NCBI RefSeq assembly: GCF_010015585.1
Contig: NW_022985074.1
Location: forward strand, 558,026 to 622,025
Direction of reading: 5' to 3'
Length of the DNA: 64,000 nt
Source: Eremomyces bilateralis CBS 781.70
Taxonomy: Eukaryota > Ascomycota > Dothideomycetes > Eremomycetales > Eremomycetaceae
Shown: piece after piece, positions 1 through 64,000 of the stretch
Layout: each line of letters starts with the position of its first letter
How positions within the stretch are numbered: position 1 is the first letter of the stretch
Notes under the pieces: generated by a model
Told to the model about the DNA's origin: nothing
What the model saw: the letters and a program-made list of their open reading frames with translations, nothing else
The model's database searches: none
Program-made: the position numbers and the translations under genes

Positions 1-360
1 GACATCTGCAGGCGGGAGATCAAGAAGCAAATGAAATGGCAGCCGAGTTGCAAGCGGGGGACGACGAAGTGGAGTTACCAGGGGATGGTGCCGAATGAGG
101 ATGTATTCTACCGCATGGTGCGGATCGAGAAGGGGAATAAGGGGTGGAAGAAGAAGCAGATGCCGATGGCTGACTTTCGGAGGCGGTTTGGGCATGTGGA
201 AGCGAGTGTAAGTGAATGGATGGTCGTTAGATACCAGAAGCCGTGGCTGACACCAACACTAGATTCGATATGGAACCTTGATGATTACTGGAGACCATGT
301 CAACGTGCAGTGGGATCCTGAGGAGAAGACATTCAAGCTTAGCGGGACTTATGGCTTATA
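1..360 (+). CDS. 3' end of an unknown protein (partial)
   Basis: The window opens inside a gene. The first exon is open from base 1 to 207. It is followed by a 55-bp intron (208-262) with a GTAAGT donor, a CTGAC branch site and an ACTAG acceptor. The second exon (263-360) keeps the frame and ends in TAG, giving the C-terminus ...VQWDPEEKTFKLSGTYGL. The visible 101 residues are basic and aromatic (WKKKQMPMADFRRRF) with a beta-rich tail. I do not recognise the family. The exon join is well supported because only this intron restores an open frame to the stop. The gene runs convergently towards the reductase on the other strand. Confidence 0.55.
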
Positions 361-683
361 GGCATACGTCTATTATCGATCACTAAGGAGATCATCCGGC
401 AAAGGCTGCGATAGTTGGGAGACTCCTTCGGATGACGTTGACAGTGGCACAAGACGAATAGGGACGAGTGTATCATTATTACGTAGAGTTTCTCTCTGTC
501 GATACTGTAATCATATTTAAGAGGGTCGGTTTGAGCCGCTCCTGATTACTCTAAATATAGGTAGTATAAGGATAGCAATCTGATATTGACGTCAACCTGT
601 GCGAGCAGGGAATTGGATATAAAACTGTAGGAAAACTAAAGCAGAAGAGCAGTAAGTGTACACTTGTCATGCTGGAATGTCCA
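361..683. other. Convergent intergenic region
   Basis: This is 323 bp between two gene 3' ends. I see no further coding or structured feature, and it presumably holds both 3' UTRs. Confidence 0.6.
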
Positions 684-2716
684 TTACCACGAAAAGCCTT
701 CAGTGTGAAGGTAAACCTCGGAAGCTCCACGACCAGCAAGCACCCGAGTCTGTGCCAAAGATGCCGCCTCACGGACGTCATGCGTCATACTATCAGGGCC
801 ACAGACAGCAATTGCAACACTCTCTCCAGCATTTGCTGTCCACTCTTCCAAAAGACCACTCAAATGGGGTCTGCCTTGGGAAACCTGCAACCACTCCCCG
901 CGAGACTTCGTAGAGGAAACCTTGACATCAATATTCTTTTCATCCAACGATGGTGTTCCGGAGCTTCCGTTTCTGGAGTCGCCAGTAAGATGGATGGCCA
1001 CGCTTAGCGCTTCGGCACCAGGATACCGCTCATGAAGACGGCCAATTTCTTCCACGAACCACTCGCGCACCTCTGGCTTACGCGCCGCGAGAACAACTTG
1101 AATCAGCGTCTTCTTGGCATCTCTTCCCTTCTGGCGCGCCAGAATATCTTCGACGAGTGGAAGAGTAAACCCGGCGCCTGAGCCGCCAGCGATGATCACG
1201 GCTCGGTCGAATTGAGCGAACGATTTCAGCGCGATGCCGCCAAACGGCCCTTCAAGCATAACTGGAATAGAAATTCCCGGCGATTTCTGAGCAATGGCTG
1301 CCAACCGTCCGGTAACGCCCCGGGCAGATTCAATGTAAAAGACCGCTTCGCAGGGACTGGTCCCGTCCTTTGAAGGGGGCAAAGAGCAGATGGTGAAGGG
1401 GTGGGAGGTCAGTGATTGAAGACCAAGGTGACGGAAGCTAATGAATCGGACGAAGAAGTGCTGGCCTGGGTGCCAGGAAAGGCGGAGTGCAGCTCTGGTT
1501 GCGGCACCACCCGATCGCAAGGGGACGACAGCCTTAATCATGCCGCTTGGAAGGGGGGTGAGGACAGCTTTATGGGAGAAGCCGTATAAGAAGAGAGACT
1601 TGAGCTGTGAGTACCAGAGCCCACTGAGGTAGACAGCTCCGGCAGCAATGAAGTAATCCCTAGATGACCGTCAGTCCCAAATCTTTGTAGGTATCAAGTC
1701 CAACTTACACAGAGGTAAGCGTGAAACTGCAGTGGATAAAAAAAAAGACAATAAACACAACTGCGGCAAGGATATGCGTAGCTTTGAAGAACTCGTAGAA
1801 TCGTTTCCGCAGCGGAGCCCAAGAGAAGAACGTCAGATAGGCCTGGGGAATTAGAGCCGCGACGCCGGTCCAGTAATAGAGGTTTGCAGTCCATTGAGCT
1901 CCCAGGTCGCCTTGTGAACGTCGATAAATGATGAAGGGGAACGTATGGATCAGGGCCAAGACAAGCATTGCCCACGCAGAGTACTGATGGAAGACTTGGA
2001 GCTTCTCATGCGGTACTCCAGTCGCGAGTGTAATCCAGTTGGACTTTGATGCCAGTGCTCTGTACCAGTTAGTCGGTTCTCATTTGGAAGGCTACGATAG
2101 GCTCACAAGTTGAACGGTAGAATAGCCAAAGCCATCCAGCCCGTTCTAGTAGCGATGGGTGGGGAGTTGCCAAAGGACTTAGTTCCATGGTTGGGCCAAT
2201 AGTATGGCTTTGGTCCTAGAGTCAGGATGAACAGGTAAACAATGGCGGTGGCAGTGAGGAGCAAGACTCCAAGGCTCGGAGTAAGCCATCTGATGGCTCG
2301 GAAGTTGTATCCCTTGTACGAGAGATATCGGAAGCCTGCTATTACTTTGGATAGCGGCCCTTTGGCGCGGCTTTTCGGAGAGGAGGATCGAGAGAGCAAA
2401 TGTATCAAGGTAAAGACGCCTATTGTCGCAAGGGCAAACCAGAGCGGCGCGCGAGCATAAACCAAATCGCTGATATACCTATGGTACTTTCAGTTAGTTT
2501 CAATGATTCGGGATACAAATAGAACAAACCTGAACCCCTGCTAAGGCCGGTTGCTTACCAGTATCTCCAATTTCCTCTACTCCATGCGCATTCCTCTGCG
2601 GTAAGAACCTCCCTACAAGTGGCAGTGCGGGAGGAATGCCATTCTAGCGGATAGTCAAAAAATGGTAGTCCTTTGGGCTTCTCGGCCTCCCCTCCGGACA
2701 TGGAACCGTGATTCAT
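684..2716 (-). CDS. Ferric/cupric reductase, FRE family
   Basis: This is a membrane metalloreductase that passes electrons from NADPH through FAD and two haems to Fe(III) or Cu(II) outside the cell, for uptake. There are four exons (2716-2559, 2478-2107, 2059-1709, 1659-684), giving 618 aa. The N-terminal ~55 residues are extracellular-like with a Cys pair. Several membrane segments follow. Haem-ligand histidine pairs lie near residues 201/215 (HQY...LIH) and about 271/285 (THILAAVVFIVFFFIH). The FAD motif HPFTICSLP is near residue 380. The NADPH-binding GGSGAGFTLP is near 452, CGPDSM near 582, and the C-terminus is the typical fungal LHTEGFSW. The start ATG follows from the spliced first exon. 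A CACGTG box lies about 140 bp upstream (2853-2858) and one GATAAG at 2750-2755. Whether it acts on iron or copper cannot be read from sequence. Confidence 0.93.
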
Positions 2717-3469
2717 TTTGGTGGTTGATGTGCCCGCTGTTTAGTCAGGGATAAGAAGTAAATTTTGGTGTTACTGCAGCACGAAGAGTATGGGAGAAAG
2801 GTTGTCGGGGGTTCATATAAGGTTGCTAAGCTTGAGTCTTTGCTCCCAGTGCCACGTGAACCTGATCAATGGCCCGGAATCCCTTAATTTCGCCATCACT
2901 ATGGTTCGTCACGGCTCGTTCTCCGCCTCGGCGTGACTGATTTTCGTGGGGATGGTTCTGGTTTCAGGACCGAGAATTGCTGGCCGTTAGATATAACAGC
3001 GAGCATTTGAGCAAGTTTATATATTGGCCCCTGCACTTCAAATGCTCCCCTAGCATCCAAATTAATTGTGATGGTTTGACTGGCTATTTTCCATGCACCA
3101 TGGATTTTAGCACTGTTCTAACTTAAACTGTCTCAACTAGTTAGGTCACTAGCGATTGTGATGGCGGACACTAAATAAATTGAGCGGGGATATGACCCTA
3201 ATGAGTAACAATCATCTGCCTTTGCCGCCTTGCCCTCTGCATATTAGAGACGAGTGGCTAGTAGACGAAGCAGACGAGAATGCCCGGATTAACGAAGAAG
3301 ATGAAAACTGGAAAAGCAAAACTTGTGAAAGAGCACGAACATTGTGTTATGGTTCCAGGCCTGTGGCCTGTCTCCTGTATGATAGTCACGTGACTAAGTC
3401 AACTGTCGAAGTCTTAGACATCGCGCACGCGTCGTAGATAGCTCTTCTTCTTTTAGCTTTGCAATAAAT
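2717..3469. other. Reductase upstream region
   Basis: This is the promoter side of the reductase gene. It is AT-rich. An open frame at 3180-3437 has no recognisable domain and no support as a gene. Nothing else is seen. Confidence 0.5.
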
Positions 3470-4110
3470 GAAAGTGGTTCTCGTAACTTCTGCGATCAAA
3501 CCGTCTCACATTGGGCGTTAGAAGATTGGAAAAACGTGGTTTGGAGTGAGGAGACGGCGATCGTATTACTTCATAATAGAGGTAGTTATCGGATATGGAG
3601 CACGAAAGACAAGGCGTTTTCAAGGAGCTATACCCGGGAGCCGCGGAAAGGATATACAGAATCTATGTTCTGGACCTGCTTTTCGTACGATAAGAAATAT
3701 CTGTTCCATTGCTGGAGGGCGGAAACGAAAAAGGAGAAAATTGACGCGGAAAGAGTATTAGAAGAGGTGAACGAATTGCTTGAAACTATTTATTGAGAAC
3801 AGTGAGCTTGAAACAGGTATTGCGAGGATGAAACCCATTATGTAGAGCGACGAGTATATGTATTTGGAGTACAGCGACTTCTTTGACGTAGGAATTCCTC
3901 AGAACCAAATGCTATCGAGCCATGCTAGCCATAGATGAAGAGAGTGAAAATAAGGAAACGTATTCCAAAAAATAGGCAGAAGTTGTTAAAGCCTAGCAAA
4001 CTTGTTAGGAAGACCTGCCGAAGGAGAAGATCCAGGCTTGGATAGCGCGGATTCCACTACATAGTAGATAAACAATTGAGCTAGAACGAGAGAACGAGGA
4101 TAAGAAGGTA
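3470..4110 (+). mobile_element. Decayed Tc1/mariner-type DNA transposon (transposase remnant)
   Basis: The open stretch around 3506-3796 reads as the middle of a fungal Tc1/mariner transposase. It contains LEDWKNVVWSEETAIVLLH, corresponding to the first catalytic Asp block (WSDET in intact copies, with Glu in place of Asp here), followed by YRIWSTKD and FWTCFSYDKK. After a stop, further fragments match the C-terminal half in shifted frames. These are ELETGIARM, then VYVFGVQRLL...NAIEPC..MKR (the third-acidic-residue block around 3850-3945), then IQAWIARIPLHSR and ELERENEDKK (about 4030-4105). The part between ARM and VYVFGV, which should carry the second catalytic Asp, is missing. With several stops, frame changes and this internal deletion, the copy is dead. 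I did not find terminal inverted repeats. Confidence 0.8.
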
Positions 4111-4765
4111 AAGATTGAGATAACGCAAATTTCCTAATTTGAAATAGATCGGAAACACTCGCTGGTCTGGTCGAGCATTACAAACGGTATCACACTGCCG
4201 CTTACCAGGGCAAGCAGCTCGCAGAATGCATACGCGGATTTTCTGATAGACTCTGATCAAGACTCCAGTCTCGACAGCATTGGAGTTGAGACCACGGAGC
4301 CACACATCCAGGGAGCACATGTCGGTCCTCAGGCTAGGATGCATGGTAGGAGTATGTTATGCAAATAAAAACTCATCGTATAATCGGGTGATCACGCGGG
4401 GGGTTGAATTAGATTGACCTACTAATCTTCACTAGCATCACGCAAACCACGATTCTCATCAAGATAGACCTAAGCCTTCTTTCGTATAAGCTAACACTTC
4501 TAAAGCACTCGAATTCATAAAATTTTGGCGGAGCAATGCTGAAGGTGTGTAGATGTTCACTGTTCCGATTCTGTTCAGCCAGTCCAACCCATCAACCCTC
4601 TTTCAGCGGCTTGGCGCCTTGGCCCCAATTAGCCCTTCTGCGACGCCGCTTACCCGATTTACCTTTTCCGTGTTACCCTAACTCCAAAAGAAAAGCTGCA
4701 TCCCTCCTTGTGATGCCAATGCTTCCGGCTCCTACGCGCCCTCAAATCCAGCTCAAGACCCACGG
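4111..4765. other. Intergenic region
   Basis: This is AT-rich sequence between the transposon relic and the 3' end of the next minus-strand gene. No gene, RNA or repeat was recognised. Confidence 0.5.
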
Positions 4766-6587
4766 TTATACCAATTCCGCGGCGTCATATCTACCTGCTT
4801 TCTTATCTTGTTTCTTCTCTCCTGAGAACTTCATACCCATCAATCGCATGATGAACGAGCCCTTGCGTTTGCCTATAGCCGCCGGTTCCGCTTCGATAGT
4901 GCAAGAATAACTCTCGGAAGATCCGCTGCTGGTGTCCGTGCAAGGAGGGGGCAGGAAGTATGGGCAATCTCCTCCAATGTACAAAGCAAGATCTGGCATC
5001 TTGTGCATCTTGGCATACTGCACTTGGAAGGTCTGTTTGGAGTTAGTTTTCTGGTTCAACGTGTGCCTTTGGGGCACCCTGGGACCCTGATGACAAGTGA
5101 CTTACTTTGAGACTGCCCAGCGCTTCCTGTGTTCTGCACTGACTCTGCAACTTATCAAAGATCCGCTGCGCATGGAGCTCCTCTGGCGGCTTGGTGTTCC
5201 GTCGACAGCGATCGGACGGGGAGAAGATGTGGTGATCACCTAAGTCCTCTGGCCGTCCTGGACAATATTCGAGGGTTTCGTTGAGGATGATATCGCTTTG
5301 GGCAGCAAAACGGCCCGCCCAATAAGACCGCGGTTGCGGTTCCTCGACCTCTTTCATATTCGAGTGCGGTGGCGGTGTATGAAAGCAGGACATGCTCCTT
5401 AAGGGGGGCTGTCGTCGCGGGCCTTCATGGTCGTGACTCACATCTCCCGGCTTTCTGCCTGATGATGACTGAATACTCGTCCTTGTAGGTGAGTGTTCGA
5501 TTCCTAGCCTCTTTCGGACTTCCGCTATTTCGGTGAACTTGGATGAAGCAGAGCGGAGATTCACCGCCGTTGCTGGGGTCCGTGGAAGTAGATCCGGAAC
5601 TGACTGCTGCCGCAAACTCGGTGAAGGAAGAGATGGATTCAATGGCCGCATCAATTGTCGATGCTGAATTGTCTCGCAGAACGACTTGGTTTGTGGAAGC
5701 CGTAGAGGCTCACCCCATTCCACGGGAATCGCGGGCGATGGCGTCGGGATTCGACTGGCAACCGATCTCCTGGCCGGCGTTGATCCAATTCCCATATTGC
5801 TGACATTGCTCGACTCATTTCGAACGTCTGCCCTGCTTTCGGATGCCTCGGCGATGGATTGAAGTGCCGACTGTGGAAGCTCCTTCCGTCGAATCTCGTG
5901 TCGCCCTGTTGCCAGTTCATTAGGAATGCTGCTGGTAATCGGTTCGCGCGGAACGCTCTCGATGTTCACGGTCGTCGTCGCTAGTATCGTAGCCTGGCTT
6001 CTACTGGAACGGAAGTTCTCCTTGCCTTGTGACTTGTTGATGCCCTGGAGCGGAGCATTTAGGACCGGCGCATGCAGATTGGGTTGCGTGATAGACCTGG
6101 GTGTCTGCGAGGTGGTGAAGTGGCTGAACGACTCATCTCGGCGTCTGCTGCGCAGGTTCTCTTTGTTGACAGGTGATGGAATGCGAGATCGTGGCAGAAA
6201 TGTTGTGCTGGTCGATGATGGAAGCCCCTTGTTGCTCTCATTAGTCTCCTTCTTCAGGACGAGATTCCCGGTTGTAATTCTTCGAGGCAGAAAACCGCGC
6301 TTTAGTCGCTGGTCTGTACCGGTATGAGATCTCGCGAGCTGTTCGCCATGCACTGACGTGGTTGGTGTGAGTTGACTATCGTCCGAGCTATCGGATGCCT
6401 TCCGATTCTCTCCTGACTTCGAGGGCCGCTTCTTGTGCAGTGCTCGGTTCGCTAAGGGTCGCAAAGAGTTGGAAAAGTTCGTGATCGACTCCAACCGTTG
6501 AAGTGTTTTGCTTTGTGTGTTGTTTTTGGGTTTACGGGTGGCGATCAGCGGACGAGGATTGCCGGTAGAACTAGCTACTTGATGCAT
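4766..6587 (-). CDS. Ser/Arg/Pro-rich disordered fungal protein of unknown function
   Basis: There are two exons (6587-5106 and 5032-4766). The 72-bp intron has a GTAAGT donor and joins in phase 0, giving 582 aa. The open frame extends upstream of 6587 only through a TTG, so the ATG at 6587, in a CACC context, is the likely start. Residues 1 to about 400 are low-complexity, with many Ser, Thr, Pro and Arg and several RIPSPV/RIPTPSP-like segments that look like kinase target sites. A more ordered part follows (YWAGRFAAQSDIILNETLEYCPG, near residue 430 onward). A final segment (TFQVQYAKMHKMPDLALY) and a lysine-rich tail complete it. I do not recognise a named domain. It reads like a protein conserved only among related fungi. 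No function is proposed. Confidence 0.75.
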
Positions 6588-7364
6588 GGTGACTTTGAGT
6601 TCCAAAAAGCAGTGATTGAAATTTTGAAGAAAGACTGTGACGAACTATCGACAGAGGCAAGCCGTCATGAGGAGTGTTTATCTGTACATTTACTGGAGTG
6701 GGATGAAATTGGGGTGACGGCGAGTGTGAATGTGAATCTGGAAGCTCCGCATAGGTAAATAAACAACACAAGATCGCACCTGCTAGGCTGGCCACCAGGT
6801 GAATCTTGAAGTCCAAAGGTTCACTAGTAAGCAAATCAAAGGCATGAGTTTAAAATCAGCATTGCAGTGGAATCCATCAGTTGCAGCGTGGGCGATATCA
6901 GCTGTGACCCCTTAAAACCTAGCCAGGGAGCGATGAGCAGAGAGGACCTTTACGGTCGAAGAATTCTACCGTTAGTTTTACAACCAAGACGATCGCAGAA
7001 ACCGACGTCATTTTGGACGTGAATATGCTGTGTTGCATGTCGATCGAAATGGTAGCCATTGACCTGGTTTATTGCTTGGTCGCGTACCGTCGAGCAGAAC
7101 CGTGGATGAAGAACCCGAGATACCCCTATTTGATGACAAGTTCGAGGCCAGATAGCCCAGTCCGGAATTAGCCACGCACATTGAGTCGTCTCAAAGTTCC
7201 GCTGTAAGATTTGATCGATACTTATCTAAGGGCGGAACTTGTTACATTACATGCCATATTGATGACACTAATGTCCTTTGTTCCGAAGCCATCGATCTTC
7301 GCCAGTGATGATACAATCCTCCCAGAGATCCAAACAACGCCCCAAAGCTCATTATCTCTTTCCG
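6588..7364. other. Intergenic region
   Basis: This lies between the 5' end of the disordered-protein gene and the 3' end of tof1, both on the minus strand. It should hold the promoter of the former. No further feature was seen. Confidence 0.5.
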
Positions 7365-10300
7365 TTACTCCTCATCCGAGTCATCGATCACAAAGCCCGC
7401 CCGCATGCGAGGAGCTGGTGCGCGTTTGACTGGCACGTCATCCTCACTATCACTTTGAGCATTGTTGCCATTCAGTGCAGAGGTCTCTGTTTGCTTGACT
7501 GCTGCCGGTTCTTCATCAACATCGCTCATCTCCACGTCGCCGGTATTTCGCTCAACATGATGCTGTGAAGATATTGGAGTTTCATCGTCCGATTCGTCGC
7601 TGGAATGATCGCTCGAAATGAGGATCTGGTCCGTTGGTCGTGGAGAGGTCGATCTCGAGGTCCGCAAGGGACTCGCATCGGAGAGCTCGGAATCGCTTCC
7701 AGCTATACTCTTCCGCTTCTTGGCCTTCCTCTTGTCCTTCTCTCCGCCTTCGACAGCGGACTTCCTCTTCTTTGACCCTGTCGTCAGGTTGAGCAAAGCT
7801 TGGCGAATATTCTGGTTTGTGTTTTCCCGTCTCTTCTCCTCCTGGGCGAAGAACTCCGCATCGTCCCCTGAATCCTCGTCAGAGCTGTGTACAAACAGCG
7901 CGCTCTTGATCTTCTTTTGCTTTTCGCTTTCCGCCTTTCGTTTCGCTCGGGCCCGTCTCTCTTTCTCTTCGTCATCTAGTTCCCCCCGGTTCTTCAGCTT
8001 CCGCTTCGATTTGGGCTTCTCCAATGCGTCCGGTTTGCGGGCGGTTGGGCCTCCCACAGGGAACAGGAGCTCTTCAATGTCGTCGTTGGCAATGAAGTCA
8101 TCCTCGCCGGAATCATCGTCAAACTCGGCTCGTTGACGAGGCACGATTTTGCGACGGATGTAATCGGAATAATCTAGGGTCTCGTCCATTCCGCCTTCTT
8201 CTAGCCCTAGAGCTTCCGAAACGAAATGAAAGTTCTCTTCAATCTCGCGCCAACCCATTTCAGAGGGGAATACCCAACCAAGCTTTGTCCCGTCACTACC
8301 ATCTGCCCAGTGCAACCCCAGTACGCTCAGCAACAATCGCAACTTGCTATCTTTAACCATGGCCTTTCGCCTGTCCGGATCGTTTGATTCGAGAGGGATT
8401 GGAGCAATTTTCGGTTCTTCGCGGCTTGGAACCGGGGCATCTGGATTTTCAGATGCCCAAGCAATTGCATCAACTCCTTGCCGAGTGGCATCCGCTTCTT
8501 GCTTCTTACGCTTTTCAAGGATCTCTTCAAGAGTCGACTGGACCCAGAAAGCGTTGCCCGATTTGTCCTGTAACAGGACTGCTTTCACTGCAACTTGGAT
8601 CTGCACCTCTTTACTCAATCCTGGTGTGAGTTCCAACTCAGGCGCCACCCTTGGCACACTCTTGGGCACCTCTCTGTCATAGCCGTGTTGAAGATAATAC
8701 AGCGTGGGGGACATCTTGCTGAATAGAATCTCGACAATGAGTTCGGGTCGCTCCTCGACCTTTTTAATCAATTTCCGGAGCACGTTCTTAACCAGCTCTT
8801 TCCACTCCTTAAATGAAGCATGCTGGCGATCCAGGCCATTTGGCCCTTCGATCATGCGGTGGAAAAGCCGAATGATGTCTGCCCTGAAGAGAAGAACACT
8901 CTGTTCTAACTTGAATGCTGCTCGGTAGAAGAATCGGTGCGCCCGTTTCAGCTGCTGTGCGTCAAGTTCATGGTAAAACTTAGTGAATGCAATGAAGGTA
9001 TTGATGCAATTTTCGTTGACGAATCGGGCAGAGAACCGCATGAAGTCGAATTTCCTTTCTTTGGTTGTCTGCAGTGCGTCCTGTTCCTCTTCTTCTTCCG
9101 AGTCTTCCTGTGGATCTTCCTCTTGATTCCCATCTTCGCCGCTATTGGCCTGTTTTTCTTTCCTCTTCTCCTTCTTCTTACGGCGAGCACGACGTTTCGA
9201 ACGAATTTGGAGGTCGGCATTTTGTTTCGAATAATGCTCGAGCATCCGAATAAATACGTGCGCGAGCTCAGTACAGGCGTCCAAGTACCCAAAACCTTGA
9301 TCCTTATAACTTCGCACCAGTCTGATAATCCGATCGTGCGTAGACTCTTCGTAGAAAATTCGGTTCTGGATGTTGTCCGCAATGTCCTGGTCGTCCTCGT
9401 TGGAGCTCTCGGCCATTTGTTGAATGGTGAGCAAGATTTGCGTGAAGCACTTCATCCCTGCATTGACGTCTATGTTCATCTTATTGTCAACCCCGGACTG
9501 CATGAATCGGTTCAATAAGATAAACGTCTCCTGGTTCAGCACGCTCGCGACGAGAGAGAATCCTTCGTCTTCCTCTGCAACCGTCTTTCCCTTGCTTTTC
9601 GCCGATTTCTTCTCCCGTCGAGCGCATTCGGCCTTCAGAAACCATGAGATGAGGTAAAAGAACTGCGAAGTATGAGATTTTAACACTCGGTCAGCTTCCC
9701 TCTCGATGGCTTTGCGCAATTGCACAAAGAGTGGGTTGAAGGATGAGTCCAAGAAGTCTTCAATAAAACTTCGTAAATGGTTTCGAGCCGATGGACTCAG
9801 TGGCGTTTCGACGTCGAACTCAGCCTAAAACCGATCAGTACGCGCTAAAAGAAGTTGATTCTGAGCCTTACCCCGTCATCGCCAGTTTTACGGCTCCGCT
9901 GTTTTGGTTTGTTCCACTTCTTGGATTTGTCCATTTTGTTCAGAGTCCGCTGAGAGTTTCCAAGAACATCTTGTCCAGAGACGGTAGACATGCGGTTGTC
10001 GGCCCGCTTCACCCAAACCATTGCTCCGAATCGATTATGCCTCGTTGGTGCATGCCGCGCATATTCTGAGAGCATTGACTTCTCCTTCTGCAACAAGTCT
10101 CGAAAGTCTTTCGTGTTCGACTTGGCCAACTGCTGCTCTTCCATGAAGAGCTTGGCTGGATTGATACCGCGTAAAAGATGGAACAGAATTTCTAAGGTGA
10201 TCACGTCTTGCTGTACGAACTCGGATCCCATGCTCGATGCGATTGTCAGAAGGAATGGAAAGATATCCTGGTCGGCGAACGTGTCGATAGTGGCAGACCG

Positions 10301-11023
10301 TGATATCTCCGCTTCTTCGCCGTCCATTGGCAGATCCGCGGGATGCGCAATCTGCACGACGTTACGGAAGAAGTAGAGAGCAAGACGGATGATATCTTCA
10401 TCTCGGGTATTTCTCTCATTGCGAGGCTGAGCCATTGAAGGAATAGTAATCTGCACAATGGTACGGAGAATCTGAGTAGTATCGTGACCGAGGATGGCTC
10501 TCTTATAGCCAGCCTGAGCTAATTGAAGATACGGGGTGTGCCGATGATGGCCAACCGTCATCTGTGCATCGTCGATGTCCAATGGCCATGTTAAAGTGAC
10601 CATTAAGTCGACTGCCAAGGTTAGATTGGAATGAGGAATAGGCGTAGAAATTACGTACGACAAGCCAGAGCGACCTTGAATTTCAAACCGCCTTCTGGGA
10701 TATTTTCCGGGAATGATGCTAATATCTGGAGCAGGTCTCCACGGAGCAAATTGGCCTCCGCCATTGAACGGGCAACATCGAAACGGTTGAGCTTCTCGTC
10801 CACATGTTTGAGCCATCTTCGCAAGTCTTTAAGAACAGCAAGCGCGTCATCGCCTAGTACATAACGCCCGTCGAGTTCAGCACTCGATCCTCCGAGCTAT
10901 TGCATGTTAGCTATTATGCGAGCTGTTGAGATGTGAAGCAGGACCTACCGCCGTGACAAGACTGTAAACATACGCCCGGACTTCTGGGTCCACAGTGGAC
11001 GGTCTTGAATCGTCGATCTCCAT
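7365..11023 (-). CDS. tof1: Fork-protection complex protein Tof1/Swi1 (Timeless family)
   Basis: Tof1 pairs with Csm3 to travel with the replisome, stabilise paused forks and relay checkpoint signals. There are four exons (11023-10949, 10896-10659, 10611-9872, 9824-7365), giving 1170 aa, the usual size for fungal Tof1. The N-terminal Timeless domain is clear (VDPEVRAYVYSLVTALGG, then VLGDDALAVLKDLRRWL and LDLMVTLTWPLDI). The middle holds RFMQSGVDNKMNID and FEEST-like helices (RIFYEESTHDRIIRLVRSY). A basic/acidic linker follows around residue 560, and the last ~300 residues are charged and disordered, ending in FVIDDSDEE. The start at 11023 was chosen because it puts the conserved DPxVRAYVYSLV block near the N-terminus as in relatives. 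An in-frame ATG about 24 codons upstream is an alternative. Confidence 0.95.
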
Positions 11024-11776
11024 ATTCAAATCATTTGTGGAAGGTATGAATTGGAGGGTATTTGCATTGCCATGGAGGTGAATGAGGTCGTTCATGGATG
11101 GTGGTTCAAACGCGGAGAGACGCGTTGAAATTCTGTTGGACGCGTCGGGAACAGGGGTCGCGTGGCTGCCACTTTCCACTCCGGACCTCCTGCCTCGCCA
11201 GGACTTTCCGCCAACTTGTTAGCAACCGTAAGCCCTCCAAAGTGCATCTTTCTACACGTAGTATATCGAGCTGTCTAGACGCCATGAGTGAGCAAACGAA
11301 GCAGCGGCCATATTTCTATAAATAAATAAATATTCAGCTCGAAGCCCAATGTATCTGGTTCCAGCTTCCACTGATGTTCCCCCAAGGACAAGCACTCCTC
11401 CGCTCTCCGCGGTGGAACGTTAATCCGCTCATATGGACGTCCCTGCCTCCTGAATCGCATGATGACGATGATTCGCCCAAGGCATCCCTCATTCGAAACA
11501 AAAACAATTGCTCCTGTCGGCCTTGGATTTTGTTCTCTCAAGAATTCGGTGACTGGACATCCAGCACAGACCTTTTCATCACGAGGGTGTTGAAGTGCGA
11601 TTATCATGGGCTTCTTAACGTAACAACTTCCCGTGGCATCCACGAGCCTACTTCAACTAGCCGCGCATGTTCTGTATTCTATTAATCTACCTGCACCTGT
11701 CCTCCCAATTATCCAGTGCATGTCAGGAGTAGAAGACGACATCGGCAGGATCGACATCACTTAAATAAATCTCAGA
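11024..11776. other. Divergent promoter region (tof1 / coiled-coil gene)
   Basis: About 750 bp separate two divergently transcribed genes. Open frames on both strands here (for example 11275-11643) have no domain and overlap each other, so I treat the region as regulatory. Confidence 0.5.
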
Positions 11777-12646
11777 ATGGCTCCGGATCTCAACTCCGTC
11801 CCTCCATCTCCTCGTTCTCCAACGAGTCCTTCCGCTGCTCAAACCCCGCAACCATCCACCTCGTCCTCGCGCCGAACATCTCAAATCTACCCCATGAATC
11901 CTCCTCCGCTGCCACTGGCCACGCCTGGAGGCGGTTTGCCCACCAACACCCACCCATTTCCGCCGCTGAGCCCAGTCTCCAGCAGCCACAACCATGAGTC
12001 CGGGAGCGGCGTCCCTATGAGACATCCTCGACCCCTCACCGCCGCAGAGCTGCATTCGGAGCTGGAGAAAGAGCAGGAAGCAGTGGTACGTAAATCTGCG
12101 CCGCATCAACGTCCTCCTTGTACTCACTGGTATCTTGTGCCGTAGGTCAACCGCTTAACCCGTGAACTCGCGGCTCTTCGAGCACATTCCGCGTCAGTGG
12201 CCTCCACTACTTCTTCCACCTCCACTGCCCCCGTTCTTCTCGATCCTTCCGACCCATCCACGACCACTACGAGCGTCTCCCTGGCGGGACCTACGCATCC
12301 GACCGCATCACGAAGGCACCGCAGCTCCAGCAGCGTATCCCGAGGAAGCGTCACCACAGCACATATAGGGATACCTCTGACGAGCGCAACTGCGAGCATA
12401 CCGCACCATCACCGACCCTCCGCCGGAACGGTACAACTGGAGCAGGCAGGCGCACCCTATGGGACTTCCTTACGATCGAATAGCATAGGCCTGACGTCAC
12501 CACGATATGAGGAGACGGCTATGTATAGGCATGAGTTGGAGGAAGCGAAGAAAGAGAATGAAGCGCTACGACAGAAAGTCCGAGAACTGGAAGTTTTGCT
12601 ACGGCAGAGACGGAGCTCTTCGGCTTCGAGTGCGAGGGGGACATAG
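11777..12646 (+). CDS. Small Pro/Ser-rich protein with C-terminal coiled coil
   Basis: There are two exons (11777-12085 and 12146-12646). The intron has a GTACGT donor and a CCGTAG acceptor and joins in phase 0, giving 269 aa. The N-terminal ~85 residues are Pro/Ser/Thr-rich and probably disordered. A conserved-looking block spans the splice site (LTAAELHSELEKEQEAV followed by VNRLTRELAALRAH) and is helical. A second Ser/Thr-rich stretch follows. Residues from about 238 form a coiled coil (YRHELEEAKKENEALRQKVRELEVLLRQRR). The same architecture is familiar among fungal proteins of unknown role. The gene is transcribed away from tof1 into the long gene desert. No function can be given. Confidence 0.8.
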
Positions 12647-14290
12647 AGCTGGGCTTTATACTTCGTCTTTCGTTCAGGGTTCTCCTTCGTTTGAGAAGTT
12701 ATATGGCGTTTAGGACTGGGGTATTGGGGTCAAGATTTTGCTTTTGATATAGTGACAAGAAGGATGCTATTGCCAAATGGCTCCTGCCTCAGTACTGGTG
12801 GCATGGGATGGAAATTCTTAGGCCCTGTGAGTGGTCGCTGAAAGCCTGATGGTGAGGCTTCAGTTAAGAATGAAAGATTTCAGGTCGGCCTTTTCGCGTC
12901 TTCGTGACAGTAGGGTATGAAAATTCCTGATACCCTGAACCGTGCTGATTGTTCCGTAGAAAATCATGTTTAGAGCTCAACGGTACTTATACAGAGATTG
13001 AGTGGCACCTTGCCGTCTAGGCTTGTTGGAAACCAACCTGGAATGATTCGAGCACACTTTACAGCGCTCTGGCTACCATGAATGCTCGATTAAATGCAGT
13101 ACGATGAATACAAAATGCTGATCTCATTGTACGACACGAATATCTCCTGTTGAACACGTCCTAGTAATGGTCTGGTATCGAGGCTAACTGATATAGACTC
13201 ATGCCAGACATTCTTACTAGATATTACCTGTCCGCCCTTCAATTCAAGACCAGAAAAGAATACGATTTGAGAGGTGAATTGGCAGTTTCACAAGTCTTTG
13301 TTTACCGCCCAACTGTCGCCTATAAAGGTAAATGACTTTAGAGGATAGGCACGTGGGGTGAACTCCCAGTAGGTGAACTCCCCATATGGGAGGGTCGATT
13401 CGCCAAGAGGGTAGACATATGTCTAAGACATGAAGATTGTAGTTCTTCTTCTAGGTTGTCCAAACCCTTTATACAATGATTAGGAGTGGCCCGTAGAAGC
13501 CGATACCTAAGATCCTTGGGTTCCTGGAATGATTCTTCTTATATGACTAGCGAATGTCTCTTCTAAACCTTCCCAGTGTGGCCTTGAAATTATTCCGAAC
13601 TACTACTACAAAATAGTAGGGGCGTGAGAGGTCTTAGCAAGGATCTTAAGGAGTGTGAGCTGCGAAGGTCGATAAATGTCTTTGTAGGAACTCAAGCGAA
13701 ATTGATTGGAGTTCTAATGTATGATATCCTCTTAAATTCAGGTTCAGCTATCCCTCAGGCTTTTCAAGGCGTCCTGTCTGATATCTAGCCAGGAGAGGTT
13801 GTTAATGCTCTTTGAGTGGTCCCCAACGGATGCTCCTCAAGGGGTTACCCATGAATGTCCTTGGGAACCTTCCCTGAAAACATCTTCCTGTTATTTCAGA
13901 AACTCGGAAATCGATGGAGAGATAAACTATAACTTGGTTAAACAGCGACAGATCAGTGGCTGATGTGCTCTCTGGTACCCGAGGATTTGGCATAATGGAT
14001 ATTACTAGTACCTGGTTTACGTCTAAAGGAAGGTTACCTGATAGATTATTTCCAGACATGCCTTCTGTACCTTGTAGGAGCGATGTCAGACTACCCGTGA
14101 ACATGCCTTCAGAGGTGGGCTTCAGTTCTGTGCCTCACAGGGGCGGCTGGGTTCAGCTTATCCCAGCCACCCCCTGGAAGTAGATATGGCGGCGTGCAGC
14201 TCAGTGATAAGACAGTGGAGACTGGAGAAGAGTATCCGCCATGTCCACTGTGTCTGCTATGTCTCCTATAATGCACCTTTCGTTCCCTTT
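12647..14290. other. Gene desert, left part
   Basis: About 1.6 kb without a supportable gene lie downstream of the coiled-coil gene. A lone relative of the repeat core in the neighbouring array is seen at 13407-13430 (GAGGGTAGACATATGTCTAA). A short duplication of GGTGAACTCCC occurs near 13360-13384. No ORF, tRNA or transposon domain is recognised. Confidence 0.5.
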
Positions 14291-15286
14291 AAAGGTGGAG
14301 GTATATAATAGTAAGATAGCAAGACCTTTAATTAGTTGATACCTGGTTCGGTGCCGCGCCAGTCCTCCGTTCCCCAGAGGATAGAAGTATATATTAGTAA
14401 GATCTTGATACAAAGTATCTATCGCACCCATCGCCATGCATTTTCTCCTAAGAGGGTAGAGGGCTATATTAGTAAGACCATGATATATGCCGTACGCACC
14501 CTTTGTTCCTCCTGGGGGTAGAGGCATATGTTAGGAAGCAGGAAGGCCTCAATGTACGCCGTACGCACCCATTGTTCCTCAGAGGGTAGAGGTATGTGTT
14601 AGTAAGCTAGGGGAGACCTTTATGCCCGCTAGAACATCATATGAGCGCACGCTTCGCTCTCCGTCGTAGATGCGGAGGGCCAGAGTTTCCCGTAGCTACC
14701 TTCAAAAGGGTGGAGGCATGTATTAGTAAGAGTCTAACAATAAAGCTCAGGCGCCAACGCCAGCATCGACTGTAGCAAACTGCCTCACTGAAGAGCAAAG
14801 AGGTGTCTTACTAAGATTGATGTCGACCCCAGCGTAGCCCTGTCTAACCGCCCTTTCGGGGGTGGGCATGTCTCTTACTAACACATCAAGGGGCCTTGAG
14901 GTATGAAAGGCCCTAAAAAAAGCACCAACCGTGGGGCAAGTCAGGCATGAAGGGTAGATGTAGGTCTTAGTAAGCCTTTCCAGGCTCTTACTACTCAGTC
15001 ACTTCAGTCACTTATCTCGAGGGTTAAAGGTACAGCTTACTAAGACACACGTCGAGGTCTACCATAGGGCATCGTTCCCTGGTCTGGAGGGTAGACATAT
15101 GTCTTAGTAACCGTTCCAGTCTCCCATTGTCTACGGTACCGTACCGTACCGCATTGTGGTACATGTTTCTATCAGAGGGTGGGGGTGTCTCTTAGTAAGA
15201 CACATGTCTTAGTACGGAATTCCAGGCTCCCATTATTACCGTACCGCATGGTGTTCATCCGAGGGTGGGGGTGCCTCTTACTAAGT
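14291..15286. repeat. Degenerate tandem repeat array with TTASTAA (Yap1-type) cores
   Basis: About 13 copies of a diverged unit lie head to tail with spacings of roughly 62-124 bp. The best-kept part of each unit is close to GAGGGTAGAGGTATGTCTTA plus GTAAG. Cores lie near 14291, 14375, 14451, 14513, 14581, 14705, 14791, 14857, 14949, 15018, 15086, 15173 and 15260. Spacers are also related (TTCCAGGCTCCCATT and CCGTACGCACCC recur). Eleven copies contain TTAGTAA or TTACTAA, the palindromic-type site bound by Yap1-like bZIP factors in yeasts and fungi. The array lies between two convergent gene ends, so it is not an obvious promoter. It may be an old minisatellite, part of an unannotated non-coding transcript, or the remnant of a mobile element. 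Confidence 0.8.
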
Positions 15287-15931
15287 TCCGGTCGGGAGGG
15301 AGTCAACGACAGGCAACGAGGCATGTGACTGTACAACACGACACATGAAAACCTGATTCCAAAAGGCGGATTGACTGGGACGACGGAAAGTAGAGGGTTG
15401 AAGAAGCGGCCATGGCCGTCTACCATTGAAGGTACATACATGATACCCGAATTTTTGCTGCTGCACGTCTGAAATGCCGGACGATAGCAGTGCCGCATAT
15501 TCGCTCGCTAGAAAAACATAATGACGCTCAAACAACAATGGAATGGGTGTGAAGCAGTGAACGGGACTGAGAATGCAATCGCGGGTGTGCGCTGATAACA
15601 AATGGGTATCGTAGCCGGAAATTCGGGAAAGACTGGGAAGTAAACAGTAAATGATCGCCGTGCTCCGCCGCTGAATCAACGACCACGCATTTTTTCTGGA
15701 GCAGGAGGTGAGGGACACCGTGGCCATACCGAACGCCCCCTCGGAATGAAAGGAAGGAAGTGCAATGAATGGGACGGGCCGTGGCCCCGCGATATCGGCT
15801 GGTAAAGCCGATGCAATGCCAGAGTAGTAACGGACACGATGAACGGAAAGGAAGAACAGACCGGAAGACATCACCGTACCGACTCCATGAGCAGCAGAAT
15901 ACACCGGAAATCGTAGGACGGATCTCAGCAA
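15287..15931. other. Region downstream of RRM gene, with in-frame open frame
   Basis: This is the 3' flank of the RRM gene. On the minus strand the frame stays open for 216 codons (15931-15281) directly after, and in the same frame as, the TAG stop of that gene. The predicted residues are rich in Ser, Arg, Cys, His and Phe and show no domain, and a second overlapping frame is also open. I regard it as 3' UTR unless readthrough is shown. Confidence 0.4.
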
Positions 15932-17733
15932 CTACGCAGCAATTCCCTCCGGAGCCCAAATGACCCCAACACCGCCGATCCTCTCGAAGGAGCTGCTCTC
16001 TTCATCATCGATCTCACCATCCAGGTCACTCCCATCCTCGGTCCCCTCACAATTCAGCAACCCGAACCGATTCGCCAGCTGCACCGTGTTAACCTGCGGC
16101 TGCTTCATGACCCTCGGACCCGGCATCTGGGAGGGCACCTGCCACCGCCTGGGCGTCGGAAGGGGTTCAGCGCACTCGTCCGCATACCACTCGATCCGCA
16201 GCCCGCGGTAGGGTTGGCGGGAGGTCATGCATGTGCGGGCGAACATGGCATAGTTGATCGAGTTAGTGGAGATGTAGATATCGGAGTCCCGGACGGTCAC
16301 CGAGAGGATGACGAGGTTGTGAACATGCTCCATGTCGTCGCGAATGGCGGACTCAGTGAGGCGAGGGTACCCACCACGGATGACGAGGTTGCGAGTGGCG
16401 CCGCGGGAGATTTTGTGGGCCATGTGAGGTGTGGTGTGGAATTGGCGATCGTTCCAACGGATGTCGATCTGGAGAGGTTAGATAATGCACTAATAGGATG
16501 AAAGTAGGAGGGAATGAAAGGGAAAGGCGTACCCTCTTCTGGTGCAAGTAGAAGTCATTCCGCTTTGCAAACGCAAGGAATTCGGCTGCTCCCTCGACGA
16601 AGGTGACCGTGGCGCAGCGCTGTTCGGGACGTAAGTGGATATCCGTCAGTCTTCCTCCGCGGATGATGTTGGCGAGGTCCCTGTGGGTAGATTTGTCCGA
16701 CAGGTTGCCGAAGTACAATGTACGTTTCTCAGCCTGGGGGTTCGGATACTTCGGGACACTGTCTGGGGCGGCGGAGCTGTCCCTATCAGGCTGACTGTCA
16801 GAGTCCGGTGCTCCATAGCTGGTGGACCGTGGCGCTATGCCGTGGGGACCACTCAGCGTAGTTGGGTTGTTGTGGTAATATGTGGTCGGACAGGAGCCGT
16901 TGGATATGTTCGATATGTCCCCAGATGGTCTCCTAATAGGCAGGGGGTTGGGCAGGGGCTTTTGGAAGGTGACGTCCCCGCTTGGGACATCATTCGGGGT
17001 ATAGTACGTTGCTTGTCGACCTCCGCTAGTCAGGATGGCGAGCTGTTCGTGGGTGACACCACTCATCAAGAGGGTTCGGCGGAGGTTGACTGCTGTTGTT
17101 AGACCAGTGGAGTATATGCCAGAAGCACAACAGCTTACGGAATTCACGTTCGATTTGAAGCTTGGGACCGTTAGTAGACGCATATCATATAAAGAGAGTT
17201 TAGAGTCATACCAATCGCTCATACTCTGCACTATTGACAAAGATCGGACCGTCAGTGATATTTCCGGTATCCGTCTCACCCTATGGGTAGTTGTAAGGTT
17301 AGCATAGAGTAGCTTGATGCTTGAGGCATAGTTCCAATATCTGAAGGCAAGAATTTGTGCCAGATGCCCATAAAGCATGCCTCCAGCTCTTTCGGGCGCA
17401 AAGGCTGAGACTTTTATTGTATCCCCATGGATTTGTAGCTTTTCTTGCTGATTGCTGGGGGTAGTTCGCCATGGTGCGGACATGTGAGGGCATGCTTCAA
17501 GAACCGGCAGTCGAGAGGACTCGGAAAGGTTACACATACAAAGTTGGCTCTGTATCACAGGAGTTAGCAACCTCGTGGTAAGGCATAGTTTGTGTAAGAT
17601 AACTTAGCACTCACCGACGAAGCAAGGCCTCAAAGTGAGACCTCTCGATGGTGACCCTGTCCCCCATCTCGAGGACATGGGAAGCAGGAGCTAGTCTCGA
17701 ATAGAGATCTGCAGGAAGTTGATGGTTGTCCAT
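15932..17733 (-). CDS. RNA-binding protein with tandem RRM-like domains
   Basis: There are six exons (17733-17615, 17549-17540, 17280-17212, 17160-17139, 17089-16533, 16468-15932), giving 437 aa. Two exons are very short, at 10 and 22 nt. The N-terminal region contains LEMGDRVTIERSHFEALLRR and DGPIFVNSAEYERLLQIERE, a segment familiar from fungal RRM proteins of the Nrd1-like group. A first RRM follows (RTLYFGNLSDKS as RNP2-like, CATVTFVEGAAEFLAFAKR as RNP1-like, about residues 220-285). A second, more degenerate one comes after it (RNLVIRGGYPRLTESAIRDD ... YAMFARTCM). The acidic C-terminus ends in GVIWAPEGIAA. It probably binds mRNA, but the target and the exact orthologue are unknown. The gene shares a divergent promoter with the AAA ATPase gene. 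Confidence 0.8.
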
Positions 17734-18213
17734 TTTGCAAGAAAGGCGAGGCAATGAAGATACATGCAATTCTAGGCTGTACACGCGGCCTTCTTATGAG
17801 TTATTGTATTGAGAAAAGAGACAAGTCTTGATTCGTATGGAGAGTGTGTGAAAGTGATAGCGAGACACAGCAGCCCGTCCACGCTGCGGCACAGGGAGTG
17901 ACACAGGGAGTGACGGAGCCACAAGAGGGAAGGAGAACAGGCAGGGGCTTAGGAGCTTGGGCCACTGCAAATCATCATCATTCAATCGCTAATAGCCCTA
18001 TGCTGAATTCTTAACCATCCGATCGACCATGCGGCATACCTAGACCTCTTATAGACCTCTTATAGACCTCTTATAGACCGCTATTAGCCGCGATATCATA
18101 TCCCCTGTGCTTGTTTAATCTTTTTCACCTTTCCTTTCCCATGTAACCTACATATCCTGCAACATTCCCTTGCCGCTCATTTGCCTATGGCGTAAACCGT
18201 TCTTTCCTCCTCC
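17734..18213. promoter_or_regulatory. Divergent promoter (RRM gene / Bcs1-type gene)
   Basis: These 480 bp separate two start codons in opposite directions and so should carry both promoters. They include an 11-bp tandem repeat (18041-18079). No TATA box could be assigned with confidence. Confidence 0.55.
18041..18079 (+). repeat. 11-bp tandem repeat, 3.5 copies
   Basis: The unit TAGACCTCTTA is repeated three times exactly, followed by a partial TAGACC. It lies about 135 bp upstream of the Bcs1-type start codon. Confidence 0.9.
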
Positions 18214-19848
18214 ATGGACTCGAATCCTTCCCCATCGTCCTCGCCGCCGCCGCCTCCCCCCGCTCCTTCAATCTCGAATCCACCGCCGAACGACCCCATC
18301 ACACTTGTCAACAGCCGCTTCCAACCGCTTTCCGGCAAGCAGAATGCCACCGCGGCTTCTCAGGATGGTTCCCTGTTCGCCCAGTTCGCGGGCAACCCGT
18401 TCTTCACGGCGGTATGTTCGTCGTGCTGGAATTCGCGAACCGGTGGCTAATTTTGGAAGGGATTCGGCCTCGCCGCGCTCGCGGCTGCGATGAGGGTCGG
18501 GCAGCAGGGCGTCAAGCGGGGGGCGGAGCTGCTGCGGCGGCGGCTGTTGGTCAATGTGGAGATCACGCATTCGGACGAAGCGTATCGATGGCTGTTGAAT
18601 TGGATGACTTTTCATCAGCGGACACAGTTGAATGAGGGCGCTTCGAAGGCGGTTGGGTGAGTCGCGTTGGGTGAGAGGTGGTGCGGCTTCCGACTGACAG
18701 TCATCAGGTCCGCAGAGCCGAAAGGCATAGTTGCTTCGATCATCCGCCGACTGACGCCAAATCTTCACCACCTCCAGATTCAAACCGTACGAGCCAACCG
18801 GGCCGATGGCTCGATAGCGACGCATTTCAGCCTGGTCCCAGGTCAGGGACGACATATTCTACGATACGGGAATGCTTTTATTGCAGTAAATAGACAGCGC
18901 GAGAAGACGTTCGATTTAGCGAAGGGCGAACCATTCGAAACCGTCACTCTCACCACGTTATGGGCATACCGACACATATTTGAGAAGCTGTTCGAGGAGG
19001 CTCGGCAGCTAGATCAGCAGATGCAGGAGGGGAAGACCATCATATACACAGCGTGGGGAACGGAATGGAAGCCGTTCGGAGAGCCCAAGCGGAAACGACC
19101 ACTGGACTCGGTGGTGTTGGCAGAAGGGATGAAGGAACGGATAATGGACGACATCCAAGCATTCCTAGACGCCCGCACCTGGTACCTCGACCGAGGCATT
19201 CCCTACCGCCGCGGCTACCTCCTCTACGGGCCCCCCGGCACCGGCAAAAGCTCTTTCATCCAAGCCCTCGCCGGCGAGCTCGACTTCAACATCGCCATCC
19301 TCAACGTCAGCGAGCGCGGCCTCACCGACGACCGCCTCAACCATCTCCTCACCAAAATCCCCCCCCGCACTATCGTCCTCCTCGAGGACGCCGATGCCGC
19401 CTTCGTCAACCGCCAGCAGGCCGACGAGCACGGCTACGCCGGCGCCACGGTGACGTTCTCCGGGCTGCTGAACGCGCTGGACGGCGTCGCGAGCGCCGAA
19501 GAGCGGATCATCTTCCTCACGACGAACCACGTGGAGCGGCTGGACGCGGCGCTGGTGCGTCCAGGGCGGGTGGACATGACGGTGCGGTTGGGCGAGGCCA
19601 CAGAGTATCAGATCGGGCAGCTGTGGGATCGGTTCTACGAGGAGTTCGATGTGGATAAAGGGGGGAAGGGGCGGTTCTTGGAGCGCGTGCGGCAGCTAGG
19701 GTTGGTAGATTCGGTGAGCACGGCGGCGCTGCAGGGGTTGTTCTTGTATCACAAAGGGGATATGGAGGCCGCTATCGGGAGTGCGGAGGAGCTGGTGAGC
19801 CATCCCACGGCCGGGGGCGAGACGCTAAAGGAGTCAGTGGTGCATTAG
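18214..19848 (+). CDS. Bcs1-type mitochondrial AAA ATPase
   Basis: Bcs1 is an inner-membrane AAA chaperone that moves the folded Rieske Fe-S protein across the membrane during assembly of respiratory complex III. There are three exons (18214-18411, 18460-18656, 18708-19848), giving 511 aa. The first ~60 residues are Pro/Ser-rich. A single hydrophobic segment follows (FFTAGFGLAALAAAM, about residues 62-76), as in Bcs1. The BCS1-specific domain comes next, then the AAA core with Walker A GPPGTGKS (about 305), Walker B IVLLEDADAA (about 353) and the second-region motif RPGRVDM. Fungi often carry extra Bcs1 paralogues of unknown substrate. The Pro-rich head leaves open whether this is the orthologue or a paralogue. 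It is divergently paired with the RRM gene. Confidence 0.9.
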
Positions 19849-20619
19849 AGGGGAAGATTTTGTAAGATCCATGTTGTATGTACCCGTAGATTGTAGGATT
19901 TAGTGATGTGCCGATGTGGAACGAAGAAAACTCTGATATGCAAATGCTTCACAATAGGGATCTAAGTTCAACAAGTCGTCATTGTCGCCAATAATGCCCA
20001 GGCCAATAGCGTCCTCCACTCCCGTCCATCTGATAATTTGATATCGGATCAGATAAGATCAAGTAAGATAACTGATAATCGCATCTGCATCTTTGTTGAA
20101 AACTTGAAATGCAAGTGGGACAACGATTGCACACAAGCATATCCTTGTCTTCGATCGTCAGCCCTGATCCACGGGGGATTTTGGCACTCTGGTTGGCTCG
20201 GGATCGAACCTGTTCCCATGGGTGGTGACGGGACCATCCACTCCCGGATGACATGGAACACTTTTTCATGATCTTTGTCCAAAGTTTCGTAGATGCCGGA
20301 TAATTACAGAGTGAACATGAATTCCTTCCCGCATAAGCTTGACCTTCGTTGTGGAACGTGGATATGCCAGAATGGGAGTGGTCAGGCATTTGGGTCATAC
20401 TGAAATCACATCTAATATCGGAACACCTTCCGGGCCATCCATGCATCCCATTAGCTAGTAGGGAATAATGTACATTGCACACTCCTTAGTCCTTCGGCTT
20501 TAGGCACCTCCATCCCTAATACGACCTAACCTGCGTTACTCCTACCTAAAGTATTTTTATGGTATTGGTGGGTATACCACACTCCCTTCCAAGGGTCGCG
20601 TCACTGGTGCCGCAAGGCC
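19849..20619. other. Intergenic region upstream of the OPT gene
   Basis: This is the 3' flank of the AAA ATPase gene and the promoter of the transporter. A 167-codon open frame on the minus strand (19979-20482) has no domain. Nothing else is seen. Confidence 0.5.
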
Positions 20620-23600
20620 ATGTCGAACGCCCGCCCTCCTCCCCACTCCCTTTCAAACGACGCCGGTGAAGAATGTGAACATGACCAACATAACGATTTA
20701 ACCCCCCACTCCGATGACAATAATGAACCACCACCCTCCCTCCATTTACCGTCGACATTTAGCCCTCCTCCTGGACCCGATTTGGAACTGCAAGAGCTGT
20801 CCTCCGCTGCGTCGCGTGAGACCCTCCCCCCGAATGGCCATGATCTATTATTGCTAGCACGAGATCACGATATCGATACCCCCGTTCATCACGAGCCCCA
20901 TGATCCCTCCGCCGAGAATCCCGCCGCCTCGACTCTTCTGCCTCCCTCCTCGCCTGCGTCTCGCGACTTCGACGCGGAGGGCTATTCCACCCCGGTGACG
21001 GAAGAAGATCTGGATCCGGCCACCGCGCCGCTCGACCTCCGCATGTCACGTACACCCCTCCTCAACAACCCCGTGTCGGGGACGGGATACGGCGGGATTC
21101 CCTCCTCGAGCAGGCCTCGATCTCGAGATCATGACAGAGACGAAGACGACAGGAGCAGGACGTTCCGGATACATCGCGGTCGGAACACAAGGCTACAACG
21201 AAGCGATCCAGGACAGGATGGGAATCATGGAACATATGGACGACGGTCATTTTCACTTTCAGGGCGGGACACGAGTAATGAAACGGAGGGCGAGGCAAGG
21301 AGACGGAAGAATCAGAGCAGCAGCGTGCCGAGACCGAGACCAAGATCCCGTCGATTGCCCTCGCACGATTTCGCCGGGCAGGTGGAATTCGGCATCGGAG
21401 GGGAGAGGTTGACGCTCGAGATCGACCGGGACCCCGCCCCTGGCCCCAAACTCGACGACGAAGAGAACCCCGAGTCGTCATCCCCCTCCGACTCTGACCG
21501 AGAGACCTTGGGCACCTCGACTACTTCTGCTCGATCACCGTCGGCACGGCGGCGGTCCCGAGCGCGCCGCCGGGCCAAAAGGCAGGACACCACGCCGTAC
21601 GCCCAGGTCCGCGCCAACACGCGGCAAACCGACGACATCACCCTCTCGATCAATACGCCGCGCATGTGGTTTTTCTCCATGCTCTTCGCGGTCCTTGGGT
21701 CCGCGACCAACATGTTCTTCTCGCTACGATACCCGTCCGTGAGCATCAATCCGACCATCGCGTTGCTGCTGGTGCATCCCCTGGGGAAGCTATGGGACGC
21801 TGTTTGGAAGCGGTCGGGGGATCCGGTGGAGGGGTTTGTGGATGGCTGGTTGGCGGAGCGAACGGCGAGGACGGATAGGCCTGCGCGTGGGGTTGGTCGC
21901 GTGAGGGAGGGGGGAGAAGAACGCTGGCAGAGGAGATGGAGATTATGGCTGGCACAAGGACGGTGGAATTATAAAGAGCATTGCTGCGTCTATATCGCGA
22001 GCAACGTCTCCTTCAGCTTTGCGTTCGCCACCGACGTATGCTACCCATCCTTCCCCTTACGTCGTATCGCTAATGCCATCCCAGGTCATCGTCGAGCAGA
22101 AGATGTTCTACCACCAAGACCTCGGCGTCCTCTACCAAATCCTCCTCGTCCTCTCCACCCAAATCCTCGGCTACTCCCTCGCCGGCGTCACCCGCATCTT
22201 CCTCGTCCGCTCCAGCGGCATGATCTGGCCCGGCGCCCTCACCACCGCGGGCCTCTTCAACACTCTATACGAAAAAGACAACGCCCCCGCCGACGGCTGG
22301 ACCATCTCGCGCGCCCGCTTCTTCAGCTACGTATTCTTGGGCTCTATGGCGTTCTACCTTCTCCCCGGCCTGCTCGTGCCGGCCATGAGCTACTTCAACG
22401 TCATGACCTGGTTCGCGCCGCGGAACATTGTCGTCGCGAACCTGTTCGGCGTGGTCTCCGGCCTGGGGCTGTTTCCGATGACGTTTGATTGGGCGCAGAT
22501 CGCGTACATTGGATCGCCGTTGATCGTGCCGTTTCACGCGGCGATGAACGTGATGGCGGGGATGCTGTCCGTGATGTGGATCGCGGCCCCGTTGCTCTAT
22601 TACTCGAACGTCCTGTACTCGTCATATATGCCCATCTTATCTTCGTCGGTCTTCGATAACAGGGGCCATGTTTACGACGTCAGTAAGATCCTGACCAAGG
22701 ATTTCCTCTTGGATATCGAGGCGTATCAGGAATACAGCCGGGTGTTCTTGCCCATCACATACGTGCTAAGTTACGGCATGCAGTTCGCGGGCCTGTCGTC
22801 GCTGTTGACGCACACCATCTGCAAACATGGAAAGGACATCGTTAAGCTATCGAAGGACGCTATGCGTCAGGCGAGGACCGAGGCGAAGAAAGAATACCGG
22901 CTGCTGCACGATGAGGACGATTCCGAGCCGATCCAGCCGATGCGATCAAGGACCAGCACCGACATGTCCGGGAGCGCGAGTCCGGATACGGAGAATTTGA
23001 TGGACCAGGAGGACGTGCATGCGAGGTTGATGCGAAGGTACGACGACGTGCCGATGTGGTGGTATCTTTTGACGGGACTGTCGATGCTGGGGTTGGCTAT
23101 CTTTACCGTCGAGTAGTAAGTCTTTTAGACACCCGTCCATTCATATTCACTAACGTCTTCAGTTACCCTATTCATCTTCCCTGGTACGGCCTCGTCTTGG
23201 CCTTGGGTACTTGTACCATTCTTTTTATCCCTATCGGCATCATCAACGCGACCACAAACCAAAGCATCAGCATCTACATTCTCTGCCAACTTATCTGCGG
23301 ATACGCTTTCCCGGGCCGCCCTGTCGCTAATATGGTCTTCACCACCTACGGCTACGTAAGTACTGTTGAGATCTCTCTTCTCATCCGCCCCCTATCTACA
23401 CCGCATCCCGCTAACCGCACCCCAGATCACGGCCTTCCAAGGCATCAAATTCGCCTCCGACCTCAAACTTGGCCACTACATGAAAATCCCCCCCCGCACC
23501 CTCTTCGTCCTCCAACTCGCCGCCACCTTCGTCGCTTCCTTCACCCAACTCGGCGTCATGAACTGGATGCTCGCCCACATCCCCGGCATCTGCTCCCCCG

Positions 23601-24145
23601 ACGCCATCAACGGCTTCACCTGCCCGCTCGCCCGCGTTCATTTCAACGGCAGCATCCTCTGGGGCCTCGTCGGTCCCCAGCGCTTCTTCGGCGGCGACGG
23701 CCTCTACGCTCGGCTCCTCTGGGCGTTCCCGGTCGGCGCGCTGACACCGATTTTGGTCTGGTACCTTGCACGCGTTAGCACCCGCAGCCGCCCGTTCTGG
23801 CGGAAAGTCAACCTCCCCATCTTCTTCAGCGGGCTGTCGTGGATCCCGCCGGCGACGGGGCTGAATTTCAGCGTGTGGGCGCTGGTGAATTGGGTGTTCA
23901 ACGACCTGGTCGCGCGGCATCGGCGGGAGTGGTGGAAGAAGTATACCATGATGCTGAGCGCAGCGCTGGACTCCGGGCTGGCGGTGGGGGTCACAGCGAT
24001 TTTCTTTGGATTTTTGTATCCCGGGTGGATGGAAGGGTTTAGTTGGTGGGGGACGGAGGTGTACAAGGAGGGGTGCGATTGGCAGGCGTGTGCATATAAA
24101 GATGTGCCGAAAGGCGGGTTTTTTGGGCCGAAGACGTGGAGGTAG
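20620..24145 (+). CDS. Oligopeptide transporter, OPT family, with long N-terminal tail
   Basis: OPT proteins are proton-coupled plasma-membrane importers of small peptides, glutathione or metal chelates. There are four exons (20620-22035, 22085-23115, 23163-23355, 23426-24145), giving 1119 aa. Roughly the first 345 residues form a hydrophilic tail rich in Pro, Ser, Asp and Arg, far longer than in most OPT members. The membrane core begins at TPRMWFFSMLFAVLGS and includes NMFFSLRYPSVSI, FNTLYE, MTFDWAQIAYIGSPL, GYAFPGRPVANMVFTTYGY (the OPT loop) and a conserved C-terminal block ending in FFGPKTWR. The cytosolic loop around HDEDDSEP is phospho-site-like. All three introns are bounded by GTATGC or GTAAGT donors and keep the frame. 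Substrate cannot be predicted. Confidence 0.93.
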
Positions 24146-24460
24146 AGGATTAGGATACCACAATAGAAATGCATATTGGTCTATGCCGTTGCTTCCTGTT
24201 CTCGTTCTTCGTTAAGGACAAGAGCCGTTTGTATGTCCAGCTTGTACCCTAGAACTGCAACAGGTTTCTCGGAGTAGAATTATCTAACTATCGCTGAACA
24301 ACCAAAGTCTAGCTTGTGCGGCCAAGGACAAGGACATTTCAATGCCATTCCAGAACGTTACCGACAACCTATAATATACAAAATACAATTTCAATGACAA
24401 TCAGTGAAGCGCCCTGGCTGACACTGCCGATAGTGAGCCTTTCTATCATGCATCCACTGT
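24146..24460. other. Convergent intergenic region
   Basis: 315 bp lie between the transporter stop and the stop of the minus-strand secreted protein. No feature was recognised. Confidence 0.5.
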
Positions 24461-25573
24461 CTAAATCGGCTTGTTATACGAAAATTCCGGTAAGCCCAAC
24501 TGCGGCGTCGTAATTTTATCAAGAGGCTTGTTAGCCGTGGATCCGTTATTCTCTCGGTTGCTCGAGACCGCTGTCTGAGCTCCCTTAGCAGTGCTATTCC
24601 TCCCGGTCCTGGTCCTAGTAGAGATGCTACTAGAGCGTGTGTTGGCCGCGTGCGAGGTACTGTTTCCACCACCTTGCGAATCTCCGTCTATTTGGACTGG
24701 GGAACCTTGAGCCTGCCTCTGGTTCTGAAAGGCAGTGTCGGCGGGAGGAAGATTGCCGGCGCCTTGTTGACCAACCCCAGGAACGCCGTCAATGATGCCG
24801 TCACCTTTTCCTGGAGGTGCGCCACCCGGGGCGCCCTGTGATTGATTAATATACTCTATTAATTGTGACATATGATCATGGAATATGTCATACCGGAACG
24901 TTAGGGAAGGCCTCGACATTTTCCTGCTGACTCGCTAATATATTCCCACAAGCATCCGGTCTCACCGCACGCCTCTGTTGTGCATTCATACCAATCGCCT
25001 CCGCCGCGACGACCATGTACGTATCGATCGACGGCAATATTTGCACGCAGCGGTTCTGGTTGATCTCATCATCAAGTTTGCCTTGCTCTTCCCCTGAACC
25101 GACATGATCTGTAGATTGTCGACCACGGACTGGAACACGCCATTGGTGAGCGTCAGATTGGCGACCGATACACGCGGGTCGTTGCCAATCACGCTGTCGA
25201 GGACGGCCTTCTGCGAAAGTTCATCCACTTCGGCCTTGAAGGCGCCGTCGGCGATCACGTTGAACTCGTCGCCTTCCGCTGCGCCAGTACCGGCGTTCAG
25301 AAATGCGGTCACAATGCCTGTGTCGGTCATCCAGTTGCTTATGGCAAGTTGCATGGCTTGCTTGGAACGCTCATCAACTTGATGGGGGTCACCGGTTGCT
25401 TGAGGGGACGGATCGCGGGCGGGAGTGAAGGGACCCAAAGTTCCTGGGTTGGTTGCTGGGTCGAAGTTGGGGTCGGGATTAGGATTTATACCCTTATTAC
25501 CATTGTTGGCAGGCCCCTGTTGTTGAGCAGCGACCAGCGCTGGGAGGATAGAAACTAAGGAGAGATACTCCAT
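24461..25573 (-). CDS. Secreted fungal protein of unknown function, apparent frameshift
   Basis: The N-terminus has a signal peptide (MEYLSLVSILPALVAA, cleavage before QQQ). An Asn/Pro-rich linker follows, then a helical domain (LAISNWMTDTGIVTAFLN ... FQSVVDNLQIMSVQG). In the next frame the expected continuation GEEQGKLDDEINQNRC, LPSIDTYMVVAAEAIG and ACGNILASQQENVEAFPNVP is found. It is then spliced (donor at 24893, acceptor before 24835) to a Gly/Ser/Thr-rich tail ending in LPEFSYNKPI. The two parts are out of frame by one base at a run of four Cs (25091-25094 on the plus strand), and five would restore the frame. A 44-bp intron ending at the TTCCAG just upstream is a weaker explanation. It is either a genuine lesion, a sequencing error or odd splicing. 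The tail resembles those of wall-associated proteins. Confidence 0.6.
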
Positions 25574-27118
25574 ATTCAAAGGGAGATACCGCACTAGCAA
25601 GAAACAATTGAATATACCAAACAATCAGAAAGAAAGGTAGGGACGTCTCTATGCAATTAGATGAGTCTGTGAACAATTTGAAAGCCCGTTCGGAGAAGGA
25701 GATGTTGCCTAATATATAATACCCATGAATACGACGACTGGTACAACTGAAGGAAAGTCGGTCTTCGAGACGGCGATCTTGAAACCTGCGAAGCACCCCG
25801 CAGGGCCAACTCTTAAGCCCCATGTTCGAGGTGGCATAAACACAGAGAAGAGACACCGTATTCTTTGAAATTGTCAAGTATTTCACTGTGCATATGAATT
25901 TCCTTGTCTGTTTGAGTTGGCGCAAAGCCCTTATCCTACAACGGGGATGTGTTCTAGAAGACAGTCAGTCATAGGGTAAGGCACCTTACACACGGCCAGC
26001 AGATTAAATGAGACCAATCGAATCCACATTGCTAGAGCCCGCTTGAGAAGACGATGTATATTCCAATCGGGGTTCTCTCGAAGGGAAGATATTCAGTGAT
26101 TGAGTTACAGCGCATGATATGTTCCAACAATAGACCTAAGCAAGGGAGTGATGAGAGTTAAAGTCCATCAACTTTTGGCAAAATGTGTAGAACTATGATC
26201 CATTGATGCAGTGCCTGGGGCAATGGCAAGATTAGACAAGCATTGATAAGAGGACAAGCATATAAATCTGTGCCCCAACGCCACAATTCGTATTTCGAAA
26301 CCTTCGATGCTACAGAACATATACCGAAAGAATCGAAGCGGATGCTCTACTTATTCGTGAAGTATCAAGGAAATGTATGCCTAATTAGAATTAAGATGAT
26401 AACAGACAAGAGGAAAAGCATGAATCAAAGAACGGGAAGTTGAATCGAGCAGTGTCTTGAATCGAGCAGTGTCTTGAAACAAACATTGTGTCGGCTGCGG
26501 TGAAACTCGAAACGTGTCTGGCAGACTCTCAAGCCCATCCAAGTGGCCTGATATCTCCTGGTTTTGACAATTTGACTTTTAGAACTGTTCGAGTTAAACC
26601 CTCGTGATGGAAATCAAAGTCCGAACGTAGGTCTAAGTACTGATAATGCTACTACATTGAGCCTCCATAGATGATCAGATTAGGCTGTTAAACTCACTTT
26701 GTGTAGGCATTAGGCATGCGATTGAGAGAACTGTTTAGGGCTTCCAAATAAGACAACGGGACCAAGTACTACTAGAGCACGGGAAGGTTGATCATAGGTG
26801 AAAGCGCTGTCTTCTCATCGATTGATGTGATCACGACTCGTGCTCCTGCTCTGCATCGCGAGGCTACAAGGCAATAACGTAAGGCACCAGTATCACGTCG
26901 AATTCTCATTGGCCAGTACACCACATCAACGATCCGGTCCCACTTTTATTCTGCAGTTTAGCGAAACTCGAAACCTCATGCCAAGAGTTCGACATTCGCA
27001 TCAATTCCTATCATCACCCTAACTAAAGCCTAGACCTCCAATCCAGAAGGTGCTATCGGATTGAACAGAGGGTACATAAGACCGTCACGAAGAATCCTCC
27101 CCCGGAAAGCCAGAAGCC
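25574..27118. other. Divergent intergenic region
   Basis: 1.5 kb separate the secreted-protein gene and eIF3l. The only structure noted is a 17-bp exact tandem duplication (26441-26474). Short open frames are unsupported. Confidence 0.5.
26441..26474 (+). repeat. 17-bp tandem duplication
   Basis: TGAATCGAGCAGTGTCT occurs twice in a row without mismatch, in otherwise non-coding DNA. Confidence 0.85.
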
Positions 27119-28668
27119 ATGAGTCTCCGGCAAGGTGTGCCGCAGTACGCCCAAGGGAACGAAGCCGTTCGCGCCGTCGCCGACGAATCTGATGCCGAAG
27201 AAGATGCCCTTGTGAACGATTACCGGGAACAGGTTCAATACAATCAGGATGGCATGGACGACTTGGAACGAACGGTGTCCATCGGTACGGGCGCGGGACA
27301 GGACATCCACGCACAACTACAGGCGGCAGCCACCCCGCTAGAATTCCAGGCGTCGCTGGAGACCAAGTTCGCGAGCTACGACAATTATTGCACGCTGTTC
27401 CACTTCATCTTGAATTCGGAGGGGCCGGTGGATTTGGAAATGCCGAATGTAAGGTCTCGGGAATATTGTGCGACTCGTGTCACTGACCACCTGGCAGCAT
27501 TACTGGGCATGGGACGTGATCGACGAGTTCATATACCAGTTCAACAGCTTCTGCAGCCACCGACAACGGGTCGCATTGAAAGCCGACAATGAGGCGGAAA
27601 TTCAGATCCTGCGCGATAGCCCAAATACATGGGGCTGTTACAGTGTCCTCAACGTGCTCTACTCCTTGATCCAAAAATCACAGATCACCGAACAGCTGGC
27701 AGCCAGCAGAAGAGGCGAGGATCCCAGCCAATTTGCCGGAGAATATGGCAATCGACAACTCTACAAATCTCTGGGATATTTCTCAATAATCGGACTCCTC
27801 CGAGTCCACTGCCTGCTTGGCGATTTCAGTCTGGCCATCAAGACGCTGGACGATATCGAACTGAACAAGAAGGCCACTTTCGCACGAGTCATGGCCGCTC
27901 ACTTCACCACCTACTACTATGTCGGATTCTCCTACATGATGATGCGCCGATACGCCGATGCGATCCGCATGTTCTCCCACATCCTCATCTATGTCTCCCG
28001 GACCAAGAACTTCCAGAAGAATTCGCAGTACGAGAACGTGGCGAAAAAGAACGACCAAATGCATGCATTGATCGCCATCTGCGTTGCATTCCACCCCACC
28101 CGGCTCGATGACACCATCCACACGGCGCTCCGAGAGAAGTACGGCGAGAAGTTCAACCGACTTCAGCGAGGCGGCCCGGAAGCCCTTCCCATCTTCGAGG
28201 AGCTCTTCCGTTCCGCGTGCCCGAAATTCATCTCCCCAACCCCGCCGGATTTCGATAACCCGGAGATCAACGTGGATCCCATCGACCACCATTGCGCCAT
28301 CTTTATGGAGGAGGTTAAGAACCATATGTGGTCTCCCACCGTCAAGAGCTACCTGAAACTCTACACCACCATGGATCTGGAGAAGCTGGCCGGATTCTTG
28401 GAAATTGAGCCGGAGAAATTGAGGAGCTGGCTTCTGGTGACCAAGCAGCGGAGTAGACAGGTCCGGTGGAGCGAAGGCGCTTTGTTGGATGGCGAGGTCG
28501 TGAACAGTAGCGAGCTTGACTATGCTCTTGAAGGGGTAAGTTTCCGTGGTCCACCGTTTGAGTTCAACTACTGACTGGGAATTATAGGATCTAATCCACG
28601 TTTCCGAAGCGAAGGTCGGGAGAAGGCTCGTAGATTGGTACTTGAGAAACCTGGCAAGGACCTATTAG
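27119..28668 (+). CDS. Translation initiation factor eIF3 subunit L
   Basis: eIF3l is a PCI-domain subunit of the eIF3 complex, which assembles the 43S preinitiation complex on the small ribosomal subunit. There are three exons (27119-27448, 27498-28535, 28588-28668), giving 482 aa, a normal length. Typical blocks are DESDAEEDALVNDYREQV near the N-terminus, TKFASYDNYCTLFHFILNSE, YWAWDVIDEFIYQFNSFCS, NTWGCYSVLNVLYSLIQKSQ and AAHFTTYYYVGFSYMMMRRY. The C-terminal PCI/winged-helix part is KLAGFLEIEPEKLRSWLL, followed by DLIHVSEAKVGRRLVDWYLR. All splice sites are canonical, and the last exon is only 27 codons. The ATG at 27119 matches the usual short variable N-terminus. Confidence 0.97.
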
Positions 28669-29556
28669 AGGTGACACGTCTCGGATCACGTATCAACACG
28701 CAAAAATGAGTAGCATAGAAGGATATGGGGGCGTTTCACGTGTAACTCTATGGTCATTCAAGAGTTCATGAAAGCATATCGTACTTCGAACTCTTGAACA
28801 CCACGTCAGCGAGTACTAGGTAGACAACGAGGACTTCCAATCATAGAAGCTAGGAGAAGCTTCAAACCGAGGATCTTGAGCGACAAATTGGGGACAGCGG
28901 TGATGCCTATTATTGATGCCACCAGTCCGTTCTTTACCTGTAATCAAGGCTCCTACAAACAACCATAGTTAGACATGAAATCATGGATGTTTCACGTTCA
29001 ATTGGTCTGGTCCGAGAATGTGTTCTGCCTTAAAGCGATGTTGTGGACTCATGGCATGCAGGGTCGGATTTGGTCCAGACCCCTGCCTGTCAAGGGTACA
29101 CGATTTTCAAGCACGTGACCAGAAATATCTCTCGAGTCGGGTTTCCAAGCTCATAAGAAATCATCTCGTAGTTGCTCGGACTTCAATTCCCACCTAAAAG
29201 AGCAACAGTATGTTACTAAGCTCGACAACACTGAGGATTAGACACACTACGCGTATTGTGTCTTCCTTTTGACCTGGCCAAACTGCAGGGACCTCGCAGT
29301 AGACTCCTGCGTTCTGCAGGAGCCGATGCGATTCAGAGGATCTTATGGCTCTTAGGAATGGGCTCTAGACCGGTATGACTTGCAAGATTGAAGACATGGC
29401 ACTTTCTGACCCCGATGTAGACACTATGCATCAATTGCTCTCGACCTATTCGCAGACAGCTTCACACGATATCCTCTTTTAGCCCACGCGACAAGTCATC
29501 GACAGGTAGCAAAGCCCTCGGTCAAGAGAGAAGCCGACACCTCGTAAATCAAGGGT
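28669..29556. other. Intergenic region upstream of the helicase gene
   Basis: 0.9 kb lie between the eIF3l stop and the proposed helicase start. No ORF, RNA gene or repeat could be supported. Confidence 0.5.
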
Positions 29557-32500
29557 ATGGCTTCAAGTTACCAATTGCGAATCGCACGACTCCATCAAGA
29601 ACCTTCCATTCTGGTGTCGCCCGCGGCCATCGACAAGAACTGGGCTGTACCTCGAACAACGAACACACACAGGATGCAGCAACACATATCGAAAGCGGAC
29701 AACATGTGCCTCCGGATCGTTCTTGGACCGATTCTCGCCTAGATGCTTGGTTGAAAAAATACCGGGTAGACAAAGATGCATTTGTGCAATTGCAAGCCCG
29801 TCCACAGGCGTCCTCCTATCCCTCGTTACCACCGGAATTATTCGACCCATCGTCTGGCAGCGCGATTCACAAAGCATTCAAGGAAATCCTGCCTGACGAT
29901 GTACAATGGGCCTTCAGAACTCGGGAACAAAGCTCCAAGGAGCCACGCTTTCGCTCCATGCAGATATTACTAGATGGAAAGAGCAAGCGCATCGCGGCTC
30001 TGGGAGAAGGTTCAACAAAGGATGCCGCGATAAAAGCCGCATATCTGGATTTGGTAGCCAAGCTGGACCACGCGGGACTGCTGAATTCCTTTTGGCTGCG
30101 GAAAAAAGATGCGGGTGTACGGAAGAAGGAGGCCGAGACGTTAGACTTCCTAGGCAGCGAACGGTTTTCCAAGCTGCAAGTCTTCAACTATGCCTCTCGG
30201 TTTGGCTGTTTTCCTAACGTCAAAGTCGAGCGAGTGGAGTCACAAACGGGGTCGTTGCTGTTTCGAACGACGATCTCCCTCCATGAACTTGGTGTCGTTG
30301 GGATTGGAGAAGCTCAAGATGTCGCATTGTCCGAGATATATGCCGCTCTGCATTGCAAGAGCCAACTTGAGCTTCTCAGGTCTCGCGAATCATCAAAACG
30401 GCTCGACCTACGCGACTATAAGGCGCTTAGTCTTGACAACGCTAGCGATTTCATACGATTCTTCCTACGCAACCATCCCGACAGTAGAATCACATTCGAC
30501 GAATCCGTGACGGACCCCTACGGTCTCGGATTCGAGTATTCTCGCGTCCAAATCTGTCTTGACAACCAACCACTGGGTCCTCCGGCGCTGATGTTGGAAC
30601 GTTCCCAGGCGGTACGGACCGCCTTCCTTTTCGCGGCGGTTGAACTCACGAACCAGCATTCCGAGCTGTTTGCGGAATATCACGAGGACCTTCGGGAAGG
30701 GAGAGGACTTACATCTCGGCGCCTTGAACCGGTGTCCTTCCAGATTGACGGGCCGATGCGCGCTTATATGGAAGATGTCATCTCCCAAGCCGAAAAGCCG
30801 GCGCAAGGTGTTCGAATATCTTCTTCTCTGGAAAACTTGTATGAAAAGTTTGCTCATGGCAAATTGGGATACGCCGCTCGACTTGGCACGGTGGAAAAAT
30901 TGCTTGACCGGGATCCCTCACCGCAGACTCCGGAAGCGTCGGAGAATGCGAATCTCGGTTCAGACGACCCAGAGTTCACGCACTCGAATCTGCAGGACTG
31001 GCTTCCAATGCGCGAATACAGCGAGGAGCTTCTCGATATTGTCTCCAACAATCCGTTCTGTATCATCTCCGGAACAACAGGCAGCGGGAAAAGCACTCAG
31101 GTCCCTCAAATTCTTCTGGAGGAAGCGCTTCGTCACGGCCCAGACCAAACGTGTAATATCATTTGCACGGAGCCCCGGCGAGTGGCAGTCACGACTTTAG
31201 CCGAGAGAGTAGCCGCTGAAAGAGCGGAAGGTGTTGGGGATTCCGTGGGATATCGAGTGAGCTTCGATCGAGTCCTTCCCAGGATGCCGCAGCGGGTCAC
31301 TTACTGCACGCCGGAAATCCTATCACTGCAGATGCTTCATTCGAACGAAGACGTCCTCGCAAACTTAACGCACATCATTGTTGATGAGGTGCATGAGAGA
31401 AACGCCCGGACAGACGGACTTCTCTCGCAGCTGAAGCTGGCCTATGACAATCGAGTCCGGGCTGGAAAACCTTTTCCAAAAGTCATCCTGATGAGCGCTT
31501 CACTTGATGGCGGCCTGATTGAGGAGTATTTCAGCTTAAGGACTGCCGATGGGAAGGTAAAGCGTTGCCCAGTGTTGACGGTCCCTGGAAAAGTGCATGA
31601 GGTGGAATACAAAGATCTAGAAGACGTCGACAAAGAGCTGAGCAGCGACACGGTCCTACGAACAGCTCGCACCTTGCTGCGCGACTCGGACTACGAGAAG
31701 TTCATGAAGTTGGAAAAGGCTGTAAAACCACTAGCGTCCAGCCCGTCAAATATGCTCATCGGTTGGAGAAGCGAATGGGAAATTGCTCAGGATCGCGAGG
31801 AGGCGAGGGTATCCTATGCGTTAGTAGCGGCGACCATTGCGAAAATTTGCAAGTCGGACGAGAAGGGTGCGATCCTTGCATTTCTTCCGGGCTGGAACGA
31901 GATCAAACGCGTCGAGGAGCTGCTCCAGCGCGGGAAGGTTTTCGGACTCGATTTCAAAAACACGTCGAAGTTTCGAATCTCCTTGCTCCACTCGACGAAT
32001 CCTGCAGGCATGGAGGAAGCACTCACCCCCCTCCCCGACACATGCCGAAAGATTCTCCTGGCAACCAACATCGCGGAGACCTCCATCACAATTCCCGATG
32101 TTCGATTCGTCGTGGACAGCGCCAAGCAGCGAACGCCTCGCTACGATCACGTTCGTAAATTGTCCGTGTTGGACCGAGAGTGGGTGAGTCGGTCAAGCAT
32201 CGTGCAGCGAGCCGGTCGTGCAGGACGTACGCAGCCTGGGACGTATTATGGGCTTCTGTCCAAGAATCGGCACGAGTTATTGCGAGACACGATTGCGCAG
32301 CCATCGATCGATTCGAGTCACCTACATCTGGCGTGCTTGCGAGCACGGTCACAGTTTCCGGAGATGTCGCTCCCCGAGTATTTCGCCCAGTTATTGGAGG
32401 CTCCCTCACGAGATGAAGTCGCAGCGGCCGTGAAAGATCTCCAGAATATCGGGGCCATCGGTCCCGATCTCACTGTGACGCTGTTCGGTCGACTATTGGG

Positions 32501-33527
32501 AGAGTTCCCAACTCAGCCTTCGATCACTCGGATGATCCTCCTGGGGGTGATGTTCCGCTGCCTTCAGCCTATGATCGTTCTAGGTGGATTCTTGACAACC
32601 AACCAGCAGTTCTTCATGCACCCCGAGACCACCAAAGACAAGCTCCGAGCCGATGCAATTCGCGCAATCTACTCGCAAGGGACGGCGAGCGACCACATCG
32701 CCAGCATTTCCGCCTTCGACGAGCTCCAATCCATCGAGACCAGAGAAGGGCCGGACGCCGCGGTGGAATGGGCCGAGAAGAGCTTCTTGAACATCCACGC
32801 GTTCAAGATCGTCCAGAAATACATGCTGCAAATCCAGCGCGTGATGTGGGACCGGCGCATCGTTCGTGATATCTACTCCGCGGAACACAATGTCAATTCC
32901 ACCGAACTCAGCCTCATCAAGGCGCTCTTCCTCTCCGGCGTCGCCCCCAATGTCGGGCTCCGCAGGACGAGCAACCAATTCTGGACGCGCAGCGGCACGG
33001 AGGCACTATTGCCGATGGACTCCGCTGCAAGGCCGACGCATTGGATGTCAGGGAAGGATGCAGATCGGACACTCTGCTGCTACTCCCATCTCAACGTGGT
33101 TAAAGAGGGCCATCTCGCGATGTTTCGCGACGTGTCCATGGTGACCCCGCTGATGACGGCGCTCTTTGGCGGGCAGATCACACCACACCCGGATGTCGAG
33201 GCGAATTCATTCCGCATCGACAAGTGGTTGCCTATCAAAGTCAACGGGCACGAGGAAAAATCCGAGGCGCTTCAGGTCTTCATGACGTTCCGGGAGATTT
33301 GGGATCAGCTGTCGCATAACTTGCTGGAGGAGTTGAGCTTGCCGGAGCTCACAGAGCGATGGAAGCGGAAGGATCCGTTGTTGCTGACGTCTTTTGTGAA
33401 TGCGATAATTCACCTACTGAACTATGAGAGCGGGTTGCTGGAGACACGGCGAGGGATCTCCACTCAGCCAGCAACGGCGGACGGTCCGGAGCAGATGGAC
33501 GAGAAGGAGTCTGTGACCGGACATTGA
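29557..33527 (+). CDS. DExH-box RNA helicase with dsRBD-like N-terminal repeats
   Basis: This is an ATP-dependent RNA helicase of the DEAH/RHA class (relatives of animal DHX9, DHX30 and DHX36). The main exon is open to 33527. It contains two double-stranded-RNA-binding-like modules (YPSLPPELFDPSSGSAIHKA... and LQVFNYASRFGCFPNV...GVVGIGEAQDVALSEIYAAL). Motif I is GTTGSGKST (about residue 485), motif II DEVH (about 589), motif III SAS and motif VI QRAGRAGR (about 864). The HA2 and OB-fold regions follow. The main frame has no ATG before the conserved N-terminus, only GTG at 29706. I therefore propose a first exon 29557-29613 (MASSYQLRIARLHQEPSIL) joined by a 59-bp GT-AG intron to 29673, giving 1303 aa. 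That start would look like a mitochondrial presequence. The donor GTGTCG is weak, so the start is uncertain. Confidence 0.88.
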
Positions 33528-33707
33528 ATGCACTTGGGTTATGCGGAGATGATTTATTACATATAATTGTACCATACTTGTAACTCTTCCATAGCGTCAT
33601 GCATGTATAGCCGTGGCATACGACACCGTGAGCTAGTTTTCATCCTCTATGGTTCTTCGCTTGGTCTCTCCCTTCCTCTTCAGCCTTCGCTGATTTCCTC
33701 CAGTTGT

Positions 33708-33926
33708 CTATTTCTTCAGCGGCATCGTCTTCGCGAGCTTGGCCTCCGCTTCCTTCTCGAGCGGGTGGGTTGGGTTCGAGGGGATCTTCTTTAGGTGCGC
33801 GGCGGAGGCTTCTTTCACGCCCATGCCGGTCGGAGCGGCGCCAGTCTCGTTGGGATTGGCTTGAGGGTCGGACTGCTGATCGCCCCTCTGGTTCGATGGG
33901 GGAGGAGATTGGCGGCCTTCGGTCAT
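33708..33926 (-). CDS. Small hydrophilic protein of unknown function
   Basis: A single coding exon gives 72 aa (MTEGRQSPPPSNQRGDQQSD ... LEKEAEAKLAKTMPLKK). It is rich in Gln, Asn, Pro and Lys, without a membrane segment or known domain. Similar short proteins with an N-terminal QxPPP region and a C-terminal SNPxHxLEKxAEAK motif are familiar in related fungi. A 55-bp intron with a GCTAAC branch site and a CCAG acceptor probably lies in the 5' UTR (33992-33938), ending 11 bases before the ATG. The same intron prevents a longer N-terminus. The gene is convergent with the helicase and divergent from paf1. Confidence 0.7.
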   Translation of the reverse strand: MTEGRQSPPPSNQRGDQQSDPQANPNETGAAPTGMGVKEASAAHLKKIPSNPTHPLEKEAEAKLAKTMPLKK

Positions 33927-34482
33927 GGTGTGAAGTACTGGAATGCAGTTAGCAGTAAGCATCTAGGGAATGGGATGTGGGATCCTCCTTACTGAAGTGA
34001 CGATGTTGGTTGGAGGCGAGATATTGGCAATGGGCAGTTGTTCAATTGGGCTTAGATTGACGAAGTGAATTATTGTACAACGGCATTTGAATTTAAAACG
34101 GCTTTTATCATTTTATGTATAAACCATCACCAGTCACTGGATTCCATGCTCTTCCCACTCGGCACCATCATATCGACGTCATACTCTCTCACTTGTTGTC
34201 ATCTTTCGGCTTTGGTGTATAATACCTGAATCTGCACTTTTGGTCGTTGTGGCCCATCGGATCGATATTATGTTTACGCCACAACAAACAAGCCACATTA
34301 TATGGCGGACGAAAAGAGCCCAGCGCGTCGAATTGAAAGTTCCACATCTTGAACATCAGCCATCCAGGTCGCATTATCCGTCTCCAGCAGGTCCCTTCAA
34401 AGGCTTCGCTCACTGCATCACATTTACTGCTTTCCAAATAGAATCCTTGTCTATATCGTTGGAATTGCAATCTCTGTACACG
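33927..34482. promoter_or_regulatory. Divergent promoter (small protein / paf1)
   Basis: The 556 bp between the two start codons include the 5'-UTR intron of the small-protein gene and an AT-rich stretch near 34080-34130. The frame upstream of the paf1 ATG is open but unlikely to be coding. Confidence 0.5.
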
Positions 34483-35959
34483 ATGGCCGGCGCTTCCCGA
34501 CAGGACTACATTGCGCGCGTCCGCTACTCCAATGCTCTCCCTCCACCACCGAATCCCCCCAAGCTTCTCGATGTCCCAAATACAGGCTTGTCGGGAGGGC
34601 AGTACACATCCGCGGGATTTGCATCGAGACTGGCGCGAGAACAGCCGCTCAACATTGAGGCCGATGCCGAGCTTGGGATGCCCATAGACTTGATCGGTAT
34701 CCCTGGAGTGTTCGAGGGAAACGAGCAGTGTGAGTAGAGCCAGACCGAGATGCAGCGCGCATAATACTTTCTAAATCTAACAACCGCCAGATATCTCTAC
34801 ATCAGACCACATTCCACCCGTCCATCCCCATGACAAAGCCCTGCTACGTCCGCTCGCAGCGCTAGGCAAGCCATTGTCACAGGCCTATGGCGTTTCATTC
34901 CTACGGCGAACGGAGTACATCACCGCCTTACAAGGCGGTAGCCGGGACCCGTCCAGCGCGATGCTCCGGCAGAAAACCACAGAAAAGCGGTTCAAGAAGC
35001 CCAACGTTTCCGATGACGACCCGATCAACATCCTGCGCTCCATCATCAAAGGATTCGACGTCGCATATCCACATGACAAGTACACGGGACCGGACACGCC
35101 GAGTAACATCCGCGGCGCACAGACTACGGCGGCGGAGAAAGAAGCGTGGGAACGGCCGAGACATCCTACCAAGCCGCATCTCCGAGTCCTGGACTCCTAT
35201 CCTGTCCTCCCTGACTTCGCCGCCGTCCCCGATACCGGTGCCTACATTGTCGTCAAGTTCAACCCGAACCCCGTCGGCCCCACGGATAAATACGACGACC
35301 GCCTTGACGTCGGCATTCTCTTCCCACAGAACCCCCCACCCCACGAACTAGCGCGATATCGCGAACAAGAGAAGGCTCGCAAGCACGATCCCTCCGCTCA
35401 GTTCGCGATCCCCTTCTACCACTACGATTTCTTCATGCCCAGCGCCGACTCCGTCCGCCCTATCAAGCGCAAGTTCGACGTGCTGGATGACGACAACGAC
35501 GGGGACAAACTTTACACCTGGGAAAGCGGCGTGCCGGAAACCAAGGGGATGAAGTCCTTTAAGTACGACCGGGTCCGCCACTATGAGACGTACCAGCAGG
35601 CCGGCGAGGGCCCCGACGATTGCTTCACGGATACCGTGGGCGTGGCGCTGCATGACCCGGAGGCGACGGAGACGGGCGTCAGCAGCGGGAAGCAGAAGGC
35701 GGCGTACTTGTACGGGATCAGCCAGCGGACGTTCATCCGGCCGAAGAGGGCGAAGATGAGTGCGAGTGCGGCGACCGGGTGCGATCATGACGAGGAGCAG
35801 GAGTTCGATGCGGTGGAGGTGCGGGTGAAGAAGTTGGAGGGCGACGAGTTGAAGAGGAGGAGGAAGACGATGGAGAAGTTCGACGAGAGAATTGGAGATC
35901 AGTTCTTTCCGATGGGCGATGAAGCCATGACTCTGGACAGTCAGGACAGTCAGGAGTAA
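34483..35959 (+). CDS. RNA polymerase II-associated protein Paf1
   Basis: Paf1 is the core subunit of the Paf1 complex, which rides with RNA polymerase II and promotes histone H2B ubiquitination, H3K4/K36 methylation and elongation. There are two exons (34483-34729, 34791-35959), giving 471 aa. The family's N-terminus is intact (QDYIARVRYSNALPPPPNPPKLLD). It is followed by FLRRTEYI, the DPINILRSIIKGFDVAYP block, YPVLPDFAAVPDTGAYIVVKFNPNP and YHYDFFMP. Acidic and Gln/Glu-rich sequence at the C-terminus ends in MTLDSQDSQE. Although the frame is open further upstream to 34240, the ATG at 34483 gives exactly the conserved Paf1 start. The intron sits after the EGNEQ segment. Confidence 0.96.
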
Positions 35960-36090
35960 TATTTGGGCTCGGGATATCCACGTGCAAGGCGTTTGACGGC
36001 ACACGAAACTATAAAATCGGGCTTGATCACGAGTCTGTTGACGAACACCTCCTATTCATGGTGCGCTGTACTTCTATCCGAGCCTTCCAA

Positions 36091-38403
36091 CTACCAATTC
36101 CACATGCACTTCTGCGACAACACCTTCGTCCCCAGCAGCTCGTACTCCTTCTGATAAATCCAGCTATCATTCCCATTATTGCTCAGCCGTGCAAACACGC
36201 TGCCCCCCTTCCACGCCACCACCTGCTGGTCCAAATCCCTCGGCGGCGCGCCGATCAGCACGTCCTTCACGTACAGCGGCTGCAGCTCGCGCAGCTTCTC
36301 CTCCAAGAATGAATTGAATCCCGCGATCGACCCGCCCCCGCCCACCACCATGATCCCCCCCAGGAAGTCCCGCACCTTCCGGTCCTCCGCCCGCGCCCCT
36401 TGCGTGATGCTGGCGAACACCGCGGCGTCCAGCGACATGATCGGCAGGATCCGGTCGCGTTCGTCGGCGAGCTTCAGCTTCTCGGCGACAGGGTCGACGG
36501 CGGACGGCGCGAGGATCCCGCTGTCATCGGGGGCGTCCTGGGAGCCGGCGCGCTCGGGCTTCGGGGTGCCTTCAGGGGCTGGGGAGCCGGCGACGGAGGA
36601 GCGGGGGGTGGCATCGGTTTCGTGGAGTTGTTTGAGGAGGTTAAAGGACGCGCGGGCGGAGGGCGCGGCGGCGGAGGTGGGGGCGGAGGTGGTGACGGGG
36701 GCGATGGAGCCGTTGTGGGCGTAGGATTGGGAGGCATGTTGGAGGACCTGGGATTGGGCGATAGAGAAGGGGTCGTTGGGACTGCCGTCGTAGAGGTCGT
36801 AGGAGCGGTCGACGAGATGGCGGCGGCCGAGGAGCTTGTCGTCGTGGTTGAAGATTTGAGGGCGGAAGTAAGCCTGTGACAGAGGTTAGATAGGCCCATT
36901 GATGGAAGCTGGGTAGGGTATGGCTTACCATAAGAGCGAGCATCGGCTCATCATATGTCTTGAAGTTGTACTTCCGCGTGTCCTGTCCCGATGCCCGGAG
37001 ATGGAAATCGTAGAGCTGAACGCCGATGTCCCCTTCATTCATCGTGCAAAACTTGTGCTTCAGCTCCTCCGCCAAAAGAAAATCGTAGCGTCGTTTCAAG
37101 TTGATCTCTTGGTAGGGAAAATGGTCGTAGAGCATCATTTTCATAAACGCTTCGGTGACATCCGACCCGCCATATTTCATGTTGACGCGAGACTCTTCCA
37201 CGCACATGCCATCCTCGACGCAGCAGATGGAGGTCTTTTGGGCACCGATGTCCACGATGCATGCCATGGAATATCCCGCGCCGTAGGTGGCGGCGACGCT
37301 CTCTTGCATGAAGCAGACCCTTCGAAATCCGAACTCGCGCATCAACATGTCGAGACAACGGTTGACGTACTCGCGCTCATAGAGGTCGGGGATGACGAAG
37401 CAGCAGCTGTACTTCTGCCAGTCCTTCCGCTTCGTCAAACCCAGCTCGGTTTTCATCGCTTCCTCGATGATGAGGTACAGGTCGTTCCACAGGGGGTTCT
37501 TTTGCTGGTAGTCTTTCTCGTTCAGCCACCCGTTGCGGAGCGGCCAGAGCAATCGATACCGGGGCTGGGACTTCTCGGGGATGCGCAGGGCGGCTTGGCC
37601 GCAGACGTACTCGGGCGCGCTCGAGCCGCCAACCTCCGTCCACTCCACGCGCTGCGGGTCGTTGTGCTCGGTGATGATCTCCGGGTGCGCACGTCGATTG
37701 AAGTTGACCACCAGCTCGCGGGAGTTGGGCATCAACCGCCGCTTATTGTTTCGCATCCGTGTTTTGAGTTCGAGCGCCATGGACATGTACTCTTTGGAGA
37801 ACTGGAGAGGGAATTAGCATCATATGTCCAGGGGAAAGAAAGACGCCGTACCTCCGCTCCAAACTGCTTCTCGGGAGGGACATCCTCGTCCTCCTGACCC
37901 TCCAGCTTGATCCGCTTCGGCTTCGGTTCGCCTCCATCGATCTCGCTCTCATTTTCCTTCGCCTTCCTCGCTATCACCATCGGCACGGTCTTCGGGATCG
38001 GGTCATTCGCGAGCCCGATCCGGAGGTTCTGGCTTCCCGGGTGTATGACAATGAAGGTCGAGCCATGCGCTTCCGGACTTGTCGGTTCCACATCCTCCAT
38101 CCGGTCATCGTCCAACACCACGCCTGCCCGGGCTCGGTCCCGATCGCGCGCTTCCTTCACCATGCGCTGGGTGTTTTCCTCTTGGATCGTGCGGTAGGCG
38201 AGGAACTGCTCATCGCGCTTGAGGTATTCGGTGTAGTAGTTCTTTTGGTTGATCATACTGACGGCAGGCCAGCTGGTTAGGTCGAGGTTATTGTCCGTCT
38301 TCGCAAGGCCTGGATATTCGTTAGTTTCGACTCGCGATGGCGTTCACTTTGATTACGGACCTTCCTCCCTGAGGGCAGCTCGCCCACTCTTCTTACCAAC
38401 CAT
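36091..38403 (-). CDS. Actin-related protein Arp8 (INO80 complex)
   Basis: Arp8 is a nuclear actin-related protein that, with Arp4 and actin, forms the nucleosome- and DNA-binding head of the INO80 remodeller. There are four exons (38403-38361, 38309-37852, 37801-36929, 36873-36091), giving 718 aa. The first exon is short (MVGKKSGRAALREEG) and ends at a GTCCGT donor. The actin fold starts at STFIVIHPGSQNLRIGLAND. Other blocks are CCFVIPDLYEREYVNRCLDMLM, FGFRRVCFMQESVAATYGAG, CIVDIGAQKTSICCVEDGM and, near the C-terminus, VVGGGGSIAGFNSFLEEKL. An Ala/Pro/Ser-rich insertion of about 85 residues precedes the last actin-like block. This layout, including the long N-terminal extension, is typical of fungal Arp8. 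Confidence 0.95.
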
Positions 38404-39115
38404 CTTGGCTGAAGACCGGGCTATACTATGCGAATTAGAGAGCTATATGAGGAATTGAGATATTGTCGGGAGATGGAGGGTGAGATGAACAAGAGAAGGT
38501 ATCGAATTGTTAACAAGCCCAGCGGTGGGTGCAGAATCCGATTCGAATTCTAGGAGTGTGGATGGAGCTGTGGAATTTCCGAATGATCGAGAAGTGAAGG
38601 ATGCGAGATCCATCCATACCGCATGCCGTCCTCCGTAATATGGTGAAGCTCTCCAAACGGGTCCAAACGGGCGAATCACCTGTAGTTTTCAAGTCACTTC
38701 ACCTCACTCAACTTATCCCATACTCGATTTCCTATTCAGATAGCTTTCAATTACTATCGTCTCTTCTGTAGTTTTGTATTCTCAACCAGATCTCATATTA
38801 TGTTATAAAAGGTGCGCACATGAACTTTAATGTTCTGGAGATCATCAGGGTCATACAAGGGCGTACCTACTGTGTACTATGGGAAGAGCATGGGATATCT
38901 CAGGAAATAAAATCCAAAGTTGCCGTTGTCTTCCTCCTCCTAAATGACAATAGGCAAGACATAAAGCAAGGAATTTAATCATCGTTTGGGGAAAGGCCTC
39001 AGCAGAGAGCGTCGAGGACTCTCAATACACCTTGGACACAGCCATCAATCATCAAACTCCAAGGTATCATCCCTCCAGACGCCGACATCAACCTAACCAG
39101 ACCCAGACCGCGTCA
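38404..39115. other. Intergenic region (arp8 promoter, ndc80 3' flank)
   Basis: About 710 bp contain AT-rich sequence and no supportable gene or RNA. Confidence 0.5.
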
Positions 39116-41537
39116 TCACTCATCCTCCTCCATTTCCACATCCTGCTCATACTCCTGCTCCTCCTGTCCCGCCAGTTCCCCCTCCACCTCCTCCGCGACG
39201 AACTGCTCATAGTCCTCGAGACTCTTCTGGATATGCACCTTGAACTTGATCACGTCGTTGAGGATCCGCTCGATTTCGGTATGCAGTTCTTCTCGGACGG
39301 CGTCCGCGCGGTCTTTGAGTCGCTCGTACCTGCAATATATGTCAATATCTGTCAAGACTGGAGATCATGACGCTTCACTCACTCTAAGTTGGTATTCATC
39401 TCTCGTTGTTCGGTCATCTGTATGCTATCGCTCAACCCGGTCCTTAGACTCGCGAGCTCTCGCTCCATCTTCTCGACGTGTGTATCGGAAGTCATTTTTT
39501 GCTCGTTGGTCAACTGTGCCCTTGTCAGCAAAGTCCCATGGTGGTTCATTTCTCTCATCTTATGGGTGCTCACCTCTCGCGTCTTCTCAAACTCATCCGA
39601 CGCAGACTTGACGCGGTACTCCAGCTGATCGACCTCCTGCTTCCGCTCATCCAACTCCACATCTGTCTTCAACACTAGGTCGCGGATTTCCTCGTCCTGC
39701 CCCGTGGCCACCATTCGTCGCTCACCGATCTCTTTCCGTAGCGTGTTGATGTTGTTGCGGACCGCACCCTTCAGGTCAAGATTGAGGAGCTGGTGCGGCT
39801 GGTACCCGTTCCCGGCATCCGTTAAGAATCGGTCGTCTTCGGACTGCGACCCTTGGGAAGTGCTGAAGTGTGAGCCGTCAGAGACAGACAGGACGAGCTC
39901 GTAGTTGATTCCTTTGGCATTGGAAGCGGTGGAGGGGATGATGCCAACTTCGTAACCTAAGGAGTTATAACGCTCCATTGTGTTTCGCAACTCCTCGAGT
40001 TTGGCCTCGGCTTCGGCTTCTCGCTCCCCTACCCGTCTCCTTGCTTCTTCCAGTCGAACTTGAGTGGCCTCGACGCCCTTGGACATGCGTTCTCGGTCGG
40101 CATTCATGCGGTCGATGTCTTGGATCGGGATGCCTTTGCTGTCCAGACAGTCTTGCAGCTCCCGCCGTTCTCGATCAGCTTCATCGACTTCCTGCTCGAC
40201 CTTCTGGATTTCTTCCTCGAGAAGCTGGATGCGGTTCTGGTATTTCTCCACTTTGGCTTCCATGTTCGCGTTGTACTGCTCGAATTTCCCCTTGTCCTCC
40301 TCTAGGATCTTGATCGTGTCGTCTAGCTTCTTCATTTTCTCCGCGCCACGGCCAAGCTCTTCGACCTGATCCGCCAAGGCCTTGCTCTCTGCTTCAAGCA
40401 GCTTGACTTGCTCCAGATGCTCGCGATTCGCCGCTTCGAACTGCCCGGCCATCACATCGATGTGCGGTTTGATGATCTTCTCCGCATTCTCGTCCGACTC
40501 ATCGTCTTCGACCGACAACCAGTCTCGATATGCGTTCGACAGAAATGTGAAGATGATTCGATCTCCGGTCACATCGTAACCCGCCTCCATGCATGCATCG
40601 TCATATACTCCCGATGCATATCCATCCATGATCCGCGCTAACTGCATCATCCAATGCAAGAGGCCCAAGAAGATATGCCAATTGTTTCCTCCCACGGCCG
40701 CAATTTGGCTTTTCATGATGTTCTTCTCAAACGGATACCGCAGCTGCTTCAGCAACGGCGGCACCTCCGCATCGATACTCTTCAGAAAGCGGTACGATGG
40801 GTCCAGCCGCTTATACAGCCACTGAAACATGCAATTGAAATCCTTCTGCGTCGGCGACGTGAACGCCTTGGCGGATAGACTGTATTTCATATCCATCTCA
40901 AAGTTGTTCTCCGACAGATACTCCATTAGCTCGTGTGCCATCTGCGCACGCGTGCTCCCGTCTTTTAACCGTCGCGGATCCTGCGGGACGGTCGGCGGCG
41001 CCGGGGCGGTTTGGAAGAACGATTGTCGCGATGCGCCGCCTCCGCCGTTCACCCCCGACGGACGCGCGCTGAAGATGCTGCTCCGTCGCTGCGCGCTGAG
41101 ATCCAGGCCGAACGACGGGGGACGCGGGGTCGAGGCCGCCATTGGGGCGAAGGTGGATCGCCGCTGCGACGACATCATGTTGTTGGTCGAGTTGCGGTGA
41201 ACGCTCGCGAAGCCATCGGCGAGGTTGGAGCCAGAGGAGGAGCGGTGGAGTTGGGATGTGCGGTTTGGGGCGAGGGAGAGGCGGGAGGTGGAGGTGGACC
41301 GGCCGTGGGAGTTGAGGTTGTTTTGGGAAGTGGAGCGCTTCATGGCGGAGGAGGGCATGGGGATCGCGGAGACGTTGTGATTGATACCGCCGAGAGTCTA
41401 TGTTAAAGTTAAGCGGTTAGTATACCAGCATTGGTTTGGAGGTTGAGCGCAATTGCGATGCGATGCGAATGGTGTGGGGAGTGTGGACTGACTTCTCGTG
41501 GTCTTCGGACTGAGAACAGTCCGGACTCGTGCGCCAT
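39116..41537 (-). CDS. Kinetochore protein Ndc80
   Basis: Ndc80 binds microtubules at the outer kinetochore, as a heterotetramer with Nuf2, Spc24 and Spc25. There are four exons (41537-41493, 41397-39574, 39513-39383, 39329-39116), giving 737 aa. The 15-codon first exon ([15 protein letters not shown]) joined to [13 protein letters not shown] restores the conserved N-terminus. The long open frame alone would start later, at 41358. The basic Ser-rich tail is followed by the calponin-homology head ([22 protein letters not shown] ... [12 protein letters not shown] ... [14 protein letters not shown]). Long coiled coils then run from about residue 300, and the acidic end is DVEMEEDE. The second intron (39573-39514, 60 bp) contains no stop and keeps the frame if retained. 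Confidence 0.96.
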
Positions 41538-42068
41538 CGCCACCAGGAATCAAATATTCGAGGACCTTACTATCCAATACAGTATCCTGAGTTCAGCAGC
41601 AACTGTTCTAGCTTTTGAGTTGTGCAAATTGTGCGGTGCTGCGCATGGGGTTTCAAGTTGAGGTGCGGATGAGGTTCTGTTGTCGCGTTTGTTTACTCAA
41701 GTGAAGGGCTCCAGCAACGGCGCTTCTGATTGGTCCCCAAACATCGGTAGGGTATTCTGATTCTCAGCCAAGGCCTTAAGGCAATAAGGCATATATTCAA
41801 ATTCCGATCTTCACATGTTCTGTTTTATTATAGGCTATTTACATGTGAACTGAAGAGTTGGATGGATGGGAGTTACTGGAGTGATGGTTGGCAGGACGAA
41901 AAGTAGGTATAATTTAACTGATGAAAATCCGATTGCCGCTATCCTCAGTTACAAGTGCTTTCATAAGAGTACAGTAGCGGCAACCAGAGTGCCATTCCAT
42001 ACATGTAACCAACTCCCAACACCAGCAATTGCACACGGTGTTCTAAAATACATAGACAAACGGTTTTC
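41538..42068. other. Intergenic region (ndc80 promoter, pex14 3' flank)
   Basis: About 530 bp. No gene or repeat was recognised. Confidence 0.5.
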
Positions 42069-43409
42069 TCATGCACCCACCGCCGCCTCGGTGACCGTGC
42101 CACTCTCCGACGTATCCTGCTCTTTCTTCTCGCCATTAACCGCCGGCGACGGCTTCGACGCCGCCATCTGCCACGCGGGAATTGCGGCCTTCCCGTTGGT
42201 CCCGAACCTCCCATAAGGGCTTTGAGTCTGGGCGCGGTCTGCAACGTTGGAGCTGGATGAACCTGTGGCTTGAGCTTCTCCAGTAACGGATGCTGAGCCG
42301 TTGGTCGCTGCGGTCGGTGTTGCCGCCGTAGGAGTGGCTGTAGGGGTAACTGCAGGGGTAATCGTAGGCGATGCGGTGTTCGCCGCTCCATCAACTGGTC
42401 CTTGCACGCCGTACACTGCTGGGGTAACCCCCGAGAGTGGTCGCTGATGTCCAGGAGCAGCTTGGGCAGATCCCATCCGGTTGCCGATTAAGGTCTTCAG
42501 GCTCTTCAATTCCTGGCCCAGTTCTCTTAGTCGCCCGTCGGCGCTTTCCTTCTGAGCATCCATTGCCCGCGGAAGCTGATCCCGCAGTCCCCGGATCTCA
42601 TCTGCCGTGCGGCGCGCATCATCGTTGCGGCGGCGGTCGGCCTCGGTCAACTCCTTGATGACCGAGTCGAGATTGTCGAGGGCGCTGTCCAGACGATTTG
42701 TTCGGGCTTCTTCGGAGGATTTCAGGGAGGCGGTATCAGTTGCGAGTTGGTCGAGGAGGGCGAATGCGCGAGCGAACTGTTCGTCGATGGCAGCTTTGTC
42801 CTGCTCGACTTGAGGTGGTGTGGGTGGTTTGATTAATGGGACGAGATATCGCTGGCGATGTGTTAACGATAGATCTTCTCGGAAAAGGAAGGATGGCGAA
42901 CCTTTGCGGTGAAGTAGAGCCCGTAGCTAACACCTCCTACTACGGTCGCCATGATGAACCAATCTCGCCAGTCGCGCCGAGGCACTCTGTTCATATGTCA
43001 ATCTCGCGTCGTTCATAACAAATCTGTGGCCACCTACTCTGGGGGAGGTTGTTGCTGTGGCCACGTCGGAGGATACCCATATCCTTGGGGCGGCTGTCTA
43101 TAATTGTATCCTGTAGGAGGTGCTGTTGCTACCGCACCAGCTGGAGCAGGGCCACTCCCTGATCTCGCTAAGGCTACATCGACCTCATCTTTGGTGAGGT
43201 TTTTCGATTCGAGAAACGCGAGCTTCTTCTCGATGGGCGCGTTTGCGACCGATGGGTCCTGGAGAACTAGAGGGTTGTTAGTAAATTCGAGAAACATCGG
43301 AACCGTTTTCATGTCATACAGGTGACCTATGCAGTGGTTAGTTGAGTGATCTCTCATCCCTAGGTGTTCGATGACGAACCGCTGAGTTGACCAGGTCTTC
43401 GCGGACCAT
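42069..43409 (-). CDS. Peroxisomal import protein Pex14
   Basis: Pex14 is the docking and pore component of the peroxisomal membrane that receives the Pex5 and Pex7 cargo receptors. There are five exons (43409-43380, 43326-43320, 43266-43038, 42986-42902, 42851-42069), giving 377 aa. The second exon is only 7 nt. With it the N-terminus reads MVREDLVNSAVTFLQDPSVA, exactly the family pattern, then ANAPIEKKLAFLESKNLTKDEVDVALAR, the Pex5-binding helix bundle. A Pro/Gln/Tyr-rich linker precedes the single hydrophobic segment (WFIMATVVGGVSYGLYF). A coiled coil follows (FARAFALLDQLATDTASLKS ... LRELGQELKSLKTLIG). The Thr/Ala/Pro-rich C-terminus is disordered. Both introns flanking the microexon have TAAC branch sites and are 53 bp each. 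Confidence 0.95.
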
Positions 43410-45058
43410 TTTGGCGGATTGAAGTGAGCGCTCTCTCACCACTACGTCCGCTGTATCCCCTACTCTTTCATAGATGATGGAAAAGTAAGATCGCAAAGAG
43501 TGCCTTGAATGTTACAAATTCCAGAATCGCCATCGGCACGATGTCTACGGACCGAACCCTTCCTTGAAGCCACCATTCGGCATGGGGAACCTCGGCAGCG
43601 GCGGCCTTCGTACCCCGTGACCCCAGCCACCTCGTCGGCCTTGCCAATGTCACATGACCGGCCAACCGCCGATTTTCGGCTGACTAAGGAATCCTGTGTA
43701 AGCTATTGTTCACGTATCACGATGCTTCCACCCTCCACTCAGCATCTCCCTCCTCTCCATCCTCCAGACAGTCTAAAGGCTTAGTATTGGTGTATCAGCT
43801 CTTCGATATTTCGGTCTTTTGAAATTGCCAAGAATCGATCCATCCTCAGAAGCCCAGCCGGTAACATTCACGTGGCACCTTGCAACAACCCATTCGGCAG
43901 CTCGGCGCGTCACAGTAGACGTGTCACATCATGGACATGCTCAAAGACCTGGACCCGCTGAATGAACTTCCTCAATAGAAATAATGACATTGCCTGCTCT
44001 GGTGGCACGTATTCATACGGGTTGTGCGATTTTGACCAAATGATTTGATTCTTGGAATGCATCTCCCATTGAATGTCCCTCAATTCGTAATGTCCAATTT
44101 AGACTAGATACTACACATGTCATCCATTATCTTAGGTTCCCCCATCTTTTTTATTAATATTATTTCTCTTGTCGGTCCTTTCTTTTCTCTTAGTGTTTGG
44201 GGTATTCCTTTCCTTTTCTCACGTCACTAGAGTCTCGCTTCGTTCCAGCTTGAATCTGAAACCCGAAGAGCCTCAAACGTGCGGTTAAAGTCATGCACCA
44301 CAGAATTTCGGAATCTCGTCCATCCGGTCAAAGCATTTCTCCTCGACCAGTAGTATGGCGGGACTTCTTACATGCGTTTCTCACATCCGTTCGGGCTTCC
44401 GACGCGTTCTGTTCGGGACGCCGTTTCGGAGCTGTGATACTCTTCAGCTAGGAGCCTTGGCATCCCCAGAGCCGCTCAACTTCGCACCCAGCATCATGCT
44501 TTCTCTCGTCTTCAATTGCGTGTCTTGCCTTCAGCATGGTATACTTTCCCATAGACACGATCTGCATCGAAGAGCTGACAGCATGGTTCTGGGCACGATC
44601 CTGCAATCATAGATTCTGGCCTGAGCAAGCCGATGAATCCCTTGGCTTGTGGGCGGGCCTCTGCCAACACGCAGTACCTAGATTTTTACTTAGAGCACCG
44701 ACTCGTTCCAGGGAGATCTAGCGTTTTCTCACGTACGCTCTGTGTCAAGATATTGATTGATTTTAGTAGAGATCGCCCTGTGCTACCCAGCCTTGTTCTC
44801 GGCACAATGGACGCATGATATACAAAAGGCCTCCGCTGTTCCCTCGATTCTCAAGTAGGCATAGCTTGGCGTAAGGTCTTCTTCCGAGTCCAAAGGTTCA
44901 GTTCTCTATCTCGTGCCGGTCACAGACTCTACCATTCATACTTTCCTTCATTTTATACTCTCCTTCATTTGTACGAGCTGTGCTCGACTGTCCGCTCCTT
45001 TGAAAGTGAGCGTTGTTCCTTTTGCATTTTCTCTTCATTACGCTCTCTTTCGGTCACG
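43410..45058. other. Divergent intergenic region (pex14 / secreted repeat protein)
   Basis: 1.65 kb. The part next to 45059 is pyrimidine-rich (CTTTCCTTCATT and TCTCCTTCATTT), common just upstream of strongly expressed fungal genes. Otherwise only unsupported short open frames are present. Confidence 0.5.
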
Positions 45059-46725
45059 ATGAAGGGACTTCTCCCTCTCACGACACTTCTCTACGTATCT
45101 TTCGTAGCAGCCAACCCGCTGCCAGGCGACCATGGCCGTAAGCATCAAAATACTTGTCTATCAACCTTCTCTAACACTGGTCAAGGCATCGCCGATCTAC
45201 AATCTCGAGGACAGCCCTTAAAGCAGATTAGGGACCAACCCAATATAGCCCGCCGATCCACTGGCCTCGCCTTCGCCAAACGCGGCCGGAATACTAAGGA
45301 TGCCGAAGATTCTGCCGATGCTGCCACCGAGGAAGCCGCTATTGCAGCATTAGAGGGCAATCAAGCAGATCCTGAAGCCGCTGCCGCTCCGGCATGCGCT
45401 GCGGCCCCAGCCGATGCCACCGCCGATGCCACCGCCGCCGCAGCCAACGATCCCGCCGTTATATCACCTGCCGCCCCGGAAGGTGCCGTTAACAGGGCAG
45501 AGGTCCACAAACCTGGCGCTCAAGCCGGTGTCGCTCCTGCAAAAGTTGTTATCCCGGCCAACGGTGCCGAAGATGCTGCCGATGTAGCCGCCGAGGAAGC
45601 CGCTATTGCAGCATTGGAGAGCCATGAAGCAAATACCCAAGCCGGTGCCGCTCCGACAATCGTTGCAACCCCAGCCGATATCACCGGCGTCGCAGCCAAA
45701 GACCCCGCCGTTACATCACCTGCCGCCGCGGAAGATGCCATTGGCGGGGCTGGGATCCACGAAGCTGGCGCTCAAGCCGGCGTCGCTCCTGCAGACATTG
45801 CTGCCCCCGCCAACGGCGCCGACATTGCGGGTAACGACACAGCCGTTGCAGCCCCAGACGCTGCAGGCAATGACACTGCTGTTGCAGCCCCGGCCGCTGC
45901 AGGAAATGACACTTCTGTTGCAGACCCAGCCGCTGCAGGAAATGATACTGCTGTTGCAGACCCAGCCGCTGCAGGAAATGATACTGCTGTTGCAGACCCA
46001 GCCGCTGCAGGAAATGATACTGCTGTTGCAGACCCAGCCGCTGCAGGAAATGATACTGCTGTTGCAGCACCGGCCGCTGCAGGCAACGACACCGCTGTCC
46101 CTGGAGGTAACGGCAAGGGAAACGGGAAAGGGAGAACTAAGGGAAAGGGGAATGAGAAGGGCAATACGGGTAAAGGAAATGGAGGGAATGGGAATGGGAA
46201 TGGGAATGCTGCTAAGGGCAAAGGCAAAGCTGCTGCGGCTACGGGAGCAGATGCCGGTGGCGACGGAAATGGTATCCAACGGCTAACTGCGATAGCGCAG
46301 AGTCTTGGGATTCTGAAGCGGGATCCGGAGCCGGAACCGCAGCTTACCGAGATTCTTGGCCAGATCTTGGGGAAGGGGAAAGGCAACAGTGCGAAGGGCA
46401 ATGGGAAGAATGCGGGAAAGGGTAAAGGCAAGAATGCGGCTCAGAACGTGGGAAAGCAGGCGAAGGGGAAGAAGGCTACAGCCAAGAACGGGAAAGGCAA
46501 AGCTGCAGTTGCTTGTACTGGTGAGTTTGGCATACTGTTTGACTCCACTTTATCCTGGAGCATCTGCTAATGTGTCCTATAGCTGCCGCACCAGCTGGAA
46601 CTGGTGCTGCCGTGGCAGCTCAAGCCACTGGCGGAGCTGCTGCTGCGGAGAATGCGACTGTCGCGGATACTAGCTTCCGTCGACGCGATCGTCGTGTCCG
46701 ACGAGCAATGGAACCCCGAGATTAG
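45059..46725 (+). CDS. Secreted Ala/Gly/Lys-rich tandem-repeat protein
   Basis: There are two exons (45059-46520, 46583-46725), giving 534 aa. The signal peptide is MKGLLPLTTLLYVSFVAA, cleaved before NPLPGD. Dibasic sites that Kex2-type proteases could cut occur at IARRS, FAKRG and ILKRDP. Two copies of an ~85-residue Ala-rich module begin EEAAIAALE. Next comes a block of about eight 12-residue repeats (GNDTAVADPAAA), each with an N-glycosylation sequon NDT. A Gly/Asn/Lys-rich region (GKGNGKG type) and a basic tail (FRRRDRRVRRAM) complete it. Neither a catalytic domain nor a GPI signal is visible. It may be a wall or matrix protein or a precursor cut into peptides. No function is known to me. 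Confidence 0.8.
45830..46105 (+). repeat. 36-bp coding minisatellite
   Basis: Seven full units and one partial unit of 36 bp start at 45830, 45866, 45902, 45938, 45974, 46010, 46046 and 46082. The central four are almost identical at DNA level, which suggests recent expansion. They encode GNDTAVADPAAA. Confidence 0.9.
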
Positions 46726-47188
46726 AGGAATTGGACGTAAAAATAGGGGTTGGTTGTAAAGGTATAACGTTGTTCGGTGCATAGGAAGCCAGTATGACCT
46801 ACCGGCAGCCCTTGGTCGGAGTCTTTTCCTACTTTATGTCATCTCCTGCGGTATAAATTCAACTTGACACGACTATCAGAATATATAGAGGTCAATCATA
46901 AACATATTGGCAATCAACCATCACTACCTGTTCGTCATACAAGTACACTACATGTGCTATGCGTTTCCTTAGACTCTATATTTCTCACTCAGATATGACT
47001 TTGGCGAAGGTGGTTGAAACTAAATCGCCCTGGGGCACAGATGGTTCCTGTAGAGCACATTACGGCGCGACCTCAAGGCCATAAGTTGACAATTCATCCT
47101 ATCTTCAATTTACATCATTTTAAATGAGCCCAATCCGAAACCCCAGTGTCGGAGCATCGTGCAGCTGGGCACCACCATCGAGCGAAGC
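46726..47188. other. Convergent intergenic region
   Basis: 463 bp lie between two 3' ends. It is AT-rich and no feature was recognised. Confidence 0.5.
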
Positions 47189-48556
47189 TTAGAAGATACC
47201 TAAGATATTCGGCGGACTTGCGACTCCCCCCGGGACCTGTGGTTGAATGTCAGCAAAAGCCTTTTGTAAGCTTTCGGGACGGACTTACATTGCAAACCTC
47301 GCTCGTCACGAAGAACGAATACCGATTTAGCTTCTTGCACTGTTCCGCAAGCGCCTCTAGGTCGAACAATTCCCCAATCGGACATCCCCAGCCGCCTAGG
47401 AGCACTTCATGCATTGCGTAATCTTTCTGCGTGGCTAATACCAGGGCTAGTTAGCTATGTCCAGGCGCTTACAAGTCGACAAAATGTTACTTACGCCAGC
47501 ATTCAAACGAAGGCTGGTCGCCTGCCACGGCTGAGAAGTGATTCCAGATCCACTCCAGCACTTCTTCGCTCTGCTGGACTCCCGAGAAGGTCGGTGGGCT
47601 GGGCCTAGCCGCGAGCTGCTTTACCTCATCCGTCGATAGCTTGTTGTACGAAGCCATGTAGCCTGTCAGTCGTATTAGCAGGGGATTGAATTGACAAGTG
47701 AACGGCAGATATTACCAGAGCGGATGATCAAGATATCGCCGAACTTGATCTCGACACCCTGCGCTTCCGCGACCTTTTTCAACTGATCCAAGGTGATATT
47801 CCCTCGCTCGAACGGGTTGTATTCGACGTTGTTCTCCAATCGCCAGCTATGGAAGTCGAGGAGCACGCCTCGTCCGACGATGCCCTTTTCCGCCCAGGCT
47901 GAATTTACCATAAGAAACGGCTAGATTAGATGATGAAGGGGAGTTACCATGAATTCCGAGAACATCACTCTTGTGCTCTCCATGGATGTCATCCATCGTC
48001 ACGCCGTTGTAGAACTTCTCCTCCTTCTGGTATCCAAAGTGGCGGAGTCCATCCCCTACACTGAATCAGTGGATGCAATGCGTCCGGTTATAGGTGTATG
48101 TGGACGTACATTGGCTGCTGCTTTGCGTATTAAATGACCATGTATCATCATTGACAATTCTTGTCCCCTTTTGATAGACGTCCTTGTGGAATGCCTGACG
48201 GCCGAAGAATGGAACCTCACTTTGGGCATCCAGAGGCCAGTTCATTGAGACCCTAGGTACTCTGTTACCAGGCTGCCGAGAATGATAGACCGACATCGCA
48301 CGAAAAGCATTGTGGCAGTTTTAAAGGGGTGGTAATGGTTACCTTGTCCCGGTCTGAATTTCCTTGGAGGCTTCCCGGACTACTTCGTCAGTCAGACGGT
48401 TGAGTGTGCCAAGCTGATCGTTGGAGCCGTATCTATAAATATGCCTTAGATATGTCCAGACTCTTGAATGGTAGGGTGTTCATACAGTCCCCATGCGGAC
48501 CAAAAAGGGTCCCCCTTTCGTAGGGGTAGTTCTGAGAACTTTGGGATCGGTGACAT
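47189..48556 (-). CDS. Cyclase-family protein (kynurenine formamidase-like fold)
   Basis: There are eight short exons (48556-48486, 48432-48343, 48252-48110, 48055-47948, 47898-47716, 47662-47495, 47434-47289, 47236-47189), giving 318 aa. Every junction is GT-AG and keeps one frame. Blocks typical of the fungal branch of the metal-dependent cyclase family are SAWGLYGSNDQLGTLNRLT, VSMNWPLDAQSEVPFFGRQ and SSSQWDGLRHFGYQ, in the place of the bacterial HxGTHxDxxxH. They continue with DIHGEHKSDVLGIHAWAEKG, GVLLDFHSW and GDILIIRSGYMASYNKL, and end in PGGVASPPNILGIF. Bacterial relatives hydrolyse N-formylkynurenine or similar amides. The altered metal site means the reaction here is not known. It is divergent from gatA, with nothing else hinting at a pathway. 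Confidence 0.87.
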
Positions 48557-49378
48557 CCTTGACTATGGCTGGTTGAGCAACGTTTAAGGTACTTGACTGT
48601 TCAAAAATATACAAGAGATTTATTATTTGACTTGGAAGAACTCATGGAGAAATAACAGCAGAAAATAGCCTGGTAGGATCGTCATCGCGGAGTCTCTCCG
48701 AGTCCCTCGGTGCAATAACATCAATACGCGGGGCATTGTTCGTCATGGTCAGGAGGGCAGCTAAGTACGGCACCTGCAGCTCTTCTCCCTGTATGTCTGC
48801 GGAGTTGAGATAGACGGAGAGTTGTAGTAATCGGCTCTTGCGGTGGCGAATTCATCAGCATACAGCCGAAAGGTACCTGTATTCATTATTCCACATACAA
48901 TCCCTTTTGAACCTGTCATTTTCGCAGGGACCAGGCTGATTTGCCGTATGGACAAGTGGGGAAAATATCTTTCGGCCCGTCTATCAACAGCTCCAAATGT
49001 TGGTGGTATGGAGGCTGATGAGTCGTTCTCTTCGATTGCTATCTCGGCAGATTTGAGGTTTTAGTGATCGAGGAGGGATCTACCCCTTCTCTTCCCTTTC
49101 CTTTAGCCTTTTCTGTTTTGAATCCCATTTCAAGGTGTAATTGATTTGATGAATTCGATGGAATTCAGCTATACAGTATACATTTGCCGTTCTTCAATGT
49201 GACCGGGGTAGATCATAGCGTCGTATCTGCAAGCATCGAGATGATGCGGATGATGAACCACAAGCTATTAAAGCTTTAAACAACCTCAAAGACCCTCTGT
49301 GCCTTATGACGCTCCACCTCCACCCCGACGCTCCTTTGTTACCTGTCCTAACCGTAGTCAGCATCGATCCGCTGATAT
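48557..49378. promoter_or_regulatory. Divergent promoter (cyclase-family gene / gatA)
   Basis: About 820 bp lie between two opposite start codons. No distinct motif or further gene was recognised. Confidence 0.5.
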
Positions 49379-50884
49379 ATGTCGCTTCTCCAGCACGCGC
49401 GAACATGTCTCGCTAACCAAGTTGCGAACAAAAGTTACAATGCATTCATTTCCCGCGCGACGGAGGAGCAATTGCTCCGCGTCGTTCCAGATGGAGAAAA
49501 TGCATCTACGCAGCGTATGCGTGCCTCAACTTCCTCTCTAGCTCGCCTGAAATGCTAATGGACCTTTCTAGGCCCGCTAGAAGGCAAATTGATTGCTATC
49601 AAAGACAACATTTGCACCACCGACTTCCCAACCACAGCCGCATCCCGCATCCTTCACGAGTTCCCCTCCCCATACGATGCGACCGTCGTCTCGAAACTCC
49701 GCGACGCCGGCGGTGTCGTCGCGGGGAAGACGAATCTGGACGAGTTTGGGATGGGTTCCCATTCGATTCATTCCCACGTCGGTCCCGTCTCCCAGCCGTC
49801 CTCGATGGAACATGGAGAAGGCCAGCTTTCTGTGGGAGGTAGTTCCGGAGGCAGCGCGCTTGCGGTCGCGACAGACCAGTGTTGGGCATCGCTGGGGACC
49901 GACACGGGCGGTTCGGTGAGGCTTCCTGCAGCATATACTGGGGTGTATGGTTTCAAGCCATCGTACGGGCTGCTCTCGCGATGGGGCGTCCTGGCGTACG
50001 CGAACTCCCTGGATACAGTTGGGATCCTTGCGAAGGACGTCGACTCCGTGAAATCTCTGTTCCATGCCGTCAATGGCTATGACAAGAAAGATCCCACCAG
50101 CCTAGCCGAATCGTCAAGAAGGCGGATCACCGAGCTGGTGGAACAACGGAAGCGATCCGGCCGCTATCGAATCGGTGTGCCAAAAGAATATAATACATCC
50201 GGAATCGATCCGAAGATCAAATCCGCCTGGAGAGCGACCTTGAAAGCGCTACAAAGCAAAGGCCACTCCATCCACCCCGTTTCCCTTCCCGCAACCAAAC
50301 TTGCCCTCCCCGCCTACTACGTTCTCGCCCCTGCCGAAGCTGCCTCCAACCTGGCGAAATACGACGGCGTTCGATACGGCACCCGGTCCTCCGGCCCCGA
50401 CACCAGCGGCGGCGTGCTCTTTTCCCAAACGCGCTCCGAGGGCTTCGGCGACGAGGTGAAGCGGCGGATCTTGCTGGGGAACTACTCGTTGAGCGCCGAG
50501 GCGATCGACAACTATTTCATCCAGGCGCAGAAAGTAAGGCGGCTGGTGCAGCGGGACTTCGATGGGGTGTTTTCGTTGCGGAATTCGCTGGTGGACGAGG
50601 GGGGGGATGGGGAGGGCGAGGGAGAGAGGGTGGATGCGCTGCTGGTGCCGACTGCGCCGACTTTGCCGCCACTGGTTAAGGATGTGAAGCGACAGGATCC
50701 GGTTGCGGCGTATATGAACGATGTGTTCACGGTGCCCACAAGTCTGGCGGGGCTGCCGGCCATCAGCGTGCCGGTCAAGACCGATCATGGCGCCGCACGG
50801 TCACAGATAGGGATGCAAATTATTTCCCAGTATGGCGATGATGAGTTGGTACTGGAGATCGCACAGTGCTTGAGTGAGAGTTGA
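49379..50884 (+). CDS. Mitochondrial glutamyl-tRNA(Gln) amidotransferase subunit A
   Basis: This is the amidase subunit of mitochondrial GatFAB (called Her2 in yeast). It releases ammonia from glutamine so that Glu-tRNA(Gln) becomes Gln-tRNA(Gln). There are two exons (49379-49514, 49572-50884), giving 482 aa. The first exon gives a basic, weakly presequence-like N-terminus ([20 protein letters not shown]). The amidase signature is complete, with Lys in AIKDNI (about 56), the cis-Ser in GGSSGGSA (about 136) and the nucleophile Ser in TDTGGSVR (about 160). LDEFGMGS and the terminal GLPAISVPV...[11 protein letters not shown] are also typical of GatA. An acidic insertion ([11 protein letters not shown]) before [11 protein letters not shown] is a small oddity. 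The ATG at 49379 is the first in frame before the conserved region. Confidence 0.94.
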
Positions 50885-50996
50885 ATGCCAAGGTCTATTT
50901 TCAAGAATGATGATGATGATGGTGGTGCTACGAATATCAAGTCCTAGACAACTTCAGAACCAGCCACGAGCAGTGGCCAACCATAGGTCGATAGTC

Positions 50997-53515
50997 TTAC
51001 TGGCCGCATACACCTTCTGAATCCTGCTGCCCAGAGCTGCGGAGACAGGATGGGCACTTCGTGCTGACCTCGCAGGTATGGGTGGCATCCAATTCAGTCT
51101 TACACTGCGGTTCGTCGTCGATGGATCGCGTTTCATCAGTTTGGCATCCCATATCTCCGGATGAGGTCAATGGTGTAGAGTCCTTTCCGTCTAACCCATC
51201 GTTCAGGGCTGAGTTGGTATTGTCCTCCCGTGTTTTGCTGCCTTGAACATCGCTGTACTCGTCAGCCTCGTTCCGGGCCTGGTCGAGAGGTCCTTTCGAG
51301 TCTGAATGCAGGCGGAACAACATTCCATACCATGGGCGTGCATGCTGATCACCACTCACTTCGGTAACGTTTAACTCTGGTTCGGCGGTGGTTGCAGTCG
51401 AGGTTGTCGAACTGGCAGCATCGTCCTGATGGTCCTGGTGGTCCTGGTCATCCTGTGTGGCCTGTTCGTCCTGCTTATCCAGCTTGGCCTGCTCATCCAG
51501 TTCGTCCTGCTCGTCCAGATTGTCCAGTTTGGCCTGCTCATCCAGTTCGTCCTGTTCGTCCAGATTGTCCAGCTTGGCCTGCTCGTCCCGCTCGTCCCGC
51601 TCGTCCAACTTGTCCAGCTTGGCCTGCTCGTCCTGCTCGTCCTGCTCGCCCAGCTTGTTCATCTTGGCCTTCTCGCCTAGCTTTGCCAGCTTCTTCAGCT
51701 TCGCCTGCTCGTCCACGAAATTTTCCCAATCCCGCCAGTCCTCCCAATCCCGCAAATCCCGCCAGTCCCGCCAGTCCCGACAGTCTTGACAGATTTGGAA
51801 CTCATGGGCGTCATGCACGGTGTGCCAGTCCTTCCATTCCTGCTCGTCATAGTCGTCATAGTCCTTATACACCTCATATTCCTCCTTCCTGTCACGCTCG
51901 TCCTGCTCGTCATATTCGTCATATTCCTCATGCTCGTCCTGCTCGTCCTGCTCGTCCTGCTCGCCCTGCTCGCCCTGCTTCTCGTGCTCGTCGTGCTTGA
52001 GACATCGATGCAATTCCTCCATCAATTCCTCATCCGACTGGCTCATCTTCAGTGTTCGAAGGGTGCTACGATCATCTTGCGATCCATCATTCGCGGTTTG
52101 TACCGATGTGTCATTGGTGGACGGACGATCGTCTTCAACTGCGTCCTCGGGGTCCTTCATAGTACAGTCTGGGGCGTGGCGTCCGTTTTCAACGTGGAGA
52201 TTGGCTCCTTCAGGTTCACATACGGTACTTTCCACAGATTCCTGTCGGGGGGCGGAAGTATCGAGAGGAGCAGTCAAGACGAATACGGGTGAGTTTCGGC
52301 CGGATTGATGGAAAACACTGACTCCCTCGATAGGCGACGGCTGGGACTCATCCGATTTGGCTACGTAGGCAACCGCGGATGATGGGATGGTGCCCTTAGG
52401 GACATCTTCTGCATGCTGGTCGGTCAGCTTGGCCGTTGCCTCCTCGTCTTCGGGGTCGTCTTCGTGAGCTGTTTGCTGCTCAACCGTCTCCGTCACCTTC
52501 TCTGGTTCTTCCCTAGCAGCAACTTCGAGGTCATGGAAGATCTGGTCTGTGGCTGCGTCCAGTGACAAATGCGGAAGGGGTCGGACTTCTCGTCGACGAC
52601 TCCGACGCGGGGTCTCCGCTGCGTTCGGTTCCAATGGAAATCCGGTGCCTGGCATCGGGGTGATGAAACAATCCGTCCGGAAGGAAGTCGTGGGGCTTTT
52701 AAACTTTGGTTCCCGATCAGCAAAAGCACTGCTGGTACGTGCTTGATGCTCAAGGGCTGGGACCGTATCTTGTGCCTTCTCCGTGGTGTTCGCAGGCTGG
52801 AGTGCATCGGTAAATCCTCGATGCTCATAGTTTGGCGGCTTGTCGTCCAACTCCAGTGATCCGAAAATTTTGTGCTCAGGGCTGCTTCCATTGGCAGTGC
52901 GGTAGATTCGGCTGCTTTCTTGGCTGATCATCGACTCCAAGGAATCGGTGTTGATATCGACATCCATGAGAGGCGCAAGTCTGGGAGGCGCGGCGCGAAT
53001 AGGAATGGGAGATGAACGTGGAATATCTTGCCGCCCCTCGAAGACATCGTCACACATACTCGGGTCTCTTTTGTGACGGCTCCTGCTGAAAGTCGACACA
53101 TGGAGAATTCCGGAGGACCTGTAGACCGGAGGCTGCTCGGCGCTGGTCTCACTCGTGCACGAGCGATCCATGTGCATCAATGGATAACGGTCGCCATGAA
53201 CCGTCCAGTTCAACGCGGAAATATCGCGTCGCTTCTTTGGAGACTGTGAGACGGACCGTTGCACCAGTGACGAAGTGCGACTCGGGATAAAATCATTGTC
53301 CCCGACACTGTCATCACCACTAACAGTATTGGATCAGCGCTCCACGTGAGAAAGTCGATAGGCGGGTCTTACGGGAGGGATGCGTCCTCGGCGGACTTCA
53401 AAGCAACAAAGCTAGAAATGCTTGCACGAGCTCGCACCATTCGACGGGACACACTACTGAGGCTACGGGATACCGACCATCGGCCTTCCCGACGGCGTGG
53501 ACTCTCCGGTTCCAT
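50997..53515 (-). CDS. Acidic low-complexity protein with Asp/Glu/Gln repeats
   Basis: There are two exons (53515-53373, 53319-50997). The 53-bp intron joins at ...EDASLP/GDDSVGD, giving 821 aa. The first exon is needed because the large frame alone has only a GTG start. The N-terminal ~80 residues are Arg/Ser-rich. The middle is a disordered acidic region. Residues from about 510 to 700 are made of Asp, Glu, Gln, Lys and Leu, with a run of Trp-Arg-Asp triplets (DWRDWRDLRDWEDWRDW) and four 15-residue repeats. The C-terminal part has a possible CxxC (KCPSC). No known domain is seen. It is convergent with gatA with a gap of only 112 bp. The function is unknown. Confidence 0.72.
51484..51663 (-). 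repeat. 45-bp coding tandem repeat, four units
   Basis: Four adjacent 45-bp units (51484-51528, 51529-51573, 51574-51618, 51619-51663) encode a 15-residue motif close to DEQDELDEQAKLDNL. The first two units differ by only two bases. Flanking sequence continues with poorer GTCCTGCTC-type repeats. Confidence 0.88.
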
Positions 53516-54548
53516 AGTGACACGGTGGCGAGCCGCGAGTGGTTCTCAATCAAGCGCTGGTTCTCAATCAGGACTGAAGAAAAGGAAAGGGTGATCTCAA
53601 TCAAGCATTCACTGATTGTTAAGAAAAGGAAAAGGTGATCTCAATGAAGCATACGTGTGATACTCAGGTTTGAGGAAGCGATGAAGACAGGAAGACGACA
53701 ACAATCTTTAAGTGGAAGTGACAGGAGAGGAAACTGCTCTGGACAACGATCGGTATGACAATCACGAACGATGATTTGGCTTGGATATGCCGAATAAGGA
53801 GGCGCTACATAGAATGAATGCTACTCGTGTAGCACGAGTTACCTTACGCTCTCTCCCCTACCATATCAGGACCGGAGTAAGATTCCTTCCTTTTGCTCAG
53901 TCTCCCCCCTGCCGGTCAAGAATTCTCATGGTGTCCGATGAAAGGAACGCATCGATATTGCCTCTAGGTGCTGTACAGTGATTCTTGGACGAATTATTGA
54001 ACAATAGAGTCGCATTTCGTCGGTATGGACCTCGATGGAAACATGACATCCCATTGACACAGGAGTCACGCACTCCTGCTGACTGGTCTGTTACAAGTTC
54101 GGATCCTGTATAGAGTCGCATGGTTTAGCAGTGATCCTGTCATGAGGAGCAGGGAGTGCAATATTTTGACGCATATCGTTTTTGGACTTCGAGGTGTTCA
54201 AATAAACACGATGAAGTGAACTCATGAGTCAGAACTGATATCAGGTATTAGGGAGACTTTGCAGTTGCTCCACACACTAAACTCCGATCTCCGGCGCTAA
54301 CGGGAATATCTGTATACGGCTTAGCGTATGCTATTTAGGGGGTCATTTCGTGTTTTCATAGACACCTGGATCATAGAGAACGGAGAACGAATTAATCTCA
54401 GTCAATAGTATCGCTCATCGCTTTCCCTTTCACGCGCCGTTCAGTCAGTATCTTCAAATTGGATAGCCCTCGACGTATCCGCTTGTCCACCCGATCTGCA
54501 CCATCTTGCGTGTACCCTCTCCATCGACCCGTCGTCGCGAAGTTTACC
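53516..54548. other. Divergent intergenic region
   Basis: About 1 kb. A ~30-bp direct repeat (AAGAAAAGGAAAGGGTGATC, then a similar copy about 43 bp on) lies at 53577-53648, next to two copies of GGTTCTCAATCA. No gene was recognised. Confidence 0.5.
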
Positions 54549-55658
54549 ATGCCTAAGAAGCAGCACGAGCAGGCGTTCCGCGACATCATCGATACGGGTA
54601 ATTCTCCCTGGCGTTGAGAGGCCGAGATTATGGATCTAACTCATTCTAGCTCGCAAAAGGAAGCATACCGAGGCGTTGGCCCAGAAGATTCTTGGCTCCG
54701 GTGGCCGCCGGACCAGCGCGCCAGGATCCCTCGAGTCCCGCATTGACAAGCCGACGCATTCTCAAAGCATAGGAGGCGCGGTCCAGTCGGGGAGAGTGGG
54801 AAAGGTATCCCGATATCCCAGCTTCATCAGCTATGGTGTATACTGATATCGATGCAGAAAGCCAGACCAACCGCCATCGCGTCGACCGCAGCGTCGAAGC
54901 CCACCGCGCGGCGAGCTCGCGTGCAGAACCTCTACGAAGATGTTATCACAGCCGATAACAGTGCGCTGTCCAACATCGCCAGTGTTCGGCGCACCTCGGA
55001 CGCGATCCAGGTGAAAGGCATGGGATCTCCGAACACGGTCATTGCGAGCAACTTCGCGTATGGTACAACCGCGGCGGACATCGAGTCGGTCCTCCTTGCG
55101 CCAGAGAATGGGATTGATGGACTGTTACGGTGCCGTCTCCTCAGTTCGTCACCGACAGTCATCGCGGAGTTGACGTTCAGCGAGCGCTTCGCCGCCGAGA
55201 GAGTGATTGGGCTGTTCAACAACAAATCGGTAAGTGACAACCGCTGTTGCCGTCGAACGACGACTTAGACCAGTGCATAGGCCGATAACCACATCCTACA
55301 CGTCTACTTCAAAAATGAGCGCCAGCCCCCTGTCAAGGCCCCCGCAGCCAAACCCACTCCCACCCGATCCGCCGCAAAGGTTCTGCGCGGTCCACCGACG
55401 GGACCGAGACGCGATCGAGAGAGAGCCGAGGCCATGGAACTCGACGACCGAACGCCACCGAAGGCTCCCCGGGCGCAGGTGGAGAATCCTCGTCGCGCGC
55501 CGGCCGAGTTCCAGGATGGTCGATACGGGTTCGCGGAGGAGCCGGCGTACAATGAGAGTGGTGGAGGCGCTCGTCGGGGACGCAATTACGGGGGGGGTTC
55601 GTCGGGACTGCGGTCGGATGTGGTCATGTCCGACCGCGATCAGGGCTATCGCCGCTGA
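54549..55658 (+). CDS. RRM-type RNA-binding protein, Arg/Gly-rich tail
   Basis: There are four exons (54549-54597, 54650-54804, 54858-55229, 55281-55658), giving 317 aa. The short first exon gives MPKKQHEQAFRDIIDT. A basic, disordered region follows (ARKRKHTEALAQKIL). Next comes a degenerate RRM of about 80 residues (VIASNFAYGTTAADIESVLL ... TVIAELTFSERFAAERVIGLFN ... HILHVYFK). The last 100 residues are Pro/Arg-rich and end in Arg/Gly-rich sequence (GGGARRGRNYGGGSSG ... DQGYRR). This order, a basic head, one RRM and an RG-rich end, is like Aly/Yra1-type mRNA export adaptors, but I cannot assign it to that family with certainty. Confidence 0.78.
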
Positions 55659-56420
55659 ATGAATGCAGGCACCGACGGAGGAATCCGCATCGGCATATTC
55701 ATCATGAATGGGGGTCTGCGACGACCGACAATCGCGAATGATGGTTCTTGACCATTCACCGACATAGGGAAATATGTGCTGGGGGTGCGCATTCAGCGCT
55801 GGATACCAAGTTCTGGCTTATATAAATAGCACGGTTATTCCCGACACACTGTAATATACATAGTTGCCGTCCAAAATGGGCAAGGTGTTCGGGTACTTGC
55901 AAAGAATCCGAGACACAATTCACTCTGTGGATGATGTAGCTAGCACCTTGGGCACTTTGACGTGCCAAAAGACAGCTCTAAAAAGCACTTAGGATAATAT
56001 AGAAGTTGATAATTACCTTATCTATTTATTCGGATTAATCAAAGGCCCTACTGTAGTACTGAGTACTCACCTCTGCAGCTCTGCTTCAATTGCATCAACA
56101 GTGGAACAGTCCCCAATGCGGGAGCACCCGTTGAACTTGAACAGAACCCGGCATATCAATGTTACAAGTACGGAATACGGAGTACTAAATACCTCCTAAA
56201 CAGTCCTAACCCATACTAAATAAATACAGCTGGGCGTCCACGGTCCAAAGCCTAAACTCCCAAGTCCCAAATCCTCGAAGTTCGACGAGAAGACCCTGCA
56301 GACGGCTGCAGTACCGTAAACCCCGACCTCCGTCATTCTTAATTTCATCCCCATCAACCGCATCAGGGCTTTGATGACCCCGACCGTACCTTCAAATCCA
56401 CACCACTCATTGCCTACAAC
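55659..56420. other. Intergenic region upstream of the Med27-like gene
   Basis: 762 bp, AT-rich. It contains TACGGAGTA and GTACTGAGTAC, short near-palindromic motifs that are frequent in non-coding DNA of these fungi. No gene was recognised. Confidence 0.5.
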
Positions 56421-57414
56421 ATGACGTCCGTAAATCCCCCACCAGCTCCATCATGGAGCGAAGACGAGCTCATCGAGGCGCTGGCGCTTCTCGAAAACAT
56501 GCAAGAACAGGTACCGCCGCCCTCCTCACCCCCTCCCCAACCCATCTCCAGGCGACATACTAACCCCAACCCCCCCCCCGTAGCTCGATCTCCTCCGCAC
56601 CATTCCCGCCGGCATCATCCGCGCCCTCGGCGCTACCCATCTGTCCCCCGAAGACTACTTCCAGAACTTCCTCGTGCCCGCGCACGGCGGCTCGCGGCGT
56701 CTGAACAAGTTCTCGACCGACTGGCACGGCGCGCCAGTGCGTGGGATTGTGGAGCACGCGAGCGCGCGGGAGAAGGAGGACGCGGATCTGAGCGCGGGGT
56801 TGACGGTGCCGAAGTACGGGTGGAGGGAGCTGGCGAGGTCGAATGCGAGGGTGAAGAAGGAGGGGGAGGATGGGGAGAGGGGGACAAAGAGGGAGGAGGT
56901 GGAGGAGTTAGTGAAGGGGTTTGATGAGCAGACGGAGAAGGCCACGGTGAATTTTGATAAGGAGAGTTTGGTGATTAAGGTACGTGGTTCGCGGTCGGAG
57001 GGACGCGACGCAACTAATATATGGTACAGATACAGCTGAAGGTGCCACAGTGGAAACTGCGGTTCGTTCTGAATCCGGAGTTTGACGACCAGGACCATGT
57101 GGTCTATCAAGTAGAGTGTGTCGGCAGCAAACCCGCGCAAACCTCGATTACGCGGTGCATGAACAAACGCCCGGCTGCTGGCGACCTCCAATACCTTCTG
57201 GTACGTCCTCCGCCACCAGCGCAACCCCATGGCTAATTCCGAGCAGGACATGATCGGCGCGTATCAGGATGCCCCCTTCGTGACTTGCGCCATCTGCAAC
57301 AAAACCGTCAACCAACAGGTCATCCACCCCACCGGCCGACGCAGAAAGGAGATTAAGAACGACGACGGCACCACCGAGACCGTCTGGGAGCCCTACCACG
57401 AATCCTGCACCTGA
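56421..57414 (+). CDS. Mediator complex subunit 27-like protein
   Basis: There are four exons (56421-56510, 56584-56979, 57030-57200, 57247-57414), giving 274 aa. The N-terminal helix region (WSEDELIEALALLENMQEQ/LDLLRTIPAGIIRAL), a Ser/Lys/Glu linker and a C-terminal zinc-ribbon-like end fit Med27 of filamentous fungi. The end has CAICNKTVNQQVIHP and then YHESC, a C-x2-C...H-x2-C arrangement. Mediator links transcription factors to RNA polymerase II, and Med27 belongs to the tail/upper-middle region. The central block VPKYGWREL is also recalled from this family. The identification rests on overall layout rather than a diagnostic motif, so it is tentative. The stop lies only 18 bp from the stop of the next, convergent gene. 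Confidence 0.65.
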
Positions 57415-57432
57415 TCTCCCGTTCCGAGCGCA

Positions 57433-57897
57433 CTAAAACCCCTCCACCCACCCATGTGCATCCGGCACACCCCAATGCCCCCACACATCCCGCACCATCC
57501 CCCGCTCCGCATCCACATCGCTCCACGAATACGCCCGCGGGTACCGGTAGGTCCTTGACCGAAAATCGTACACCTTCCCCGGCCGCCGGTAGCGCGCGGC
57601 GGGCCACAGCGGCGGCAGGCTCGCGTCGTCCAAGAGAGGATCGAACTGGGTCCAGCGGCTCCAGCGGGCGCGGGGGACGGGCTGCGCCGCGGGTGAGGCA
57701 GTGATAGAGAGGAAAATGTCAGGGCCGCGGCCGGTGAGGAGGTCTTTCCAGCGGGAGCGGCGGGTGCCGTTGTGGTGGTCGCGCGGCCAGATGAGGTTGT
57801 AGTGGGGCTTGTCGATGCGGACGCGGTGGCCGTTGCGGACCCAGCCGACGCCTTTGATGAATTCGGGGCGGGGGTTGCGGGACCACGGGTTTTCCAT
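57433..57897 (-). CDS. Orphan 154-aa Trp/Arg-rich protein
   Basis: A single exon encodes MENPWSRNPRPEFIKGVGWV to HGWVEGF. The open frame continues upstream to 58053 only through a GTG, so the ATG at 57897 is preferred. The protein is rich in Trp, Arg, Pro and His (DKPHYNLIWPRDHHNG, RARWSRWTQFDPLLDD, RYPRAYSWSDVDAERGMVRD) and compact, without signal peptide or membrane helix. No known domain was recognised. The composition and lack of repeats suggest a real globular protein. Its 3' end is almost in contact with the Med27-like gene, so the two transcripts must overlap tail to tail. Confidence 0.65.
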   Translation of the reverse strand: MENPWSRNPRPEFIKGVGWVRNGHRVRIDKPHYNLIWPRDHHNGTRRSRWKDLLTGRGPDIFLSITASPAAQPVPRARWSRWTQFDPLLDDASLPPLWPAARYRRPGKVYDFRSRTYRYPRAYSWSDVDAERGMVRDVWGHWGVPDAHGWVEGF

Positions 57898-58393
57898 GTT
57901 ATGAAGATATGGCTGAGAGTTATGGGAGGCCGATGACAGATGCTTGGTGTTTAGCGGGGAATCGAGGAAGAATGGTATATTGGTGACTTGGATTACGGCC
58001 TTTGTTCCGAAGCGGCACTTATATTGAGCTCTGTCAAGGGGGGCAAACCGCACGACACATTTATGTTTGATATCGTGATTTTACGGATATGTAGAAGAGA
58101 ATTCATTGTTGCCAACAAACACTTGTCCTGCATCATGCTTTGATGCAGTAGGCAATCAGATGGGGAGTATGGTCCAAGGATCGGTCGTTGAAATGGGCGG
58201 GCATGATTGTTCTGCTCCCGGCAGATGTCAAATCGGGCAACATGCGTTAGAATCCGATCATTCCGGAGTTGATGTCACAACCGTAGCATCGTGGATCAAA
58301 TTGAGCAGAATCGCAAACGTTTGTAGACGCGGGTGATCTCGGATCTATTGACGGCTATACTGTACAGAAGATTTCTTCATAGCATTCGCTCCC
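57898..58393. other. Intergenic region (orphan-gene promoter, atp8 3' flank)
   Basis: About 500 bp without a recognisable gene. Confidence 0.5.
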
Positions 58394-58821
58394 TCACAGC
58401 TTGCTGATGAACAGCCTCGCCAACATCGTCCGCATGTTCTTCGGCAGGATATATTTGGTGAACACGTAGATCAGCGCCGGGATGAGGATGAACGCCGTGG
58501 TAACCTCGTTGACGAAGTAGAAGGGGATGAGCTGGGGCATGGCGGCGTAGAGCATGGTCTATGATATCGTCAGTACCGCGAATCCCACCACGCTCCTCGT
58601 CTAATGCCGTGACATACGTAGTTTGGCTTCTCCTGCTTCGCCGGGGCGGCCAATTGGTTCCGGGCCTGCTGCGCTCGGAACGAAGGAACCTTCACCGTGG
58701 ACACCTTCGCCGAGGTCGACGCGGCGCGGGCAATCAGGGACCGCGAGGCCGTGGATTGAAGGCCCAGCGATTGGCGCTGGAGGCCCTGCACAAGAGGGCG
58801 GAACAGTCGTGATGAGGACAT
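58394..58821 (-). CDS. atp8: Nuclear-encoded ATP synthase subunit 8 (A6L) with import presequence
   Basis: Subunit 8 is a small membrane protein of the mitochondrial ATP synthase stator and is normally encoded in fungal mtDNA. There are two exons (58821-58618, 58558-58394), giving 122 aa. Exon 1 (68 codons) is a classical matrix-targeting leader: MSSSRLFRPLVQGLQRQSLG, then RSLIARAASTSAKVSTVKV, rich in Arg, Ser and Ala with no acidic residue in its first 60. Exon 2 starts TMLYAA and then gives the complete A6L protein: MPQLIPFYFVNEV, one membrane segment (TTAFILIPALIYVFTKYILP), a basic stem (NMRTMLARL) and the family's C-terminal FISKL. The intron is 59 bp with a GTATGT donor. The frame has no lesions, so the gene looks functional. 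It could replace the mitochondrial gene or be a paralogue of it. Confidence 0.92.
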
Positions 58822-59461
58822 GATGCTAGCAAGCAATTAGCTGGTTGGGTGTTGGAGTCGGAAGGTTTGCGGGCAGAGCATACGGAGCGGGTGGATGGGT
58901 AGGAGGGGTCAGAGTCGGTTTGATGGACCAATTCCACAATCAAAGTCAGCCACACCGACGTCGGTAAGGCAGCTGATGAATTGATGGATGGGATGGAGGT
59001 TGGAAGGCCGTTGGTTGATCGGACGGGTCGTGGTAGAAGCTCTCTCTCGACCATCAAGTTTGGGTTGGAATCCACGAAGCATGAGGTCGGAGAAACTGCG
59101 GCCGGCAAAAGGATGATCCGGAGCAGGGATATATGTGGCTGATTTACTGTGGCTGATTTACTGTGGCTGAAGTGCTTCACTGCTTTTTTCTGTTTTTCTA
59201 CAAACAAAACCGCGTTCACGTGTTTGGGTGCAGGGGGTTGCGCTCTGCATATCGGAGCTTCACCTTTCGCTCCATCAGACTGGCATCGTTGCTATGAAAA
59301 GTTGCTTGCTAAAAGGAGCTTTCACGCTCCCTCTCTACCCTCCCCCTACCCAGTCGATTGGTTCCCTTCAGTGACACCGATATTGTTGAAACTCCTTTCT
59401 CCGTTTGATCCCCATACCGAACGACACACCTTCCTCCAACCCACGATCCACGCCGCCCACC
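58822..59461. promoter_or_regulatory. Divergent promoter (atp8 / nic96)
   Basis: 640 bp lie between two opposite start codons. A tandem TGTGGCTGATTTAC duplication lies at about 59133-59166. Pyrimidine-rich sequence precedes the nic96 ATG. Confidence 0.55.
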
Positions 59462-62400
59462 ATGTCGCTCTTTTCGAAGTTGAATACTGGGCAAACAACT
59501 CAGTCGAGCCTATTCAACCCGACGAGCACCACTTCAGCGGCCCCAACATCATTCAGCAGCCTTTTTGGAGCACCGCAAGGGACCCAGCCCCAGAGCAATC
59601 AGAGCAATCCTGCGACATCCAACCCAATGTCACAGGGTACACAACCTTTCGGTCTTAGCCTGGGAGCGACCACAAGTTCATCACAACCTCCGCAGCCTAC
59701 ACAGCCTGCACAGCCTTTCGGTCTTGGGTTTGGAGCGACGACAAGTTCATCACAGCCCGCGCAGGTAGCACAGCCAGTGCAGCAACCACAGCAGAACACC
59801 CAAAACAACCAACAGGCGACCGGCGGTTCCAGTCAATCGGCATATTTCGATCACCTCCTGGAACGAGCCCGAAAGAACAACAAAAACAATGGCGTCTCGC
59901 AGTTCGGGGAGCTGCCGAACCTCCAATTGGGGCTGGCGGACATCGCCCGGAAAGTGCGAGATCTGGGGACGGGCGGCCCGGCGGAAGCTGGAGCACCGGG
60001 AACGAACGCGTATGTGTAACTTGTGACCGGAGTTTATTTGCGCTTCATCTCATGTGCCCCCCATGCTGACCACGATTCAATTCTAGACAATATCTCCTCG
60101 CTGCTTCGGGCGTGTCAGTCGCGTCTGCCTTGCGCGATCTGAACGACGTCACTGCGCGATCGGGAACAAACGTCGCCGCGCAAGCTGCCAACGAACCGGA
60201 CGCCGATATCGACGCCTATGTCGCCGGCCTCCATGCGCAAACAACGTCCGACCTCATCACGCAGAGTTTGGAGCAATCCAAACGGGACTTCGATGCGTTT
60301 TTGGAGGAAAATGTTCAGATGGAATGGGATGCTCAGCGACGACGCATCTATGAGCACTTTGGCTTGGTTGGTGCAAGGGAAGAGGATGGTAGTGTCGACG
60401 CGTCACAGAGTGGTTTTGGCAGGTCGTCCCGGAGAAACAGACCATTGGCAGCCTCTACATCGGTATTGGATCTTGGTCAGAACGGCATGTCCATTCGAAA
60501 ATCGGTCATTGGAAATGCGGGAAAGCGAACACTTCGTGGATCCGCCCTGGGGGATCTCCCCAAGGAAAACTCAGGAAACAACCTTGCCTCCATCGGTGGC
60601 GATGCCAGTGCACATTTCCAACGGAACAAGCAAGAGAAATATGGCCAGAAGGTATCGGAGCTCAATCAGGCTCGGATCGGTGAGTTGACATACCCGCTCC
60701 TAACCCAGTTCTGCGAGGTCGAAGCTCAATCCAACGTGGACGATACCTCCTATTTGGTAGATTCCTACAAATCGCTCATCGAAGGTACGGAAGAGTCAGC
60801 GGTGCAGACGTCGCTGGATCAACCGGGCGCCATACGGGAGCGGAAATTTGCTCGGCTATACTTGAGCGATGATGCGCAACGATCCATGGACATTCGGAAG
60901 CGAATTCTCAACGGATCGAGGAAGTCGCTAGAGAACAAATTCCTCGCGCACGTCGACGCAACCATCGAGCGCAACCCGAAGGAGGCAAGGCTTGGAGGCA
61001 TCCCTACGATTCTCAACCGTGTCCGAGCATACATCCGAGTCGCCACCTACCAAAAGGAGCTGGGTGCTGAAGTGGAGCAACTCCAGACTCTCAACGACGA
61101 TTACCTGTGGGTTCTCATCTACTACCTCATCCGGTGCGGCCTGGTCACCGAAGCGGCTCAGTATGTCCAAGACAGCCAACGGGCCATCGTGGGAATCGAC
61201 CGCACATTTCCCCAGGTCATGTCCGCCTACGCCAATGACCCCGAGCGAACGCTGCCTCCTGATTTAGCGCTTCGCCTTCGCCAAGAGTGGAACCGGCAGT
61301 CTAGCTATCCCACGGAGCAAGTCGATCCGTACCGGATGGCATGCTACAAAGTCATTGGCCGCATCGAGCTCGAGCGACGCACGTTGCCAAACATCAACAT
61401 GAGTCATGAGGACTGGATCTGGCTGCAGTTTGCTCTGGCGCGGGAGTCGCGGCCCGAACAGGAGCTTGCGGCCAATGTGTTCGACCTGGCTGCATTGCGA
61501 CAAACCGTGGTCGATATTGGGAATCGGCACTTCAAGGCCGGCGCGGACAACATCGAAAGCCCGGGCACGTTCTTCCACCTGCAGATGCTCGTTGGCATGT
61601 ACGAGCAAGCGGTCGCGTGGCTCTACGACTTCAACCACGTCGCGGCCATCCACTTCGCCATCGCGCTGGAATACTACGGACTACTTCGCGTTTCCGATTT
61701 CAACCAGTCCGAGCTCCTGGGCTTCAGCACGCGAGAGGAACCGCAGATCAACTTCGCGTTGATGGTCGGCCACTACACGGGCGACTTCCGCTCCGCCAAA
61801 CCCGAGCTCGCCGTCGACTACCTCACCCTCATCTGCCTCAATTCCGACCTGGAAGGCGCGCTCGGCGAGCGACAGTCGCAAATCTGCCTCGAGGCGCTGC
61901 GCGAACTCGTCCTCGAGACCAGGGAGTTCGCCCTCCTTCTCGGCGACATTCTCGCCAACGGGGAACGCATCCAGGGCGCGATCCAACGGCGCTCGAGGCT
62001 CATCCGCATTCAGAACGAAGATACCTTCCTGCAGTTCATCACCTCCCAAGCCGCCGCGGTGGCAGAAGACTGCGGCCGCGTCACCGACGCCGTACTCCTC
62101 TACCATCTCGCCGAAGACTACGACAGCGTCGTTTCCGTCCTGAACAAGACTCTATGCGAAGTCATCTCCACGGAGCTAGGCCAAGAGCGAATCCGACTGA
62201 TCCCGCCGAAGCCGCGTGTCCAGACACCCGGCGAAGCGAAACCGGAGCTGCAGAGCTCATTAAGCCTGACGACGGTGGACGACCCGTCGATCCTGGCCGA
62301 TAGTATCCGGCGGTTGTACATGAGCAGCCAGGAATTCTCCCGGCGGATCACGAAGTCCAACTGGGAGATACTGGGGCGGATGGTGATGCTTGCGAAGGCG

Positions 62401-62853
62401 CGAGATCTAGTCAATCAGGGAAATTGGGATGGCGCTCTCATGGTAAGTTCCCCAGATCCTCTCTCGCAACCCGCGTTCTCGTGGAGGTGGAGATGTTATT
62501 GACGCGCGACTAACTCACGATCCCAGGTCACTAAGCAGACTAATCTCCTCCCGCTCTCCGCGCAAGGCGACATCGCCGCCATCCGTACCGCTGCGAACAA
62601 CTTCAATGCGTACCCCGAACTGTTGGCGCGCACCGTCGGCCCGCTGCTGCTCTACACCATCGTCGCGTGCGGGCAGGAGCGCAAGCGGCTGCGGGGGTCG
62701 CCGTACTTCGACGCGACAAAGGTGACGCGCGTGGAGGAGTTGGGGCAGGACGCGCGGGATCTAATGGTGTTTGCGGGGCTGGTGAGGTATCGGTTGGAGG
62801 GCCGCGTGTTCGAGGCGTTGGCGAGGGCTGGGGGAGATGCGGAGGTGGCGTGA
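59462..62853 (+). CDS. Nucleoporin Nic96 (inner-ring scaffold)
   Basis: Nic96 (vertebrate Nup93) is a scaffold protein of the nuclear pore inner ring and anchors the Nsp1 channel complex through its N-terminus. There are three exons (59462-60009, 60087-62442, 62527-62853), giving 1076 aa. The N-terminal ~130 residues are Gln/Ser/Thr/Asn-rich with FG-like bits (LFGAPQG, PFGLSLGA, PFGLGFGA). YFDHLLERARKN is the channel-binding helix. The long alpha-helical solenoid contains WDAQRRRIYEHFGLV, RIGELTYPLLTQFCEVE, YLWVLIYYLIRCGLVTEAAQY, WIWLQFALARE and FHLQMLVGMYEQAVAWLY. The last exon encodes TNLLPLSAQGDI and ends RAGGDAEVA. The phases 2 and 0 at the two introns are consistent, and the ATG at 59462 lies in a good ACC context. 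Confidence 0.95.
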
Positions 62854-63324
62854 TTGGGAGTTGGGGGGTTGGGGGAAACGCAGGGTTTCTCTCGATATGG
62901 CTAGGGAATGGGAATAAAATCATGAGGATGTTGATATACCCTTGTTAGATATGGAGGTAGAGATGAGCCAACAGGACCAAATGCAGACCCCGGTTGCCAT
63001 CCGTCAACTTGGTGCTCCACCGTATATCTCGTTGAGTTTCTTGGTCTATCCTGACGGAGCAGGATTAGCAGGTGTCGACACTATGAAGTATGACGATTTT
63101 AATGTCACGTCCTTCGATACATAACAACACTTTATACATGATTGGATAGACTGCAGTTCAGTAGTATCAGGATATCTTGGACAGAGTGAGATACTCTGGG
63201 CGATCTGATGATGCTTTCCATGGCGCGTCTACCCCACCAACTCCTTCATAATCCAGCCCAAAAAATCTCTATTCCCCGCAACAATAGCCACCGTCAAAAA
63301 AGCTACAAAAGCAGAGGCTGCAAA
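62854..63324. other. Intergenic region downstream of nic96
   Basis: About 470 bp. Short open frames (62942-63124 plus; the tail of a frame on the minus strand) have no support. Confidence 0.5.
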
Positions 63325-63336
63325 AGCAAAAAGAAA
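63325..63336 (-). terminator. RNA polymerase III terminator of the tRNA gene
   Basis: On the minus strand the tRNA is followed at once by TTTCTTTTTG. The T5 run is the usual stop signal for polymerase III. Confidence 0.7.
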
Positions 63337-63421
63337 TGATTTCGGCCGGGCTCGATCCGGCGACCTTGAGTGTGCTAACAGGATGTTAGACTCACGTGAT
63401 AACCAACTACACCACGAAACC
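63337..63421 (-). tRNA. tRNA-Val(AAC) with 11-nt intron
   Basis: On the minus strand the sequence folds as a full cloverleaf. The acceptor stem is GGTTTCG/CGAAATC with one G-U pair, and the discriminator is A. The D arm is the usual GTGTAGTTGGTTATCAC. The anticodon stem is TGAGT/ACTCA, the loop is CTAACA...C with anticodon AAC, and the T stem is GCCGG/CCGGC. An 11-nt intron (63383-63373, TCCTGTTAGCA) sits after position 37, and its TGTTAG can pair with CTAACA, as splicing needs. The T loop is ATCGAGC, so position 54 is A instead of the near-universal T. This also alters the B-box promoter (GGATCGAGCC). No CCA is encoded, as expected. Confidence 0.9.
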
Positions 63422-64000
63422 AATTGATGGAATGAATTTCCGGTCTTTTTACCAGGTGCACAAATCTTTTCAGACTTTCGTAAACCTAAAATTTCCCCTC
63501 TTAGATCGTTGCTGGGCAATTGGAGAGCGAGCATAATATCTCATACCCTGTGGGGGCGTATATTCTTCACGAACGGAATTATATCGGATGTCCTAGATGG
63601 TTGAGGCCGAAAAGGTCTTCGCAGTGCAAGAAAGATCCTTGCAGGGAGGCCTCCCCCTTATGGTAGAGGCTTAGAGCCTTTAACACATGAATTGTGAACT
63701 GCCCATTGAAGCAACTGTAAACATTTATTGGCAAATTGTACTCCGTACCTGTATAGTTTATTGTCCATATGAAAGTCATGAGATTTTAGCTAAATGCAAC
63801 TAATCAAGGGACGGTCTCGACTGAAGCTGACCAATGGAAGCAAAAGAGCATACGGTCAATATTCGCATCAGTCTCAGTGATTGAATATATCTACCAGGTG
63901 CTCCACCGCTGAAACTTCCGTGTTCTATCATATCACCCCTAAAGGTTTCACCACCATTACAATCCATCGGTGGAGAGGATGGGGTTCATGACTCTGGTGG
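63422..64000. other. Right edge, no gene recognised
   Basis: This is AT-rich non-coding sequence. It contains one TACTCCGTA motif near 63738-63746. No ORF with a domain was seen. Confidence 0.5.

Follow-up and report, generated by a model that had tools for sequence, protein, structure and literature searches.

Does the short gene at positions 58394-58821 of this DNA encode ATP synthase subunit 8 (Atp8, or A6L) from the nucleus, and has it taken over from the mitochondrial gene? The question was raised by a sequence-only reading, whose coordinates are correct; the strand, which it left unstated, is minus. The DNA is a stretch of 64,000 nucleotides (the window), and coordinates throughout are positions within it. 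We conclude, with a probability of about 0.83, that the locus is a functional, long-established nuclear ATP8 which arose by mitochondrion-to-nucleus transfer and most likely replaced the mitochondrial gene.

Gene anatomy and identity of the protein

The nuclear atp8 locus is a two-exon gene on the minus strand, running from an ATG at 58821 to a stop at 58394. Exon 1 (58618-58821, minus strand; 204 nt, 68 codons) contains the start codon and a basic leader, putatively a matrix-targeting presequence plus linker. It is followed by a 59-nt, phase-0 spliceosomal intron (58559-58617, minus strand; GTATGT...TACTGAC...ATAG), which was assigned by sequence and has GT-AG borders and, as read by eye, TACTGAC as its likely branch site. 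Exon 2 (58394-58558, minus strand) encodes the six residues TMLYAA and the complete 48-residue Atp8 and ends with a TGA stop. Removal of the intron would unite the leader with the Atp8 frame, which is intact across it, and the predicted spliced product has 122 amino acids, with TMLYAA directly preceding Atp8 at residues 75-122. Five AG acceptors were tried with a single GT donor. Joining to the AG that immediately precedes 58558 gave a frame containing all of MPQL...SKL, and the AG directly ahead of 58531 kept the frame at the cost of MPQ; of the remaining three acceptors, one led to a stop and two placed the Atp8 region in another frame. Because the junction does not split a codon and stands six codons ahead of the Atp8 methionine, the leader and the mitochondrial-type protein occupy separate exons.

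The predicted product of 58394-58821 would yield peptides of the form MPQLIPFYFVNEVTT..., and in a profile search its residues 75-122 matched positions 1-48 of 48 in PF05933 (E 2.5e-19). The score of 69.6 bits, against a Pfam gathering cut-off of 26.1, makes this a full-length family match, and yeast Atp8 (PDB 6b2z) aligns over all 48 residues with 24/48 identical (E 1.1e-10). Judged from these alignments, the match to Atp8 is far beyond chance. All 48 profile positions are thus covered up to the final SKL, which bears out the claim that exon 2 holds the complete A6L protein. The Atp8 part shows the hallmarks of PF05933, namely an MPQL N-terminus, one membrane helix (hydrophobic residues 14-32) and the basic tail PKNMRTMLARLFISKL. 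With mitochondrially encoded fungal Atp8 (PF05933; yeast 6b2z) it shares the 48 positions, the MPQL start, the single membrane helix and the basic C-terminus, whereas it differs in its nuclear location, its intron, the 68-residue leader with TMLYAA, its GC-rich codons and a proline at position 21.

Origin of the probable transfer and fate of the mitochondrial gene

Nuclear atp8 is not new as an idea, since it has already been published for Pleosporales (PMC5626475, PMC11881002). In Stemphylium lycopersici (Pleosporales), the mtDNA lacks atp8 and atp9, and both are nuclear genes with N-terminal extensions predicted to be mitochondrial-targeting, while in Zymoseptoria and Zasmidium both genes are still in the mtDNA (PMC5626475). 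Neither gene was identified in the mtDNA of five Pleosporales species (PMC4366305), and both are in the nuclear genome of Shiraia-like species (PMC11881002). A paper on Bipolaris sorokiniana lists atp8 as missing in 9 of the 20 fungal mtDNAs compared (PMC7225605), and one on Macrophomina gives atp6 and atp9 as the ATP-synthase genes of the mtDNA, although a figure legend nonetheless names atp8 in a tree (PMC8451660). Like Stemphylium lycopersici (TW65_04673) and other Pleosporales, the fungus studied here has a nuclear atp8 together with a nuclear atp9, pieces of whose precursor gene lie on contig C4 near 531,640. An N-terminal extension is common to our gene and that of Stemphylium, in which targeting is predicted and the absence of atp8 from the mtDNA was shown as well. 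With nuclear atp8 on record for one fungal order, the gene reported here adds a good example to a known kind.

The transfer may have been inherited within Dothideomycetes or may be independent of the one in Pleosporales, having occurred for example in a Eurotiomycete lineage. The latter would be compatible with our main reading, and we consider it rather unlikely. Isocitrate lyase speaks for it, being 82.4% identical to PDB 1dqu compared with 78.0% for 5e9f and 75.5% for 5e9h, where the identity between 5e9f and 5e9h is also 82.4%. FAS-beta, however, is near-equidistant, with 79.2% identity to 4v58 and 77.8% to 7q5s (4v58 and 7q5s share 78.1%), computed over 638-639 residues, which are part of the alignment. 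We take 1dqu to be from Aspergillus nidulans, 5e9f and 5e9h from two Sordariomycetes, and 4v58 and 7q5s from Thermomyces and Chaetomium. With one enzyme leaning to 1dqu and the other nearly equidistant from two classes, the assignment to Eurotiomycetes suggested by the sequence-only reading is not established. These values suit a lineage of Pezizomycotina lying outside both Eurotiales and Sordariomycetes; taken with the nuclear atp8-atp9 pair they make Dothideomycetes the best guess, an early Eurotiomycete being less probable. Also against an independent event, the combination of nuclear atp8 and nuclear atp9 is the pattern of Pleosporales (PMC5626475), and the Eurotiomycete mtDNAs compared, those of five dermatophytes, retain atp8 (PMC2693141).

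Whether the nuclear gene replaced or merely accompanies a mitochondrial one depends on the mtDNA. A search of the 26.6-Mb genome returned a single Atp8 match. Cox1, cytochrome b and atp6 had no match anywhere in the assembly, nor did 5.8S rRNA or the ITS3 primer site. In a control on fungal mtDNA, the cox1 search found stretches in three of four records (two of the four above the cut-off), the only record without one being a 13.6-kb fragment, and PF05933 detected atp8 in all four. Since cox1, cob and atp6 are unmatched, though the cox1 search works on fungal mtDNA, the mtDNA was apparently left out of the assembly. This leaves room for a retained copy, in which case our gene would be a nuclear paralogue beside a mitochondrial atp8, with both proteins made and their roles perhaps divided. 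In keeping with such an arrangement, atp8 belongs to the standard fungal mtDNA set and is retained in Zymoseptoria and Zasmidium (PMC5626475) as well as in the five dermatophyte mtDNAs (PMC2693141). Yet where nuclear atp8 has been reported, the mtDNA is without the gene (PMC5626475, PMC11881002), and the portions of the literature consulted contain no dual-copy case, so that a paralogue appears quite improbable. The preferred reading, a nuclear gene that replaced the mitochondrial one, is supported by analogy, as the presence of nuclear atp9 completes the pair seen in Stemphylium, whose mtDNA lacks both. Because no mtDNA in which to look for atp8 was found in the assembly, we infer the replacement and the loss of the mitochondrial gene.

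Relatives of the nuclear protein were also sought in other collections. With tblastn, it had no relatives in viral contigs (37 stretches examined) or in genome contigs (320 stretches, chosen by narrow patterns), and none was found in the phages searched. The negative result for genome contigs is attributed to the narrow patterns, because two were recovered from that collection once a broader degenerate pattern was used. Across the viral and genome collections this pattern yielded seven stretches, four of which encode mitochondrial Atp8 and three of which are chance matches; subsequent viral scans, two in number, again gave the pair of contigs already found. Two further mitochondrial Atp8s came from 'plasmid' records, only the first of which was recovered by the yeast query.

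Several of these records appear to be misfiled. Two PLSDB 'plasmids' resemble mitochondrial genomes of fungi entered under bacterial plasmids: both NZ_CP110134.1 (26,651 bp, Peribacillus frigoritolerans Q2H1) and NZ_CP053901.1 (pJPM35-3, 26,385 bp, Proteus mirabilis YPM35) contain stretches of fungal atp8 and cox1. In the former the cox1 match scores below the curated cut-off; in the latter the Atp8 reading is shifted near its start and was used from residue 10 only. Stretches of 8 kb with about 29% G+C and a complete fungal mitochondrial-type atp8 in NZ_BMRP01000034.1 (Streptomyces albospinus) and NZ_BMCE01000010.1 (Fictibacillus barbaricus) represent apparent contamination of bacterial assemblies by fungal mtDNA. 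Finally, the IMG/VR UViGs 3300030114_000526 and 3300031938_000405 carry fungal mitochondrial atp8, the former also split cox1 stretches, and are probably mtDNA filed as virus.

Codon use and nuclear surroundings

The locus lies on contig C8, which is 997,570 bases long and one of the 62 contigs that make up the 26.6-Mb assembly. The Atp8 core has G or C at 45 of 48 third codon positions, as opposed to 7, 4, 3, 5 and 5 of 48 in all five full-length mitochondrial atp8 genes measured. Six long frames of the window, selected from those scanned and read from stop to stop, so that they may take in non-coding bases, have a third-position G+C of 58-76%; elsewhere in the genome the counts are 62/75 and 34/42 for the atp9 pieces, 1408/1782 for FAS-beta and 360/536 for isocitrate lyase. 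The chance of reaching at least 45/48 is about 2e-5 if the base rate is taken as 0.68, and 1.3e-3 if it is taken as 0.76. Such biased codon use is of the kind expected of an expressed gene and points to a resident gene rather than a recent insertion.

The surroundings are nuclear as well. In steps of 500 bases from 55000 to 63000, G+C ranges from 0.48 to 0.64, without any strongly AT-rich patch. The adjoining gene, at 59462-62502 on the plus strand, encodes the nucleoporin NIC96 (Nup93 family; PF04097, E 7.1e-168, profile positions 3-513 of 607 in the frame 60070-62499). Its ATG at 59462 and a likely intron at about 60010-60086 were placed by eye, and the C-terminal part is probably completed by another exon past the end of the 59462-62502 frame. 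The two genes are read divergently from an intergenic stretch at 58822-59461, which from its position is presumed to hold both promoters. Farther off in the window, a plus-strand frame at 44819-46570 has AAGNDTAVA-type repeats and stretches rich in Gly, Lys and Asn and possibly encodes a secreted or wall protein, and a minus-strand frame at 50997-53333 contains strongly repetitive stretches rich in Asp, Glu and Gln, of the QDEQDE and KLDNLDEQDE types; neither matched a Pfam family.

The GC-rich third positions (45/48), the adjoining NIC96 gene and the GT-AG intron agree with the earlier description of a nuclear atp8 in nuclear surroundings; the putative import-type leader of that description is likewise supported. 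A non-functional mtDNA insertion (numt) or a chimeric mitochondrial/nuclear contig has a negligible chance of being the explanation, given third-position G+C at 45/48 instead of 3-7/48, a lowest 500-base G+C of 0.48 at the locus, a frame intact with intron and leader, and the lack of matches to cox1, cob and atp6 in the assembly. We found no point in support of either idea and dropped both, and mis-assembly with mtDNA, which the sequence-only reading had named as grounds for rejecting its proposal, is effectively excluded by composition, frame and surroundings.

Leader, membrane helix and proposed import

The leader had been described as rich in Arg, Ser and Ala, and rightly so: its 68 residues include 11 K/R and one D/E, the acid standing at position 64 so that the first 63 residues are acid-free. 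Its helical moment was reached by 269 of 5000 shuffles, a modest excess in what is a weak test for an amphipathic helix. A genome search with the leader gave one match, itself, at E up to 10, and the idea that it was borrowed from another gene was rejected on this result, with one candidate only having been scored.

Expression and splicing of the gene would lead to a 122-residue precursor made on cytosolic ribosomes, which the basic leader would guide through TOM and TIM23 and from which a matrix peptidase would trim the leader, partly or wholly. The position of the cut may matter. If the leader were cleaved early only (after residues 27-36), the remaining linker would have a net charge of +5 to +6; its crossing to the intermembrane space is expected to be unfavourable, and because such a linker would have to reach that space, a second cleavage closer to MPQL may be required. 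In the known topology of Atp8, the membrane helix is on the N-terminal side and the second, C-terminal helix is exposed to the matrix (PMC5893901). The residues following the membrane helix of the nuclear Atp8 are basic.

Within that membrane helix, the nuclear Atp8 has a proline at position 21 which is absent from seven of seven mitochondrial Atp8s, six of them full length and one used from residue 10, the nuclear side being one sequence. Helices of conservatively sorted proteins are often less hydrophobic and proline-rich (PMC11452304). Averaged over residues 14-32, hydropathy is 1.72, compared with 1.33 to 2.57 in the mitochondrial set, where two of the seven lie lower. The summed cost on a membrane-insertion scale is 3.08 compared with -1.26 to 3.49; one of the seven exceeds it, and 2.23 of the cost comes from the proline by itself. 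A lower overall hydrophobicity as the feature that enabled transfer is therefore unsupported, since 1.72 falls within the mitochondrial range. We tentatively suggest, while regarding it as doubtful, that the gained proline 21 might switch Atp8 from arrest at TIM23 to full matrix import and insertion by Oxa1. Arrest at TIM23 would yield the wrong orientation, while Oxa1 insertion would yield the required N-out, C-in orientation. The portions of the literature consulted do not mention a proline in nuclear Atp8, and we make no claim that it is unpublished.

These observations bear on the view that A6L is very hydrophobic and rarely moves. The second half agrees with a listing that places atp8 with genes transferred fewer than six times (PMC10809612); the first overstates the barrier, because there is a single membrane helix in Atp8 and the yeast protein was functional from the nucleus when given a targeting sequence and recoded (PMC3420929). 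That allotopic yeast protein is synthesised in the cytosol behind an N-terminal targeting sequence, as is predicted for the present one, but the former was engineered and its function shown, whereas this gene is natural and its function is deduced. The nuclear Atp9 of Podospora anserina is likewise a fungal ATP-synthase subunit with an import leader; it has two helices, and a less hydrophobic helix 1 was required for nuclear expression in yeast (PMC3420929), in contrast to the nuclear Atp8 studied here, whose overall hydrophobicity is inside the mitochondrial range.

The gene is a clean nuclear copy in which the leader occupies one exon and a complete, recognisable Atp8 the other, and it is a natural counterpart of laboratory allotopic expression. 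If the suggestion about proline 21 is true, the key adaptation would be a one-residue change of topology and not a lower overall hydrophobicity. Should the proline recur in nuclear but not in mitochondrial Atp8s, it would provide a testable one-residue rule for relocating an N-out membrane protein to the nucleus.
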